Source: Blastococcus sp. PRF04-17 (GTDB lineage Bacteria > Actinomycetota > Actinomycetes > Mycobacteriales > Geodermatophilaceae). From it: a DNA stretch of 64,000 bases. The position numbers and the translations under genes are program-made. Below, piece by piece: positions 1 through 64,000 of the stretch; within the stretch, counting starts at the first letter, position 1; the number at the start of each line of letters is the position of its first letter. The DNA lies in assembly GCF_023016265.1 (NCBI RefSeq), contig NZ_CP095412.1:3286001-3350000 (forward strand), written 5' to 3'. The notes beneath the pieces are model-generated. The model saw only the letters and a list, made by a program, of their open reading frames with translations, ran no database searches and was not told the origin of the DNA.

Positions 1-650
1 TCGGCGACCACCACGTCGAAGCGCAGCTTCGAGACCTTGGCCAGCCGGTCCCAGGTGGTGACGCACCAGCGGAGCCCGCCGTCGCCGAACCCGGCGATGG
101 ACCGCGCCCAGTGCGGGATGGTGATGGCGGCCGGCCGGTCGGCGATCACCAGCACGGTGCGCACGTCGCGCTGCTCCGCCACCGCCTTGACCGCGAGGAT
201 GGCGGTGCCGGTCTTGCCCACGCCGGGGTCGTCGCCGAGCAGGAAGACCCGGCCGCCCGCGGCGGCGTGCGCGGCCACCACGTCGGCACCGTCGCACTGC
301 TGGTCGCGCGGGGTGAGGGGACGGGCCAGGGGGATCGGCCGCGGCTTCTCGTTGAGCTCGTCCTCGAGGAACCGCTCGAACGTGTACGGCGGCGGGTCGT
401 AGGGCGCGAGCTCGGGCGGGAGCTCGGCACCGACCCACACGTGCGCCTGCAGCCCTGGATGCCACACCGCCCCCGGCGCCGACGCACGGAACGGCACGGC
501 CAGCACCCACACCCGCTCCCCGGGACCCGCGGTGGGCAGCGGCGGGGCCGTCTTCTTCGACCGGGTGGGCGTCGTGGCGCGCTTGCCGGTCGTCCTGCGG
601 GTGGTGGTCGTGCTGCGGGCGGTCGTGCTCCGCCGCCGTCGTCCGGGCAT
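1..650 (-). CDS. SNF2/DEAD-type helicase, N-terminal part (runs off the window edge)
   Basis: Only about the first 216 residues are present; the reading frame stays open to the window edge. The start is the ATG at 650. The first 35 or so residues are rich in Arg, Thr and Ser and look like a disordered basic tail. A Walker A-like motif (GDDPGVGKT, near residue 145) is followed by a helicase Ib-like stretch (VLVIADRP) and by CVTTWDRL, as in the first RecA-like lobe of SNF2/superfamily 2 ATPases. The DEAH box and second lobe would lie beyond the window, so remodeller, helicase and restriction-type ATPase cannot be separated. The neighbouring hydrolase gene is divergent. The family call is an inference from motif order. 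Confidence 0.6.
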   Translation of the reverse strand, partial: MPGRRRRSTTARSTTTTRRTTGKRATTPTRSKKTAPPLPTAGPGERVWVLAVPFRASAPGAVWHPGLQAHVWVGAELPPELAPYDPPPYTFERFLEDELNEKPRPIPLARPLTPRDQQCDGADVVAAHAAAGGRVFLLGDDPGVGKTGTAILAVKAVAEQRDVRTVLVIADRPAAITIPHWARSIAGFGDGGLRWCVTTWDRLAKVSKLRFDVVVA

Positions 651-716
651 GGGGTCTCCCCTCGTCCCCGGCACGGTAAGGGGCGGCACCGACGCAACGT
701 CTGATGGAATCGCCGG

Positions 717-1571
717 GTGAGCGAAGACGAACGCTTGGCCTCGCGAACCCTCGGGGACGCCGGTCCGCACGTGGTCTTCGTGCACGGCCTGTTCGGCCAG
801 GGCAAGAACTGGACGACGATCGCCAAGGGACTCGCCGACGGGCACCGGGTGACGTTGCTGGACCTGCCCAACCACGGGCACTCCCCGTGGACCGACCGGG
901 TGGACTACCAGGACATGGCCGAGATGGTCGCCGCCGAGCTCGAGCGCCTCGGCGAGCCGGTGACGGTCGTGGGCCACTCGATGGGCGGCAAGGTGGCGAT
1001 GCAGCTGGCGCTGCGCCGGCCTGAGCTGCTGCGCGCCCTGGTCGTCGTCGACGTGGCGCCGGTGCCCTATCCGGCGACGGGTGGGCGCACCGACGACCCC
1101 GACGAGGAGGCCTCGCCCTTCGCCGAGTTCATCGCGGCCATGCGGGCGCTGGACCTCGATGCGCTGGAGACCCGCGGCGAGGCCGACGAGGCCCTGCGGG
1201 CGGCGGTGCCCAGCCGGATGGTCCGCAGCTTCCTGCTGCAGAGCCTCGTCCGCGAGGGGGTGGGCGGCCAGGACGGTGACGGGCCGAGCGGCTGGCGGTG
1301 GCGGCTGAACCTCGAGCTGCTCGAGCGGGACCTCGGCGACCTGCGCGGCTTCCCCGACCCGCCCCCGGGCGCCAGCTTCGACGGTCCGGTGCTCTGGATC
1401 GCGGGGGCGGACTCGACCTACGTGCTCGACGAGGATCGGCCGCACATGGACGCGCTCTTCCCCTCCACCCGGCTGGTCCGCATCAAGAACGCGGGCCACT
1501 GGGTGCACAGCGAGCAGCCCGAGGTCTTCCTGGAGACGCTCCGCAGGTTCCTCGACCGCGTGGAGGGATGA
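717..1571 (+). CDS. alpha/beta-fold hydrolase (YbfF/esterase-like)
   Basis: A 284-residue alpha/beta hydrolase starting at GTG 717. The oxyanion-hole motif VHGLFGQGKNW (about residues 22-32), nucleophile elbow GHSMGG (Ser near residue 87), a late Asp in the IAGADS segment and a catalytic His in NAGHWVHSE near the C terminus give a complete Ser-Asp-His triad. The LFGQ/NW pattern resembles YbfF-type esterases that cleave short acyl-esters or thioesters. The substrate is unknown. There is no signal peptide, so it should be cytoplasmic. The stop lies 3 nt from the stop of the convergent ABC permease gene, leaving no room for a separate terminator. Confidence 0.85.
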   Translation: MSEDERLASRTLGDAGPHVVFVHGLFGQGKNWTTIAKGLADGHRVTLLDLPNHGHSPWTDRVDYQDMAEMVAAELERLGEPVTVVGHSMGGKVAMQLALRRPELLRALVVVDVAPVPYPATGGRTDDPDEEASPFAEFIAAMRALDLDALETRGEADEALRAAVPSRMVRSFLLQSLVREGVGGQDGDGPSGWRWRLNLELLERDLGDLRGFPDPPPGASFDGPVLWIAGADSTYVLDEDRPHMDALFPSTRLVRIKNAGHWVHSEQPEVFLETLRRFLDRVEG

Positions 1572-1574
1572 GCG

Positions 1575-2416
1575 TCAGTCGCGGGACCGCCGACGGAACG
1601 CCGAGACGGCCAGCGGCGCGAAGATCGCCGTGAGCACGAGCGACCAGCCGATCGACACCAGCACCGGGTGCTGCAGCGGCCAGGCGGCGTCCGGCCCGGC
1701 CGGGGGGCCGTTGCCCCACAGCTCGCGGCACGCCTGGGTGATCGCGGAGACCGGGTTCCACTCGGCGATCGCGCGCAGCCACGGCGGCATGCTCTCGGAC
1801 GGGACGAAGGTGTTGGCGACGAACGTCAGCGGGAACATCACCGTGAACATGAAGCCCTGGACCGACTCGACGGTGCGCATCAACGAGCCGACCCAGATGC
1901 CCAGCCAGATCAGCGCGAAGCCGAACAGCAGGAGCAGCGCGAACGCCAGTACGGCGTCGGTGAACCCGTTGCGGATCCGCCAGCCGATGAGCAGACCGGT
2001 TCCCGCCATGACGGCGACTCCGATGCTCGAGTGGATCAGGCTGGAGAGGCTCCGGCCGACCAGCACCGCCGGTCGCGGCACCGGCAGGGACTTGAACCGG
2101 TCGACGAACCCCTTCTGCAGATCGCTGGTCAAGCCCATGGCGACGATCGCCGAGGAGAAGACCATGGTCTGCACCATGATCCCGGGGAGCAGGAACTCCT
2201 TGTAGTCGGCGCCTGGGGCCGCGATCGCCCCGCCGAAGACGTAGGCGAACAGCAGCACGAACATGACCGACTGGACGGTCACGTCGAGCAGCATCTCCGG
2301 CATCCGACGGATGTGGATCAGGTTCCGCCACACGATGGTCGACGCCGCGCGCAGCAGCGACGGCGGCGAGACGGGCGGACGCGCGGGTGCCTGTGCGCGC
2401 GGGGTCTGGACGGCGG

Positions 2417-2420
<4 letters not shown>
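1575..2420 (-). CDS. ABC transporter permease (DrrB/ABC-2 type)
   Basis: A 281-residue integral membrane protein, starting at GTG 2420, which overlaps the stop of the upstream ATPase gene by four bases (GTGA). After a Pro-rich cytoplasmic N terminus it has about six hydrophobic segments, and the LLPGIMVQTMVF and WNPVSAITQACRELWG stretches are typical of ABC-2 permeases of the DrrB/NodJ group. It should form the membrane channel for the ATPase encoded just upstream and export a hydrophobic drug, lipid or polyketide-like compound. Family members give daunorubicin-type self-resistance, but nothing here shows the substrate. A possible frame extending upstream lies wholly inside the ATPase gene and was rejected as the start. 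Confidence 0.88.
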
Positions 2421-3412
<992 letters not shown>

Positions 3413-3708
3413 GCCGACACCTTCCACCCGGCTACCGACATTCCTGGGGCGCGTGCGCTCCCGGGGTCCATGCCGAGAGCATGCCGCTGCCGAATGCCCG
3501 CTGGTCAAGCGAATTCGCGGTGAGCTGAGCTACGCGCTCAGGCGATTCCTCCCGAGCGATCTCCGCGCCGCGCGGACGGACATCACCCGGGTGGAGGTCG
3601 CCTCGCTCGAACGGCACCCGGCGCGTTGACCGATGGTGGTCCGGAACCGGCTCGTACAGTTCCGCCGGACCGAGGGGCGGACCGTCGGGCACGGTGGAGG
3701 ACGAGCAG

Positions 3709-4127
3709 ATGACTTGGCAAGGACCGCACTCCGGTCATCCGGACCCCTGGGGTCCCGCGGCAGGCCGCCAGGGGTGACGTCCCCCTACGTCAGCCAGCCG
3801 CCCGCACCGACGTACCCCGCGCAGTTCGTCCCTCCGCCGGGCGGGGTCCCGCCGTACGGCCAGCCGTACGGGTACGGCTACCCGTACGCGCCACCGCGGC
3901 GCACGAACGGGTTGGCCGTCGCCTCGATGGTGCTCGGCATCCTGTGGATCTACTGGATCGGCAGCGTTCTCGCCCTCATCTTCGGCTACATCGCCCGCAG
4001 CCAGATCCGGGAGCGCGGTGAGGGCGGCGACGGCATGGCGATCGCCGGCATCGTCCTGGGTTGGGTGGGGATCGGCATCGTCGTCCTGGTGGTCTTGTTC
4101 GGGCTGGCCGTCAGGCCGGGCTACTAG
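3709..4127 (+). CDS. DUF4190-type membrane protein, apparent frameshift near its N terminus
   Basis: The body (from about 3774) encodes a Pro/Tyr/Gly-rich stretch (YGQPYGYGYPY) followed by two membrane helices separated by a short loop with RSQIRERGEGGDGMAIAGI, the layout of actinobacterial DUF4190 proteins. The best start is ATG 3709, with GGAGG 12-16 nt upstream; it opens MTWQGPHSGHPDPWG, typical of such low-complexity N termini, but reaches a TGA just after a run of four G (3767-3772 area). Adding one G would join it in frame to the rest and give about 139 residues. I read this as one gene with a base missing. As given, translation could only start at GTG 3774 (117 residues). Function unknown; probably a small inner-membrane protein. 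Confidence 0.7.
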
Positions 4128-4184
4128 CCCGCCCGCCGGGCGCCCGATCGAGCGCGCCACGGGCTGACGCGCCAAGATCAGCGC

Positions 4185-5816
4185 ATGACCTCCCCGCGCG
4201 CCGGACAGCCCGCAGAGCCCAGGGACCTGGTCGACGTCCCAGCTCTCGTCAGCGCCTACTACACGGTGGAGCCCGACCCGGCCGAGGCGGCGCAGCAGGT
4301 GGCCTTCGGCACCTCCGGGCACCGCGGCTCCAGCTTCGACGCCGCCTTCAACGAGGCCCACATCCTCGCCACGACGCAGGCCATCTGCGAGTACCGGGCA
4401 CAGCAGGGCCACGACGGCCCGCTGTTCATCGGCCGCGACACCCACGCGCTGTCGGAACCGGCCTGGGCGACGGCGCTGGAGGTGCTCGTCGGCAACGACG
4501 TGACGGTGCTCGCGGACGCCGCGGACCGGTACACGCCCACACCGGCGGTGAGCCACGCGATCCTCCGCGCGAACGCCGGGCGCACGACGGGCCTGGCCGA
4601 CGGGATCGTCGTGACGCCGTCCCACAACCCACCGCGGGACGGTGGCTTCAAGTACAACCCGCCCACCGGCGGCCCGGCCGACACCGACGCCACCGGCTGG
4701 ATCGCCGCCCGGGCCAACGAGCTGCTGCGGGCCGGTCTGAGCGGGGTCAAGCGCGTACCGCTCGACCAGGCGCGGACCGCGGCCCGGCCCTACGACTTCC
4801 TCGGCACCTACGTCGACGACCTGCCCAGCGTCGTGGACGTCGAGGCGATCCGGCAGGCCGGCGTGCGGATCGGCGCCGACCCGATGGGTGGCGCGAGCGT
4901 CGACTACTGGGCCGCGATCGCCGAGCGGCACCGCCTGGACCTCACGGTGGTCAACCCCGAGGTGGATCCCACCTGGCGGTTCATGACCCTCGACTGGGAC
5001 GGCAAGATCCGGATGGACTGCTCGTCCCCGGCCGCGATGGCCTCCCTCGTCGGGCGGCGGCACGAGTTCCAGGTCGCCACCGGCAACGACGCGGACGCCG
5101 ACCGGCACGGCATCGTGACCCCCGACGGCGGCCTGATGAACCCGAACCACTTCCTCGCCGTCGCGATCGCCTACCTGCTCAGCCACCGCCCCGGCTGGTC
5201 GACCGACACCGCGGTGGGGAAGACGCTCGTCTCGAGCTCGCTGATCGACCGCGTGGTCGCCGACCTCGGCCGGCGGCTCGTCGAGGTCCCGGTCGGCTTC
5301 AAGTGGTTCGTCCCCGGCCTGCTCGACGGCACCGTCGGGTTCGGCGGCGAGGAGTCCGCCGGAGCCTCGTTCCTCCGGCACGACGGCACGGTCTGGACGA
5401 CGGACAAGGACGGCATCCTGCTGGCGCTGCTCGCCGCCGAGATCCAGGCCGTGACGGGCCGGTCCCCCTCGAAGCTGCACAAGCAGCTGACCGACCACTT
5501 CGGCGAGTCCGCCTACGCACGCATCGATGCACCGGCGACGCGGGAGGAGAAGGCCCGGCTGGGCAAGCTGTCACCGGAGGACGTGACCGCGACGGAGCTC
5601 GGCGGTGAGCCGATCGTGGCCCGGCTGACCCGCGCGCCGGGCAACGACGCCCCCATCGGCGGGCTCAAGGTCACCACGGAGAACGCCTGGTTCGCGGCTC
5701 GGCCGTCGGGCACCGAGGACGTCTACAAGATCTACGCAGAGTCGTTCAAGGGTCCCGATCACCTGGCGCAGGTGCAGCAGGAGGCCCGGACGGTGGTCGC
5801 CGCAGCTCTCGGCTAG
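4185..5816 (+). CDS. pgm: phosphoglucomutase, alpha-D-glucose-specific
   Basis: A 543-residue enzyme interconverting glucose-1-phosphate and glucose-6-phosphate through a phosphoserine. All four family landmarks are present: the catalytic loop TPSHNPP (active Ser near residue 147), the metal loop GNDADADRH, the sugar-binding loop GGEESAG and the phosphate-binding RPSGTED near the C terminus. The length matches the bacterial Pgm group (about 545 residues) rather than the shorter phosphomannomutases. It joins glycogen/trehalose synthesis to glycolysis and could supply UDP-glucose for the otsA/otsB pathway about 16 kb away. The stop overlaps by four bases with the end of the convergent GGDEF gene. 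Confidence 0.95.
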
Positions 5817-6721
5817 GGCGGCGGAACGGTGCCGGTGCCCCGTCGGAGGGCCTTGTCCCGGTACATGGCGTCGTCGGCCTCGCGGACGACGCGCTCGTAG
5901 ACCGTGGCCGGCTCCTCGCCGCCGGGCACCGAGCCGATCCCGATGCTCAACCCGATGGAGACCGGCCGGCCGCTGAGGGTGAGCGGCTCGGTGACCGTGG
6001 TCCGCAGCCGTTCGGCGAGAACCTCGGCGTCGGCGGGCTCGGTGTTCTCGCAGACGATGCTGAACTCGTCGCCGCCCAGGCGGGCCGCGGTGTCGCTGGC
6101 CCGCAGCACCGACCGCAGCCGCTCGGCGAACGTGACCAGCACGAGGTCGCCCATGGGATGACCCAGTTCGTCGTTGATGGCCTTGAAGCCGTCGAGGTCG
6201 GCGATCAGCACGCAGGTCGGCGTGTTCTCCCGCCGGCCGCGCTCCAGCGCGTGCCAGAGCCGGTCCTGGAACAGCAGCCGGTTGGGCAGCCCGGTCAGGG
6301 GGTCGTGCAGCGACCGGTGGACCAGTTGCGCCTCCAGCGCCTTCCGGTCGGTGATGTCCTCCACGATCATCACCAGGTGCGCCGCCTGGCCCGGTGCCGC
6401 GTCCACCCACGAGGCGGTCACCTGCACGGGGACGTCGGTCGCGTCGGCGCGCTGCAGGCGGGTCTCGTGCCGCATGGGACGGTTGGGGGCCGCGATCAGC
6501 GAGGCGTGCGCGTCGTTGGCGGCGGACCTGAGGTCGGGACGGATCTGGTCGAGCACCGATCGTCCGTAGAGCTGTTCCAGCGAGCGGCCGAGCATCGCGC
6601 AGAGCGCCGGATTCGCGTCGACGAGCACGCCGTCCGGTGTCGTCAGCGCGATGCCCATGGGCGCGTTGGCGAAGGCACTCCGCCGGTCGGCGGGGGGCAG
6701 CGCGTCGACCACCTCGATCAC
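5813..6721 (-). CDS. PAS-GGDEF diguanylate cyclase
   Basis: A 302-residue signalling enzyme predicted to make cyclic di-GMP from two GTP. An N-terminal PAS domain (about residues 15-130, with [13 protein letters not shown] and [12 protein letters not shown]) leads into a GGDEF domain ([31 protein letters not shown]). The active-site GGDEF is intact, and RASD sits five residues before it, matching the RxxD inhibitory site, so product feedback is likely. No membrane segment is visible. GTG 6721 was chosen because GAGGAGG lies just upstream; an in-frame ATG at 6757 would add 12 residues. With chemoreceptors in the same window, a role in the motile/sessile switch is plausible but not shown. Confidence 0.9.
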
Positions 6722-6916
6722 TCCCACCTCCTCACCCGTCCCCCGGCCTGTGCACATCTTCCCTGCTCGTACCCCCCGACGTGGGGCACCACGTCACGAG
6801 ACCGTTCCGATCCCCCGAACGAGTCGCCCCCGGAGGAGGGAACGGCGGGGTGCAGGATGCGGGTGGGTACGACACGGCGGCCTGGTGCCCGGTGTCGCGA
6901 CAGGAGGAGGTGCCGC

Positions 6917-7849
6917 GTGTACGAGTTCGACCTGGTGCTGCCCACCGAGGTGGACGTCCGCGAGGTGGGCATGCGCGACGGGCTGCAACTGGAGGCGCCG
7001 GTGCCGCTGGCCGCCAAGCTGGAGATGCTCGAGGCGCTCGTCGCGACCGGGGTGCGGCGGATCGAGGCGACGTCCTTCGTCTCCCCCAGGGCCGTCCCCG
7101 CCCTCGCCGACGCCGACCAGCTCGCCGCTGAGCTCGCCCGCTGGGCCGAGGTCCACTGGTCGGCGCTGGTCGCCAACGCCCGCGGGGCCACCCGGGCCGT
7201 CGACGCCGGCGTCGCCAACCTCGAGTACGTGGTCTCGGCCTCCGACGGGCACAGCCGTGCCAACGCCGGTCGCTCGACCGCCGAGGCCGTGGCCGCCGTC
7301 GCCGAGATCGCCGGTCTGGCCCACGGCGCGGGCGGCTCGCTCGAGGTCATCATCGCCACGGCGTGGGACTGCCCGTTCGACGGGCGGACCCCGATCGCGC
7401 GGACCGTCGACGTCGCGCGGGCCTCGGTGACGGCGGGGGCCGACCAGCTCTGCCTCGGCGACACGATCGGCACGACGACGCCGATGCGGGTCGTCCAGCT
7501 GCTCGACGCCGTCCGCCGTGCCTGCCCTGGCGTCCCGGTGGGCGTGCACTTCCACGACACCCGTGGCACCGGGCAGGCCAACGCCCTGGCCGCCGTCCAG
7601 GCCGGGGTGACCCAGCTCGACTCGTCGGTCGGCGGGCTCGGCGGCTGCCCCTTCGCGCCCGGCGCCAGCGGCAACATCGCGACCGAGGAGCTGGTCTACA
7701 TGCTCGAGGAGTCCGGGGTGCGGACGGGCCTGGATCTCGACGCCGTCCTCGCCGCGGCACGGGTCACCGAGCGCGCCGTGGGTCACGACCTGCCGAGCTC
7801 GCTGTACCGGGCGGGCGGCCGGTCGGTGCCACGGGCCGAGGCCCGGTGA
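6917..7849 (+). CDS. hydroxymethylglutaryl-CoA lyase family protein
   Basis: A 310-residue TIM-barrel enzyme of the HMGL-like pyruvate-carboxyltransferase superfamily. DVREVGMRDGLQLE at the N terminus (metal Asp and catalytic Arg), the metal-binding HFHDTRGTG, and the GGLGGCPFAPGASGN loop with the mobile catalytic Cys are the signatures of HMG-CoA lyase, which splits HMG-CoA to acetoacetate and acetyl-CoA in leucine catabolism. Start GTG 6917 is preceded by AGGAGGAGG. The stop shares one base with the ATG of the flavin reductase gene (TGATG), so the two are translationally coupled. Related aldolases such as 4-hydroxy-2-oxovalerate-type enzymes share the fold; the Cys loop favours HMG-CoA lyase. 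Confidence 0.87.
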   Translation: MYEFDLVLPTEVDVREVGMRDGLQLEAPVPLAAKLEMLEALVATGVRRIEATSFVSPRAVPALADADQLAAELARWAEVHWSALVANARGATRAVDAGVANLEYVVSASDGHSRANAGRSTAEAVAAVAEIAGLAHGAGGSLEVIIATAWDCPFDGRTPIARTVDVARASVTAGADQLCLGDTIGTTTPMRVVQLLDAVRRACPGVPVGVHFHDTRGTGQANALAAVQAGVTQLDSSVGGLGGCPFAPGASGNIATEELVYMLEESGVRTGLDLDAVLAAARVTERAVGHDLPSSLYRAGGRSVPRAEAR

Positions 7850-8346
7850 TGGACACCCCGCGCATCGTCGATCCGCAGGTGATGCGCGAGGTGATGGGCC
7901 ACTTCGCATCGGGCGTCACCGTCGTGACGGCTGTGACCGACGCCGGGCCGATCGGGTTCACCTGCCAGTCGTTCAGCTCGCTGTCGCTGGATCCCCCACT
8001 GGTGGCCTTCGCGCCGGCGCGCACATCGAGGACGTGGCCGCTGCTGCGGGGGATCGGGCGGTTCTGCGTCAACGTCCTCGCCGAGGGCCAGGACGACGTC
8101 TCGCAGAACTTCGCCCGGTCCGGGGAGGACAAGTTCGCGGGCATCCCGTGGCGGCCCAGCCCGCACGGTGCCCCCGTGCTCGAGGACGTGGTCGCCTGGA
8201 TCGACGGCGAGCTCTGGGCCGAGTACGACGGCGGGGACCACACGATCGTGGTGGCCCGGGTGCTCGACCTGGGCGCCCACGCCGACCGTCGTCCGCTGCT
8301 CTACCACCGGGGCAGCTACGGCCTGCTGCACCGCAGCGAGGCGTAG
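7849..8346 (+). CDS. flavin reductase family protein (FMN-binding split barrel)
   Basis: A 165-residue protein of the flavin-reductase-like group that binds FMN and reduces free flavin with NAD(P)H, usually for a partner monooxygenase. Typical landmarks are FASGVTVVTA, the FMN-contacting FTCQSFSSLSLDPPLVAF, the RFCVNVLAE stretch and the closing LLYHRGSYG. ATG 7849 overlaps the stop of the HMG-CoA-lyase-like gene by one base, so the pair forms a short operon. No monooxygenase partner is encoded in the window. There is no signal peptide. A pyridoxamine-oxidase-like assignment is less likely given the SFSSLSLDPP motif. Confidence 0.88.
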   Translation: MDTPRIVDPQVMREVMGHFASGVTVVTAVTDAGPIGFTCQSFSSLSLDPPLVAFAPARTSRTWPLLRGIGRFCVNVLAEGQDDVSQNFARSGEDKFAGIPWRPSPHGAPVLEDVVAWIDGELWAEYDGGDHTIVVARVLDLGAHADRRPLLYHRGSYGLLHRSEA

Positions 8347-8359
8347 GTCGGGTCCGGGC

Positions 8360-10669
8360 TCAGCCGAAGCGCAGTGCGATCAGCGCGACGTCGTCCCGGT
8401 GGTCCAGCGCGCCGCTGACCGCGGCGTCGCACAGCTCCCGGGGGCCCGCCCCGACCGGGGCGGCGGCGATCCGCTCGCAGAGCTCGCGGATGCCGGCGTC
8501 CATGTCCCTGCCGGGGAACTCGATCAGGCCGTCGGTGTAGGCGAGCAACGTCGTGCCCGTGGGCACGACGAGGTCGATCGACTCGCGGTGCCGGGTGGCG
8601 TCGACCCCGACCAGCAGCCCGCCGACCTCGTCGAGCACGCGGACGTCGCCGTCCGGCTGCCGCAGCAGCATCGGGGGATGCCCCGCGCTGGCGGCGTGCA
8701 CCCGCCACGACTCCCCCGGCTGGTCCGGGCGGACGGCGCGCACGTAGACCATCGTCGCCAGCGAGGCGACCCGCAGGCCCTGGACCAGCCGGTCGACCCG
8801 CCCCAGCACGGTGCCGGGGTCGGCGTCCTCGGCGTCCCAGAGGCAGGCTCGCAGGAGCCCGCGCAGGTGCCCCATGGCGGCGGCGGCCGCCACGTCGTGG
8901 CCCACGACGTCGCCGACGACCAGGCCGATGGAGCCGTCGGGCAACGCCAGCAGGTCGTAGAAGTCGCCGCCGACGTCGGCGGCGGACGAGGCGCTGACGT
9001 AGTGGGCCGCCGCCTCGATGCCCGGGATGTCGGGCAGCTCCGGCAGCAGTGACCGCTGGAGCGTGTCGGCCACGCTGTGCTCGCGCTGGTAGAGCCGGAC
9101 GTTGTCGATGGCCAGGGCGGCACGGGCGGCGAGCTCCTCGGCGAGGCCGACGTCGTCGCGGGTGAACGGCCGCTGCGCGGACGTCCGCACCAGCGCCATC
9201 GCCCCGCGCGTCCGCCGCCGCGCCACCATCGGGACGGTCAGGACGGAGCTGCCGCCCATCCGGGCGAACGCCTCGCGGGCGACCGGTGAGGTGATGGCCT
9301 CGGCGATGACCTCGGGCGTCAGCTCGGCGAGCAGCACCGGCTGGGAGGTCGTCATGCTGCGCCGGCTCGGCGAGACGTCCGGCAGGTGCATCACGTGATG
9401 GGCGGTGAACTCCTGCAGGTCCGCCTCGTGCCCCTCGCGGTGGCGGGCGACCGCCGTCCGGACGTCGCCGTAGTCGTCGAGCAGGGTCAGGTAGACCCAG
9501 TCCGCGAGGAGCGGTACGCAGAGCGCCGCCAGGCGGTCCAGCAGCTCGGACATGTCCAGCGTGGCGATCAGCGTGCTGGTCGCCTCGGCCATGAGCGCGA
9601 GCCGGCCCTGCGCGCGCTCGGCGTCCTCCTGCGCGCGCTCGGCGTCGGCGCGCGCCTGCTCCGCGATGGCCCGGGCCAGCTCCGCCTCGTGGCGGGCGGC
9701 CTGCTCGGCGGCGAACGCCGCCTCGCGCTCGCGCTCGACCCGGACCCGCTCGGTGACGTCGGTCTGCACGCCCACGTAGCTGACCAGTTCACCGCTGCCG
9801 TCGAGGACCGGGCTGATCGACAGCTGGTTCCAGAAGGCGGTGCCGTCCTTGCGGTAGTTGAGCAGCGTCGTGGTGACCCCGCGCCCGGCGGCCAGGGCCG
9901 TCCGGATCTCGGTGACCGCCTCCGGATCGGTGGCCGGGCCCTGGAGGAAGCGGCAGTTCCGCCCGACCGCCTCCTCGGCCTCGTAGCCGGTGATGCGGGT
10001 GAACGACGGGTTGACCCACACCAGCGGGTTGTCCGGCTGCCGCGGATCGGTGATGGCGAAGGTGATGTCGGTGGCGATGACCGCCCGCTCGCGCAGCGCC
10101 TGCAGGTAGGCCTCGGGGTCGGGCGACTCCTCCGGCGGGTCCAGCTTCAGGAACACCACCAGCGCGAGGGGCTGCTCGCTCCCGGACTGCGAGAGCGGGA
10201 AGCCGGTGACCCACAGGAGCTGCTCGTGCTCGATGTCGTGCCCTGATGCGCGGTCCGGCTCGCTGCTCTCGCCCGGCGCCAGCCTCACCGCCTCGCCGGT
10301 CACCGGCCGCCCCTGGGCGACGGCGGACAGCGGTCCGCTGGTGCTGGCCAAGGGATCACCGGAGAGGTCGGTCAGCCCTGCCGAGGCCCCCCACGTGTCG
10401 ACGTCCACCGGCAGCCCGACGTTGCCTGCGAGCTCGACCGCCGCCGTGTTGGCGTACACGACCGTGCTGGCGTTGCGGTCGATGACCAGCACGGCCACCG
10501 GCACGTCGGCGAGCACGGCGGGCAGGGCCCCGGGCGTCGCCTCGTGGCCTCCGTTCCCGGAGACCACCGCGGTGGCGGCGGTGACGATCCCCGCCTGCCG
10601 CCCGAGGTCGGCCTTCCCCTCGAGCACGGACTCCGCACCGTGCGCGCTGCTTCGACCGTCCGATGGCAC
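8360..10669 (-). CDS. LOV-domain SpoIIE/PP2C protein phosphatase (blue-light sensor)
   Basis: A 769-residue multi-domain regulator. Order: PAS-like region (about 45-190), LOV domain (about 195-315), coiled coil rich in Ala, Glu, Arg and Gln (about 318-365), GAF (about 370-530) and a SpoIIE-type PP2C phosphatase (about 545-769). The LOV core GRNCRFLQG carries the Cys that forms the flavin adduct in blue-light photoreceptors, and downstream NYRKDGTAFWNQL and YVGVQTDVTER also match LOV. The phosphatase has metal-site motifs GGDFYDLL, GDVVGHD, AYTDGL and DDVAL. Known relatives dephosphorylate anti-anti-sigma proteins in stress-sigma control, so light-tuned partner switching is likely. GTG 10669 is the longest supported start; no clear ribosome site is seen. 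Confidence 0.93.
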   Translation of the reverse strand: MPSDGRSSAHGAESVLEGKADLGRQAGIVTAATAVVSGNGGHEATPGALPAVLADVPVAVLVIDRNASTVVYANTAAVELAGNVGLPVDVDTWGASAGLTDLSGDPLASTSGPLSAVAQGRPVTGEAVRLAPGESSEPDRASGHDIEHEQLLWVTGFPLSQSGSEQPLALVVFLKLDPPEESPDPEAYLQALRERAVIATDITFAITDPRQPDNPLVWVNPSFTRITGYEAEEAVGRNCRFLQGPATDPEAVTEIRTALAAGRGVTTTLLNYRKDGTAFWNQLSISPVLDGSGELVSYVGVQTDVTERVRVEREREAAFAAEQAARHEAELARAIAEQARADAERAQEDAERAQGRLALMAEATSTLIATLDMSELLDRLAALCVPLLADWVYLTLLDDYGDVRTAVARHREGHEADLQEFTAHHVMHLPDVSPSRRSMTTSQPVLLAELTPEVIAEAITSPVAREAFARMGGSSVLTVPMVARRRTRGAMALVRTSAQRPFTRDDVGLAEELAARAALAIDNVRLYQREHSVADTLQRSLLPELPDIPGIEAAAHYVSASSAADVGGDFYDLLALPDGSIGLVVGDVVGHDVAAAAAMGHLRGLLRACLWDAEDADPGTVLGRVDRLVQGLRVASLATMVYVRAVRPDQPGESWRVHAASAGHPPMLLRQPDGDVRVLDEVGGLLVGVDATRHRESIDLVVPTGTTLLAYTDGLIEFPGRDMDAGIRELCERIAAAPVGAGPRELCDAAVSGALDHRDDVALIALRFG

Positions 10670-10839
10670 GAGCGCAATCTAACCGTGCGAGGTGAATGCG
10701 GAGAACGGACCGGTACCGAGCTGACCTGCGGACTCGTGCCGGGCGTGTGGTGGGCCTCGTCGCCGGGAACGCAGCGGACCGGCCGATCGTCGCCGGGACA
10801 CACCCGGGGGACCGCGGCGGGACCTGCGAGGAGGTCACG

Positions 10840-11541
10840 ATGGGACTGCTCGACCGGATCTTCGGACGCCACCGGGACGGCGAGCAGCGCCGGTACCCGC
10901 CGCAGTACCCGCCGCCCGCCGCGCCGCACGGCCGCGGCGAGCAGCTGCCCGACGACCAGGCCGTCGCGCGGTACCGCTACCTGCTGCGGACCGCACCGCC
11001 GGAGACCATCGAGCAGGCGCACGCCGAGGCCTTCGCCCAGCTCACCCCGGACCAGCGGCAGCAGGTCCTCACCCAGCTGGCCGCGGCCGTCCCCTCCTCC
11101 GAGCGCCCGCGGACCGACGACGCCGCGACGCTCGCCCGCGTGGCCACCCGCGCGGAGCTGCGCCGGCCGGGCACGCTGGAGCGCGCCCTGGGCGGCTACG
11201 GCCCGGGTCACGGCCCGGGTCACGGCCCCGGTCACGGCGGTGGCTACGGCGGCCCGGGCATGGGCAGCATGATCGGCGGCAGCCTGCTCGGCACGATCGG
11301 CGGCCTCGTCATCGGCACGGCCGTGGCCGACGCCCTGTTCGACACCGGTGTCGGTGACGGCGGCCTCTTCGGCGGCGGCGAGGAGGCCTACGCCCAGGGC
11401 TACGAGGACGGCGCGGCTGCCGACAGCGGGTGGGACGACAGCGGGTGGGACGGCGGCGGCTCGGACTACGGGGACTTCGGCGGCGGGGACTTCGGTGGTG
11501 GGGACTTCGGTGGTGGGGATTTCGGTGGCGGCGACTTCTGA
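10840..11541 (+). CDS. hypothetical Gly/His-rich small protein with C-terminal repeats
   Basis: A 233-residue protein of no recognised function; start ATG 10840 has GAGGAGG about 6 nt upstream. It opens MGLLDRIFGRH, then has a helical middle (about 45-120, with ERPRTDDAATLARVATRAELRRPG). A GPGH repeat follows (about residues 125-135), then a glycine-rich hydrophobic segment (MIGGSLLGTIGGLVIGTAVAD) that could insert in a membrane. The acidic tail is made of GGGDF units. The middle resembles actinobacterial proteins often annotated only as cation-transport or hypothetical, so I give no role. The last 76 bases are also the 3' end of the opposite gene, whose frame reads the repeat as KSPPP. Confidence 0.72.
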   Translation: MGLLDRIFGRHRDGEQRRYPPQYPPPAAPHGRGEQLPDDQAVARYRYLLRTAPPETIEQAHAEAFAQLTPDQRQQVLTQLAAAVPSSERPRTDDAATLARVATRAELRRPGTLERALGGYGPGHGPGHGPGHGGGYGGPGMGSMIGGSLLGTIGGLVIGTAVADALFDTGVGDGGLFGGGEEAYAQGYEDGAAADSGWDDSGWDGGGSDYGDFGGGDFGGGDFGGGDFGGGDF

Positions 11542-11975
11542 GCCGTGCGGCGCAGGAGCAGGAGTCCGAGCACCGGCAGCACCAGCGGGATGAAGAGGTA
11601 GCCGCGTCCGTAGGCCGACCAGACCGTCTCGTCCGGGAAGGAGGCAGGGTCGGTGAGGGACAGCGTCCCGACCACCAGGACGCCGATCAGCTCGACGGTG
11701 ATGGCGACCAGGGCCGTGCGACGTCCCCACCGGCCGCCCCGCGCCAGCGCGATCGTCGCGACCAGGTAGACCGCCGCGGCGAACGCCGACAGCAGGTAGG
11801 CCACGGGAGCCTGGTCGAACCGCGTGGCCAGCTGGACCGCCGCCCGGGCGCCGGCGGCCAGCGCGAACGTTCCGTAGATCGCCACGAGCACCCGGCCCAC
11901 ACCGCTCCGACTCGTCGTCGTGCCGTCCTGATCGGCGGGTGCGCCGAGCGCCCGGAAGCCATCGCCGTCACCCAC
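11466..11975 (-). CDS. integral membrane protein with KSPPP-repeat tail
   Basis: A 169-residue hypothetical membrane protein. Four hydrophobic helices are visible (near VLVAIYGTFALAAG, AYLLSAFAAAVYLVATIALA, ALVAITVELIGVLVVG and YLFIPLVLPVLGLLLL), then a short Arg-rich turn and a tail of SPPPK repeats. The chosen start is GTG 11975, which overlaps the stop of the preceding membrane-protein gene by eight bases; an upstream extension would run inside that gene. The pair is probably a two-gene operon. The repeat tail lies wholly in DNA shared with the convergent gene, so it may be a by-product of that gene's GGGDF repeat. No function can be assigned. Confidence 0.72.
   Translation of the reverse strand: MGDGDGFRALGAPADQDGTTTSRSGVGRVLVAIYGTFALAAGARAAVQLATRFDQAPVAYLLSAFAAAVYLVATIALARGGRWGRRTALVAITVELIGVLVVGTLSLTDPASFPDETVWSAYGRGYLFIPLVLPVLGLLLLRRTAQKSPPPKSPPPKSPPPKSPPPKSP
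11471..11538. repeat. 15-base tandem repeat coding on both strands
   Basis: About four and a half copies of a 15-base unit (GGGGACTTCGGTGGT and variants). On the plus strand it encodes GGGDF units ending the protein at 10840; on the minus strand it encodes KSPPP units ending the membrane protein at 11466. Copy number could vary by slippage, which would change both proteins at once. Confidence 0.85.
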
Positions 11976-12333
11976 CGGCGGCCTCCCACAACTGGAGCAG
12001 CCGCCACACCATGACACCGACGACGGCGCCCGCGACGGCGAGCACCGTTCCCGCCCAGCGGGTCAGCTCGACCCGCGCCCACAGCGCACCGGCGACCGGC
12101 ACCAGGACGACGGTGACCAGGTAGGACACGAAGGTGGGCAGCTCGACCGGCTGCGCGCCTCCGGCCATCGCCGTGATCACCAGGACGGCCTGGAGGAGCA
12201 CCAGCGCCTCCAGCAAGCCGGCCACGCCGAGGTGCGCGAGACCGACCCGGCGGCGGGCCAGCGTCGAGGCGACCCCGAGCAGGGCGAGGACGACGGCGAC
12301 CACGGTGATGACAGCGACGAGCGCACCGCTCAC
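11968..12333 (-). CDS. small integral membrane protein
   Basis: A 121-residue protein made almost entirely of four membrane helices (LVAVITVVAVVLALLGVAS, LLEALVLLQAVLVITAMAG, FVSYLVTVVLVPVAGALWARVEL and AGTVLAVAGAVVGVMVWRLLQLW). No catalytic motif is visible. It is the first gene of a two-gene operon with the KSPPP-tailed membrane protein (eight-base overlap). It is divergent from the subtilisin gene, with 213 nt between the starts; that gap contains a direct repeat of GATCCGCCCCGC around 12489-12522 but no promoter I would insist on. The family is widespread in actinobacteria as a hypothetical protein. Confidence 0.75.
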   Translation of the reverse strand: MSGALVAVITVVAVVLALLGVASTLARRRVGLAHLGVAGLLEALVLLQAVLVITAMAGGAQPVELPTFVSYLVTVVLVPVAGALWARVELTRWAGTVLAVAGAVVGVMVWRLLQLWEAAGG

Positions 12334-12546
12334 CGGGACGGACCCCGGACCGCGGCCGGCACGTCAGCTCCCTGCACGGGCCCATTCTCCGGGCTCGGTC
12401 GGGCCGCCCGGCGACGGGCCCTGCCGGACGCCTTCGTGACCGGTGAGTAACTCCGGGGCGGATGCCTCGTTGAGACAGCGCACACAGGCCGATCCGCCCC
12501 GCCGATCCGCCCCGCAGCCACTGCCGCGGAGCCACCAAGGAGTGCC

Positions 12547-14061
12547 ATGAGCCGGTCCCGCCGAGCACTGGGCGCAGCGAGCGCGGCGGCTGTCGCCGTC
12601 GCCGCCGCCGTCCTGGCCACCCCCGCCCAGGCCGCCCCGTCGGCCGCTCCCGTCCAGGACTTCCTCGCCGAGCAGCTGAGCACGCTGACGGGCACCACCA
12701 CGGTGATGGTCCACGGAACGGACATCGCCGCCGCCCGCGCTGCCGTCGCGGCCAGTGGCATGCGGCTGGTGACCGAGTTCCGGAAGGTCGGTGTCGCGGT
12801 CGCCTCCGGCTCGGCCGCCCAGATCGAAGCGGCCCGAACGCAGCCCGGGGTCACCTACCTCGAGGGCAACACCCCGATCGAGTTCTTCCAGGAGACCTCG
12901 AACACGGCCACCCGTGGTGCCGAGGCGGTGGCCACGCTGAGCGGCCCGGACGGCAGCGCGCTCGACGGCAGCGGTGTCTCGGTCGCCGTCATCGACTCGG
13001 GCGTGGACCCGACGCACCCGTACCTGCGCAACGAGGACGGCAGCAGCGCCGTCGTCGCCAGCCTGAAGAGCCTCTGCCTCGACGAGTCGACCACCAGCAC
13101 CGACTGCGTCGTCCCGCTGCCGACGGCCGTCGACACCGACACCGTCTCCGGCGGCGGTCACGGCATGCACGTGGCGGGCATCGTCGCCGGCCGGCCGACC
13201 ACGCTCGACGACGGCGGTCACCTGCAGGGTGCGGCTCCGGGGGCGAGCCTGGTGTCGATCTCCACCGGCGCCGTCCTGCTCATCATCGGCGCGGACTCCG
13301 CCCTGAACTGGGTGCTGGAGAACCACGAGGCGCCGTGCGGTGCGGGCGTGCCGGCGTCGGAGTGTCCGCCGATCAAGGTCACCAACAACTCCTACGGTCC
13401 GATCGGCGGCGGCGAGTTCGATCCGAACTCGGCCACCGTGAAGCTCCAGCGCGCGCTGGCCGCCGAGGGGGTCGTGACCGTCTGGGCCGCCGGCAACGAC
13501 GGCGGTGACGGCTCCGCGTCGGTGACCAACCCCGCGGGCCAGGACCCCACCGGCGGCATCATCTCCGTCGCCTCCTACTACGACCAGGACAGCGGCACCC
13601 GGGACGGCGTGGTCAGCGACTACTCCTCGCGCGGGGCATCCGCCGACCCGTCCACCTGGCCGGACCTCTCTGCTCCGGGTGAGAACATCACCTCGGCCTG
13701 CCGCCCGACCATGCCGATCTGCTCCACCGGCCTCGACCCGCGCAACGGCCCGGGGCTGACCGACATCGCGACGTTCAACACGATCAGCGGCACCTCGATG
13801 GCCGCGCCGCACGTCGCCGGCATCGTGGCCCAGCTGTTCGAAGCCGACCCGACGGCGGCGCCGGCGGAGATCGAGGCCGCGCTCAAGAGCACGACCTACA
13901 AGTTCACCGACGGCGCCGCGTACACCACCGTCGGCGGCTACTCGACCTCGTACGACAAGGGCGCGGGTCTTGTCGACGTGGTCGCGGCGGTGCAGTCGCT
14001 GACCGGCACGGCCGCGGCCGAGCCGGTCAGGGTCAAGAAGGCGAAGAAGCCCCGCCGCTGA
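12547..14061 (+). CDS. secreted S8 family serine peptidase (subtilisin-like)
   Basis: A 504-residue exported protease. A signal peptide (about residues 1-30: basic start, long Ala/Val core, cleavage near AQA) is followed by a propeptide/inhibitor I9-like region (about 45-110) and the S8 domain. The catalytic triad is complete: Asp in VAVIDSGVD, His in GGGHGMHVAG and Ser in GTSMAAPH; the oxyanion Asn is in VTNNSYG. A Lys/Arg-rich tail (VKKAKKPRR) ends the protein, with no cell-wall anchor motif. It probably scavenges extracellular protein. A strong hairpin terminator lies 16 nt after the stop, so it is likely monocistronic. Confidence 0.93.
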   Translation: MSRSRRALGAASAAAVAVAAAVLATPAQAAPSAAPVQDFLAEQLSTLTGTTTVMVHGTDIAAARAAVAASGMRLVTEFRKVGVAVASGSAAQIEAARTQPGVTYLEGNTPIEFFQETSNTATRGAEAVATLSGPDGSALDGSGVSVAVIDSGVDPTHPYLRNEDGSSAVVASLKSLCLDESTTSTDCVVPLPTAVDTDTVSGGGHGMHVAGIVAGRPTTLDDGGHLQGAAPGASLVSISTGAVLLIIGADSALNWVLENHEAPCGAGVPASECPPIKVTNNSYGPIGGGEFDPNSATVKLQRALAAEGVVTVWAAGNDGGDGSASVTNPAGQDPTGGIISVASYYDQDSGTRDGVVSDYSSRGASADPSTWPDLSAPGENITSACRPTMPICSTGLDPRNGPGLTDIATFNTISGTSMAAPHVAGIVAQLFEADPTAAPAEIEAALKSTTYKFTDGAAYTTVGGYSTSYDKGAGLVDVVAAVQSLTGTAAAEPVRVKKAKKPRR

Positions 14062-14076
14062 CCGGGCCGGCACGAA

Positions 14077-14106
14077 CGAGGGCGGTCCCGCACGGGGCCG
14101 CCCTCG
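14077..14106 (+). terminator. intrinsic-type hairpin after the subtilisin gene
   Basis: Inverted repeat with 14-base arms (CGAGGGCGGTCCCG and CGGGGCCGCCCTCG, one G-U pair) around a CAC loop, 16 nt past the stop. It is followed by TCGCTGTT, with no long U tract, as is common in high-GC actinobacteria. Confidence 0.75.
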
Positions 14107-14111
14107 TCGCT

Positions 14112-14125
14112 GTTCCACGTGGAAC
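14112..14125. promoter_or_regulatory. candidate parS site (ParB-binding palindrome)
   Basis: GTTCCACGTGGAAC is a perfect 14-base palindrome in the 148-nt gap between the subtilisin gene and the amidotransferase gene. It equals a known parS variant (GTTYCACGTGRAAC core), the centromere-like site bound by ParB in chromosome segregation. Being intergenic and not coding-constrained supports a real site. If it is parS, this locus is probably in the origin-proximal part of the chromosome. It could also be a binding site for another CACGTG-recognising regulator. Confidence 0.55.
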
Positions 14126-14209
14126 GGCGACGTGACGATCGCGTGACGTCGGCCACGCGGGCCGGTGTCGCGTCGCGGCGGGGTGGCCCCGCTGGTTGGA
14201 TCGGGACGT

Positions 14210-15994
14210 ATGTGTGGGCTCTGCGGCGAGATCACGTTCGACGGGACCCTGGCCGACACGACCGCGGTGGCCCGGATGGTCGAGGCCCTCGTGCCCCGCG
14301 GACCGGACGGCCAGGGGTCCTGGAGCAACGGCCGGGTGGCGTTCGGGCACCGCCGGCTCTCGGTCATCGACCTCTCGACCTGCGGCTCGCAGCCGATGGT
14401 GGACAACGAGCTCGGCCTGACCGCGGTGTTCAACGGCTGCATCTACGACTACCGGGAGCTGCGCGCCGAGCTCGAGGGCCACGGCTACCGGTTCTTCTCG
14501 CACAGCGACACCGAGGTGATCCTCAAGGGCTACCACCACTGGGGCCCCGACGTCGTGTCGCACCTGCACGGCATGTTCGCCTTCGTCATCCACGAGCGGG
14601 ACACCGGCCGGGTCGTCATGGCCCGCGACCGGCTGGGCATCAAGCCGCTGTACCTCGCCGAGACGCCCGGGCAGCGGCTCCGCTTCGCCTCCACCCTGCC
14701 GGCGCTGCTGCGGGCGGGGGAGGTCGACACGTCCATCGACCCGGTGGCGTTGCACCACTACCTGACCTGGCACGCCGTCGTCCCGGCGCCCCGCACGATC
14801 CTGAACGGCGTCCGCAAGCTGCCGCCGGCGACGGTGCGGGTGGTCGAGCCCGACGGCACGAGCACCGAGCACCGGTACTGGAACGCGACCTACGAGCGCC
14901 GTCCCGAGCACGCGAGCTGGTCCCCGCGCGACTGGGAGGACGCCATCGAGGAGGCCCTGCGGGTCGCCGTCCGGCGCCGGCTGGTCGCCGACATCCCGGT
15001 CGGCGTGCTGCTGTCCGGTGGTCTGGACTCCAGCCTGATCGTCGGGTTGCTCGCCGAGGAGGGCCAGACCGGGCTGGCCACGTACAGCATCGGGTTCGAG
15101 TCGGTGGGCGGGCGCGAGGGCGACGAGTTCGCCTACTCCGACGTCATCGCCGAGCGCTTCGCCACCGACCACCACCGGATCCGCGTGGGCTCCGACGAGC
15201 TCGCCGGGGCGCTGGGCCACGCCATCGGGGCCATGGCCGAGCCGATGGTCAGCCACGACGTCGTGGCCTTCGACCTGCTCAGCGAGCGGGTCTCGCAGTC
15301 GATCCGCGTCGTCCAGTCCGGCCAGGGGGCCGACGAGGTCTTCGCCGGCTACCACTGGTACCCGCCGCTGGCCGGGGTCGGCCGCGAGGAAGCGGTGCAG
15401 ACCTACGCCCGGTCGTTCTTCGACCGCGACCACGAGCAGATGCGCGCGGTCGTCTCCGATCGCTACTCGCTGGCCGAGGACCCCAGTCTCGCCTTCGTCC
15501 GCGAGCACATGTCCGCGCCGGGCGCCGAGACCGCCGTGGACGCCGCCCTCCGGCTCGACAGCGAGATCATGCTGGTCGACGACCCGGTCAAGCGCGTGGA
15601 CAACATGTCGATGGCCTGGGGCCTCGAGGCGCGGGTTCCGTTCCTGGACCACGACCTGGTCGAGCTGGCTGCGCTGTGCCCGCCGGAGCTGAAGCTCGCC
15701 GACGGCGGCAAGGGAGTGCTCAAGGCGATCGGCCGGCGGATCATCCCGCCGGAGGTGATCGACCGGCCCAAGGGCTACTTCCCGGTGCCGGCGATCACGC
15801 ACCTGCAGGGCAAGGTGCTCGACCTGGTGCGCGATGCGCTGTCCAGCGACGCCGCGCGCGACCGTGGGCTGTTCCGGGCGGAGTACGTGCAGGGGCTGCT
15901 GCGCGACCCGAACGGGGAACTGACCCCCCTCAAGGGCAACAAGCTGTGGCAGCTGGGGCTGCTCGAGCTCTGGCTCCAGGCCCACGGGGTCTGA
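14210..15994 (+). CDS. N-acetylglutaminylglutamine amidotransferase (asparagine-synthase family)
   Basis: A 594-residue class-II glutamine amidotransferase fused to an asparagine-synthase-like domain. Start ATG 14210 puts the catalytic Cys at position 2 (MCGLCGEI), as needed after Met removal. The N-terminal glutaminase domain (about 1-200) has RGPDGQGSW and FNGCIYDYREL; the C-terminal ATP-pyrophosphatase domain has the PP-loop LLSGGLDSS and later QGADEVFAGYHW. With the next gene, a GNAT/ATP-grasp fusion, it matches the two-gene pathway for the osmoprotectant N-acetylglutaminylglutamine amide. It would amidate the dipeptide made by that enzyme. The stop-to-start gap is 13 nt, so the two form an operon. 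The M42 peptidase often found with this pair is absent. Confidence 0.85.
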   Translation: MCGLCGEITFDGTLADTTAVARMVEALVPRGPDGQGSWSNGRVAFGHRRLSVIDLSTCGSQPMVDNELGLTAVFNGCIYDYRELRAELEGHGYRFFSHSDTEVILKGYHHWGPDVVSHLHGMFAFVIHERDTGRVVMARDRLGIKPLYLAETPGQRLRFASTLPALLRAGEVDTSIDPVALHHYLTWHAVVPAPRTILNGVRKLPPATVRVVEPDGTSTEHRYWNATYERRPEHASWSPRDWEDAIEEALRVAVRRRLVADIPVGVLLSGGLDSSLIVGLLAEEGQTGLATYSIGFESVGGREGDEFAYSDVIAERFATDHHRIRVGSDELAGALGHAIGAMAEPMVSHDVVAFDLLSERVSQSIRVVQSGQGADEVFAGYHWYPPLAGVGREEAVQTYARSFFDRDHEQMRAVVSDRYSLAEDPSLAFVREHMSAPGAETAVDAALRLDSEIMLVDDPVKRVDNMSMAWGLEARVPFLDHDLVELAALCPPELKLADGGKGVLKAIGRRIIPPEVIDRPKGYFPVPAITHLQGKVLDLVRDALSSDAARDRGLFRAEYVQGLLRDPNGELTPLKGNKLWQLGLLELWLQAHGV

Positions 15995-16007
15995 GGGGGA
16001 CGTCGGC

Positions 16008-17762
16008 ATGCCCCGCATCGCCGGTCATCGGCGCCGCACCACCGTCCAGACCGTGCCCTCGCTCACCAGCCGGTCGTGGCACGAGCCCTCGGCGCACGAG
16101 ATCGAAGGCATGGACAGCGACGTCGTCCTCGATCTGGGCTGGGGTCAGCTGGTCTTCGGTCAGACCTTCCGCGACCTGCGCGGGATCGTCGACGTGCTGC
16201 GCGGCGAGGAGACCGGGCGGCGCGACATCTGCGTCTACCCGCGCGACCCGCAGGTGCTCATCGGCATGGCGCCCGACGAGCTGTTCATCGACCCGTCGCT
16301 CACCTACCGGCTCGACCTGCACCGCTACCGGCCGCGTCCGGACGTCATCCGGGACGTCTTCGTGCGCACCGTCACCTCGCAGGCCGAGATGGAGGCGATC
16401 AACGACCTGTACGCGCGCAACGGCATGGTCGCCGCCGACGCCGCGACCATGTGGGCCAACCACCGCACCCGCACCTACACCTACCTGGTCGCCGAGGACA
16501 CCCGCACCGGTCGCATCGTCGGCACGGTGACCGGCGTCGACCACGTGCTCGCCTTCGGCGATCCCGAGGGCGGGACCAGTCTCTGGTGCCTCGTGGCCGA
16601 CAAGCAGGACGCCCCGCCCGGGACCGGCGAGGCCCTCGTGCGCGTCCTCGTCGAGCGCTACGTGGCCCGCGGCCGCGCCTACCTTGACCTGTCGGTGATG
16701 CACGACAACACCGCGGCCATCAAGCTCTACCGCAAGCTGGGGTTCGTCCGGGTCGCCGCGGTCTGCGTGAAGCGCAAGAACCCGATCAACACGCCGCTGT
16801 TCTCGGCGCGGCCGCCGGGCCTCGACAAGCTCAACCCCTACGCGCTGATCATCGCCGAGGAGGCGCTGCGGCGAGGGATCCGGGTGGAGGTGACCGACGC
16901 CGAGTGGGGCGAGATGCGGCTCACCCTGGGCGGTCGCTCGGTGCTGACCCGCGAGTCGCTGTCCGAGTTCACCACCGCCGTGGCCCTGAGCCGGTGCGAC
17001 GACAAGCGGGTGACCCGGCGGATCATGCGCCGGGCCGGGGTGCGCGTGGCCCGCGGGGCGCTGGCCGGGGAGGACGACCTCTCGGACGCCGTCGCGCTGC
17101 TGGCCGACGCGGGGGACGTGGTCGTGAAGCCGGCCCGAGGTGAGCAGGGCCGCGGCATCACCGTCGGCGTGACCGACGAGGCGGCCCTGGAGCGGGCCGT
17201 GCGGGTCGCGGCGCAGTTCTGCCCCGACGTCCTGGTCGAGGAGCGGGTGGCCGGGGAGGACCTCCGCGTGGTGGTGATCGACCGGCAGGTGGTCGCTGCC
17301 GCCGTCCGCCGTCCGGCCGAGGTGGTGGGGGACGGCCGGAACCCGGTGGCCGAGCTGGTCCGCGCCACCAGCCGCCGGCGTGAGCGGGCCACGGGCGGGG
17401 AGTCGCGCATCCCCCTGGACGACATGACCGCCGAGGTGGTCGCGGAGGCCGGGTACGCGATGGACGACGTCCCCCCGCACGGGGAGCGGCTGACCGTCCG
17501 GCGGACGGCGAACCTGCACACCGGCGGCACCATCGTCGACGTCACCGATCGGCTGCATCCCGAGATCGCCGAGGCCGCCGTGCGGGCGGCAGAGGCGCTC
17601 GGCATCCCGGTGACCGGCATCGACTTCCTGGTGCCCGCGGTCGACGGCCCCGACTACGTCTTCATCGAGGCCAACGAGCGCCCCGGGCTGGCCAACCACG
17701 AGCCGCAGCCCGTGGTGGAGCGCTTCGTCGACCTGCTGTTCCCGGAGACCCGCCGCCGCTGA
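16008..17762 (+). CDS. ngg: N-acetylglutaminylglutamine synthetase (GNAT/ATP-grasp fusion)
   Basis: A 584-residue bifunctional enzyme. The N-terminal half (about 110-260) is a GNAT acetyltransferase, with the acetyl-CoA-binding DKQDAPPGTGEALVR region and DNTAAIKLYRKLGFVRV. The C-terminal half (about 310-580) is ATP-grasp, with VVKPARGEQGRGITVGV, the EERVAGEDLRVVVID block, and the metal-binding ITGIDFLVP and FIEANERPGL segments. It is expected to acetylate glutamine and ligate a second glutamine, giving the substrate of the amidotransferase encoded 13 nt upstream. The family is known for osmotic and desiccation tolerance. Start ATG 16008 is the first in frame after the upstream stop. A long hairpin follows the stop. 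Confidence 0.87.
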   Translation: MPRIAGHRRRTTVQTVPSLTSRSWHEPSAHEIEGMDSDVVLDLGWGQLVFGQTFRDLRGIVDVLRGEETGRRDICVYPRDPQVLIGMAPDELFIDPSLTYRLDLHRYRPRPDVIRDVFVRTVTSQAEMEAINDLYARNGMVAADAATMWANHRTRTYTYLVAEDTRTGRIVGTVTGVDHVLAFGDPEGGTSLWCLVADKQDAPPGTGEALVRVLVERYVARGRAYLDLSVMHDNTAAIKLYRKLGFVRVAAVCVKRKNPINTPLFSARPPGLDKLNPYALIIAEEALRRGIRVEVTDAEWGEMRLTLGGRSVLTRESLSEFTTAVALSRCDDKRVTRRIMRRAGVRVARGALAGEDDLSDAVALLADAGDVVVKPARGEQGRGITVGVTDEAALERAVRVAAQFCPDVLVEERVAGEDLRVVVIDRQVVAAAVRRPAEVVGDGRNPVAELVRATSRRRERATGGESRIPLDDMTAEVVAEAGYAMDDVPPHGERLTVRRTANLHTGGTIVDVTDRLHPEIAEAAVRAAEALGIPVTGIDFLVPAVDGPDYVFIEANERPGLANHEPQPVVERFVDLLFPETRRR

Positions 17763-17765
17763 GCG

Positions 17766-17817
17766 CCGAAACCGCGGTTCCGGCTCCCTGGAGCAGGAGC
17801 CAGAACCGCGGTTCCGG
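17766..17817. terminator. long hairpin between convergent genes
   Basis: Inverted repeat with 22-base arms (17766-17787 and 17796-17817, two mismatches) around an 8-base loop. Each arm holds the palindrome AACCGCGGTT. It lies between the stops of ngg and the convergent osmC-like gene and can end transcription from both sides. Confidence 0.75.
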
Positions 17818-17820
17818 CAG

Positions 17821-18219
17821 CTATCGGCCGACCCGGCGCACCGTCGTGGCTGCGCGCAGCGCGGCGGGGATCTCCGCCACCTCGTCGACGACCTCGAGCA
17901 GGCGCCGCACCTCGGCCAGCGGCGCGTCGGCGGCGAGCTCGACGGTGTACTCGATGCCGGTCGACCGCCAGGTCCTCCGGTCGAAGTCCCCGCCGGCCGT
18001 GACCCTGACCCCGTCGATGCCGATGCCCAGCTCAGCCGCCTCGCGGTACACGTCGTTGAGCACGCACCCCGCCACGGACGCGTGGAGGAGGTGCGCTCCG
18101 GTGAAGTCGCCGTCGACGGTGACTCCCTCCTCCGTCCAGCGGTGCGGCCAGTGGACGGCGGCCGGGTCCGTGCTGCGCATCACCCCGGCACCGATGACCA
18201 CCTCGAAGGGACCGGACAT
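17821..18219 (-). CDS. OsmC family protein with a single cysteine
   Basis: A 132-residue OsmC-like protein. Family landmarks are the HWPHRWTEEG opening and the HLLHASVAGCVLNDV helix with its Cys (near residue 52), then strand-rich VRVTAGGDFDRRTW and the C-terminal AEIPAALRAATTV. True OsmC/Ohr peroxiredoxins need two cysteines; only one is present here, so thiol-peroxidase activity by the usual route is doubtful. ATG 18219 shares its A with the stop of the upstream CoA-transferase gene (TGATG), so the two are co-translated. That association suggests a role in acyl-CoA-linked metabolism rather than general peroxide defence; this is inference. Confidence 0.8.
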   Translation of the reverse strand: MSGPFEVVIGAGVMRSTDPAAVHWPHRWTEEGVTVDGDFTGAHLLHASVAGCVLNDVYREAAELGIGIDGVRVTAGGDFDRRTWRSTGIEYTVELAADAPLAEVRRLLEVVDEVAEIPAALRAATTVRRVGR

Positions 18220-19317
18220 CACGCGAGCCCGATCTCGGCCAGGATCTCGTCGGCGTGCTCCCCCACCGCGGGCACCGTGCCGACCGCGCCCGGCGTGACC
18301 GAGAACCGTGGCGCCACGCCGGGCTGCACCTGCCCGTCCACCTCGACGAACACCCCCGTTCGCGGTTGTGCGGATCGCTCGTCGCCTCCACCAGGGACCA
18401 GACCGGTGCCACGCAGGCGTCGGTGCCCTCGAAGACCTGCCACCACTCGGCCCGGGTGCGGCCGGCGAACACCTCGGTGAAGCGCTCGCGCAGCGCCGCC
18501 ACTGGCGGGGGTCGGTGCGGTCGGGCAGCGACTCGTCCCCCGCCAGGCCCAGGCCGGTGAGCAGTGCCGCGTAGAACTGCTCCTCCAGCGCCCCGACCGC
18601 GACGAACCGGTCGTCGGCGCAGCGGTAGACGTCGTAGAACGGCGCCCCGGTGTCGAGAAGGTTCCGCCCCCGCCGGTCGATCCAGGAACCTCCCGAGAGC
18701 ATGCCGTGGATCATCGTCGTGAGGACGGCGGTGCCGTCGACGATCGCCGCGTCGACGACCTGCCCCTGCCCGGTGGCCCGCGCGTGCAGCAGGGCCGCCA
18801 GGGCGCCGATGGCGAGGAACGCTCCCCCACCGCCGAAGTCGCCGAGCAGGTTCAGCGGCGGAGCCGGCCGCTCGTCGGGCCGCCCGGTGGCACCGAGGGC
18901 CCCGGCCAGCGCGATGTAGCCGATGTCGTGCCCCGCCATGCCGGACAGGGGCCCCGCCTGTCCCCAGCCGGTCATCCGGCCGTAGACCAGGGCCGGGTTG
19001 ACGGTGAGCAGCTCCTGCGGGCCCAGCCCGAGTCGCTCCATGACGCCCGGCCGGAAGCCCTCCAGGAGGACGTCGGCCCGCTGGACGAGCGCCCGGACGA
19101 CCCGCAGATCGGCGTCGTCCTTGAGGTCCAGGGCGATCGACCGCTTGCCGCGGTCGAGCAACGAGGTGGCGCCCAGGGCGCCGATCAGCCCGCCCCGGGT
19201 GCCCCGCCGGTCGATCCGGACGACGTCCGCGCCCAGGTCGGCCAGCAGCATGCCGCAGAACGGCCCCGGACCCAGCCCGGCGAACTCGACGACCCGTACG
19301 CCTTGCAGCGGTCCCAT
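18219..19317 (-). pseudogene. CaiB/BaiF CoA-transferase (alpha-methylacyl-CoA racemase-like), two apparent frameshifts
   Basis: Starting at ATG 19317 (MGPLQGVRVVEFAGLGPGPFCGMLLADLGADVVRID), the protein follows the family III CoA-transferase/racemase pattern, including the catalytic Asp region GHDIGYIALAGALG and FGGGGAFLAIG. The frame breaks at a run of five G (18507-18511, plus strand) and again at a run of five C (18353-18357). Adding one base at each gives a continuous protein of about 366 residues through ALRERFTEVFAGR and HADEILAEIGLA, the normal family length. Both sites are homopolymers, so sequence error is more likely than decay. Racemases of this group act on 2-methyl-branched acyl-CoAs; a transferase role cannot be excluded. 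It overlaps the osmC-like gene by one base. Confidence 0.82.
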
Positions 19318-19413
19318 CCGGGACTCCTCCCCGACCCCGGGCCGCCCGCGTGCGACCCTCGCTGAGGGCATGCTGCCCGATGAGTTCGCGGAGGACGGGG
19401 GAGACCGGCGGAC

Positions 19414-19785
19414 ATGGCGTACCTGCTCGCCGCGCTCGGCGGAGCCCTCGGCGCGCTGGCCCGGTGGGCGGTCGGCGGAGGCGTGGCCGGCGCCCCGGGC
19501 GCATGGCCGTGGGCCACGCTGCTGGTCAACCTGACCGGCTGCCTGCTGATCGGCGTCCTGCTGGCGGTCCTCGCCGGCCGCTCCCCCGAACCGGCATGGG
19601 TGCGCCCGTTCGTCGGCGTCGGCGTGCTGGGCGGGTACACGACGTACTCGGCGTTCGCCGTCGAGGTCGTCGACCTCCTGGACGACGGCGCGCTGCTCCT
19701 GGGCGCCGGATACGTGCTGGCGTCGGTCGTGGGCGGCATCGCCGCCGTCGCGCTCGGTGCCCTCGCCGGCCGGAGGCGTGCGTGA
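19414..19785 (+). CDS. crcB: fluoride efflux channel subunit CrcB (first copy)
   Basis: A 123-residue, four-helix membrane protein of the CrcB/Fluc fluoride channel family. GGALGALARWAVG at the N terminus, the pore-lining LLVNLTGCLLIGVLL (conserved Asn) and GGYTTYSAFAVEVVDLL (conserved T-T-x-S/F track) are the family motifs. Fluc channels are dual-topology dimers, and many actinobacteria encode two adjacent homologues that pair. The second copy starts four bases before this gene ends (GTGA). No fluoride riboswitch could be recognised in the 96 nt upstream. Confidence 0.93.
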   Translation: MAYLLAALGGALGALARWAVGGGVAGAPGAWPWATLLVNLTGCLLIGVLLAVLAGRSPEPAWVRPFVGVGVLGGYTTYSAFAVEVVDLLDDGALLLGAGYVLASVVGGIAAVALGALAGRRRA

Positions 19786-20132
19786 CCCCACTGCTGGTGG
19801 CCCTCGGCGCGATGGTCGGCGCTCCCCTGCGGCTGCTGGTCCTGCGGCTCGTCGTCCGGGTCGGTCGGGACCCGGCCGTCGGAACGCTGGCGGCCAACGT
19901 GGTGGGCAGCGCGGTGGTCGGCGTGCTCCTCGGCCGGGCCGACGTCCCCGCCTCGGTGGTGACCCTGGTCGGTACCGGCTTCTGCGGGGCCCTGACGACC
20001 TTCTCCACCTTCGGCGCAGACGTCCTCCGGCTGGTCGAGGAGCGCCTGCTCGTGCGGGCGCTGGCCTATCTGGCGGCCAGCCTCGTGCTGGGTCTCGGAG
20101 CCGCGGCGGCCGGCTACGCGCTGTCCCGCTAG
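19782..20132 (+). CDS. crcB: fluoride efflux channel subunit CrcB (second copy)
   Basis: A 116-residue CrcB/Fluc homologue, start GTG 19782 overlapping the previous stop by four bases. Motifs: [32 protein letters not shown] (conserved Asn) and [21 protein letters not shown], the phenylalanine-box/TTFS track that lines the fluoride path. Four helices fill the protein. Given the coupled translation and sequence divergence from the first copy, the two probably form a heterodimer with opposite topology. It ends 13 nt before otsA. Confidence 0.93.
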
Positions 20133-20145
20133 GGTCGGAGGCGGT

Positions 20146-21588
20146 ATGGCGGACAACTCGGGGAACGGCACGGTGGACGGCGTGCGGGCGGACAGCCCCG
20201 TGGTCGTGGTCGCCAACCGGCTGCCGGTCGACCAGGTGACCGGACCGGACGGCGAGACCCGCTGGCAGCGCAGCCCCGGCGGGCTGGTGACCGCACTGGA
20301 ACCGTTCGTGGCCGGCCGCGGCGGCGCCTGGGTGGGCTGGTCCGGGTCGGCAGGTGACGCCCCCGAGCCCTTCGAGTCGGGTGGCATGTCGCTCATCCCG
20401 GTCCCGCTCACCGAGGAGGAGGTCGACCGCTACTACGAGGGCATGTCGAACGCCTCGCTGTGGCCGCTCTACCACGACGTCGTCGAGAAGCCCGAGTACC
20501 ACCGGACCTGGTGGGACACCTACGTCGCCGTCAACCGGCGCTTCGCCGAGCGCGCCGCCGCCGTCGCCGCAGAAGGCGCCATCGTGTGGGTGCACGACTA
20601 CCAGCTGCAGCTGGTGCCCGCCCTGCTGCGGCAGAGCCGACCCGACCTCACCATCGGGTTCTTCCTGCACATCCCGTTCCCTCCGTACGAGCTGTTCACC
20701 CAGCTGCCCTGGCGCTCGGCCATCGTGGAGGGCCTGCTCGGGGCCGATCTCGTGGGCTTCCAGCGGCCGGCCGCGGCGGCGAACTTCGTGCAGCTCGCGC
20801 GGCGGCTGCACGACCTGCCGGCGCGCAAGCACGTCATCGAGTACGACGGGCGGAACGTCGCCGCGCGGGCGTTCCCGATCTCCATCGACGTGGCCGCCTT
20901 CGATCGGCTGGCCAGCTCCCCCGACGTCCTCGCCCGTGCCGAGGAGATCCGCAAGGAGCTCGGCAACCCGTCGAAGATCATCCTCGGGGTGGACCGGCTC
21001 GACTACACGAAGGGCATCGGCGTGCGGCTGGCCGCCTTCCAGGAGCTCCTGGAGGACGGCGCGGTCGAGGCTCCCGACACCGTCCTCGTGCAGGTCGCCA
21101 CGCCCAGCCGCGAACGCGTGGAGCACTACGTGCACATGCGGGAGACCATCGAGCAGCAGGTGGGCCACATCAACGGCGTCTACGGCTCGATCGCCGGTCC
21201 GGCCGTGCACTACTTCAACCAATCGATGCCGCGCGACGAGCTCGCCGCGCTCTATCGGGCCGCCGACGTGATGCTCGTGACGCCCTACCGCGACGGGATG
21301 AACCTCGTCGCCAAGGAGTACGTGGCCGCGCGCGGGGACCTGCGGGGCACGCTCGTGCTCTCGGAGTTCGCGGGCGCCGCGGCCGAGCTGAAGCAGGCCT
21401 TCCTGGTCAATCCGCACGACATCGCCGGTGTGAAGAACCAGCTGGTGCGGGCGCTGCGCACGGAGCCCGCCGAGGCGGCCCGCCGGATGCGCGCCATGCG
21501 CCGCCACCTCGCGAAGAACGACCTGGAGCACTGGGCGTCGTCCTTCTTCGACGCGCTGTCGCGCAACAGCGGCGGGGCGCAGGGGTGA
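20146..21588 (+). CDS. otsA: trehalose-6-phosphate synthase
   Basis: A 480-residue GT20 glycosyltransferase joining UDP-glucose and glucose-6-phosphate to trehalose-6-phosphate. Landmarks are [10 protein letters not shown], the [11 protein letters not shown] loop, [28 protein letters not shown], the phosphate-binding [10 protein letters not shown] and the donor-site [16 protein letters not shown]. The length is typical of OtsA. Start ATG 20146 follows GGAGG. Its last four bases overlap otsB (GTGA), forming a coupled otsA-otsB operon. With the N-acetylglutaminylglutamine genes 2.4 kb upstream, it makes this a compatible-solute region for osmotic and desiccation stress. Confidence 0.95.
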
Positions 21589-22328
21589 GCGCTCTCCCGG
21601 CCGATCTCGACGCCGCGCTGACGGGCTTCGCCAGTGCCCGGCCGCTGCTCGTGGCGAGTGACTACGACGGGGTCCTCTCGCCCCTCGTCGGTGATCCCTC
21701 GGCCGCCGTCCTCCTGCCCGGGATGGCCGACGTGCTGACCCGGCTCGTGAGGTGCGACGGCGTGACGGTGGCGCTGGTGAGCGGCAGGGGCGTCGCCGAC
21801 CTCCAGCGGACGAGCGGCCTCATCGGGCCCTACCGCTGGGTGGGCAGCCATGGGGCGGAGTTCGACGGCCCGCTGACCGACGACCTCGCCGTCCGGCGCG
21901 ACTCCCTCGCCGACCTGCTCCACCCGCTCGTCGCCGGTACGCCCGGGGCGCTGCTCGAGGTCAAGCCGGCGAGCGTGGCCGTGCACGTACGACAGGTCGC
22001 CGATCGCGCCGCGGCCGCCGCGATCCTGGAGCGGGCACGGATGTTGGTGGATTCGTCACTGACGTTGAAGCCGGGCAAGGAAGTGCTCGAGATCGCGGTC
22101 ACCGACGCCGACAAGGGCACCGCCCTGCAGCGGCTGATCGCGGAACTGCGGCCCGCGCGGACCATGTACCTCGGGGACGACGTCACCGACGAGGACGGCT
22201 TCCGGGTCCTCGGCCGCGACGACGTGCCGGTCAAGATCGGGGAAGGAACGACCTCGGCCCGATACCGTGTCCCCGATCCGCCCGCCGTCCTGACCCTCCT
22301 CGAGCGGCTCGCCGAACTCCTCACCTGA
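21585..22328 (+). CDS. otsB: trehalose-6-phosphate phosphatase
   Basis: A 247-residue HAD-superfamily phosphatase that removes phosphate from trehalose-6-phosphate. Motif I is SDYDGVLSP (nucleophile Asp and general acid Asp), motif II is LVSGRG, the conserved Lys lies in [11 protein letters not shown], and motif IV is [15 protein letters not shown] 21585 overlaps the otsA stop by four bases. The gene ends the operon; 319 nt of non-coding DNA separates it from the first chemoreceptor. Confidence 0.93.
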
Positions 22329-22403
22329 TCCGACGCGGCCCCGCGTGTCCTGATCATGGGCAGGGCGACCTCAGGCCCACAGCGGGACGGCGACTCGTCA
22401 CGC

Positions 22404-22431
22404 GTCGACAATTCGCACGCCGAATGGTCGC
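22404..22431. promoter_or_regulatory. GTCGACA and GAATGG elements upstream of the first receptor (distal copy)
   Basis: GTCGACA at 22404-22410 followed by GAATGG at about 22422-22427, in the 319-nt gap between otsB and the first chemoreceptor. The same two elements recur before most receptors here. A second, proximal GTCGACA lies at 22490. No other gene or RNA is recognised in this gap. Confidence 0.4.
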
Positions 22432-22489
22432 GACCAGCACATTCTCCTCCCGAGGGGCGCCATTCATCGGCGTCCCAGGAATGTCGGCT

Positions 22490-22496
22490 GTCGACA
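22490..22496. promoter_or_regulatory. GTCGACA element, first chemoreceptor
   Basis: GTCGACA followed by AAT, 158 nt before the start at 22648. It matches elements 154-247 nt upstream of the other receptors and cheB. GTCGACAA resembles the -10 of flagellar sigma-28 promoters (GCCGATAA), which would imply a long 5' leader. The promoter role is inference. Confidence 0.45.
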
Positions 22497-22647
22497 AATC
22501 GCTCGGGAAGGTCGGCTCACCCGACGCAAACATCACGATTGGGCTGACCTCGGGGTCTCAACTGACGGCGGCATGGCGTGGCTCACGACAATTCCGGTGT
22601 CGCCGAAGCCCCCGGTGACTTGTCTTCTCCTTACCAGGACGGTTCCC

Positions 22648-24258
22648 GTGAGCACCACAACCCTCTCCTCCTCCCGACGGCGCGCGGGTTGGTTCGCCGA
22701 TCGATCCCTGGTGGTGAAGTTCTGTGCGCTTGTCGGCGTCGTCCTCATCGCCTTCGCCGGCATCGTGGTCTCGCTGCTGATCGGCAACTCCTACGTGCGC
22801 GCGGCCAATGCACAGCTCGACCACGTCAGCCGGGCCGAGCAGCTGGTACTCCAGTTGGACACGCGCGCCAGCGAGCTCAAGGTCGACGGCTTCAAGGCGA
22901 TCTCGCGGGAGAACCCGGCCGAGCAGCTGCCCGAGCTCGCCGATGACATCGCCACGCCGGAGGCGCTCCTCGCGGAGCTCGGCGAGATCCACCTGGCCGA
23001 TGTGCCGGCCGCCGCGAATGCGGTGGCCGAGCTCACCGAGTCCTACTCCGCGTACACCGCCGCGATCACCGCGTTCGTGGAGTCCGCCGTGGCCGATCAG
23101 GCCGGCACCCGCCTCCGGTGGGAGGAGATCCAGGCGGCCAACGACCTCACCGACGGTGCGGTGGGTGCTGCCAAGGACGAGCTCGCCGTCGCCTACAAGG
23201 CCGCTGAGGCCGATCTCCATACGAGGATCGACACCGCCGAGTACGTCAGCCTGGCGACCGGCATCGCCGGCTTGGTCCTGGTCGCCGCCATCAGCATGCT
23301 CACGATGCGTTCCATCGTCGGTCCCGTGCGCACGGTCAAGCTGTCGCTGGAGGCGTTGGCCACCGGCAACCTCACCGTGCCGACCGGCGTCCGCAGCAAG
23401 GACGAGATCGGTCAGATGGCCGCGGCCCTCGACGCTGCTCAGGCGAACCTGCGCGACGTCCTGTCCACGGTGGTCTCCTCCGCGGATGCCGTCGCGGCGT
23501 CGTCGGAAGAGCTCTCCGCCAGCGCTGCGCAGATCTCGGCGTCGGCGGAGGAGACGAGCGCGCAGTCCGGTGTGGTGTCCGGTGCGGCTGAGGAGGTCTC
23601 GCGCAGCGTGGAGACGGTGGCGGCCGGCGCCGAGCAGATGGGTGCCTCCATCCGGGAGATCGCGTCGAACGCGGCGGAGGCCAGCGAGGTGGCGACGAGG
23701 GCCGTCGCAGCGGCGGAGACCACCACTGCGACGGTGGCGAAGCTGGGTGAGTCCTCGGCCGAGATCGGCAACGTGGTGAAGGTGATCACCAGCATCGCCG
23801 AGCAGACCAACCTGCTGGCGCTCAACGCCACCATCGAGGCCGCACGCGCCGGTGAGGCGGGCAAGGGCTTCGCCGTGGTGGCCAACGAGGTCAAGGAGCT
23901 GGCGCAGGAAACGGCCAAGGCGACCGAGGACATCGCCAAGCGCGTGCTGGCCATCCAGGGCGACACCACCGCGGCGGTGAACGCGATCGAGGAGATCTCG
24001 AGCATCGTCGCGCAGATCTCCGACCGGCAGACCACCATCGCGTCCGCGGTGGAGGAGCAGACCGCGACCACGAACGAGATGTCGCGGTCGGTGCAGGAGG
24101 CCGCGACCGGTACGAGCGAGATCGCGGCGAACATCACCGGGGTCTCGGCAGCCGCCGGCTCGACCACCCAGGCACTGACCCAGACGCGGACCGCGGTCGA
24201 TGAGCTCTCCCGCATGGCGTCCGACCTCCGCAGCAGCGTCGGGAGGTTCACCTACTGA
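22648..24258 (+). CDS. methyl-accepting chemotaxis protein 1
   Basis: A 536-residue transmembrane chemoreceptor. TM1 is at about residues 25-46, an all-helical periplasmic ligand domain at about 47-198 and TM2 at about 200-219. A HAMP linker follows ([21 protein letters not shown]), then the signalling cassette at 278-536. The hairpin tip [31 protein letters not shown], which docks CheA and CheW, is intact. The protein ends RFTY with no CheR-tethering pentapeptide. GTG 22648 follows AGGACGG. The last 780 nt are nearly the same as in four other receptors in this window, whereas the sensor halves are unrelated, so the receptors differ in ligand but share output. A strong hairpin follows. Confidence 0.93.
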
Positions 24259-24278
24259 GGAGATCCCGTCTCCATGAG

Positions 24279-24315
24279 GAGGGAGGCTGCGACCGCACCG
24301 GTCGCAGGCTCCCTC
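24279..24315 (+). terminator. hairpin after chemoreceptor 1
   Basis: 17-base arms (24279-24295 and 24299-24315, one mismatch) with loop CAC, 20 nt after the stop and followed by TTCTC. The receptor gene is probably transcribed alone. Confidence 0.78.
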
Positions 24316-24344
24316 TTCTCGCATTCCAGGGTTCGTTCGCGACT

Positions 24345-24350
24345 GTCGAC
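24345..24350. promoter_or_regulatory. GTCGAC element, chemoreceptor 2
   Basis: TGTCGACTC, 170 nt before the start at 24515; the weakest member of the set, since the base after GTCGAC is T rather than A and no GAATGG is nearby. GGTCGCCGA follows at 24370. Confidence 0.35.
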
Positions 24351-24514
24351 TCGACGATTCGGCCGAAACGGTCGCCGATCAATCTGCGTCTTCTCGTGCG
24401 ACACGTTCTCTCAGCGCTAAGCAATCCGCGGAGGCCGTCGACGATGCAATTGCGCATCACGCGCCACAGCGGCGAAGCCCCGTCGCTGTGGACGGTCGAG
24501 AAGGAAGCAGCACC

Positions 24515-26155
24515 ATGTCCCTGAACCGCTCTGCACCACACACGTCCGTTCCGCGGCACTGGTACCGCGACCGCGGCGTCCGTACGCGGGTGTTCGGCCT
24601 GGCCGCCGTCCTCCTGGTCGGGCTCGTCGGCTCGACCGCCGTTGCCGCTGTGAACGGCACTCGCGCGATGGACCTGCAGGAGCAGGCCGACACCGCGGTG
24701 GTCGTCCAGCAGGCCGTGGAGGCGGCGCGGTACGACCTCCTCTGGGCCGCCAACTGGCAGAACATCACCGCCTGGAAGGCGCGCGTCGAGGGCGGCGCGG
24801 CCGCCGCTGCCCCTGACGGCGACAACGTCGCCGCCTACCGCGACGGAGCCGAGGGTTTCGAGCAGCTCTTCGCGGTCGACCGCAGCCTCCTCGACGAGAC
24901 GGGGCGCACCAGCCTGGAGACGATCGAGACCAACTGGGCGACGATGAGCGCCTACAACGACCAGATCTTCGCGCTGTGGGAGCAGGGCCGCCTGGACGAG
25001 GGCGACGCGGTCTCCACCGGCGAGAAGTGGGACGTGTTCTACGTCCTCGACCAAGCCATGACCGAGCTGGTCGCCTCGGTCGACGGGCGGGCCGCGCAAC
25101 TGCGCCAGGAGGCCCGCGACGCCGACTCGTCCACCCGCGACATCGCCGTCCTAGTCACCGTCCTCGCCGCTCTGGGCGGCCTGCTGGTGGCCTTCATGGT
25201 CTCCCGGGGGATCGTCCGCGGGGTGCGGGAGGTCCGCGGGGGGCTGGACCGCGTCGCGGCCGGTGACCTCACCGTCCGGCTGCCGGTGCGCGGCCACGAC
25301 GAGCTCGGCCAGATGGCTGCGGCGCTGAACACGGCCACCGAGGCCATGGCAACCACCGTCTCGGACATCGTCAGCTCCGCCGACGCGGTGGCGGCGTCGT
25401 CGGAGGAGCTGAGTGCCAGCTCGGCTCAGATCTCGGCGTCGGCCGAGGAGACCTCCGCGCAGTCCGGTGTGGTCGCCGGTGCCGCGGAGGAGGTCTCGCG
25501 CAGCGTCGCGACGGTCGCCGCGGGCGCCGAGGAGATGGGGGCCTCGATCCGGGAGATCGCGTCGAACGCGGCCGAGGCGAGTCAGGTGGCCGACCGCGCC
25601 GTGGCCGCGGCCCGCGACACGACTGTCACGGTGGCGAAGCTGGGTGACTCGTCGGCGGAGATCGGCAACGTGGTGAAGGTGATCACCAGCATCGCCGAGC
25701 AGACGAACCTGCTGGCGCTCAACGCGACGATCGAGGCGGCCCGGGCCGGTGAGGCGGGCAAGGGCTTCGCGGTGGTCGCCAACGAGGTCAAGGAGCTGGC
25801 GCAGGAGACGGCGAAGGCGACCGAGGACATCGCCAGGCGGGTGCTGGCCATCCAGGGTGACACCACCGCGGCGGTGACGGCGATCGAGGAGATCTCGAGC
25901 ATCGTGGGCCAGATCAGCGACCGGCAGACCACGATCGCCTCGGCGGTGGAGGAGCAGACGGCCACGACCAGCGAGATGTCCCGGTCGGTCCAGGAGGCCG
26001 CCGGCGGCACGACGGAGATCGCCGCGAACATCACCGGCGTCTCCACGGCCGCGGAGTCCACGACACAGGCGCTGGGTCAGACGCGCACCGCGGTCGACGA
26101 GCTCTCCCGCATGGCCGCGGACCTGCGCACCGCCGTCGGGAGGTTCACCTACTGA
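24515..26155 (+). CDS. methyl-accepting chemotaxis protein 2
   Basis: A 546-residue chemoreceptor. TM1 lies at about residues 27-48 ([21 protein letters not shown]) and TM2 at about 210-230 ([20 protein letters not shown]). Between them is a helical sensor domain rich in Trp and Glu that resembles the one in chemoreceptor 5 ([11 protein letters not shown] here, [12 protein letters not shown] there). HAMP and the 259-residue signalling cassette (288-546) follow, with the tip [24 protein letters not shown] intact. Its cassette is the most diverged of the five (for example [21 protein letters not shown]). Start ATG 24515 has GAAGG upstream. It ends RFTY without a pentapeptide. Confidence 0.93.
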
Positions 26156-26176
26156 CGACGGCCTCCAACTCGAAGG

Positions 26177-26207
26177 GGGTCGGCGACCGACATCCGGTCG
26201 CCGGCCC
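26177..26207 (+). terminator. hairpin after chemoreceptor 2
   Basis: 13-base arms GGGTCGGCGACCG and CGGTCGCCGGCCC (one G-U pair) around ACATC, 21 nt after the stop. Confidence 0.72.
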
Positions 26208-26295
26208 TCTCCGGGATTCCGAGCCGCCCGGACACGTGTCGATGGGACGGCCGACAGCCTCGCTGTCGACCGGTCGGGGGCGCCTTCCACGATGG

Positions 26296-26346
26296 CGCTG
26301 CGCGCTCTCCCCCATGGCTGCCGACCTGTACCAGCGTCGGGCGATC
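26296..26346 (+). pseudogene. decayed 3'-end remnant of a chemoreceptor
   Basis: The frame LSPMAADL (26305-26328) aligns with LSRMAADL near the end of the intact receptors, and the nucleotides CTCTCCC-CATGGC-GC-GACCTG match there almost base for base. Flanking similarity fades at once and no start or tip region is present. It lies in a 448-nt stretch without a gene (26156-26603), together with a hairpin and the promoter-like elements of the next gene. Short, so moderate confidence only. Confidence 0.45.
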
Positions 26347-26432
26347 TCCCCATTGACGACGCCGCGGAGCAGCGAGGGGTGATGCCGTTTCCGGCCGCCA
26401 TCCCCTTTCTCATGCGTCCGGCAGTTCGACTA

Positions 26433-26456
26433 GTCGACATGTGAATGGCGGTCGCC
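26433..26456. promoter_or_regulatory. GTCGACA, GAATGG and GGTCGCC elements before the eroded receptor
   Basis: GTCGACA (26433-26439), GAATGG (about 26443-26448) and GGTCGCC (26450-26456) lie together 171 nt before the start at 26604. The eroded gene still keeps the same upstream elements as the working receptors. Confidence 0.45.
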
Positions 26457-26603
26457 GAACAATTCCTGCCGGTGATCGGGACACGACGTCTTTTCCGGCC
26501 GACGATCGGGCCCTCGGCCCTAACTTTCTCCACCTGTGACGCGTGTGACTCCTGGTGCTGCAGGGATTCCGCGCACCCGATCAACTCCCGCACGGAGAGC
26601 TCG

Positions 26604-27926
26604 GTGACCATGACCGCTCCAGCCTGTAGCCCCGCCCGCCGCCGAGGTGGCCCGTCCGCCGATCGGCTCCCCGCCGGCAGGTATCTCACCGTGCTCGCCC
26701 TGAGCGCGAGCATCGGAGTGCTGCTCTGCGTGGGCGCTGCCGGTCGCATCGATCAGCTGGACGACAGCCGGCGCGCGCTCCACGAGGGGCACGTCGTCGC
26801 CTCCTCCGACCTGGGCGCCATCCAGGCCACCTACGAGGCCGTGCGACACGGGTACACCGCCTACTCGCTCGCCGACGTGGCCGACCGCGGTGCGCACGAG
26901 GAGCGGCTGGCCAGTGGTCGCGCACAGCTCGAGGAGCAGCTCGAGGCCTACGCCGGCCGCACCCGGCACCCGGACCGCGTCAGCACCCTGACCGACCACA
27001 TCGGGAGCTATTTCGCAGTCCGCGACGGCGGACTGCACTCGCCGCTGGACGACGGCAACCCGGGCGTCGCCGGCGCGATCGTGACCGGCCCCCTGGCCGA
27101 GGTGCACAACGCGGTTACGCAGGACTTCATCGGCCTGCGGACCGAGATCCGGGAAGACGCAGACGGGCGGGCGCGGACCGGTGGTGACGCCGCGCCCTCG
27201 GCCCGGATGCTGGTGTGGGCGTTGCTCGGATGGAGCCTGCTCTCATGCGTGGCGACCGTCGCCGTCGCTCGGCCCGTCAGGCCGGCCGTGCGCCGTCGCC
27301 GGGGGCACGCCCACGCTCCCGCCGATGACGGGGTGATCGTGGGCCCCGAGGTTCCGTTCGTGGAGAAGACCAGCGCACCCACCATCGAGGTCTCCGAGGC
27401 GGCCGACGAGGTCGGCCCGGATGGGCCCACCCACGCGGCTCGGGTGGCTCCGGTGGTCGGGACCACGAGGCCCCCCGTCGTGCGCCTCCGACACCCGTCG
27501 ACCGATGTCGCCGAGATGGTCAAGGTGGTTCGCAGCATCACGGACCAGACCTACGTGCGGGCGCTCGACGCGGCGATCGAGGCGGCGCGAACCGGCGCCG
27601 TCGGCCGGGATTCCGGCGGGCGGGCGACGACGGCCGAGCAACCCTCGGCAGGGTCGGCGCGAGTGGACGAGAACGCACCCCGGGAGTCGGCGGCCACCCG
27701 GGGTGGCGGTATCGCGGTGCGGGCGGCCATCGAGGCGATCCCGACCCTCGAGGGTGACGGACGCAATCGGCAGACCGCCGTCGGGACGACCGAGATCTCG
27801 GGGGACACCACCGGCGTTCCGGCTGCGGCCCAGGCCACGCAGGGGTCCGCGCAGACGGTCGCGGCCGTGGACGACCCGTCACGGATGTCGGCGGATCCCC
27901 GAACCTCGCTCGGGAGAGCTGCTTGA
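26604..27926 (+). CDS. eroded chemoreceptor-like membrane protein (signalling domain degenerate)
   Basis: A 440-residue open frame. The front half looks like a receptor: TM1 near residues 28-48 (YLTVLALSASIGVLLCVGAAG), a helical sensor region and TM2 near 202-222 (LVWALLGWSLLSCVATVAVA). HAMP and the first cassette helix are replaced by unrelated low-complexity sequence. Of the tip, DQTYVRALDAAIEAARTGAVG remains where relatives have [21 protein letters not shown]; the return helix is mostly gone, with traces such as TTEISGDTTGVPAAAQATQ and SRMSADPRTSLGR. It should not bind CheA/CheW normally. GTG 26604 (GGAG 6 nt upstream) was chosen over ATG 26610. The frame is intact, so it is either a pseudogene without stops, helped by high GC, or a repurposed membrane protein. 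Confidence 0.65.
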   Translation: MTMTAPACSPARRRGGPSADRLPAGRYLTVLALSASIGVLLCVGAAGRIDQLDDSRRALHEGHVVASSDLGAIQATYEAVRHGYTAYSLADVADRGAHEERLASGRAQLEEQLEAYAGRTRHPDRVSTLTDHIGSYFAVRDGGLHSPLDDGNPGVAGAIVTGPLAEVHNAVTQDFIGLRTEIREDADGRARTGGDAAPSARMLVWALLGWSLLSCVATVAVARPVRPAVRRRRGHAHAPADDGVIVGPEVPFVEKTSAPTIEVSEAADEVGPDGPTHAARVAPVVGTTRPPVVRLRHPSTDVAEMVKVVRSITDQTYVRALDAAIEAARTGAVGRDSGGRATTAEQPSAGSARVDENAPRESAATRGGGIAVRAAIEAIPTLEGDGRNRQTAVGTTEISGDTTGVPAAAQATQGSAQTVAAVDDPSRMSADPRTSLGRAA

Positions 27927-27985
27927 CGACGAGCATCACGGCACGCGTGGTGCCTTGGTACGGGCCTCTGCGCGCTCTCCGTCGG

Positions 27986-28090
27986 GCCGGCTCCACCACG
28001 CAGGCGCCGACCCAGACGCGCACCGCCGTGGACGAGTTCTCACGGACGGCCGCCGATCTGCGCGCCACCGTCGAGAAATTCACCTGCTGA
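27986..28090 (+). pseudogene. 3'-end fragment of a chemoreceptor gene
   Basis: A 35-codon stretch ending in a stop reads [19 protein letters not shown], then RTAADLRATVEKFTC. Intact receptors here end [18 protein letters not shown], then [15 protein letters not shown]. There is no start codon or upstream cassette in frame. It lies just after the eroded receptor, which has its own degraded copy of the same end, so at least two receptor copies once stood here. Substitutions relative to the living genes show it is older than the near-identical copies downstream. Confidence 0.75.
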
Positions 28091-28154
28091 CCTCTCGGCG
28101 GACTGGCTCTGCGTGCATTTCTCCCAATCGTCCCGGAGTGACCACGATCGCCAT

Positions 28155-28205
28155 GTCGACAGACGGGAAGAAGTGACCCGCACCTCGGGTCAAGAATGGG
28201 AAACA
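28155..28205. promoter_or_regulatory. GTCGACA and AGAATGG elements, chemoreceptor 4
   Basis: GTCGACA at 28155-28161 and CAAGAATGGG at about 28193-28202, 224 and about 180 nt before the start at 28379. Here the order of the two elements is the reverse of that before chemoreceptors 5 and 6. Confidence 0.42.
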
Positions 28206-28378
28206 TCGAGCGGTAGGAGCGTTTCGGTGGTTTTCAGTGCATTTCCCCGGGCCTATGTTCTCGCCCGTCCGGCAGGAGCAGCGGTGCTCACGTACCGGAA
28301 CCCCGCGCACGTGCCGCGCAGGCACGTCCCACACCCCTCTTCCCGCGGCCGGCGGCCTGTCCAAGGAGTACTCGAGTC

Positions 28379-30028
28379 ATGTCCCACACACCTGCAGGGC
28401 CGGGCGAGGTCCCCACCACCGCGTCGGCGTCCAGACCCACCGCCTGGTGGGGGGACAGGGGCGTCCGCACCAAGACCCTCGCTGCCGTGACTGTCACGGC
28501 GCTGGTCGCCCTCGCCATCGGCCTGCTCGGCCTGTCCGCCCTCAGCGCTGCTGCCGACCGCACCCAGGTCATGCACGACACGAACATCGCTGGCCTCGAG
28601 GTGGTCGCCGAGATGCAGACCGCCATCGCCAACGTGCGGGTGTCGACCCGTGACTCCCTCATCACTCCCACCGACGAGGAGTCTGCGGAGGCGGCAGTCC
28701 TGCTCCAGGAGCGCATCGCCGACTTCCGCGCCGCGGTGGAGCACTACGGCGAGACGAACCCCACTGAGGAGAAGCGCGCGCTCGTCACCGAGGCGGTCGC
28801 GAAGTTCGACGCCTACGAGTCCGCCATCGCCGACGTCCTCACCCCGCTGGCCGACGCCAACGACCTGGACGCCTGGTGGGCGGCCAACAAGACGCAGGCG
28901 GCTCCTCCCGCAGCCCAGGCCCAGGAGATCCTGCAGCAGGTGCACGACCTCGAGGTGGAGGCCGCCGACGAGGCAGCCACGACCGCACGCGAGTCCTACG
29001 AGAGCCAGCGGACACAGGTCGTCCTGCTCCTGACCGTCGGCATCGCGGCCGCCCTGGGCGTCGGGTTGCTGGTGGCGCGGGCGATCGCGACGGGTGTGGG
29101 CAAGGTGCAGGCGGTGGCGGAGGCGTTGGCGGCTGGTGATCTGACGAAGTCCAGTGGCCTGACCACGAGGGACGAGTTGGGCCGGATGGGTCAGTCCTTG
29201 GATGCGGCGGTGGGTCAGCTGCGGGAGGTGCTGGCCACGGTGGTGGGTTCGGCGGATGCGGTGGCGGCGTCGTCGGAGGAGCTCTCCGCCAGCTCGGCGC
29301 AGATCTCGGCGTCGGCGGAGGAGACCTCCGCGCAGTCCGGGGTCGTCTCGAGCGCGGCGGAGGAGGTCAGCCGCAACGTGCAGACGGTGGCGGCCGGGGC
29401 CGATCAGATGGGGGCATCGATCCGGGAGATCGCGTCGAACGCCGCGGAGGCCAGTGAGGTGGCGACCCGGGCCGTCGCGGCCGCGGAGACCACCACTGCG
29501 ACGGTGGCGAAGCTGGGTGAGTCCTCGGCCGAGATCGGCAACGTGGTGAAGGTGATCACCAGCATCGCCGAGCAGACCAACCTGCTGGCGCTCAACGCCA
29601 CCATCGAGGCCGCGCGCGCCGGTGAGGCGGGCAAGGGCTTCGCCGTGGTGGCCAACGAGGTCAAGGAGCTGGCGCAGGAGACGGCCAAGGCGACCGAGGA
29701 CATCGCCAAGCGCGTGCTGGCCATCCAGGGCGACACGACCGCGGCGGTGAACGCGATCGAGGAGATCTCGACCATCGTCGCGCAGATCTCCGACCGGCAG
29801 ACCACCATCGCGTCCGCGGTGGAGGAGCAGACCGCGACCACGAACGAGATGTCGCGGTCGGTGCAGGAGGCCGCGACCGGCTCCACCGAGATCGCCTCGA
29901 ACATCACCGGGGTCTCCACGGCCGCGGAGTCGACCACGCAGGCGCTCACCCAGACACGCACCGCCGTGGACGAGCTCTCCCGCATGGCCGCGGACCTGCG
30001 CACCACCGTCGGGAGATTCACCTACTGA
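28379..30028 (+). CDS. methyl-accepting chemotaxis protein 4
   Basis: A 549-residue chemoreceptor with TM1 at about residues 33-56 ([22 protein letters not shown]), a four-helix-bundle (4HB_MCP-like) sensor domain (about 57-210; [23 protein letters not shown] is typical), TM2 at about 212-232, HAMP, and the common cassette at 291-549 with an intact tip. Start ATG 28379 has AAGGAG about 9 nt upstream. From residue 291 on it is almost identical in DNA to chemoreceptor 5. It ends RFTY; no pentapeptide. A perfect hairpin 20 nt after the stop separates it from the next receptor. Confidence 0.93.
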
Positions 30029-30048
30029 CGTGGTCGTATCGCCCGTGG

Positions 30049-30085
30049 ACGGGGGTGGCACCGAGCTCATCGGTGTCACCCCCGT
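30049..30085 (+). terminator. hairpin after chemoreceptor 4
   Basis: 16-base arms (ACGGGGGTGGCACCGA and TCGGTGTCACCCCCGT, one G-U pair) with loop GCTCA, followed by TTGCATTT. Confidence 0.8.
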
Positions 30086-30116
30086 TTGCATTTCCCGACC
30101 CATGCGCTCGGGTCGA

Positions 30117-30133
30117 GAATGGCTTTGTCGACA
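30117..30133. promoter_or_regulatory. AGAATGG and GTCGACA elements, chemoreceptor 5
   Basis: GAATGG at about 30117-30122 and GTCGACA at 30127-30133, separated by four bases, 154 nt before the start at 30281. Same order and similar spacing as before chemoreceptor 6. Confidence 0.45.
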
Positions 30134-30280
30134 CAGTCGGCAAGGGTCACCGACATTTCTCCGGCCAATGCGCGACACGGTCGCGGAGAAGGCGGCGCTG
30201 GAAATCGAAACACCTTAGATCGACGTCACACGCGTCCCGCGATGCCCGTGGGCATCGCCGTCCAGAGACAAGAGGAACGA

Positions 30281-31921
30281 GTGAGCATGACTCGCAGCAA
30301 CACGTCGTCCGCACGCCGCAGGACCCTCGGCGTCCGCGGCAAGATCCTCGCGGTAGGGGCGGCCGGAATGGTCGCCGCCGGAGCGGTCGGCGTCCTGGGC
30401 GTGCTGTCACTGCAGAGCGCCACCGCCGCGCTCGACGAGGTCCAGGGCCTCCAGAGCGCCCTCAGCGCCGTGCAGGACATCGAGACGTCGAACTCGGACG
30501 TCACGGGCTGGCAGGCCTCGTACGCGTGGGACACGCGCCGCATCGGCGGTGCGGCGGCGGTCGCCGACGACAACGCCAACCGGGCCGGCTTCCTCGACAG
30601 CGCCCAGCGGCTGCGCGAGAACCTGGAGGCGGTGCCCACGCAGGTGCTCACCGGTGAGGAGCGCTCCACCTTCGCCACCATCCAGGAGCAATGGGACGCG
30701 TACTTCGCGGTCGACGACGAGATCGTGCGGACCTATGCCCAGAACACCCCGCCGGCGCTCGACGCGGGCGACGCGCTCGTCGTCGGCCCGGGCTGGGACG
30801 TCTACTACCAGGTCTTCACCCTGACCACCGACCTGCGCAAGTCCCTCCAGGAGCGCAGCGACGCGGCGGTGGCGCACGCGCACGCCAACGAGAGCCGCGG
30901 GAAGTGGATCATGCCCCTCGCGATCGCCTTCGGGCTCGTCGTCACCCTGGTCCTCGCGCTGGGCATCTCCCGCCGGATCGTGCGGCCGCTGCAGGCGGTG
31001 GCGTCCGTCGCGTCGGCGCTCGCGAAGGGCGACATGACCGTGTCCTCCGGGGTGCGGTCCAGCGACGAGGTGGGTCACGTCGCCGCCGCGCTCGACGAGG
31101 CGCAGGAGAGCCTCCGGGAGGTGCTCGCCGGCGTGGCCGCCTCGGCCGATGCGGTGGCGGCGTCGTCGGAGGAGCTCTCCGCCAGCTCGGCGCAGATCTC
31201 GGCGTCGGCGGAGGAGACCTCCGCGCAGTCCGGGGTCGTCTCGAGCGCGGCGGAGGAGGTCAGCCGCAACGTGCAGACGGTGGCGGCCGGGGCCGATCAG
31301 ATGGGGGCATCGATCCGGGAGATCGCGTCGAACGCCGCGGAGGCCAGTGAGGTGGCGACCCGGGCCGTCGCGGCCGCGGAGACCACCACTGCGACGGTGG
31401 CGAAGCTGGGTGAGTCCTCGGCCGAGATCGGCAACGTGGTGAAGGTGATCACCAGCATCGCCGAGCAGACCAACCTGCTGGCGCTCAACGCCACCATCGA
31501 GGCCGCGCGCGCCGGTGAGGCGGGCAAGGGCTTCGCCGTGGTGGCCAACGAGGTCAAGGAGCTGGCGCAGGAGACGGCCAAGGCGACCGAGGACATCGCC
31601 AAGCGCGTGCTGGCCATCCAGGGCGACACGACCGCGGCGGTGAACGCGATCGAGGAGATCTCGAGCATCGTCGCGCAGATCTCCGACCGGCAGACCACCA
31701 TCGCGTCCGCGGTGGAGGAGCAGACCGCGACCACGAACGAGATGTCGCGGTCGGTGCAGGAGGCCGCCGCCGGCTCCACCGAGATCGCCTCGAACATCAC
31801 CGGGGTCTCCACCGCGGCGGAGTCGACCACGCAGGCGCTGACCCAGACACGCACCGCCGTCGACGAGCTCTCCCGCATGGCCGCGGACCTGCGCACCACC
31901 GTCGGGAAGTTCACCTACTGA
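30281..31921 (+). CDS. methyl-accepting chemotaxis protein 5
   Basis: A 546-residue chemoreceptor. TM1 at about residues 20-43 ([21 protein letters not shown]), a helical sensor domain resembling that of chemoreceptor 2 ([25 protein letters not shown]), TM2 at about 208-229, HAMP, then the shared cassette (288-546). GTG 30281 has GAGG five bases upstream; ATG 30287 is an alternative two codons later. A 207-base block (31099-31305) is identical to chemoreceptor 6, a sign of very recent duplication or gene conversion. The C terminus is KFTY rather than RFTY, shared only with chemoreceptor 6. Confidence 0.93.
31099..31305 (+). repeat. 207-base identical block, copy in chemoreceptor 5
   Basis: Identical base for base to 32999-33205 in chemoreceptor 6. 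It covers the end of the HAMP region and the first cassette helix. The wider 780-base cassette occurs five times (23479-24258, 25376-26155, 29249-30028, 31142-31921, 33042-33821), always with the same length. Confidence 0.9.
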
Positions 31922-31936
31922 ACCTCCGCACAGACG

Positions 31937-31974
31937 GAGGGGCGGTGACCGGGGCCTTCCGGTCACCGCCCCTC
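31937..31974 (+). terminator. perfect hairpin after chemoreceptor 5
   Basis: Perfect 16-base arms (GAGGGGCGGTGACCGG and CCGGTCACCGCCCCTC) with loop GGCCTT, followed by TTCTCGT. Confidence 0.85.
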
Positions 31975-31999
31975 TTCTCGTCCCCGGAATGCGTTCCCA

Positions 32000-32019
32000 G
32001 AATGGGCGCCAAGTCGACA
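32000..32019. promoter_or_regulatory. AGAATGG and GTCGACA elements, chemoreceptor 6
   Basis: GAATGG at about 32000-32005 and GTCGACA at 32013-32019, 195 nt before the start at 32208; GGTCGCG follows at 32030. CCTAACTT, also found before the eroded receptor, lies near 32099. Confidence 0.45.
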
Positions 32020-32207
32020 TGGAAAAGGCGGTCGCGACGCTTTTTGACCCGCCGTTCTCGACACGCCGTCGTGCCGCCGTCGCTCGAATCGTCCGCGTCC
32101 TAACTTCTGTCCGTCACACCGGCACCACGGGGCGCATCCGCATCCCGAGTACGGCGCAAGGCCGTTGCGTCCCGTCGCGCACCATTCGTCAACCCTGGAG
32201 AACGACC

Positions 32208-33821
32208 ATGTCCGTCCGCACCCCCGCCCCGCGCACGAGCCGGTTCAGCTGGTTCGCCGGGCGCCCGATCGGCGTCAAGATCGGTGCCGCCCTGACCGTC
32301 CTGGCCGTCGTCGCGGTGGGCCTGACCGGCCTCGGCGCCGCGCGCATCGCCACGCTCGCCGACGCGGCGCAGCGGCTCGACACCGACAGCATCGTGCCGT
32401 TGGAACGGCTGGGTGAGGCGCAGCGGACCTTCCAGGGCAGCCGCGCCCGCAACAACCTCTACGCCATCGCGTCCGCGGACACCCGCGAGGCGCTGCGCGC
32501 CGACCTCGCGGAGCGGAAGGACCAGTTCGACGCCGAGGTCGCCGTCTACGTCGACACGCTGAGCGACCCGGCCGACTTCGCACCCGTGCAGGAGGCCATC
32601 GCCGCCTACGACGCGGTCGTCACCGGACAGCTGTACCCCACGGTCGACGCCGGCGACACCGCCGCTGCCCTGGCCGTCGCCGAGGGCCCGTTGGCCGAGG
32701 CCGGCCGGGCGCTCTCGGATGCCTTCGGAGCCGAGCAGGCCCGGCAGGGGAAGGACGCCACGCGCGACGCTGCGGCGGCGCAGGACCTCGCCAGCCAGTC
32801 CATCCTGATCCTCTGGTCGGCCCTGGCTGCCGGCATCCTGGTCGCGGGGTTGCTGGGTGTCTGGGTGGTCCGCCAGATCGTCCGCACCGTCCGATCCGTG
32901 CAGACCTCGGTGGACGCGCTGGCGATCGGGGACCTCACGGTGACGCCCGAGATCCGATCCGGCGACGAGCTCGGCCGGATGGCCGGCGCGCTCGCCGCGG
33001 CGCAGGAGAGCCTCCGGGAGGTGCTCGCCGGCGTGGCCGCCTCGGCCGATGCGGTGGCGGCGTCGTCGGAGGAGCTCTCCGCCAGCTCGGCGCAGATCTC
33101 GGCGTCGGCGGAGGAGACCTCCGCGCAGTCCGGGGTCGTCTCGAGCGCGGCGGAGGAGGTCAGCCGCAACGTGCAGACGGTGGCGGCCGGGGCCGATCAG
33201 ATGGGTGCCTCCATCCGGGAGATCGCGTCGAACGCCGCGGAGGCCAGCGAGGTGGCGACGAGGGCCGTCGCGGCCGCGGAGACCACCACTGCGACGGTGG
33301 CGAAGCTGGGTGAGTCCTCGGCCGAGATCGGCAACGTGGTGAAGGTGATCACCAGCATCGCCGAGCAGACCAACCTGCTGGCGCTCAACGCCACCATCGA
33401 GGCCGCACGCGCCGGTGAGGCGGGCAAGGGCTTCGCCGTGGTGGCCAACGAGGTCAAGGAGCTGGCGCAGGAAACGGCCAAGGCGACCGAGGACATCGCC
33501 AAGCGCGTGCTGGCCATCCAGGGCGACACCACCGCGGCGGTGAACGCGATCGAGGAGATCTCGAGCATCGTCGCGCAGATCTCCGACCGGCAGACCACCA
33601 TCGCGTCCGCGGTGGAGGAGCAGACCGCGACCACGAACGAGATGTCGCGGTCGGTGCAGGAGGCCGCCGCCGGCTCCACGGAGATCGCCTCGAACATCAC
33701 CGGGGTCTCCACCGCGGCGGAGTCGACCACGCAGGCGCTGACCCAGACACGCACCGCCGTGGACGAGCTCTCCCGCATGGCCGCGGACCTGCGCACCACC
33801 GTCGGGAAGTTCACCTACTAG
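32208..33821 (+). CDS. methyl-accepting chemotaxis protein 6, next to cheA
   Basis: A 537-residue chemoreceptor: TM1 at about residues 24-46 ([20 protein letters not shown]), a four-helix-type sensor (about 47-200), TM2 at about 203-224, HAMP and the cassette at 279-537. The cassette is a patchwork. Its first 207 bases are identical to chemoreceptor 5, the middle carries bases found only in chemoreceptor 1 (GGTGCCTCC, GCGACGAGG, CAGGAAACG, GACACCACC), and the end again follows chemoreceptor 5. There is no clear terminator in the 138 nt before cheA, so receptor and kinase may share a transcript. Start ATG 32208, with GGAG eight bases upstream. Confidence 0.93.
32999..33205 (+). repeat. 207-base identical block, copy in chemoreceptor 6
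   Basis: Identical to 31099-31305. Identity breaks at the base after ATGGG, where this copy switches to the chemoreceptor 1 variant, marking a probable conversion boundary. Confidence 0.9.
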
Positions 33822-33959
33822 GGCCCGACCTGCCCCACGGGTGCCGATAAACACCGAGGACGGCGGACGCCGGCGGGCTCGCCTCGAGTCCACCGGCGTC
33901 CCGCCGATGACCCGACGGGGGCGACTGCGCCCCTGGCAACGAGAGAGAAGGCAGCAACG

Positions 33960-36410
33960 GTGGACGGTCTGGACGACATCGTCGAGGAGTTCCTGGTCGA
34001 GAGCCACGAGAACCTCGACCAGCTCGACTCCGATCTCGTCGCCCTGGAGCAGGACCCGAACTCCCGCGAGCGGCTGTCGAGCATCTTCCGCACGATCCAC
34101 ACCATCAAGGGCACCTCGGGCTTCCTCGCGTTCAACCGGCTCGAGGAGGTCACCCACGTCGGCGAGAACATGCTCTCCCGCCTGCGGGACGGCGAACTCG
34201 CGCTGACGCCGGCGCGCACGAGCGTGCTCCTGCAGATGGTGGACACGGTCCGCTCGCTGCTCACGTCCATCGAGGCGTCAGGTGGCGAAGGCCCCGTCGA
34301 CGTCTCCGCCGTCGTGGCCGCGATCACCGCAGCCATGGAGGACGCACCGGCCGCTGCACCGGCCGCCGTCCCCACCCCGCGGACCGAGGCGGCCCCGGCC
34401 AAGGCCCCGGCCAAGGCTCCGGCCAAGGTCGCCGCCAAGGTCCCGGCCAAGGTCGCCGCCAAGGCCCCGGCCAAGGTCGCCGCCAAGAAGGCGCCGGCGA
34501 AGAAGGCCGCCGCGGCCACCACCCGCAGGGCGGCGGCGCCCGCTCCGGTCGCGGAGCACGCGCCCGTCCCGGAGGGGCAGCCGGAGGACACGAGTGCCGT
34601 CCTCGAGGAGACCAGCCGGGAACCCGCCCTCGACCACCCCGAGGGCGAGTCCGCGACCGCCGACGGCGCCGGCGGCCACGCCCGCCGCGCCGTGGCCGAC
34701 AGCACCATCCGGGTGGACGTCGACCTGCTCGACGAGCTCATGCTGCTCGTCGGCGAGCTCGTGCTCACCCGCAACCAGATCGTGCAGAACGTCGCCCGGT
34801 CGACCGACACCGACCTGATCCGCGCCTCCCAGCGGCTGAACCTGATCGCCAGCGAGCTGCAGGAGGGCGTCATGAAGACGCGGATGCAGCCGATCGACCA
34901 CATCTGGTCCAAGCTGCCGCGCGTCGTGCGGGACCTCGGTCTGCAGTGCGGCAAGAGCGTCCGCCTCGAGATGGAGGGCCGGGAGACCGAGCTCGACAAG
35001 ACCCTGCTCGAGGCGGTCAAGGACCCGCTGACCCACCTGGTCCGCAACTCGGTCGACCACGGCATCGAGGCGCCCGAGGTCCGCACGGCGGCCGGCAAGC
35101 TCGCCGAGGGCGTGCTCACCCTGCGCGCCAAGCACGAGAGCGGCCAGGTCGTCGTGGAGGTCGCCGACGACGGCGCGGGCATCGACCCGGCCAGGGTGGG
35201 CGCGAAGGCGGTGGAGCGGGGCTTGATCACCGCGGCGCAGCTGGAGCGGATGGGCCCGCAGGACATCCTGCAGATGATCTTCCTGCCCGGCTTCTCGACC
35301 GCCGCCGCCGTCACCAACGTCTCGGGCCGCGGCGTGGGCATGGACGTCGTCAAGACCAACATCGAGGCGATCGGCGGCACCATCGAGGTCGAGTCCGACG
35401 CCGGCCTCGGCACCGTCTGCCGCCTGCGCATCCCGCTGACGCTGGCGATCGTCCCGGCGCTCACCGTGGAGTGCGCCGGGGACCGCTACGCCATCCCGCA
35501 GATCAGCCTGCAGGAACTCGTCTCCCTCGACGCGGAGAAGGCCGCGAACGCGGTGGAGGAGGTCGGCGGCGCGCCCGTCTACCGCCTCCGCGGCGAATTG
35601 CTCCCCCTGGTCCGGCTCACCGACGTCCTCGGCCTGACGTCGGAGCGGCACGACGGACACGTGGTCATCGCGGTGCTCCGGTCCGAGGGTCGCCGGTTCG
35701 GCCTGGTGGTCGACCGGGTGATCAACACCGAGGAGATCGTGGTCAAGGCGGTCGGTGGCCAGCTCAAGGCCATCGGCCTGTACTCCGGGGCCACCGTGCT
35801 GGGTGACGGCACCGTCGCGCTCATCCTCGACGTCCAGGCCCTGGCCCGCCGCGCCCTGCGCACCGAGACCACCGACCGGCAGGAGGCCCGCGAGGCGGCC
35901 GCGCACCACGCCGCCGCGGAGGCCGACCGGCAGCGGATGCTGCTGGCCGCCATCGGTGGCGGTCGCCGGGTCGCGATCCCGCTGGACACCGTCACCCGGC
36001 TCGAGCAGGTCCGCACCGAGGCGGTGGAAAGGGTGGGCAACCGCGAGGTCGTGCAGTACCGCGGCGCCATCCTCCCGATCGTCCGGCTCGACCGGCACCT
36101 CGGCGCCTACGGGGAGACCGATCGCGAGGTCCTCGAGGTCATCGTCTACGCCGACCACGGGCGCAGCGTGGCCATCGTGGTCGAGGAGATCCTCGACATC
36201 GTGGACGGCGAGGCGGCCGTGCGCAGCGACATCGACGACCTCGGCCTGCTGGGCTCCGCCGTCCTCGGGGACAAGGTCACCGAACTGCTCGACGTCCGGG
36301 CGGCGATCCTCGCCGCCGACCCGGCCTTCTACAACGCTCCCCCGGCTCCGGCCGCCGGCGTCGCACCGCTGACGTCCGACGGCGTCGCCACGTCCCTGCT
36401 GGAGGTCTGA
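33960..36410 (+). CDS. cheA: chemotaxis histidine kinase CheA with two CheW domains
   Basis: An 816-residue kinase that autophosphorylates when receptors signal and passes phosphate to CheY and CheB. P1/HPt (about 1-105) carries the phosphorylated His (near residue 47, TIHTIKGTSGF). A linker at about 118-235 includes a Lys/Ala/Pro repeat (APAKAPAKVAAK). No CheY-binding P2 domain is recognisable. Then come the dimerisation domain, the ATPase (HLVRNSVDHGIE, DDGAGID, GRGVGMDVVKTNIE) and two successive CheW-like domains (about 500-630 and 655-785) instead of the usual one. GTG 33960 has AGAAGG upstream. cheW starts 1 nt after the stop. Confidence 0.95.
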   Translation: MDGLDDIVEEFLVESHENLDQLDSDLVALEQDPNSRERLSSIFRTIHTIKGTSGFLAFNRLEEVTHVGENMLSRLRDGELALTPARTSVLLQMVDTVRSLLTSIEASGGEGPVDVSAVVAAITAAMEDAPAAAPAAVPTPRTEAAPAKAPAKAPAKVAAKVPAKVAAKAPAKVAAKKAPAKKAAAATTRRAAAPAPVAEHAPVPEGQPEDTSAVLEETSREPALDHPEGESATADGAGGHARRAVADSTIRVDVDLLDELMLLVGELVLTRNQIVQNVARSTDTDLIRASQRLNLIASELQEGVMKTRMQPIDHIWSKLPRVVRDLGLQCGKSVRLEMEGRETELDKTLLEAVKDPLTHLVRNSVDHGIEAPEVRTAAGKLAEGVLTLRAKHESGQVVVEVADDGAGIDPARVGAKAVERGLITAAQLERMGPQDILQMIFLPGFSTAAAVTNVSGRGVGMDVVKTNIEAIGGTIEVESDAGLGTVCRLRIPLTLAIVPALTVECAGDRYAIPQISLQELVSLDAEKAANAVEEVGGAPVYRLRGELLPLVRLTDVLGLTSERHDGHVVIAVLRSEGRRFGLVVDRVINTEEIVVKAVGGQLKAIGLYSGATVLGDGTVALILDVQALARRALRTETTDRQEAREAAAHHAAAEADRQRMLLAAIGGGRRVAIPLDTVTRLEQVRTEAVERVGNREVVQYRGAILPIVRLDRHLGAYGETDREVLEVIVYADHGRSVAIVVEEILDIVDGEAAVRSDIDDLGLLGSAVLGDKVTELLDVRAAILAADPAFYNAPPAPAAGVAPLTSDGVATSLLEV
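34392..34512 (+). repeat. coding repeat for the CheA Lys/Ala/Pro linker
   Basis: Tandem GCCCCGGCCAAG and GTCGCCGCCAAG units encoding KAPAK and KVAAK steps, like linker-histone tails. It replaces the region where a P2 domain is expected. Slippage here could alter linker length. Confidence 0.8.
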
Positions 36411-36411
36411 C

Positions 36412-36864
36412 GTGACTGCATCCATCGACACCAAGCCGCGCGCCGCCAGCGGCCAGCTGGCGACCTTCCGGCTGGACGGCGACCTGTACGGCATCGAGGT
36501 CGAGCACGTCCAGGAGGTGCTGCGCAGCCAGCAGCTCACCCGCGTTCCGCTCGCGCCGAGCGCGGTGGCCGGGCTGATCAACCTGCGGGGCCAGGTGGTC
36601 ACCGCGATCGAGCTGCGCGAGCGGCTCGGCCGCCCGGCTCGTCCCGAGGGCACCGACGCCGTCGTCATCGTCGTCCGCCTGGACGGCGAAGCGGTCAGCC
36701 TGCTGGTCGACTCCATCGCCGACGTCGTCGACGTCGATGCCAGTGACTTCGAGGCGCCCCCGGACACGCTGGAGGGGCAGGCGCGCGACCTGATCCGCGG
36801 CGCCTACAAGCTCGACGGGCAGCTGTTGCTGGCGCTCGACGTGGAGAAGGCGGTCAGCGCCTGA
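36412..36864 (+). CDS. cheW: chemotaxis coupling protein CheW
   Basis: A 150-residue CheW that bridges receptors and CheA. Typical segments: LATFRLDGDLYGIEVEHVQEVL, VPLAPSAVAGLINLRGQVVTAIELRERLG and VSLLVDSIADVVDVDASDFE. The first 15 residues are a short flexible extension. GTG 36412 follows the cheA stop by one base, so expression is coupled. A long hairpin follows 46 nt after the stop and probably ends the cheA-cheW transcript. Confidence 0.95.
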   Translation: MTASIDTKPRAASGQLATFRLDGDLYGIEVEHVQEVLRSQQLTRVPLAPSAVAGLINLRGQVVTAIELRERLGRPARPEGTDAVVIVVRLDGEAVSLLVDSIADVVDVDASDFEAPPDTLEGQARDLIRGAYKLDGQLLLALDVEKAVSA

Positions 36865-36910
36865 GGCGCTCACGCAACGTGAGTTCTCAGTAACACACAG
36901 GACTCCACCA

Positions 36911-36956
36911 CGCGGCCGTCATCCTTTCGCGCTCCCGCGAAGGGGTGACGGCCGCG
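36911..36956 (+). terminator. long hairpin after cheW
   Basis: 21-base arms (36911-36931 and 36936-36956) pairing throughout with G-U pairs, loop CTCC. Confidence 0.82.
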
Positions 36957-37036
36957 CTGCCGTGTGGTGGCGTTCGTGGGGCCGCGGCGTCAGCATGGTC
37001 CGACGACGTCCGCGATCGCCGGTTGGAGGCGCTGCC

Positions 37037-37930
37037 ATGCCCTACTCGCTGGTCAGTGCCGCGACGCTCGGATTCGACCTGGTGCGGCTGCCCGCCGGCC
37101 GCGCGGTCGCCGAGGTCCTCCTCGCCGGGCTGGGCGCCGACGCTCCCGCGCTCACCGCCCTTGCCGCCGCCCATCCCGGCCGCGGCCTCGACGGCGCGCA
37201 GCGCGGCGTCCTCGCCGTGCGCTCGCGGCGGGCCCGCGAGCTCGCCGTGACGGTGCCGCACGTCCGCGGGGTCGCGGCGGCCGCCGGCGACCGGGCCGCC
37301 GTCCTCGTCGACCAGCTCGAGCGCGGCACCATCGGTGACGCGCCCACCCTGGAGCGCCTGCTCCGGGACGATGTCCTCGGCCGCGAGCACCCGGCCGTGG
37401 TGTTCGTGGACGCCGACGCGCTGGCCGAGGCCGCCGAGGTCCTCGCCGACGCCGCCCTGGGTCACTGGGCCGCCGGCGTGCTCCCTCCCCTGGTGCGCCG
37501 CGAGCTGACCGGCCCGTTCGACCGCGTGCTCGACCGTGGTCTCCTCGCCCCGCTCCCCGTGGGCGCCGACCTCGGGGCCGCCGGCGACGACGTGGCCGCG
37601 CTGCTGGACCGTGTCCGCGCCCTGGACGAGCCCGGCCGCGCCGAGTGGCGCCTGGCCGTGGACGAGGGCCGCGCCGACCACCGCTCGTGGGCGGCGGCCA
37701 TGCACGAGGCCTCGTGGGCCGCGCACGTCTCCGGCCGCACCCGAGCGCTGGCGACGGCCCAGCTGCACGCCGTCCAGGCCTTCCTGGACGGCGGCTTCGG
37801 CGTGCACGACGGCGCCTCGGGCGTCTGGAACGCCCTCGCCGGCTGCGTCCAGGGAACGGCGATGGCCGACCTGGTGGACGAGGGGTCGCTCGCGGTGCTG
37901 CTCGCCCCGCTCGGCCGCCTGTCCGGCTGA
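37037..37930 (+). CDS. hypothetical protein inside the chemotaxis cluster
   Basis: A 297-residue soluble-looking protein that I do not recognise. It is rich in Ala, Leu, Arg, Asp and Val and predicted mostly helical, with segments such as LLRDDVLGREHPAVVFVDADALAEAAEVL and WAAAMHEASWAAHVSGRTRALATAQLHAVQAFL; there is no signal peptide, membrane helix or known catalytic motif. ATG 37037 has GGAGG eight bases upstream. It sits between the cheA-cheW and cheB-cheR operons but is fenced by a terminator hairpin on one side and a long inverted repeat on the other, so it is probably transcribed alone. A chemotaxis link is suggested by position only. Confidence 0.7.
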   Translation: MPYSLVSAATLGFDLVRLPAGRAVAEVLLAGLGADAPALTALAAAHPGRGLDGAQRGVLAVRSRRARELAVTVPHVRGVAAAAGDRAAVLVDQLERGTIGDAPTLERLLRDDVLGREHPAVVFVDADALAEAAEVLADAALGHWAAGVLPPLVRRELTGPFDRVLDRGLLAPLPVGADLGAAGDDVAALLDRVRALDEPGRAEWRLAVDEGRADHRSWAAAMHEASWAAHVSGRTRALATAQLHAVQAFLDGGFGVHDGASGVWNALAGCVQGTAMADLVDEGSLAVLLAPLGRLSG

Positions 37931-37953
37931 CCTCGGGTCGCCGCTCCGTCCCG

Positions 37954-38004
37954 CTGTGCGCGTATCCACCTCATCGGCGCCGGATGCGGTGGAAACGCGC
38001 ACAG
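37954..38004. terminator. inverted repeat after the unknown gene
   Basis: 17-base arms (37954-37970 and 37988-38004, one mismatch) around a 17-base loop. Its place 23 nt after the stop fits a terminator; the wide loop also allows a protein-binding site. Confidence 0.55.
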
Positions 38005-38056
38005 TCATGAGCGGGGTGGCCGGCTGAACTGCACGGTCGGCCGCTCACGGGCAATT

Positions 38057-38063
38057 GTCGACA
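38057..38063. promoter_or_regulatory. GTCGACA element, cheB operon
   Basis: TTGTCGACAAAT, 252 nt before the cheB start, with AAGAATCGGTCGCC at about 38092-38105. These match the elements before the receptors, suggesting that receptors and adaptation genes are expressed together. The 305-nt gap 38005-38308 holds no other recognisable gene. Confidence 0.45.
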
Positions 38064-38308
38064 AATGGGCGAGACGCTTTCACGATTGCGCAAGAATCGG
38101 TCGCCGGCCTATTTAGTAACGGTTCGGTCGGGCCTGTTCCATTTTGCACGACGGATGCCGACAGTTCCCCCGTCGCACTTTTCCGCGCCGGGCATCTCCG
38201 CCTGCCGCGGCATCGGCGCCGGTGATCCGCTCAAGCAGCGGAGGCCGGTGCCGATACATGAAGGACAGCCTGCCGGGCTGGACTCGGCAGACAAGCAGGA
38301 GGACACGC

Positions 38309-39414
38309 GTGGACCCGATCCGGGTGATGGTGGTCGACGATTCCGTCGTCGTCCGCAAGATCGTCACCGACGTGCTCTCCGCCGACCCCGACATCGAGGT
38401 CGTGGGTACTGCCGTGAACGGCAAGCTCGCCGTCGGGAAGCTCGAGCAGCTCCAGCCCGACCTGGTCACGATGGACATCGAGATGCCGGAGATGAACGGC
38501 ATCGAGGCCGTTCGCGCGATCCGCGCCGCCACGGGGGTCAGCGCAGCCGCGTCCCGATCATCATGTTCAGCACGCTGACCGAGCGCGGTGCCTCGGCCAC
38601 CCTCGACGCGCTCTCGTCCGGCGCCAACGACTACGTCACCAAGCCGGCCAACGTCGGCAGCGTCGGCCAGTCGATGGAGAGCGTGCGCGAGCAGCTGATC
38701 CCGAAGATCAAGGCCCTGCTGGGTCGCCCGGTCGCCCCGGTCCGCCCGGCCGACGCGCCGGTCCCGCCGCCCCGTCCGGCCGCTCCGCGCACGGGCCCGG
38801 GCAAGAAGCCCGCCGTCCTGGTCATCGGCTCCTCCACCGGCGGTCCCGAGTCCCTGGCCAAGGTGCTGCCCCAGCTGCCGACGTCCCTGCCGGTGCCGGT
38901 GCTGCTCGTCCAGCACATGCCGCCGGTCTTCACCCGGCAGTTCGCCCAGCGCCTGGACCGGCTCAGTGCGCTCCGCGTCGTGGAGGCCGCCGACGGCAGC
39001 CCGCTGCTGCCCGGCACCGTGCACCTGGCCCCCGGTGACCACCACCTCGTCGTCCGGAAGAGCAGTCGCGGGCTGCACACCGGGCTCACCCAGGGGCCGC
39101 CGGAGAACTTCTGCCGCCCCGCCGTCGACCCGCTGTTCCGGTCGGCCGTGGCCGCCTACGACGGCGCCGTGCTGGGCGTCGTCCTCACCGGCATGGGCGC
39201 CGACGGCCGCAACGGTGCGGGCGAGATCCGCGCCGCCGGTGGCACCGTCGTCGTCCAGGACCAGGCGACGTCCGTCGTCTGGGGCATGCCCGGCGCCATC
39301 ACCCAGGCCGGCTACGCCGACGAGGTGCTGCCCCTGGACCGCATCCCCGAAGCCATCAACCGCCACCTGACGGGCGTCCTGACCGGAACCGTCGTCGCCG
39401 GAGGAGCCCGATGA
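38309..39414 (+). pseudogene. cheB: chemotaxis methylesterase CheB, apparent frameshift
   Basis: CheB removes receptor methyl groups and deamidates glutamines. Starting at GTG 38309 (AGGAGG upstream), the receiver domain has the acidic pair VVDDS and the phosphorylated Asp (near residue 56, TMDIEMPEMNG). The frame then breaks at a run of five G (38533-38537). One added G restores ATGGQRSRVPIIMFS, the receiver's end and Lys (YVTKP), a Pro-rich linker and the methylesterase domain with Ser (IGSSTGG), His (LVQHMPP) and Asp (TGMGADGRNG). The repaired length is 368 residues, normal for CheB. I take the break as sequence error. The cheR start overlaps the stop (ATGA). Confidence 0.9.
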
Positions 39415-40235
39415 CCCTGACCACGACCAGCTTCGACTGGGTCCGCGAGCTGGTCCACAAGGAGAGCGCGATCGTCCTGCAGCCGGGCAAGGAGTACCTC
39501 GTCGAGGCGCGCCTGCTGCCCATCGCGCGTCAGCTGGGGCTGCCCGACGTGAGCGAGTTCGTCGAGTCGGTGCGCACGAGGCCCGACCCGGACAAGAACC
39601 GACGCATCGTCGAGGCCCTCACCACCAACGAGACCTCCTGGTTCCGGGACGGCGACCCGTTCACCGCGCTGACGGGCACGGTCCTGCCCGACCTGCTCGC
39701 CAAGCGAGGCCCCAACGACCGGCTGCAGATCTGGTCCGCGGCCAGCTCCAGCGGGCAGGAGCCGTACACGATCGCGATGCTCCTCGAGGACGCGCTGCCC
39801 AACGCGTCGTCCCGGGTCTCGATCACCGCGACCGACCTCTCCCGCGAGATGGTCGAGCGCACTCGGGCCGGCCGTTTCAGCCAGCTCGAGGTCAACCGCG
39901 GGCTCCCCGCGGCCATGCTCGTGCGGCACTTCACCCGCGCGGGCACCGAGTGGGAGGTCAACGCCCCGCTGCGGCGGATGGTGGCGGCGTCCCAGTGCAA
40001 CCTGGCGGCACCGTTGCCGCGGATGGGGCCGTTCGACGTGGTGTACCTGCGCAACGTCCTCATCTACTTCGACCTGCCCACCAAGCAGGTGATCCTCCGG
40101 CGGGTGCGCGAACTCATGCGACCCGACGGCTGGCTGTTCCTCGGCGCGGCAGAGACGACGCTCGGGGTGGACGACTCCTGGGAGCGGGTCGTCGTCGGCC
40201 GCAGCTCCGCCTACCGCCCGCTGAAGGGGGCCTGA
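39411..40235 (+). CDS. cheR: chemotaxis protein methyltransferase CheR
   Basis: A 274-residue S-adenosylmethionine-dependent enzyme that methylates glutamates on the receptors. Landmarks are TNETSWFRDGDPF, the SAM-binding WSAASSSGQEPYTIAMLL, the ATDLSREMVERTRAGRF block, and FDVVYLRNVLIYFD. ATG 39411 overlaps the cheB stop by four bases. None of the receptors here ends with a CheR-binding pentapeptide, so CheR must act on them without tethering. Confidence 0.95.
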   Translation: MTLTTTSFDWVRELVHKESAIVLQPGKEYLVEARLLPIARQLGLPDVSEFVESVRTRPDPDKNRRIVEALTTNETSWFRDGDPFTALTGTVLPDLLAKRGPNDRLQIWSAASSSGQEPYTIAMLLEDALPNASSRVSITATDLSREMVERTRAGRFSQLEVNRGLPAAMLVRHFTRAGTEWEVNAPLRRMVAASQCNLAAPLPRMGPFDVVYLRNVLIYFDLPTKQVILRRVRELMRPDGWLFLGAAETTLGVDDSWERVVVGRSSAYRPLKGA

Positions 40236-40236
40236 A

Positions 40237-40620
40237 GTGCGTGCTCTGGTGATCGACGACTCGCGCGCCATGCGCCGGATCGTCTCCGGAACCCTCGAGA
40301 ACGTTGGATTCGAGGTGCAGCAGGCCGGTGACGGCCGCGAGGGTCTCGACGTCCTCGCCGGCGGCTGGGTACCCGACCTGGCCACCGTCGACTGGAACAT
40401 GCCCGTGATGGACGGGCTGCAGTTCGTCTCCGCGGTCCGCGCCAACCCGGCGTACCGCGCGATGACGATCATGATGGTGACCTCGGAGAGCGAGCACACG
40501 CAGATCGTGCGCGCTCTGGCCGCGGGCGCCCACGAGTACGTGATCAAGCCGTTCACCGCCGACGCGCTGCGGGACAAGCTCGCGCTGCTCGGCCTGCTCC
40601 CGCAGGAGGTTGCGCTGTGA
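40237..40620 (+). CDS. CheY-like response regulator 1
   Basis: A 127-residue single-domain receiver. VIDDSRAMRR supplies the acidic pocket, VDWNMPVMDG the phosphorylated Asp (near residue 52), VTSES the Thr, and YVIKPF the Lys. With no output domain, it should act like CheY on the flagellar switch or as a phosphate sink. GTG 40237 lies one base after the cheR stop, and its own stop overlaps the CheX-like gene by four bases. Confidence 0.92.
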   Translation: MRALVIDDSRAMRRIVSGTLENVGFEVQQAGDGREGLDVLAGGWVPDLATVDWNMPVMDGLQFVSAVRANPAYRAMTIMMVTSESEHTQIVRALAAGAHEYVIKPFTADALRDKLALLGLLPQEVAL

Positions 40621-41138
40621 CCGCCTTCCCCGACACCGGCGAACGCCGCCGCGCCGGCGAGCACCGCCCGGTCATCACCGAGCTGATCGACGAGCCGACC
40701 ATCCAGTCGATCGCCGAGGACGCGTGGGTCTCGCTGGTCGGCGAGGACGAGTACCTCGTCCCGGTCCCCGGCGAGCTGCCGGGGGACGTGGTCTCCAGCT
40801 GGGTGGACGTCGTCGGTCCGTGGACCGGCAGCGTCGTCCTGACGACCGGTCACGAGACCGCAGCGAACCTCACCCGTGCCCTGCTCGGCGAGCATGCTCC
40901 CGAGGCCCTGGAGCACGAGGACGTCGCCGACGCGTTCGGCGAGATCGCCAACGTGGTCGGCGGCAACGTCAAGGCGGCCCTGCCCGGTCCGTCCGGACTC
41001 AGCCTGCCCGACGTCGGCGAGGCCCCCGCGGTGCGCAACCCCGAGGACGTCGTCCGCGTCGACGTCCTGTGGCGGGGCGAGCCGCTCACCATCTCCGTGC
41101 AGGGCGCGTTGCCGCCGCTGCCCGGTGCCCATCAGTAA
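40617..41138 (+). CDS. CheX-like chemotaxis phosphatase
   Basis: A 173-residue protein of the CheX/CheC type. The helix ADAFGEIANVVGGNVKAALPG holds the ExxN pair (Glu 109, Asn 112) that in CheX and CheC positions water to dephosphorylate CheY-P; LSLPDV follows, as in CheX. The first 20 residues are a variable extension. Its start overlaps the end of the first CheY gene (GTGA) and a second CheY follows 28 nt later, so it very likely ends the signal of one or both. There is no CheZ in the window. Confidence 0.82.
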   Translation: MTAFPDTGERRRAGEHRPVITELIDEPTIQSIAEDAWVSLVGEDEYLVPVPGELPGDVVSSWVDVVGPWTGSVVLTTGHETAANLTRALLGEHAPEALEHEDVADAFGEIANVVGGNVKAALPGPSGLSLPDVGEAPAVRNPEDVVRVDVLWRGEPLTISVQGALPPLPGAHQ

Positions 41139-41166
41139 CTCCGCATCACGAAAGGTAGGTGTCCCT

Positions 41167-41529
41167 GTGAAGATCCTCGTCGCTGACGACAGCCGCGTGA
41201 TGCGGCAGATCGTCATCCGCACCCTGCGGCAGGCCGGTTACGACGACCACGACATCGTGGAGGCCGAGGACGGCGCCGACGCGCTGGCCAAGGTGTCGTC
41301 GGAGCAGCCGGACCTCGTCCTGTCCGACTGGAACATGCCGAACATGACCGGCATCGAGTGCCTGCAGGCGCTGCGCGCCTCCGGCTCGGTCGTCCCGTTC
41401 GGGTTCGTGACCTCGGAGGGCTCGGCGGACATGCGGGCGAAGGCGGCCGACGCCGGCGCCCTCTTCCTCATCGCCAAGCCGTTCACCGAGGACACGTTCA
41501 AGGAGCACCTGGACGGGGTGATCGCATGA
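41167..41529 (+). CDS. CheY-like response regulator 2
   Basis: A 120-residue receiver with ADDSRVMRQIV, the phosphorylated Asp near residue 54 (LSDWNMPNMTG), Thr in FVTSEGS and Lys in IAKPFTED. It differs from the first CheY enough to suggest a separate task. GTG 41167 has GAAAGG upstream; the stop overlaps the next gene by four bases (ATGA). Pairing of CheY 2 with the downstream divergent CheX-like protein mirrors CheY 1 with its CheX. Confidence 0.92.
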   Translation: MKILVADDSRVMRQIVIRTLRQAGYDDHDIVEAEDGADALAKVSSEQPDLVLSDWNMPNMTGIECLQALRASGSVVPFGFVTSEGSADMRAKAADAGALFLIAKPFTEDTFKEHLDGVIA

Positions 41530-42011
41530 CGACCGGAACGGTGCAGCTGCCCGCCGCCAAGGACGTCCGCGACATGCTCACCGGGCTGGTCGGCAAGCCG
41601 GTCGGCGTGAACCCCGGTGCGCCGGTCACCCCCACGCCCGACGACCCGGTGGCGGTCGCCGTCTACGTCGACCCGTACATGGCGATCAACGCCCTCTGCG
41701 TGCTGGACCTGGGGGCGGCGGCCTACACCGGCGCGGCCCTGGCCCTGCTCCCGCCCGGGGGTGCGCAGGACGCCGTCGAGGAGGACCGCGAGCTCAGCGG
41801 CCTGATGGTGGAGGCGCTGCACGAGGTCGTGAACGTGCTGTCGGCACTGTTCAACGTCCCGGGCGCCCCGCACTCGAAGCTGCACAAGCTCTACGCGCCG
41901 GGCGAGGACCTGCCGGGCGACATCGAGGGCATGCTCGCCAACTTCAACCGCCTCGACCTCGCGATCGAGGTGCCGGGCTACGGCAAGGGCGCGCTGTCGC
42001 TCGTGCTCTGA
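41526..42011 (+). CDS. divergent CheX/CheC-like protein (hypothetical)
   Basis: A 161-residue protein with no strong family signature. The helix VEALHEVVNVLSALFN (about 95-110) keeps an ExxN spacing (Glu 100, Asn 103) as in CheX and CheC phosphatases. The preceding VAVAVYVDPYMAINALCVLDLGAAAYTGAAL resembles the strand-helix pattern of that fold. It overlaps the second CheY gene (ATGA) and ends the operon. I suggest a second CheY-P phosphatase or an inactive relative, with moderate confidence. A tight hairpin (42015-42033) follows. Confidence 0.6.
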   Translation: MTTGTVQLPAAKDVRDMLTGLVGKPVGVNPGAPVTPTPDDPVAVAVYVDPYMAINALCVLDLGAAAYTGAALALLPPGGAQDAVEEDRELSGLMVEALHEVVNVLSALFNVPGAPHSKLHKLYAPGEDLPGDIEGMLANFNRLDLAIEVPGYGKGALSLVL

Positions 42012-42014
42012 CAC

Positions 42015-42033
42015 TGTCGTCCTCCGGACGACA
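42015..42033 (+). terminator. short hairpin ending the cheB operon
   Basis: Perfect 8-base arms TGTCGTCC and GGACGACA with loop TCC, four bases after the stop. Confidence 0.6.
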
Positions 42034-42111
42034 CCGCGGCCAGGAGCCGTACCCCTGCCCGCTGAGCCCACCGTCGCTCCTCGCGGAGACCCTCCGGGCC
42101 TCCACTCGTCA

Positions 42112-42143
42112 CGACCCCCGTTGCCTCTGGGCAGCGGGGGTCG
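42112..42143. terminator. hairpin between convergent operons
   Basis: 14-base arms CGACCCCCGTTGCC and GGCAGCGGGGGTCG (one G-U pair), loop TCTG, between the che operon and the convergent anti-sigma gene. Confidence 0.75.
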
Positions 42144-42151
42144 CGGCGTTC

Positions 42152-42610
42152 TCAGGCGAGGGCGGGCTGGCGGTCGTTGACCACGGAGGGCAGGCACGCC
42201 CACACGTGCTTCGCGCCGCCGTCGACGTACCAGCCGTGCGCCACGGACAGCCGCGCCACGAGGTGCAGGCCCAGTCCACCCTTCGCGGGGTCCCGGTCGA
42301 CGGCGGGCGCGGGCATGGTGTGCGGGTCCCGGTCGCTCACGTCCAGCAGCCAGCCGCCGCTGCCGGCGATGACGGTGGCCACCACCGGTGACTCCCCGTG
42401 CCGCAGCGCGTTGGAGGCGAGCTCGTCGAAGGCGAGCACCAGGCGCTCACCGGCGTTGTCCTCCTCGTCGGGCGGAAAACCCACCCCGTCGAGATGTGTC
42501 CGGAGGACGGCGCGGGCAGCCGGCAGCTCGGACAGGCTCGCGAGGTCCCAGCGCCAGATCTCCCCTCGGCCGTCCGGCAACGGCCGCAGCGGCCATGCCA
42601 GGTGCCCCAT
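42152..42610 (-). CDS. anti-sigma-type ATP-binding protein (RsbW-like HATPase)
   Basis: A 152-residue stand-alone histidine-kinase-like ATPase of the RsbW/SpoIIAB type used in partner switching. The N-box is LAFDELASNALRHG and the G-box GGLGLHLVARLS; VSDRDP takes the place of the usual G1 box. Such proteins bind a sigma factor or phosphorylate an anti-anti-sigma protein; many actinobacterial ones lack an assigned sigma partner. Start ATG 42610 has GGAGAAGG upstream; the frame extends to 42673 but without a better site. The PP2C phosphatase gene lies 88 nt upstream on the same strand, so the two may be antagonists in one switch. Confidence 0.85.
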   Translation of the reverse strand: MGHLAWPLRPLPDGRGEIWRWDLASLSELPAARAVLRTHLDGVGFPPDEEDNAGERLVLAFDELASNALRHGESPVVATVIAGSGGWLLDVSDRDPHTMPAPAVDRDPAKGGLGLHLVARLSVAHGWYVDGGAKHVWACLPSVVNDRQPALA

Positions 42611-42698
42611 GCCTTCTCCCCCGGTTCCAGAGTCCACGTCGCACGCTGGTTTCCCAGGGATGCGGGCTGTCAACCGTGAGTCCGGCCGCTTCCTGCCC

Positions 42699-44377
42699 CT
42701 ACCGGGTCAGCAGCCGGACGGCGACCAGGGCGACGTCGTCCTGGGGGGTGGTCGGCAACATCGCCGTGAGCACCACGTCGCACAGCTCGTCCAGCGGGCG
42801 GGACGCCAGCGCGGGCAGCTGACCGGTCAAGCGGGCGATGCCGTCGTCGTAGGTGCTGTCCCGCCGCTCGACCAGGCCGTCGGTGAACAGCAGGACGGTC
42901 GAGCCCGGCAGCAGCGGGAAGACCGACTCGGCGCGCTCGGCCGCAGGGTCCACGCCCAGCATCAGGTCGCCGACCGGTCCGCCGAGCACGGCGACCGTGC
43001 CGTCCGGCTCGACCACCACCGGGGGCGGGTGGCGGCGTTGGCCCAGCGAAGCCGGTCCCAGGCACCGCCCGGCCCCACCGCGCCGGAAGCGCGCTCCAGC
43101 CGGGCGACCGCGGCGGTGGCCATCGTGTCGGTGTGCATCTGCGCGATCGCCTCGTCCAGCCCCCGCAGGACGTCAGCCGGCCCGGCCCCGCTGTGGTGGG
43201 CGATGCCGCGCAGCAGCCCCCGCAGCTGGCCCATGGCCGCGGCCGCGGCGGTGTCGTGCCCGACGACGTCGCCGATGACGACCACCGGATCGCCGTCGCG
43301 CTGCAGGAATGCGTCGTACCAGTCCCCGCCGACCCTGGCGGCCTCCGCGGCGGGCACGTACCGGGCGACGACCGCGGTCCCGGCGATGGCCGGCGGCTCG
43401 GTCAGCAGGCTGCGCTGGAGCGCCTCGGCGAGCTGGGCCTGCTGGCTCTGCACGTGGACCCGGGTGATCGCCCGCGCCGCCTCGGCGGCGACCTGCCGGG
43501 CGGTGTCGATGTCCTCCTCGGTCACCGCGCGTCCCCGGTCCAGGTACAGCGTGAGCACGCCGACGGTCCGCTCCTCGTCGGTGAGGGGCAGGACGACCGC
43601 GGACTCGGGGTCGAGGGCCTCGAGCAGGTCGCGTGCCGGGCCGGCGGGCATGAGGTCGAGGACCGCCGCAACGGACTCGGTCACCGCGGTGCCGGCGTAG
43701 AGGGCCTGCGCGACGGGGGAGGAGGCCGGCAGCGAGTCCAGCCGGATCTGCGCGTAGCGCTCCATCAGCGGCCGGCGCGCCGGATCGACGTGCCAGGAAC
43801 CGATGTCGCGCGCCCGCCCCTCACGGTCGACGACCGTCACGATGCAGCCGTCCGTCAGGACGGGGACCACCAACTGGGCCAGGCGTCCCAGCGCGGCTCC
43901 GGCGTCGCGCTGCCCGAAGAGCTCGGCGCTCAGCCGAGCCAGGAGCGCGGTTCGGGCCACCGCCCGGCGGGCGGCCTGCTCGGCGGTCCGACGGTCGGTG
44001 ACGTCGAGGGCGTACACGGCCAGGCCGTCCGGTCCGGGCCACGCACGGACCTCGAGCCAGCCCCCGCTCCCGTCGGGGGCGGCCGCCTCGAACGTGAGTG
44101 GATGCCCGGTCGCCACCGCCGATCGGAACGAGGCCTCGAAGGGGCTGTCGGACAACTGAGGGACCGCGCTCCAGACCAGCCGCCCCAGCAGCTCGTCGCG
44201 GTCCCTGCCGATGAGCCGCTCGGCCTCGACGTTGACGTAGCCGATGCACCAGTCCCGGTCGAGGAAGCAGAAGGCGGCCGGCATGGTCTCGAGGAAGCGA
44301 TCGGTGACGGGTCCTGGGCGGTGTCCCGAACCTGCGGCCAGGAGTTCCGGGCCGGGCGCGGCGGCGCCGTCCTGCAT
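42699..44377 (-). pseudogene. PAS-GAF-SpoIIE/PP2C phosphatase, apparent frameshift
   Basis: From ATG 44377 (GGAGG upstream): PAS (about 25-140; DRDWCIGYVNVEAERLIGRD), GAF (about 150-300) and PP2C (about 330-559), with VGGDWYDAFLQ, GDVVGHD and, after the break, LFTDGLVERRD and DDVAL. The frame breaks near 43033, between RWANA and VVVEPDG; the third PP2C gene of this window reads RWANAGH there, and adding one C to the plus strand (GGTGGC to GGTGGCC) restores AGHPPP. The repaired protein is 559 residues. This is the only break not in a long homopolymer. It likely counteracts the anti-sigma kinase encoded 88 nt downstream. Confidence 0.85.
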
Positions 44378-44592
44378 GCGGTGCCTCCACGTCCGGCCGC
44401 CGTTGCCGCGGGCCCGCTCGGGAATGTGGCCCCGCCCCTGGAGCCGCTCACGGGGATTGTCGCGATGCCGCCGACGGCTGCCAAGCAGACGCTGAGCGCC
44501 GCGATCGACACGCCGTCCCCCGCGGACGATCGAGGCACGACCCCGGAGGCCGAGACCCTGGTCCGCGACGTCGCCGTCGAGCGGCGCACCGC

Positions 44593-45786
44593 TCAGTCGG
44601 GGTGGCGCAGCAGGTACCGGCCGAAGTGCGGCACCGTGAAGGCGATCTGGCCGCGCTCGGCGGAGTAGACGAGGCCCTTCTTGATGAGCGAGTCGCGGGC
44701 AGGGGAGAGGGACGCGGGCTTGCGGCCGAGCGAGACGGCGACCTCCGAGGTGGCCACCGCCGCGCCGTTGGGGCCGCCGAGCTCGGCCATGGCGTGCATG
44801 TACTCGCGCTCCGCGGGGGTGGCGCGGTCGTAGCGGGAGCCGAAGAAGCCGACCGCGAGCTCGGCCTCGGCGACGGGGGCGGCCATCGCCACGTCGTCCG
44901 CGGTGATGGGGGAGGCGGCGGCGAGATCCCAGGTGACCTTGCCGTAGGCCTGCACGAAGTAGGGATAGCCGTCGGCGGCCTCGTACAGCGCGTCCAGCGC
45001 CTCCGGTTCGAAGCTCACGCCCTCCCGCTCAGCGGGTGCGATGAGCGCCCGGTCGGCGGCCTCGCGCTCCAGCCGGTCGATGCGCAGGTAGCGGAAGAGC
45101 CGCTCGGAGTAGCTCTTCGAGGCCGACAGGACCGCGGGCAGGTGCGGCAGGCCGGCGCCGACGACGATCAACGGCGCGCCCTGCTGGGAGAGCTCGTGGC
45201 AGGCGGCGCAGATCGCCGAGACGTCGTCGGGCTGGACGTCCTGCATCTCGTCGATGAACAGGGCGATGCCGCTGCCGATGTCGGCGGCGACGCCGGCGGC
45301 GTCGCTGAGCAGCTCGACCAGGTCGATCTCCATGTCGCCGGAGTCGGCCCGGCCGGTGGCCGCGGGGACGTCGATGCCCGGCTGCCAGCGGTCGCGCACC
45401 CTGGCATCCGTGGCCTGCACCCGTTGGGCGAAGGCCTTCACCACGCCGAGGACCTCGTCCATCGACTCCTGGTCGCCGTGTCGCGGGCCGAGTTCGCGCA
45501 GCGCCATGTGCAGTGCCGACGACACCGGCCGCCGCAGCGACTGCTCGGGTCGCGCCTCGATCTTGCCGGTCCCCCATCCGCGCGAGATGGCCGCGGAGCG
45601 GAGCTGGTTCAGGAGGACGGTCTTGCCGACGCCGCGCAGGCCGGTGAGTACCAGCGACCGCTCCGGCCGGCCGTGCGCGATCCGCTCGAGGACGACGTCG
45701 AACGCGGACAGCTCGGAGTCACGCCCGGCCAGCTCGGGCGGGCGCTGGCCGGCTCCGGGCGCGTACGGGTTCCGCACGGGGTCCAT
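44593..45786 (-). CDS. AAA/ORC-type ATPase with C-terminal winged helix
   Basis: A 397-residue P-loop ATPase resembling archaeal-type ATPases and STAND-like switches. Walker A is GLRGVGKTV (about 48-56), Walker B LFIDEMQDV, sensor 1 VVGAGLPHLP, and the lid region is DGYPYFVQAYGKVTWDLA. The C-terminal 80 residues form a winged-helix-like domain (LGRKPASLSPARDSLIKKGLVYSAERGQIAFTVPHFGRYL). Its role is unknown; relatives are found singly in many actinobacteria and next to restriction or toxin genes. ATG 45786 was chosen because TACGGT lies 7 nt upstream, suggesting a leaderless message; GTG 45795 is an alternative. Confidence 0.8.
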   Translation of the reverse strand: MDPVRNPYAPGAGQRPPELAGRDSELSAFDVVLERIAHGRPERSLVLTGLRGVGKTVLLNQLRSAAISRGWGTGKIEARPEQSLRRPVSSALHMALRELGPRHGDQESMDEVLGVVKAFAQRVQATDARVRDRWQPGIDVPAATGRADSGDMEIDLVELLSDAAGVAADIGSGIALFIDEMQDVQPDDVSAICAACHELSQQGAPLIVVGAGLPHLPAVLSASKSYSERLFRYLRIDRLEREAADRALIAPAEREGVSFEPEALDALYEAADGYPYFVQAYGKVTWDLAAASPITADDVAMAAPVAEAELAVGFFGSRYDRATPAEREYMHAMAELGGPNGAAVATSEVAVSLGRKPASLSPARDSLIKKGLVYSAERGQIAFTVPHFGRYLLRHPD

Positions 45787-45793
45787 GTCGAGC

Positions 45794-45799
45794 ACCGTA
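45794..45799 (-). promoter_or_regulatory. possible -10 element for a leaderless ATPase mRNA
   Basis: TACGGT on the minus strand, ending about 7 nt before ATG 45786, fits the TANNNT -10 of actinobacterial leaderless genes. No ribosome site is visible before the ATG. Confidence 0.35.
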
Positions 45800-45860
45800 T
45801 GGCGTCGTCTAGATCCTGGCGTAGAGATCGGTAGAACGCGCTAGCGCGTGTCGTGAGTGA

Positions 45861-46304
45861 CTAGAGGAACGGTTGGGGCCGGCCGGCGACCCAGTCCCGC
45901 ACCGCCGCCTCCTGGCGCTGCAGCCGGCGCCCGCCGAACGGCGTCTCGGTCACGTCGAGCCGCACCATCGACCCGTCGCGCAGCCGCAGGCCGACCGAGC
46001 GGTTGCCGGCGGCGGTGACCTTCGTGACGCCGACCTCCGCGACCTCGTCGCGGTGCAGCGTGCGGTCGCGCCAGTGGTTGCGGACGACGAGCCGACCGTC
46101 GCCCGTGCCGATCGCGGCCAGCCGGAACAGGCGCCAGGCGAGGACGGGCGAGAAGACGAACACGACCACCGCGAACAGCCACTGGCTCCCGTCCGGCCGG
46201 ATGACGAACAGGAACATGCCGGCGAACAGGATGGGGAACACCGCGACCCACCCCCGGGCCCATGCCGGCGGCCGGAGGTGGACCTGCACGTCGGCGGAGG
46301 TCAC
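45861..46304 (-). CDS. PH domain-containing membrane protein
   Basis: A 147-residue protein with two N-terminal membrane helices (WVAVFPILFAGMFLFVI and WLFAVVVFVFSPVLAWRLF) and a bacterial PH-like domain (DGRLVVRNHWRDRTLHRDEVAEVGV, then GLRLRDGSMVRLDVTETPFG). This layout is common in actinobacteria as a small inner-membrane protein of unknown task. Start GTG 46304. It ends 75 nt beyond the ATPase start, on the same strand, but the gap looks like a separate promoter region. Confidence 0.8.
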   Translation of the reverse strand: MTSADVQVHLRPPAWARGWVAVFPILFAGMFLFVIRPDGSQWLFAVVVFVFSPVLAWRLFRLAAIGTGDGRLVVRNHWRDRTLHRDEVAEVGVTKVTAAGNRSVGLRLRDGSMVRLDVTETPFGGRRLQRQEAAVRDWVAGRPQPFL

Positions 46305-46393
46305 CCACGGATTGTGTCGTCTGCGCCTGTCTAGGGCTCGGGCTAGACGGCGACAGACGGGCCGACATCCCCCATCGGGTGATCACGCACCGC

Positions 46394-46399
46394 TAGCGT
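46394..46399 (+). promoter_or_regulatory. possible -10 element, leaderless holin-like gene
   Basis: TAGCGT ends 6 nt before GTG 46406. Together with the absence of a purine-rich site it suggests a leaderless transcript. Confidence 0.4.
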
Positions 46400-46405
46400 C
46401 GTCCC

Positions 46406-46777
46406 GTGATCAAGTTCGCGATCAAGGTCGTCATCCTCGCCGCGGCGTTCTTCTTCCTCACGAAGTACGACGTCCTGCCGGGCCTGAACGTCGAGGAGAA
46501 CCCGGACGGTCCGCTGGGGGTCTACGGCACCTACCTCTGGATCGGCCTGATCTTCGGCGTGGTGAACGCCTTCGTCGGCCCCGTCCTGCGGGTGCTGTCC
46601 CTACCGTTCGTGCTGCTCACACTGGGTCTGTTCCTGATCGTGATCAACGCGGCGCTGCTGGGTCTCACCGCACTGCTGACCGACCGCCTGACGGTCGACG
46701 GCTTCGGGACGGCGATCCTCGGCGGGCTCATCCTGGCCGTCGTCGGGTGGGTCGCCGACCAGCTCCTCGACCGCTGA
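46406..46777 (+). CDS. phage holin family / YvlD-like membrane protein
   Basis: A 123-residue membrane protein with four helices, including FAIKVVILAAAFFFLTKY, LWIGLIFGVVNAFVGPVLRVLSLPFVLLTLGLFLIVINAALLGLTALL and LGGLILAVVGWVADQLL. The GVVNAFVGPVLRVLSLPFVLLTLGLF block is the hallmark of the Phage_holin_4_2/YvlD group. Despite the name these are chromosomal membrane proteins, often in envelope-stress regulons, and nothing phage-like is nearby. Start GTG 46406; 57 nt separate it from the glutamate dehydrogenase gene. Confidence 0.87.
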   Translation: MIKFAIKVVILAAAFFFLTKYDVLPGLNVEENPDGPLGVYGTYLWIGLIFGVVNAFVGPVLRVLSLPFVLLTLGLFLIVINAALLGLTALLTDRLTVDGFGTAILGGLILAVVGWVADQLLDR

Positions 46778-46820
46778 TCGCCTCCCGTCGCGTCGTCGTG
46801 ACGCGCACCACCGATCGCAG

Positions 46821-46826
46821 TAGCGT
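46821..46826 (+). promoter_or_regulatory. possible -10 element, leaderless glutamate dehydrogenase mRNA
   Basis: TAGCGT ends 8 nt before ATG 46835, with no purine-rich site between; the same arrangement precedes the gene at 46406. Confidence 0.4.
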
Positions 46827-46834
46827 GGCTCGAT

Positions 46835-49800
46835 ATGGCCAGCACCACCGTTGCCCCGGCGATCCCGGTGCGCGGACCGGACGGCGGCCGCTCGTCAGGA
46901 ACCCTGACGGAGCTCGCCGCACTCGAAGCCGCCCGTGACGAGAAGCGCCAGTTGCTCGACCGGGCCGCCGGGGCCGCACGGGAGGAACTGACCGCCAAGG
47001 ACCGGCTGCCCGCCGGCTGCGCACCGGACGACCTGCCGGCGCTGCTGCAGCGCTACTACTGGAGCGAGCCCGCCGCCGAGGTCCTCGGCCACGACCCGGG
47101 GGAGCTGGCCGGCCTCGCCATCGGCCACCTGCGGCTGGCCGAGGTGCGCCCGCCGGGGTCGGCGACCGTCGACGTGCAGCGGCTGCCGGACGGGCGTGCG
47201 GTCGTGCGCCTGGTCACCGACGACATGCCCTACCTCGTCGACTCGGTCACCGCCGAGGTCGTGCGCCAGGGGCTGACCCTGGCGCACATCGTGCACCCGG
47301 TCGTCGTGGTCCGCCGCGACCTGCGCGGGAGGATCAAGGCCTTCTGCGACAGCTCGCTGGCCGTCGGCTGCGGATCCGACGCGGTCACCGAGTCGTGGAT
47401 GGCCGTCGTCCTCGACGGGACGCTGGACGACGAGGCCGGCGCCGACCTCGTCAACGGGCTGCGCACCGTGCTGGACGACGTCCGGGCGGTCGACGAGGAC
47501 GCCGAGCGCCTGCGGGCACGGGTGCTCGAGCTCGCCGGCCGGCTCGAGGCCCTGGGCACACCCTCCCCCAGCCCCGACGGCGACCCGGCCGACGACCCCG
47601 CCGAGGCCGCCGCGCTGCTGCGCTGGCTGGCCGACGGCAACTTCGTCCTCCTCGGCGCGCGCGAGGTCGACCTCGTCCCCTCCCGCGGCAAGCTGACCGC
47701 CAAGCCCGTGCACGGCACCGGCCTCGGCGTCCTGCGCAGCGACGCCGACATGAGCGACCTCGATGCCATGCCGGAGGCATCGCGATCGCCGCAGCAGCAC
47801 CTGATCGCCGTCACCAAGGCCGACGCCCGCTCCACCGTCCACCGCCGGGCCTGGCTGGACCTCGTCGCGGTGAACCTGCCGTCGGACGCCGGAGCTGCGG
47901 CCCGCCAGCTGCGCTTCGTGGGGCTCTTCCCGTCGGCGGCATACACGAGCAGCGTCGTGGACGTCCCGTTGGTGCGCCGCCGGGTCGCCGAGGTGATCGC
48001 CCGCTCCGCGGTGCCGGCCGACAGCCACACCGGCAAGGAGCTGCTCGACGTCCTGGAGACCTATCCGCGGGACGAGTTGCTGCAGGTCGGTGCCGACGAG
48101 CTGCTCCCGGTCGCGCTCGCCGTGCTGCACCTGCAGGAGCGCCGGCAGACGCGGCTCTTCCTGCGGCAGGACCCCACCGGCCGGTTCTGGTCGGCGCTGG
48201 TCTACCTGCCGCGCGACCGGTACACGACCGAGGTGCGGCTGGCCATGCAGGAGCTGCTCCTGTCCCGGCTCGGCGGCACGAGCATCGAGTACACCGCGCG
48301 GTCGACGGAATCGGTGCTGGCCCGGCTGCACTTCGTCGTCCGGGTGCCGGTGGGCAAGCGCGGCTCCGCCAAGCCGGCGGCCGTGGACGTCGAGTCACTG
48401 CAGGCCGAGCTCGCCGCCGCCGCACGCAGCTGGACCGACGATCTCGCCGACGCACTGCAGGCCCGCCACGGCGCCGACGCCGAGCGCCTGCTCGCCCAGG
48501 TCGCCGACGCGTTCCCGCCCGCGTACCAGAACGACTTCTCGGCCGAGCAGGCCGTCGACGACCTGGCCAGGCTGGAGGGCCTGAGCGAGGGCCAGCTGTC
48601 GCTGCGGCTCTGGACGCCGAAGGGCGCCGCCCCCGGGGATCGGCGGCTGGTCATCTACCGGGTCGGGCAGCGGCTGCTGCTCTCCGAGGTGCTGCCGGTG
48701 CTCCAGAACATGGGCGTCGACGTCGTCGACGAGCGCCCGTACGAGATCGACCGCATCGGCGCGCCACCCACCTGGATCTACGACTTCGGCGTCGCGGTGC
48801 CCCAGGTCGAGCTGCCGTTGCTGCGGTCGCTGCCCGAGCGGTTCACCGAGGCCGTCGGCGCGGTCTGGCGGGGGGAAGCCGAGGACGACGGGCTCGGTGC
48901 CCTGGTCATGCTCGCCGGGCTGAACTGGCGCCAGGTGACGGTCATCCGCGCGTACGTGCAGTGGCTGCGCCAGGCCGGGTTGCCGTTCGGCCAGCGCTAC
49001 GTCGAGGAGACGCTCGCCGCGCACCCCGTCGTCGTCGCCCGCCTCGTGGCGCTGTTCGAGGCCCGCTTCTCCCCCGGCCGGACCCGGGGCCGCGAGACCC
49101 GGCAGGCCGACATCGTCGAGTCGCTGCGGAAGTCGATCGGCGAGGTGGAGTCCCTCGACGCCGACCGGGTGCTCACCTCGCTGCTGGCCGCGGTCACCGC
49201 CACCCAGCGGACCACCTACTACGCCGGCGGACCACTGGCCCTCAAGATCGATCCGACCAGCGTGCCCGACCTGCCCGAGCCGCGCCCGGCCCGCGAGGTC
49301 TGGGTCAGCTCGCCCCGCGTCATGGGCGTCCACCTCCGCTTCGGCGCGGTCGCCCGCGGCGGGCTGCGCTGGTCCGACCGCCGCGAGGACCTCCGCACCG
49401 AGGTGCTCGGCCTGGTCAAGGCGCAGATGGTCAAGAACACGGTCATCGTGCCGACCGGCGCCAAGGGCGGCTTCGTGGTCAAGAACCCGCCGGAGTCGCG
49501 CGACGCGTTCATGGCCGAGGGGCAGGCCTGCTACAAGCTGTTCATCGGTGCCCTGCTGTCGCTCACCGACAACCTGGTGGACGGCACGGTCGTGCCACCG
49601 GAGAACGTGGTGCGCCACGACGGCGACGACACCTACCTGGTGGTCGCCGCGGACAAGGGGACGGCGACGTTCTCCGACCTGGCCAACTCCGTGGCCATCG
49701 AGCGCGGGTTCTGGCTGGGCGACGCCTTCGCCTCCGGCGGCTCGGTCGGCTACGACCACAAGGCGATGGGCATCACCGCCCGCGGTGCCTGGGAGTCGGT

Positions 49801-51799
49801 GACCCGTCACTTCCGGGAGCTCGACGTCGACGTCGCGACCCAGGACTTCACCGTCGTCGGCATCGGCGACATGTCCGGCGACGTGTTCGGCAACGGCATG
49901 CTGCTGTCGCGGCACATCCGGCTGGTCGCTGCCTTCGACCACCGGCACGTCTTCGTCGACCCCACGCCCGACGCGGCGTCGTCCTACGCCGAGCGCAAGC
50001 GGCTGTTCGGGCTGCAGCGCTCCTCGTGGGCCGACTACAACCGGTCGCGGATCAGTGCCGGTGGCGGGGTGTGGCCTCGCACGGCCAAGTCGGTCCCGGT
50101 GTCCAGGCCGATGCGCGCGGCCCTCGGTCTGGCCGAGGACGTCGACACCCTCTCGCCGGTGGAGCTGATCCGCGCGATCCTGCTGGCCCCGGTGGACCTG
50201 CTGTTCAACGGCGGCATCGGCACGTACGTCAAGGCGTCGGGCGAGAGCGCACTCGACGTGGGCGACAAGGCCAACGACGCGGTCCGGGTGGACGGCCAGC
50301 AGCTGCGCGTCCGCGTCGTCGGGGAGGGCGGCAACCTCGGGCTGACCCAGCGCGGCCGGATCGAGTACGCGCTCACCGGCGGGCGGGTCAACACCGACGC
50401 CATCGACAACTCGGCCGGCGTCGACACCTCCGACCACGAGGTCAACATCAAGATCGCCCTCAACGGCGTGGTCGCGGCCGGTGAACTGCAGGCCGCCGAT
50501 CGCGCGGCTCTGCTGGGCGAGATGACCGACGAGGTGGCCGCCGCCGTCCTCACGAACAACCACGCGCAGAACGCGACCCTGGCGGTCGAGACGACGTCGG
50601 CGCGCAGCCTGCTCGACGCGCACGAGCGCTTCATCCGCAGCCTGGAGCGGTCCGGCCGGCTGGTGCGCAGCGTCGAGGCGCTGCCCGACGACCGGCAGCT
50701 GGCCGAGCGGCGCCGCGACGGCCACGCGCTCACCAGCCCGGAGCTGTCGGTGCTGCTGGCGTACGCGAAGCTCCAGACCGAGACCGAGGTGCTGCGGTCG
50801 CCCCTGCCCGACGACCCGGCGCTCGAGGGCCTGCTGGTCGACTACTTCCCGGCTCCGCTGCGCGAGCGGTTCCCCACGGCGCTCACCGGCCACCCCCTCC
50901 GGCGGGAGATCATCGCGACCGTCCTGACCAACCGGGCGGTGAACACCGCCGGGGTCACGGGCTTGTTCCGGCTGGCGCAGGAGACCGGGGCACCGCTGGC
51001 GCGGGTCGTGCTGGCGCACGCCGTCGCCCGTGCCGTCTTCGACGTCGACCGGCTGTGGGACGCCGTCCGGCCGCTGGACAACGTGGTGTCCGCGGCGACG
51101 CAGGTGGAGCTGCGCACCGAGGCGACGCGGCTTGCCGAGCGGGGCGCCCGGTGGATCCTGCGGCTGCCGGAGCTGGCGGAGCAGCAGGCGCCGCCGATCG
51201 CCGACGTGAGGGACCGGTTCGCCGCGCCCGTGGCCGCCGTGCGCGCGGGGCTGCACGACTGGGTGCTGGGTGGTGAGGCCGAGGCGTACGCGGAGCGTGC
51301 GGCGCGGCTCCGGGAGGCGGGGGTCCCGGCCGAGCTGGCTGCGGAGGCGGCCGCCGCGCCGCTGCTGCCGGCAGCCCTGGACCTCGCGGTGGTCGCCGAG
51401 CGGACCGGCGCGCCGGTCCAGCTGGCCGGGCGTGTGATGCAGTGCCTGGCGGAGCGGCTCGGGCTCGTGCCGCTGCGCGAGCAGGTGATCGCGCTGCCGC
51501 GTGACCGGCGCTGGCCGTCGATGGCGCGCGCCTCCCTGCGCGACGACCTGGCGATGGAGCAGTCCTCGCTCACCGAGGACGTGCTGAGCCTCCGCACGTC
51601 GGACACCGATCCGCCCGAGAAGCTCGTCGAGGCCTGGGTCGAGGCCTGGGATGCCACGCAGGCGCGGGCCGCGGCGCAGCTGGCCGACATCTCGGCCGGG
51701 GACCGCCAGGAGCTCGCCGAGCTGCTGGTGGCGGTCCGGACGCTGCGCGGTCTGCGCAAGCGCCGCCAGGCCCGCCGCCTCCCCCGCCCGGAGGAGTGA
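46835..51799 (+). CDS. gdh: NAD-specific glutamate dehydrogenase, large (about 180 kDa) type
   Basis: A 1654-residue enzyme of the L_180/GDH-180 family, which oxidatively deaminates glutamate to 2-oxoglutarate with NAD. The N-terminal 700 residues contain ACT-like regulatory regions (RLVTDDMPYLVDSVTAEV, then LHFVVRVPVGK). The catalytic domain includes GAVARGGLRWSDRREDLRTEVLGLVKAQMVKNTVIVPTGAKGGFV with the active Lys residues, and GIGDMSGDVFGNGML for NAD binding; GEGGNLGLTQRGRIEYAL and an AsnIleLys motif (HEVNIKIAL) follow. The C-terminal helical region reaches a Lys/Arg tail. Length and motifs are complete. Members are often allosterically regulated and serve amino-acid catabolism. It is transcribed alone; 444 nt follow without a gene. 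Confidence 0.96.
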   Translation: MASTTVAPAIPVRGPDGGRSSGTLTELAALEAARDEKRQLLDRAAGAAREELTAKDRLPAGCAPDDLPALLQRYYWSEPAAEVLGHDPGELAGLAIGHLRLAEVRPPGSATVDVQRLPDGRAVVRLVTDDMPYLVDSVTAEVVRQGLTLAHIVHPVVVVRRDLRGRIKAFCDSSLAVGCGSDAVTESWMAVVLDGTLDDEAGADLVNGLRTVLDDVRAVDEDAERLRARVLELAGRLEALGTPSPSPDGDPADDPAEAAALLRWLADGNFVLLGAREVDLVPSRGKLTAKPVHGTGLGVLRSDADMSDLDAMPEASRSPQQHLIAVTKADARSTVHRRAWLDLVAVNLPSDAGAAARQLRFVGLFPSAAYTSSVVDVPLVRRRVAEVIARSAVPADSHTGKELLDVLETYPRDELLQVGADELLPVALAVLHLQERRQTRLFLRQDPTGRFWSALVYLPRDRYTTEVRLAMQELLLSRLGGTSIEYTARSTESVLARLHFVVRVPVGKRGSAKPAAVDVESLQAELAAAARSWTDDLADALQARHGADAERLLAQVADAFPPAYQNDFSAEQAVDDLARLEGLSEGQLSLRLWTPKGAAPGDRRLVIYRVGQRLLLSEVLPVLQNMGVDVVDERPYEIDRIGAPPTWIYDFGVAVPQVELPLLRSLPERFTEAVGAVWRGEAEDDGLGALVMLAGLNWRQVTVIRAYVQWLRQAGLPFGQRYVEETLAAHPVVVARLVALFEARFSPGRTRGRETRQADIVESLRKSIGEVESLDADRVLTSLLAAVTATQRTTYYAGGPLALKIDPTSVPDLPEPRPAREVWVSSPRVMGVHLRFGAVARGGLRWSDRREDLRTEVLGLVKAQMVKNTVIVPTGAKGGFVVKNPPESRDAFMAEGQACYKLFIGALLSLTDNLVDGTVVPPENVVRHDGDDTYLVVAADKGTATFSDLANSVAIERGFWLGDAFASGGSVGYDHKAMGITARGAWESVTRHFRELDVDVATQDFTVVGIGDMSGDVFGNGMLLSRHIRLVAAFDHRHVFVDPTPDAASSYAERKRLFGLQRSSWADYNRSRISAGGGVWPRTAKSVPVSRPMRAALGLAEDVDTLSPVELIRAILLAPVDLLFNGGIGTYVKASGESALDVGDKANDAVRVDGQQLRVRVVGEGGNLGLTQRGRIEYALTGGRVNTDAIDNSAGVDTSDHEVNIKIALNGVVAAGELQAADRAALLGEMTDEVAAAVLTNNHAQNATLAVETTSARSLLDAHERFIRSLERSGRLVRSVEALPDDRQLAERRRDGHALTSPELSVLLAYAKLQTETEVLRSPLPDDPALEGLLVDYFPAPLRERFPTALTGHPLRREIIATVLTNRAVNTAGVTGLFRLAQETGAPLARVVLAHAVARAVFDVDRLWDAVRPLDNVVSAATQVELRTEATRLAERGARWILRLPELAEQQAPPIADVRDRFAAPVAAVRAGLHDWVLGGEAEAYAERAARLREAGVPAELAAEAAAAPLLPAALDLAVVAERTGAPVQLAGRVMQCLAERLGLVPLREQVIALPRDRRWPSMARASLRDDLAMEQSSLTEDVLSLRTSDTDPPEKLVEAWVEAWDATQARAAAQLADISAGDRQELAELLVAVRTLRGLRKRRQARRLPRPEE

Positions 51800-52243
51800 C
51801 GCCGATGCGGATCGCGAGATCCGCGCTGTCGGCTCATCCGATCGCCCAACACTCCAAGAACCGACGAAGCGTCTCTCGCCGAGTTGCGTGCGTGCGCTGA
51901 CGCCCAGGCGATCGGCGACCCAACGCCCGCCGACACAGGGTGACCTGGAGGTCGTGGTGGGGAGAGCGGTCCCTCGTCCGATTCGCCGACACCGGCGAGC
52001 CGGTCTGGGCGCCTCGCGGCAAGGTGGCCGAAGAACGGGCGTCCGGCGACGGTCGTTCGCCTGCGCTGACGTCGAGATCCGCACAGGACCGGTATCCAGG
52101 GGCGCGGACACCGGCATGCGGCCGATCTCGCCGGCGCCCTCATGCGTCAGAGGGCGGCCATCAGTCCGGCGATGACCGCCCGCAGGCGAATATGGGCGCT
52201 TGTTGCGTCGTCTAGCGCATCCGCTAGAGAAGCCTAGAGGCGT
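51800..52243. other. non-coding gap after glutamate dehydrogenase
   Basis: 444 nt with no convincing reading frame, tRNA or mobile-element feature. It contains a hairpin that is best on the minus strand (52152-52181) and three CTAG tetramers at 52214-52237. Confidence 0.6.
52152..52181 (-). terminator. hairpin after the amidase gene
   Basis: 11-base arms on the minus strand (GGGCGGTCATC and GATGGCCGCCC, with one G-U pair that works only in this direction), 63 nt past the amidase stop. Confidence 0.55.
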
Positions 52244-53655
52244 TCAGAGGGAGGGACGGCGCTCGCCGAAGCGGGTCGCCTGCTCGAAGGCGTGCCCGAC
52301 CTGGAGCACCCGGAGGTCGGCGCGCGCCGGGCCGATGATCTGCAGCCCGACCGGCAGCCCGTCCGGCGTGAACCCGCCGGGCACCGACAGGGCGGGGGAG
52401 CCGGTCGCCGAGACGAGCGTGCACGACCGCATCCACTCCAGGTAGTTCTCCTGGTGGACGCCGGCGATCTCGGTCGGGTACTCGATCTCCACCGGGAACG
52501 GCAGCACCTGCGTCGTCGGTGCGAGCAGCACGTCGAAGCGCTCGAAGAAGGCGATCATCCGCTCGTACAGCGTCGTGTGCAGCTGCTCGGCGCGGGCGAG
52601 GTCGGAACCGGTCAGCTTCGCGCCCATCTTGGCGTTCCAGCGGATCGACTCCTTGACCTTGTCCGGGTTCCGGCGGGCCAGCTCGGAGTAGTTGGCGTCG
52701 AACAGCCACGCCCGGAGCGTGCCGAACACCTCGTCGGCGCCGTCCAGCTTCGGGCAGGCCTCCTCGACGTCGGCGCCCAGTGACTCGAAGACGCCCACCG
52801 ACGACTCCAGGACCGACGTGACCGCCGGGTCGACGGTCACCTGACCGCCCAGGTCGGGGGCCCACGCCACCCGCAGGCCGTCGAGCCGGTCGGCCAGGGG
52901 CCCGGCGAAGAGCGCCGGGTCGTCGCCGAGCGAGATCGGCACCCGGGGGTCGGGGCCGGCGATCGCCGAGAGCTGCAGCGCCACGTCGGCGACGGTCCGC
53001 CCCATCGGCCCCTGCACCGACAGCTGCGACCAGGCCATCGGGGACGGCCAGGTCGGCACCCGGCCCGGCGTCGGGCGCAGCCCGACCACGTTGCAGAACG
53101 CCGCCGGGTTGCGCAACGAGCCGCCCATGTCGCTGCCCTCGGCCAGCGGGACGAACCCCGCCGCCAGCGCGGCCGCCGCCCCACCCGACGAGCCGCCGGC
53201 CGACAGGCCGTGCCGGTAGGGGTTGTGCGTCGCACCGAACAGCGGGTTGAACGTGTGCGACCCGGCCGCGAACTCCGGCACGTTCGTCTTGCCCACCCGG
53301 ACCGCGCCCGCGGCGCGGAGCCGGGCCACGACCAGCTCGTCGCGCACCGGCACGGTGTCCGCGTGCAGGGGGAGCCCCAGGTGGTGCGCATGCCGCCGGT
53401 GGCATGGGTGTCCTTGTGCGCGACCGGCAGGCCGTGCAGCGGGCCCACGAGCTCGCCGGCCGCGAGCGCGGCATCGGCGGCATCGGCGGCCGCGCGTGCG
53501 CCGTCGGCGTCCAGCGTCACGATCGCGTTGACGTCGGGGTCGAGCCGATCGATCCGCTCGAGGTGCGCATCCAGGAGCTCCCGCGCCGAGATGGCCCGGG
53601 CGCCCAGCATCGCGGCCAGCTCCGTCGCCGGCCGGAAGCAGAGTTCGTCACTCAT
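52244..53655 (-). pseudogene. amidase (amidase signature family), apparent frameshift
   Basis: An amidohydrolase of the Ser-Ser-Lys triad family. From ATG 53655: catalytic Lys (near residue 81, LPVAHKDTHATGG); after the break, the cis-Ser loop SAGGSSGGAAAALAAG and the nucleophile loop EGSDMGGSLRNPAAFCNVVGLRPTPGR. The frame breaks at a run of five G (53368-53372, plus strand); one added base gives MRTTWGSPLHADTVPVRDELVV and a 470-residue protein, the family's usual size. The missing base in a homopolymer points to sequence error. The substrate is unknown: candidates are short amides, indoleacetamide, or glutamyl-tRNA as in GatA, though no gatB or gatC is near. It is divergent from the DEAD-box gene. 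Confidence 0.87.
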
Positions 53656-53708
53656 GAGGGGAGCTTGTCACGCCCCCGGCCGAGTGGGACCGCCGCGCCC
53701 AGGGAACG

Positions 53709-55398
53709 ATGACCCCGATGAGCGAGCAGCAGGACGACGTCACCTTCGAGCAGCTGGGCCTGCGCGCCGAGCTGCTGGCCGCGCTCTCCGCCCTCGGCTA
53801 CGAGGAGCCCACCCCCATCCAGCAGCAGGCGATCCCCCGCTGCGCGAGGGGCGCGACCTGCTCGGCCAGGCGGCCACCGGCACCGGCAAGACGGCCGCCT
53901 TCTCCCTGCCCCTGTTGCAGCGTCTCCCGGTGGAGCGGCGCGGCAGGGCACCGCTGGGCCTGGTGCTCGTCCCCACCCGGGAGCTCGCCGTCCAGGTGTC
54001 GGAGGCGCTGCACAAGTACGGCCGCGATCTCGGTGCGCGGGTCCTGCCCGTCTACGGCGGTGCACCGATCGGTCGCCAGCTGCGCTCGCTCGAGAACGGC
54101 GTGGACGTCGTCGTCGCCACCCCCGGCCGCGCCCTCGACCTGGTCCAGCGGGGCGCGCTCGACCTGACCACCGTGCAGACCGTCGTCCTCGACGAGGCCG
54201 ACGAGATGCTGGACATGGGCTTCGCCGAGGACCTCGAGGCGATCCTCGGCGAGACCCCGGAGACCCGGCAGACCGTGCTCTTCTCCGCGACGATGCCGCG
54301 CCGGCTGGACTCCCTGGCCCGTCGGCACCTCACCGACCCGGTCCGCATCGCCATCGCCCGCGAGAAGGCCGCTGCGGGGGAGTCGCCATTGGTGCGGCAG
54401 ACCGCCTACGTCGTCCCGAGGGCCGCGAAGCCCGCCGCGCTCGGCCGCATCCTGGACGTCGAGGCGCCCACGGCCGCGATCGTCTTCTGCCGCACGCGGG
54501 AGGAGGTCGACTCCCTCACCGAGACGCTCAACGGCCGCGGGTACCGCGCCGAGGCGCTGCACGGCGGCATGAGCCAGGAGCAGCGCGACCGCGTGATGGG
54601 GCGGCTCCGCGGCGGCACGGCCGACCTGCTCGTGGCCACCGACGTCGCCGCCCGCGGCCTCGACATCGACCAGCTGACCCACGTGGTGAACTACGACGTC
54701 CCGTCGGCGCCGGAGTCCTACGTGCACCGCATCGGCCGGGTCGGCCGGGCCGGCCGCGAGGGCGTGGCCATCACCCTCGCCGAGCCCCGCGAGCACCGGA
54801 TGCTCAAGACGATCGAGAAGGTGGCCGGCGCCACCATCGCCGTGGAGAAGGTGCCCACGGTCGCCGACCTGCGCGCGCGCCGCCTCGACCTCACCCGGGC
54901 GGCGCTCCGGGAGAGCCTGCTCGAGGACGGCAGTGACCAGGCGCTCGACCGCTTCCGCGTCGTCGTCGAGACCCTCACCGACGAGTTCGACCTCGTGGAG
55001 GTCGCCCTCGCCGCGGTGAAGCTCGCGCACGAGGCCGGTGGAGGGGCGGACGACGACGAGGAGATCCCGCAGGTGTCCTTCCGCCCCGACGGGGGAAGCG
55101 GCCCGACTCGCGGAGCACCGGCCGGGCCGAGTCGTCGAAGCCCCGGCGCGCTCCCGGCGGTCCGGCGGCCCGGCTGTTCGTCGGCGCGGGCCGGGACGCC
55201 GGCATCCGGCCCGGCGACCTGGTCGGTGCCATCACGGGGGAGACGCAGCTCAAGGGACGTGACATCGGCTCGATCGAGATCCACCAGCGGTTCGCCCTCG
55301 TCGAGGTGCCCGAATCCGCGGCCGACGAGGTCGTGCGGGCGCTGAAGGCCACGATGATCAAAGGCCGGAAGGCGACGATCCGCCGCGACCGCGGCTGA
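53709..55398 (+). pseudogene. deaD: DEAD-box RNA helicase (DeaD/CsdA-like), two apparent frameshifts
   Basis: An ATP-dependent RNA unwinding enzyme for ribosome assembly and cold adaptation. The Q-motif (FEQLGLRAELLAALSALGYEEPTPIQQQAIP) is separated from motif I (AATGTGKTAAF) by a break in a run of five C (53834-53838). Motifs Ia (PTRELAVQV), II (VLDEADEMLDMGF), III (SATMP), V (VATDVAARGLDID) and VI (YVHRIGRVGRAG) follow. A second break in five G (55091-55095) precedes an RNA-binding DbpA-like domain (RLFVGAGRDAGIRPGDLVGAITGE) that ends at 55398. Adding one base at each site gives 563 residues. Start ATG 53709 has AGGGAA upstream. Confidence 0.9.
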
Positions 55399-55457
55399 CG
55401 GCTCCGCGTCAGGGGCCCGGCCCGAGCGTGCGAGGGCTGGGGGGACGCGGGGTCCTT

Positions 55458-57986
55458 CTACTGCGGGTGCAGGCGGACGGCGACCAGCGCGACGTCGTCC
55501 TCGGGTCGCCCGTGCACCAGCCGTTCGAGCAGCTCGTCGAGCAGCGCCTCCAGCGGCAGGTCGGCCAACTCGATGACCGCGTCCCGCAGCCGAACCATGC
55601 CGGCGTCGAGGTCGCTGTCCCGGCGCTCGACCAGGCCGTCGGTGTAGAGCAGGACCGTCGACCCGCGGTCCAGGGTCACGACCGACTCCTGCCGCCGGGT
55701 GTCCGGGTCGACGCCCAGCAGCAGGTCGCCGGTCCAGGCCGCCAGCTCCGCGACGCTCCCGTCGGGATTGATCACCAGGGGCGGCAGGTGGCCGGCGTTG
55801 GCCCAGCGCATGCGGGTCAGCCCGCGCTCCCGCTCGTCCTCCGTCTGCTCGAAGCGGGCGACGGCCGCCGTGGCGAGCGTCCGCGTCCGAAGGGTGGTCA
55901 TCGATGCGTCCAGGCCGCGCAGCACCTCGGCGGGGCCGGCGTCGCTGTAGGTGGCGATGCCCCGGAGCAGTCCGCGCAGCTGTCCCATCGCCGCCGCGGC
56001 AGCGGTGTCGTGGCCGACGACGTCGCCGATCACCAGCATGGTCGACCCGTTCGGCTGCAGGAACGCGTCGTACCAGTCCCCGCCGACCCGGGCCGCCTCG
56101 GCCGCCGGCAGGTAGCGGACGGCGATCTGCGCGTGATCAGGCTCCGGCGGCTCGGTGAGCAGGCTGCGCTGCAGGCCCTCCGCCAGCTGCTGCTGCGCGT
56201 TGTAGAGCCGCGCGTTGTCCAGGGCGAGCCCGGCGCGGTCGGCGACGTCCTGGGCGGTCGCGAGGTCCTCGTCGGTGACGGTCGTGCCGGCCCGGTAGTA
56301 CATGGTCAGCAGGCCCAGGGTGCGTCCGCGGCCACGCAACGGCAGGACCACGGCCGTCTCCGGCCGCAGCACCTGCAGCAGGTCGCGCGCCTCTCCCGGT
56401 CCCAGCAGGTCCAGGACCCGCGGGATCGGCTCGCGGGTGGCCTCTCCGCCGATCAGCGCCCGCGCCACCGGGGAGTCGACGGGCAGGGCGTCGAGGCGCA
56501 CCGCCGCGTACCGCTCCAGGACCGGCCTCGATGCCGGCTCCACGTGCCACGAGCCGACGTCGCGCGGCCGGCCGTCGGCGTCGACGAGGGTGACGATGCA
56601 GAAGTCGGCCAGCGCCGGGACGACCAGCCGCGGGAGGTGCGCCGTGGCGGCACCTGCGTCGAGCGTGCCGGCGAGTTCGGCGCTGACCTGGGCCAGCAGC
56701 GCGAGTCGCTGCGCGGAGTCCTCGGCCCTCTCCTGCACGCGGCGTCGGTCGGTGACCTCCAGGAAGTACACCGACAGACCGTCCGGCGTCGGCCACGCCC
56801 GCAGCTCGTACCAGCCGTTCAGCGGCTCCGGGTAGAAGGCGTCGAAGGAGACCGGCACGCCCACCCGGACCGCCGTGCGGTAGCTGTCCTCGAAGATGCT
56901 GTTCACCGCGGCGGGGAAGGCGTCCCAGAGCACCCGCCCGAGCAGCTCCTCGCGGCTGCTGCCCAGCAGGCGCTCGGCCTCGGCGTTGACGTGGGTGAAC
57001 CGCCACTCGCGGTCGAGGCTGTAGAACCCTGCGGGCATCGCCTCCAGCACCCGGGTGACCGAAGCCGCGCCGGCCCGCTCGTCGGTGGTGTCGTAGGCGG
57101 CACCCACCAGCCGGACGGCGGTGCCGCCGGGCCCGCTCAGTGCCCGGCCGCGGGCGTGCACCCACCGTGTCTCGCCGTCGGGCAGGACGACGCGGTACTC
57201 GGCGTCGTACTCCCCACAGGTGTCGATGCACTGCTGGAGGAGGTCACCGACCCGGTCCACGTCGTCCGGGTGCAGCCGGTCGTTGAAGGCCTCGAGCGTT
57301 TCGGTGAAGGTGTCGGCGTCGTAGCCGAAGATCGCGATGAGGCGGTCGTCCCACGACAGGCGGCCGCTGATCAGGTCCCAGTCGAAGGTGCCGATGCCGC
57401 CGGCATCGATGGCCAGCCCCCAGCGCACCCGGTCGTCCTCGTACTGGTGGACCAGCGCCGAGAGCTCGAGCTCGGTGACCGCGGACTCGGCCAGCTGCCG
57501 GACCGTGGCCACGTCGGTGTCCGACCACTCCCGGGGCCTGGGGTCGAAGACGCACAGTGCGCCGATCGCCTGGCCTCCGGTGGTGACCAGGGGGGCGCCC
57601 AGATAGGCGCCGACCTGCCCCGAGGTGACGGGCGGGAGCTCGCGGACCCGTGGGTCATCTCTCGTGTCGGAGAGCACGAGGACGCCGTCCCCCGCAGCGG
57701 TCACCGTGCAGAGCGACTCCTCCAGCAAGCCCTCCGAGCCGACGGTCCCGGTCGGCAGGCCGCTGCCCGCCGCCACGAGTTGGACGTCGGTGAGCAGCGA
57801 GATCTGGCTGCCCGGGGCGCGCACGAGACGCGCGGCGAGCTCGGACAGCCGGTCCAGCGCGTGCGCGTCGCGCCCACCGGGGAGCAGGCGACGGGCGGCG
57901 TCCAACCGGGCGGCGTCGCTCCGCAGCCGGCCGGCCGAGCGGACGGCGCCCTGCGGTGCGACCGTCGGGTCAGCGGAACCGTTCAC
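55458..57986 (-). CDS. GAF-PAS-PAS-GAF SpoIIE/PP2C phosphatase
   Basis: An 842-residue cytoplasmic sensor phosphatase. Domain order: GAF (about 30-180; VGAYLGAPLVTTGGQAIGALCVFDPRP), PAS (about 190-310; WDDRLIAIFGYD, TRWVHARGRALSG), PAS (about 315-430; EWRFTHVNAEAERLLGSS), GAF (about 440-600) and PP2C (about 620-842; VGGDWYDAFLQ, GDVVGHD, LLYTDGLVERRDS, DDVALVAVRL). The last three domains are close relatives of the frameshifted phosphatase at 42699-44377, so the two are paralogues. GTG 57986 was chosen for the AGAAGG just upstream; GTG 58061 would add 25 residues. It probably sets the phosphorylation of an anti-anti-sigma factor in response to an unknown cue; no sigma gene is adjacent. Confidence 0.9.
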   Translation of the reverse strand: MNGSADPTVAPQGAVRSAGRLRSDAARLDAARRLLPGGRDAHALDRLSELAARLVRAPGSQISLLTDVQLVAAGSGLPTGTVGSEGLLEESLCTVTAAGDGVLVLSDTRDDPRVRELPPVTSGQVGAYLGAPLVTTGGQAIGALCVFDPRPREWSDTDVATVRQLAESAVTELELSALVHQYEDDRVRWGLAIDAGGIGTFDWDLISGRLSWDDRLIAIFGYDADTFTETLEAFNDRLHPDDVDRVGDLLQQCIDTCGEYDAEYRVVLPDGETRWVHARGRALSGPGGTAVRLVGAAYDTTDERAGAASVTRVLEAMPAGFYSLDREWRFTHVNAEAERLLGSSREELLGRVLWDAFPAAVNSIFEDSYRTAVRVGVPVSFDAFYPEPLNGWYELRAWPTPDGLSVYFLEVTDRRRVQERAEDSAQRLALLAQVSAELAGTLDAGAATAHLPRLVVPALADFCIVTLVDADGRPRDVGSWHVEPASRPVLERYAAVRLDALPVDSPVARALIGGEATREPIPRVLDLLGPGEARDLLQVLRPETAVVLPLRGRGRTLGLLTMYYRAGTTVTDEDLATAQDVADRAGLALDNARLYNAQQQLAEGLQRSLLTEPPEPDHAQIAVRYLPAAEAARVGGDWYDAFLQPNGSTMLVIGDVVGHDTAAAAAMGQLRGLLRGIATYSDAGPAEVLRGLDASMTTLRTRTLATAAVARFEQTEDERERGLTRMRWANAGHLPPLVINPDGSVAELAAWTGDLLLGVDPDTRRQESVVTLDRGSTVLLYTDGLVERRDSDLDAGMVRLRDAVIELADLPLEALLDELLERLVHGRPEDDVALVAVRLHPQ

Positions 57987-58121
57987 GATGCCCTTCTGCC
58001 CGACCGCGTCGGCGAACCTCGGCGAAGGCCGCTCGTTGCAGTCCCCGCCGTCCTGCCCCACGTTATGTCACGGACTGTCCGTTGTGTGCAACGAATCCGA
58101 GGAAGGTCACAGGACCACGGC

Positions 58122-58868
58122 TCAGGGAGCAGGCACGACGAGCGTGACGGCGCTCCCGCCGTCATGTTCCACGTGCAACCCCGCACGCCTCAGCAACCCC
58201 CGCAGTCGCGTCGGGGTGTCCGGCTCGGCGGTGGTCGTGGCCAGCAGCCGGGCCAGCCGGCCCTTGTGCGCCTTGTTGAAGTGGCTGACCACCGACCGCG
58301 TCCCGTCCGGGCGTTCACTCAGGACGCCGACGGTCACGGCGCCCGGAACGGGAGCCAACGCCGCGTAGGAGCCGCTGCGCAGGTCGACCACCAGGTCGTC
58401 GACGGCGGCCAGCACCGGAGCGAGGGCGGGTCTCCAGAGGGCTCGCAGCGTCGGCAACCCGGGCAGGGCGGAACCGGCCGACAGCCGGTAGGCGGGGATC
58501 TGGTCGCCGCCCCGGACCAGCCCGAACAGCGCCGACCCCACCGCCAGCCGGTGCGCGGCACGCGACCGCTGGACCCGCGTCATGCTGCCCACGTCGAGGG
58601 CGTCGTAGAGGACGCCGGTGTAGCGCTGCAGCGCCGGCCGGGTCGGTGCGGTCCAGAGGTCGGCATTGCGGGCGATCTCCTCGTCCTGCTTCGGGGACAG
58701 GCCGAGCGCGGTGCGAGAGGCGGGGACGTCGTCGGCCAGCTCGACCAGTGCCTCCACGAGCTCGGTCCGCACCGGGGTGAGCTCCGGAGCGGTCAGGGCG
58801 GCGAGCTCGAGCGGCGGCCCGTCCCCGCCGGCGGCCTTGGTCTCCGACGGCGGGAGGAGGACGAGCAC
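58122..58868 (-). CDS. yaaA: peroxide stress protein YaaA
   Basis: A 248-residue YaaA/DUF328 protein. Its start (LVLLPPSETKAAGG), the LGLSPKQDEEIARN region, RYTGVLYDALD, the conserved basic tract FNKAHKGRLARLL and the VVDLRSGSYAAL segment are family hallmarks. In E. coli YaaA lowers free iron during peroxide stress and its fold binds DNA with unusual structure. It starts three bases after the stop of the exonuclease III gene, forming an xth-yaaA operon, which fits shared work in oxidative DNA damage. GTG start at 58868. Confidence 0.9.
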   Translation of the reverse strand: MLVLLPPSETKAAGGDGPPLELAALTAPELTPVRTELVEALVELADDVPASRTALGLSPKQDEEIARNADLWTAPTRPALQRYTGVLYDALDVGSMTRVQRSRAAHRLAVGSALFGLVRGGDQIPAYRLSAGSALPGLPTLRALWRPALAPVLAAVDDLVVDLRSGSYAALAPVPGAVTVGVLSERPDGTRSVVSHFNKAHKGRLARLLATTTAEPDTPTRLRGLLRRAGLHVEHDGGSAVTLVVPAP

Positions 58869-58871
58869 CGC

Positions 58872-59690
58872 TCAGTCCGCCAGGTCGACGACGACGGGGG
58901 CGTGGTCGCTCGCGCCCTTGCCCTTGCGCTCCTCCCGGTCGATGCGCGCCCCGGTCACGCGGGCGGCCAGGGCGGGGGAGCCCAGGACGAAGTCGATCCG
59001 CATGCCCTCGCGGCGCGGGAAGCGCAGCTGCGTGTAGTCCCAGTACGTGTAGACGCCGGGGCCGGGGGTGTGGGGCCGGACGACGTCGGCGAACCCGGCG
59101 TCCACGATGGCGCGGAAGGCCGCCCGCTCCGGCGGCGACACGTGGGTGGAGTGCGAGAAGACGGCCATGTCCCAGACGTCGTCGTTCTCGGGCGCGATGT
59201 TCCAGTCGCCGACGAGCGCGATCTGCGCCCCGGCGTCCTTCTCCAGCCACTCGCCGGCCGTCGTCCGCAGCGCCGCCAGCCAGTCGAGCTTGTACCGGTA
59301 GTGCGGGTCGGCGAGCGTCCGGCCGTTGGGCACGTACAGGCTCCAGACCCGTACGCCGCCGCAGGTGGCCCCGAGAGCGCGGGCCTCGGTCTCGCTGACG
59401 GCGATCTCGCCCGCCCCGCCGCCCCCGGCCGACCAGCACGGCTGGCCCGGGAAGCCGATCTCGACGTCCTCGATGCCGACGCGGGACAGGATCGCGACAC
59501 CGTTCCACTGCGAGTAGCCGACGTGCGCGACCTCGTAGCCCAGCGCCGCGAAGGGCATCTCCGGGAACTGGTCGTCGCGGCACTTGGTCTCCTGCAGTGC
59601 CAGGACGTCGACGTCGCTGCGCTCCAACCAGGCGGCCACCCGCTCGGCCCGGGAGCGGATGGAGTTCACGTTCCAGGTAGCCAGGCGCAC
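58872..59690 (-). CDS. xth: exodeoxyribonuclease III (AP endonuclease)
   Basis: A 272-residue Mg-dependent nuclease of the Xth/APE1 family for base-excision repair. Motifs: ATWNVNSIRSR (first Asn), LALQETKCRDDQFP (metal Glu), VWSLYVPNGR (catalytic Tyr region), VGDWNIAPEN (Asp/Asn), YTYWDYTQ, RIDFVLGS and DHAPVVVDL (catalytic Asp-His). The length is standard. GTG 59690 is preceded by TAAGCT 8 nt upstream and no ribosome site, so the mRNA may be leaderless. First gene of the operon with yaaA. Confidence 0.95.
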   Translation of the reverse strand: MRLATWNVNSIRSRAERVAAWLERSDVDVLALQETKCRDDQFPEMPFAALGYEVAHVGYSQWNGVAILSRVGIEDVEIGFPGQPCWSAGGGGAGEIAVSETEARALGATCGGVRVWSLYVPNGRTLADPHYRYKLDWLAALRTTAGEWLEKDAGAQIALVGDWNIAPENDDVWDMAVFSHSTHVSPPERAAFRAIVDAGFADVVRPHTPGPGVYTYWDYTQLRFPRREGMRIDFVLGSPALAARVTGARIDREERKGKGASDHAPVVVDLAD

Positions 59691-59698
59691 GGGAGCCC

Positions 59699-59704
59699 AG
59701 CTTA
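59699..59704 (-). promoter_or_regulatory. possible -10 element for xth
   Basis: TAAGCT on the minus strand, 8 nt before GTG 59690, fits TANNNT and a leaderless start. Confidence 0.4.
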
Positions 59705-59747
59705 GGTGGAGTGGCAGGGGCGCATTCTCCGCGCCCTGGCACTCCGC

Positions 59748-60698
59748 TCAGACCTGGACCGGGACCTCGCCCTTGGCCATCATGCGGGCCCGCAGCCGCT
59801 CGCGGCTCTCCACGAACTTCGTCGCCTGCTCGTCGAGACCGGCGAGGAAGGTGGCCAGCTCCTCGCGCGCCTTCTCGCCCTCCGGGCCGAAGTCGTCGCG
59901 GTCGAACACCCGCCACTTGCGCAGGATCGGGCTGACCACCTCGTCGTGGTGGAGCCGCAGGTCGTAGATGCCGGCCTTGGCGATGATCGTCGAGTTCTTC
60001 CGGAAGTTCGCCATGTTGGCGCCGGGCATCTCGAAGTGCATGACCTCGTGGGCCACGGCCTTCATCATCTCGTCGGGGTCGATGTCGAACGCCGCACTGA
60101 CCAGGTTCCGGTAGAAGATCATGTGCAGGTTCTCGTCCGTCGCGATGCGGGCGAGCAACTGGTCGGCCACCGGGTCGCCGGTCGCCTTCCCGGTGTTGCG
60201 GTGCGAGACGCGGGTCGCGAGCTCCTGGAACGAGACGTAGGCGACCGCCTCGAGGGGCGACTTGTCCCCGGAGTCGTAGCCGAGGGTCATGTAGTCCATC
60301 CGGGCGCGCTCCAGCGCGACCGGGTCGACGCCGCGGGTGACGACGAGGTAGTCGCGGATCGCGATGCCGTGCCGGCCCTCCTCGGCGGTCCAGCGGCCGA
60401 CCCACTGCCCCCAGGCGCCGTCCCGGCCGAACCGGGTGGCGATCTCCCGGTGGTAGCTGGGCAGGTTGTCCTCGGTCAGCAGGTTGACGAACATCGCGGC
60501 CTTCGCCGTCTCGTCGAGCTTCGACTGCTCCGGCGACCAGTCCTCGCCGCCCAGGAAGGCGAAGTTGCGCCCCTCGTCCCAGGGCACGTAGTCGTGCGGA
60601 TGCCACTCCTTGGCCAGCTTGATGTGCCGGTTCAGGTTCTCCTCGACCACCGGCTCCAGCTCGGTCAGGACCGCCGCCTGCGGGGGAGTCTGGGACAT
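59748..60698 (-). CDS. acyl-ACP desaturase (ferritin-like di-iron)
   Basis: A 316-residue soluble acyl-ACP desaturase of the plant stearoyl-ACP/mycobacterial DesA type, which inserts a double bond into an acyl chain. Di-iron ligands are visible in EEGRHG (with the preceding ENLPSYHREI) and DENLHMIFYRN, the two ExxH units of the family; VPWDEGRNF and the FEMPGANMANF region also match. ATG 60698 has GGAGG upstream. It would supply unsaturated fatty acids for membrane fluidity; electrons would come from a ferredoxin or oxidoreductase encoded elsewhere. A tandem palindrome just upstream (60725-60751) suggests repression by a TetR-type regulator. Confidence 0.94.
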   Translation of the reverse strand: MSQTPPQAAVLTELEPVVEENLNRHIKLAKEWHPHDYVPWDEGRNFAFLGGEDWSPEQSKLDETAKAAMFVNLLTEDNLPSYHREIATRFGRDGAWGQWVGRWTAEEGRHGIAIRDYLVVTRGVDPVALERARMDYMTLGYDSGDKSPLEAVAYVSFQELATRVSHRNTGKATGDPVADQLLARIATDENLHMIFYRNLVSAAFDIDPDEMMKAVAHEVMHFEMPGANMANFRKNSTIIAKAGIYDLRLHHDEVVSPILRKWRVFDRDDFGPEGEKAREELATFLAGLDEQATKFVESRERLRARMMAKGEVPVQV

Positions 60699-60724
60699 GC
60701 GGACCTCCGGGGCTCGAGGCGACC

Positions 60725-60751
60725 TACGCCTGCGTAACCTACGCAACCGTA
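60725..60751. promoter_or_regulatory. tandem TetR-type operator before the desaturase
   Basis: Two imperfect palindromes, TACGCCTGCGTA (60725-60736) and TACGCAACCGTA (60740-60751), set 15 bases apart, 27 nt before the start codon. The spacing puts them nearly on the same face of the DNA about one and a half turns apart, as for a dimer pair. The regulator is not in the window. Confidence 0.55.
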
Positions 60752-60896
60752 ACCAACGGTCGTCCACAGGGGGTGGTTCCCCGAACGGAGCCGGATCACT
60801 CCTCTGCTCAGGGGCCGCTCGTCGGTCACAGGCCGCTGCCGGGGATCGGTGGGATCATGGCCGGATGACCAGGCGGCCCACAGCGGTGGACGGCGC

Positions 60897-62455
60897 GTGA
60901 GCGACGACCCCACCAGACCCGTGACGGCCCGCCCTCCCGTCGTCCGCCGCGCACCCCGCCGGGCACCCCGCAGCTTCGCCGCCGCCCTCGGCCTGACCGC
61001 TCTCGGAGCGTTGCTGCCCGGCACCGCCTTCCTCGCGGCGGGTCGACGGAGGCTCGGCGTCCTCACCCTGCTGGCGTTCCTGGCCCTCGTCGGCGGGGGT
61101 GTGTGGCTGGCCACCGGCGGGCGCCGGACGCTCGTCCGCTCCGCCGTGGACACCGACCGCCTGCTCTGGATCGTCGGCGGCGTGGTCCTCGTCAGCCTGC
61201 TGTGGGCCGTCGTCGTGATCTCCGGCTACCGGATGCTGGTCCCACCTCGGAGCTCGCGCGGCCACCACGTGCTCGGGGCTCTGGTCGTGCTGGTCCTCGT
61301 CGTGGCGGTCGCCGCGCCGGCGGTGTTCGTCAGCCGGCTGGCCTTCACGCAGCGTGAGCTCATCGCGGAGGTGTTCGAGGACGACGGCCGGTCGGCCACC
61401 GTCGAGGACACCGCCGACCCGTTCGGCGACAAGGAGCGGGTCAACGTGCTGCTCCTCGGCGGCGACGGCGGCGAGGGCAGGGAGGGCGTGCGCACCGACA
61501 CCGTCATCGTCGCGAGCACCGACACCAGCACGGGCGACACGGTCCTGTTCAGCCTGCCGCGCAACCTGGAGAACCTGCCCTTCCCCCGGACAGCCCGCTG
61601 GCCGAGGTCTACCCCGACGGGTTCTGGGCGGGCAGCGAGAGCGAGAGCCTGCTCAACGCGGTCTATCGCAACGGGCCGGCCGAGTACCCCGACATCCTCG
61701 GGCCGACCGACGACCCGGGCGCGGACTTCCTGAAGCTCGGCGTCGGTGAGGCGCTCGGACTGAGCATCGACTACTTCGTGCTGGTCAACCTCGACGGTTT
61801 CAGCCGGCTCGTCGACGCCCTCGGCGGGATCACCGTCAACGTCAACTACTGGGTGCCGGTCGGCGGTGTCCCCGACGAGCAGCTGCCCGACGACTACATC
61901 GCCCCGGGGCCGGACCAGGAGATGGACGGCCCCACCGCACTGGCCTTCGCCCGAGGCCGCTACGGCCTCACCGACTACGACCGGATGGCTCGCCAGCGCT
62001 GCACGATCGACGCGATCATCGAGGCGGCCGACCCGGTCACCCTGCTGCGGGAGTACCAGGACCTGGCGGCCACCACGCAGGACATCGTCAGCACCGACAT
62101 CCCGCGGTCGGCGCTGCAGGACTTCGTGGACCTCGCCTTCCTCGTCCAGGAGGCGAACGTGCGCAGCGTCGTCTTCGACGCCGACCTCATCGACCCGGCC
62201 TATCCGGACTACGACCGGATGCGGCAGATCGTCGACGACACGCTCGACCCGGCGCCGGCCTCGTCGGGCGCTCCGCCGTCGGACGACGCCCCCGCCTCCG
62301 GCAACGGACAGCCCAGCGCCCCGTCGACGACGGACTCGCCCGACCCCACCGGCGGTGCGGATCCGGCGGCCGATGTCGGCGACGCCTGCGCGTACGACCG
62401 ATCCCGGGCCGAGGAGGCGCGGGCCGCCGGGAAGCCGCCGACCAAGAGCGGCTGA
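60897..62455 (+). pseudogene. LytR-CpsA-Psr (LCP) family protein, apparent frameshift
   Basis: A membrane-anchored phosphotransferase expected to attach teichoic acid or arabinogalactan-like polymers to peptidoglycan. From GTG 60897 there are several hydrophobic helices (about residues 25-165), then the LCP domain: VNVLLLGGDGGEGREGVRTDTVIV, STGDTVLFSLPRNLE, a break, then VLVNLDGFSRLVDALGG, FARGRYGLTDYDRMARQR and a Pro/Ser/Asp-rich tail. The break is in a run of five C (61583-61587); one added C gives LPFPPDSPLAEVYPDGFW and a 519-residue protein. The conserved Asp and Arg residues (RTDT, SLPR, RQR) are all present, so I consider the gene functional with a base miscalled. Confidence 0.88.
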
Positions 62456-62458
62456 CCG

Positions 62459-62841
62459 CTACATGCTGGCGATCATGATCAGGTTGCCGCAGGTGTCGTC
62501 GAGGACCGCCGTGGTCATCGAGCCCATGAGCGTCGGTTCCTGGGTGAAGCGCACGCCGAGCGCGGTGAGCCGCTCGTACTCCTTCTGCACGTCGTCGACG
62601 GCGAAGGACGTGTACGGGATGCCGTCGGCGACCAGGGTGTCCTTGTACGCCCTGGCTCCGTGGTGCTCGTCGGGCTCCAGTGCCAGCTCGACGCCGTCGG
62701 GGCCTCCGGCGACACGACGGTCAACCAGCGGTGCTCGCCCAGCGGGATCTCGGTCTTCTTCACGAAGCCGAGCACGTCGGTGTAGAAGCGCAGCGCCTTC
62801 TCCTGGTCGTCGACCAGGACGCTGGTCACGTTGATCCGCAT
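62459..62841 (-). pseudogene. VOC (glyoxalase/bleomycin-resistance) family protein, apparent frameshift
   Basis: A small vicinal-oxygen-chelate protein. The first half (MRINVTSVLVDDQEKALRFYTDVLGFVKKTEIPLGEHRWLTVVSPE) and the second half (ELALEPDEHHGARAYKD, VDDVQKEYERLTALGVRFTQEP and a GNLIMIASM end) lie in different frames. A missing base in a run of four G (62699-62702, plus strand) explains this; the repaired protein has 127 residues. Family members act in glyoxalase-type reactions or bind drugs; the substrate is unknown. ATG 62841 has GAGGAG upstream and lies two bases after the arsR stop, so the two form an operon in which arsR comes first. Confidence 0.85.
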
Positions 62842-62843
62842 CG

Positions 62844-63137
62844 TCACTCTCCTCGGGGTCCGAGCCGCCACCGCTCGGTGATGGCCCTCAACGGCGAGGT
62901 GTCCAGCGAGTGGAACTTGTAGCGGCCCTCGCGGCGCGTGGTGACCAGGCCGGCCGCCTCCAGGACCTCCAGGTGCTGCGAGATGGCCTGCCTGCTCGAG
63001 CCGAGGCCGTGCCGGCTGATCAGCCGGGTGCACAGTTCGAACAGGGTCTGGTCGTCCCGCTCCTGGAGCTCGTCGAGGACGGCGCGCCTGGTCGGGTCGG
63101 CCAGGGCCTTGAAGACGTCGCCGGACACGTCGCCCAC
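62844..63137 (-). CDS. ArsR-type winged-helix repressor
   Basis: A 97-residue DNA-binding regulator. FKALADPTRRAVLDELQERD, the recognition-helix region LGSSRQAISQHLEVLEAAGLVTTRREGRYKFHSL and the closing RAITERW match the ArsR subgroup that controls VOC or SRPBCC genes; there is no CVC metal-binding motif, so metal sensing is unlikely. GTG 63137 was chosen to begin at VGDVSGDVF; a start at 63128 is possible. A perfect inverted repeat (63149-63168) lies 11 nt upstream and is the likely autoregulatory operator. Confidence 0.9.
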   Translation of the reverse strand: MGDVSGDVFKALADPTRRAVLDELQERDDQTLFELCTRLISRHGLGSSRQAISQHLEVLEAAGLVTTRREGRYKFHSLDTSPLRAITERWRLGPRGE

Positions 63138-63148
63138 GCCCGAACAAT

Positions 63149-63168
63149 AGGCAAGTAACCACTTGCCT
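63149..63168. promoter_or_regulatory. operator palindrome of the arsR-VOC operon
   Basis: Perfect 8-base arms AGGCAAGT and ACTTGCCT around AACC. A CAAGT-N4-ACTTG core is usual for ArsR repressors paired with VOC or SRPBCC genes. It sits just before the arsR start, where binding would block transcription. Confidence 0.7.
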
Positions 63169-63176
63169 GACAAGGG

Positions 63177-64000
63177 TCAGTTCGTGAGGACGACGTCCTC
63201 GAGGGCGCCGAGCTGCTTCCAGCCGGTCGAGATCTGCCCCGGCGGCGGGGCCACGCCCGTGACCGGAGCCCCGAGCCGGTCGACGAGGGTGAGCTGGTCC
63301 AGGACCACCCCCGTGAGGGCCGCGATGTCCGCGATCGGCACCTGGAAGGTGCGGAACGGGCCGAGCGGCGGGATCCGCCCCGCCGCGGCGGCCTCGTCCA
63401 CCGCGCCCCGCAGGTCGTCGACCATCGGCGACTGGTCGAGCAGGTAGCCGGTGGCGGCCAGCGCGTCGTCCTGCACGAACGCCACGACCTTCCAGAACCG
63501 GAGGGGGACCTGGATGCCGCGGTACGGCGGGTCGCCGGGCTCGAGCACCGGGCCGGCGAGGACGACGAGCTTCCGGTCGAACCCCGCGGCGTGCTCCTGC
63601 AGGTACTCCTCGAGGCCGAGCCACAGCTCGCGGCCCTGGTTGAACGTCGAGGCCTGGGGGGCGGCGTTGGTGAAGAAGAAGGTGTCGGCCTCCGCCTGCT
63701 TCGCCTCCTCCTTCGTCGCGCCCCAGGTCGAGGAGGCCCGCATGACGAGGTGCCCGCGGTCGAGGTCGTTGTCCGCGTAGACGGCGGGCCCGGCCTGCAG
63801 CTCCGCGGCCAGCCGCGGGTCGAGCTGCCAGCGGTCGGTGCGGCCGATCGACATCAGTTTGGCGCCGTCGAGGTCCAGCGCGGTCAGCGCGGCGAACCGA
63901 CGGTCGGGTCGGTGCAGCACGCTGTAGTGGAGGTAGTGCAGCAGCACCGTGGGGGCGTCCGAGGCGAGCACGGGCAGCGGCACGTCGACCCCGAGGAAGG
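63177..64000 (-). CDS. DNA/RNA non-specific endonuclease, C-terminal part (start beyond the window)
   Basis: At least 274 residues are visible and the frame remains open at the edge (FLGVDVPLPVL continues upstream). The active-site motif DNDLDRGHLVMR, with the DRGH general base, and the metal-binding Asn in FTNAAPQASTFNQG are those of the NucA/Nuc1 (NUC) beta-beta-alpha-metal nucleases. Family members degrade DNA and RNA, often outside the cell; the N terminus that would show a signal peptide is not in the window. The C terminus after about residue 190 is variable. It is on the same strand as arsR, upstream of it, with the operator between. Confidence 0.85.
   Translation of the reverse strand, partial: FLGVDVPLPVLASDAPTVLLHYLHYSVLHRPDRRFAALTALDLDGAKLMSIGRTDRWQLDPRLAAELQAGPAVYADNDLDRGHLVMRASSTWGATKEEAKQAEADTFFFTNAAPQASTFNQGRELWLGLEEYLQEHAAGFDRKLVVLAGPVLEPGDPPYRGIQVPLRFWKVVAFVQDDALAATGYLLDQSPMVDDLRGAVDEAAAAGRIPPLGPFRTFQVPIADIAALTGVVLDQLTLVDRLGAPVTGVAPPPGQISTGWKQLGALEDVVLTN

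Follow-up and report, generated by a model that had tools for sequence, protein, structure and literature searches.

The plus-strand open reading frame at 26604–27926 of the 64,000-nucleotide stretch of Blastococcus sp. PRF04-17 DNA analyzed here (the window) encodes an eroded chemoreceptor, hereafter X, whose two halves have decayed to different extents. The cytoplasmic half (N-tail, HAMP, methylation helices and hairpin) has evolved almost without constraint, while the sensor, both membrane helices and an upstream module have lost much less. It is fairly clear that constraint was lost first in the output half, and in the sensor half either afterward or incompletely. We lean toward a reading in which an ordinary four-helix-bundle chemoreceptor gave rise to X and the sensor is kept, under weakened selection, without signaling output.

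Results

Between 22.5 and 33.8 kb the window carries five intact chemoreceptor genes together with X, all on the plus strand. The array is followed by CheA (33960–36410; Hpt, dimerization and ATPase domains, and two matches to CheW-like domains) and CheW (36412–36864), so X no longer fits a pathway that the genome does carry. The host genome, from the family Geodermatophilaceae, is a single contig of 4,585,415 bases. Apart from X it has 10 matches to MCPsignal, of which one is partial (profile positions 9–126, in a 345-residue frame). In the pairs compared, the signaling halves of the intact receptors (23357–33819) share approximately 91–95% of their residues within and between genomes, and the sensors of the same receptors 38–73%. 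Near-identical signaling halves with diverged sensors fit, as expected, either conversion between paralogs or strong constraint.

The reading frame of X begins at GTG 26604, which has a ribosome-site-like GGAG 6 bases to its 5′ side, or at ATG 26610, and in the open reading frame listing of the window it runs to the stop at 27924–27926 without an internal stop. Two hydrophobic helices, TM1 (YLTVLALSASIGVLLCVGAAG, 26682–26744) and TM2 (MLVWALLGWSLLSCVATVAVA, 27207–27269), flank an extracytoplasmic four-helix sensor (26745–27206), the arrangement of a working MCP; the sensor is assigned from its 48 of 65 invariant positions, from predicted helices and from structural matches to ligand-binding domains. 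A HAMP relic (27270–27359) keeps 7 of 18 invariant positions and ends at a 49-codon loss. It is followed, at 27360–27605, by a methylation-helix relic with a 24-codon loss near 27413 and by a recognizable hairpin arm (approximately 27498–27605) that extends to EAARTGAVG, an assignment based on a Pfam MCPsignal piece covering profile positions 25–68. The return arm (27606–27722) is scrambled, with 6 of 35 invariant positions kept, and a C-terminal relic with a 23-codon loss near 27783 completes the frame (27723–27923). At the hairpin tip, QTNLLALN has become QTYVRALD. Nucleotide identity between X and an ortholog is 0.47 in the scrambled return arm, compared with 0.60 in the rest of the half. 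The open frame, the two membrane helices and the sensor-like region described in the first-pass annotation are all borne out, the sensor being 45–46% identical to that of a receptor in the congener G005. Its account of the hairpin, as one recognizable arm with the rest scrambled, holds for the two arms and stops short of a further recognizable piece in the C-terminal part (27772–27916).

Homology of X to receptors is well above chance (E = 4.4e-52). The only Pfam match, however, is to MCPsignal, over 44 residues and at 35.4 bits against a cut-off of 34.6. HAMP is absent from the Pfam matches both of whole X at E ≤ 1 and of its two pieces at E ≤ 10, and 4HB_MCP_1 has no match in X; the ortholog is matched by both HAMP (4.2e-9) and 4HB_MCP_1 (2.9e-9). 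The signaling coiled coil with its conserved hairpin tip is incomplete, retaining 44 of 172 profile positions and 56 of 150 invariant sites.

We modeled X with AlphaFold from an alignment of six rows, X and the five window paralogs. The model has four helices in residues 22–220, with ten-residue pLDDT means of 63–92 from residue 31 onward, mostly above 70. Residues 228–438 have pLDDT below 50 and form a shapeless tail that lacks long paired helices. With the same six rows, the intact paralog at 31989–33821, used as a control, has long cytoplasmic helices at a pLDDT of approximately 41–72. In Foldseek the sensor model matches Vc1313 (best E = 9e-4, TM score 0.75–0.79 by target); its matches to the ligand-binding domains of Tar, Tsr and MCP2201 are weaker.

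X is matched in all 16 genomes of the genus, mostly via the signaling domain. A tree of sensor halves (53 receptors from 14 genus genomes, G010 and G012 being left out) contains a single ortholog, the G005 receptor, with an open frame of 547 codons. A scan of the family (112 genomes) turned up sensors 61–65% identical to that of the G005 ortholog in four genomes, all from a sister genus. The four orthologs used below comprise one from the congener and three from the sister genus (L031:7022–8665, L044, L045 and L047); L046, from the fourth sister-genus genome (G048), was left out. L044, L045 and L047 have a full receptor frame, and the broken orthologs that the first-pass annotation had named as a sign of simple decay are absent, the four examined being full-length receptors. 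X groups with the orthologs at a support of 96/100 to 100/100, on a branch of 1.13–1.23 changes/site compared with 0.09–0.29 in the orthologs; when only the sensor and membrane helices are used, its branch is 0.91 compared with 0.11–0.38. The closest sensor in the genus is 45% identical (X as query), and identity of X to the orthologs from the 112 family genomes (G005 sensor as query) is at most 47–51%. A genome collection yielded two ortholog loci with the alignment as query and no match with X alone as query; X is known from one genome. Among the matches listed in the 112-genome scan are eight further short open frames (<500 residues), which we rejected as sensor-only relatives: four lie at contig ends, and four are minus-strand matches starting less than 400 bases from the contig start.

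We measured retention at sites invariant in the four orthologs. X keeps 48 of 65 such sites in the sensor, 12 of 20 or 12 of 21 in the membrane helices and 7 of 18 or 8 of 19 in HAMP (two alignments), 5 of 10 in the N-tail and 56 of 150 in the signaling half. By the same rule 11 intact receptors retain 0.65–0.97 of the sensor, 0.47–0.87 of the helices and 0.85–0.98 of HAMP, and seven intact receptors retain 0.96–0.99 of the signaling half. The difference in X between sensor and signaling half is significant (Fisher, 8e-7; 9e-5 without the scrambled block), although at stricter sites, invariant in 10 receptors of several sensor families, it is not (18 of 36 sensor versus 48 of 128 signaling, p = 0.18). 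Codon positions 1, 2 and 3 of the signaling half differ between X and the ortholog by 0.38, 0.37 and 0.49, compared with approximately 0.06, 0.05 and 0.28 between one intact signaling half and another. The extra changes in X therefore fall on all codon positions, the pattern expected without selection. The GC content of X has likewise moved off the coding pattern, at 56–63% in the second codon position and 86–88% in the third, compared with 44–56% and 91–97% in the six intact genes measured.

Codon models were run with custom scripts. In a branch model X has a rate ratio of 0.42 in the signaling half (background 0.07) and 0.59 in the sensor half (background 0.21). A two-phase model, in which a constrained phase is followed by a free phase, gives with one rate class 0.25–0.30 free substitutions/site for the whole sensor half (N-tail and HAMP included) and 0.35 for the signaling half. 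Under this model the halves do not differ, which counts against a split. The split shows up once the parts are cut at the membrane, a division that, like the membrane-helix test below, was chosen after the sequence had been seen. When two site classes are allowed, the free phase is fitted best on the grid by 0.4 for the cytoplasmic part, 0.15 for the sensor and 0.20 for the sensor with helices; making both parts share a grid value costs 8.3 log units (sensor) or 4.6 (sensor with helices) even at the best such value. Given a free phase of 0.41 the sensor has a rate ratio of approximately 0.3, and a ratio of 1.0 costs 13.9 log units. The intact controls O and L044 prefer a free phase of 0 in both parts (four values tried). 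For the X sensor, leaving out the free phase costs 8.6 log units; its level of constraint is below normal. The central observation of the first-pass annotation, an eroded signaling half beside a better kept sensor and membrane helices, is upheld by both the retained sites and the two-phase values with two site classes. A dN/dS near one, its other sign of plain decay, is seen in the cytoplasmic free phase; in the sensor the ratio is approximately 0.3 if both halves were released together.

Relative to the ortholog, X has lost blocks of 49, 24 and 23 codons (96 in total) and a few single codons. All three blocks lie in the cytoplasmic half, the longest at the join between HAMP and the coiled coil, and all are in frame: the long matching blocks on both sides of the losses share one frame. 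This was read from a nucleotide alignment of X with five receptors under lenient gap costs, which yields many tiny blocks and was used just for the frame of the long ones. With random indel lengths the chance that three large losses are all in frame is approximately 0.04 (hand estimate). The marks of a pseudogene, stops and frameshifts, are absent. We rejected a uniform frameshift in the scrambled block, since shifts of up to 6 bases match at ≤0.40 compared with 0.47 in the direct register; a compensated pair of small shifts inside the block is possible. Under neutral drift of 0.25–0.36 substitutions/site, the probability of no stop is 0.014–0.072 for whole X and 0.16–0.34 for the signaling half alone. 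Given these values the open frame is weak as proof of selection, and X had been picked in the first place for being open; it is suggestive, not decisive. Antisense open frames of 532–685 codons also lie opposite receptor genes on the minus strand (25151–26749, 28253–30178 and 32100–34157), and open frames of this length argue that an open frame means little in GC-rich DNA.

The membrane helices have no polar or charged residue (D, E, K, R, Q, N, H) and no proline in the 41 positions of TM1 and TM2 scored, and approximately 59% of their residues differ from the inferred ancestor. Under neutral drift the chance of such clean helices is 0.0006–0.004 at 0.25–0.30 substitutions/site and 0.02–0.03 at 0.15.

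Upstream of the frame, at 26433–26485 on the plus strand, lies a module common to many receptors: GTCGACAT, 7 bases, GCGGTCGCCGAACAATTC, 12 bases and GGGACACG. We examined 60 upstream regions, X included, and derived a consensus from the 36 others that score at least 17. X has 22 of the 24 high-consensus positions at the usual spacing, and the 36 consensus receptors have 19–24, which confirms the earlier claim that X shares its upstream elements with working receptors. Among its neighbors in the window the module is present at three of five (24488, 30086 and 31989), the other two scoring at background (22573 and 28379). Across the genus (L031–L043) it takes the form GTCGACA, usually 7 or 15 bases, a GCGGTCACCGACCAATCT-like element, usually 11–13 bases, and GCGACACG. 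The sole mismatch-free match to a two-part pattern in the host genome is the X module, a partly circular result in that the pattern carries the X spacing. The chance of keeping at least 22 of 24 positions under the same drift is approximately 0.025 or 0.007 by a hand calculation that takes retention as approximately 0.73 or 0.68 and ignores best-match discovery. The module is perhaps a promoter or operator of chemotaxis genes.

X is not the only receptor remnant in the array. A separate stump on the plus strand at 27985–28092, in a frame different from that of X, encodes 32 residues and a stop and is the tail of another lost receptor; it is 78–87% identical to the tails of the five neighbors over 97–105 bases, and in a second comparison it matches with E = 2.1e-19. 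A possible third tail, 5′ of X (26302–26356, plus strand), is weak: it is 79–83% identical over 40–47 bases, with E values of 2e-6 to 4e-4 against the tails and only 0.18 in a second comparison. Other receptor arrays of the genus also hold stumps of the last ∼65–250 bases of a receptor gene (L039:11170–11312, L043:7352–7598 and, weakly, L033:12367–12431, E = 0.002), matches cut by contig ends having been set aside, and loss of a receptor seems to leave its tail behind. At L042:7813–8356 a receptor signaling domain is present without its middle. In G003, an open stretch of approximately 1267 codons with two receptor hairpins (L036:7604–11407, minus strand) is possibly a frameshifted or fused receptor; a separate partial match to the signaling profile lies at L036:9432–9781 (profile positions 554–903), and another, a receptor tail near the array end, at L036:5430–5594 on the minus strand (739–903, E = 3e-40).

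Discussion

In the reading toward which we lean, transcription of X would continue alongside that of the other receptors, its two helices would anchor it in the membrane, and the sensor would still fold and may bind ligand. It would be unable to switch CheA, because HAMP, the adaptation sites and the kinase-contact tip are gone, and ligand binding would then be a dead end: X would act as a sink for ligand, or would be a membrane sensor that works with a different partner. Selection on the sensor would be weakened rather than gone, at approximately 0.3 of the neutral rate. The narrower proposal, that selection maintains X as a co-regulated, membrane-anchored sensor that lacks output and either acts as a ligand sink or provides input to a new partner, we advance tentatively and with less conviction; ligand titration by X is possible and, for now, a putative role. 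Mixing into receptor arrays, also suggested in the first-pass annotation, is unlikely: X has lost or scrambled its HAMP, methylation helices and hairpin, and with them the parts that chemoreceptors require to form trimers and to contact CheA/CheW.

The principal alternative is death in two stages: release of the output half came first, while the sensor stayed under constraint for a time, and later the whole gene became useless. X would now be a decaying pseudogene whose frame is open by chance. The sensor fits a neutral last phase of 0.15 as well as it fits ongoing weak constraint (lnL −2255.6 versus −2255.5), so that the sensor-only protein proposed earlier gains from the earlier loss of constraint in the output half but not from the sensor likelihood, which is almost equal. 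The chance of clean helices at 0.15 substitutions/site (0.02–0.03) is not negligible, the signaling half would be free of stops by chance at 0.16–0.34, and other receptor stumps occur in this and related arrays. Such a death nevertheless needs clean helices, the module, the lack of a stop and three in-frame losses all to survive, each of which is mildly unlikely. We rate it a plausible course of events that we rather doubt, and place retention of the sensor without output slightly ahead of it because the clean helices, upstream module and intact frame agree. A fresh pseudogene hidden by high GC, as the first-pass annotation had considered, does not fit, because the cytoplasmic half carries approximately 0.4 unconstrained substitutions/site.

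A younger front and an older back would also result from recombination, had the promoter and sensor half of an old, dead receptor recently been overwritten by a less decayed copy of a relative, and the near-identity of intact signaling halves (91–95% of residues in the pairs compared) is in keeping with this. No closer sensor donor was found, however, the best being 45% identical in the genus and at most 47–51% in the 112 family genomes, and the genome collection yielded just two ortholog loci; we consider such a chimera highly improbable. We give equally little credence to a repurposed regulator in which the altered cytoplasmic tail works with a new partner and selection acts on that tail. 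The frame of the tail is kept through three losses, and repurposing has a precedent in the part of the literature considered here (PMC12623472), but the tail has a free-phase rate close to neutral, is predicted to be disordered and is shared by none of the four orthologs.

The orthologs (L031:7022–8665, L044, L045 and L047) are 4HB_MCP/TarH-type MCPs, and X resembles them in the order of its parts, two membrane helices, predicted four-helix sensor, upstream module and place in a receptor array. It differs in having no HAMP match, in methylation helices and return arm that are lost or scrambled, in the 96 codons deleted in three blocks and in a cytoplasmic half that drifts freely. The precedent for repurposing is Tls of E. 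coli B2 strains, a Trg remnant that comprises part of the cytoplasmic signaling domain behind a short new N terminus and sequesters FlhDC (PMC12623472). As described there, Tls is like X a chemoreceptor remnant that persists outside chemotaxis signaling, but it is the mirror image, having kept the cytoplasmic side where X kept the sensor side (PMC12623472). The Campylobacter tlp families likewise have near-identical C-terminal signaling halves and some members that are pseudogenes; in the passages considered, these are recognized either because adding or removing one or two nucleotides mends them or because a large deletion is present, whereas X is free of frameshifts and much more diverged (PMC6433261). 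A literature search found no description of a sensor-only chemoreceptor with a drifting output half, which does not prove that none exists.

Tandem receptor arrays gain and lose members, and X is a member whose halves are decaying at different speeds; its intact orthologs make the timing of that decay measurable. For X, in this soil bacterium, the choice lies between a sensor retained with no signaling output and a gene whose death comes in two stages. If selection has ceased, X is a clear instance of a gene dying in stages, and it cautions against reading much into a frame that stays open at high GC. If selection on the sensor continues, bacteria are able to retain the ligand-binding half of a receptor whose chemotaxis output has been lost, and a decoy function becomes testable. 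Should X indeed persist as a sensor alone, the halves of a chemoreceptor can be selected separately.
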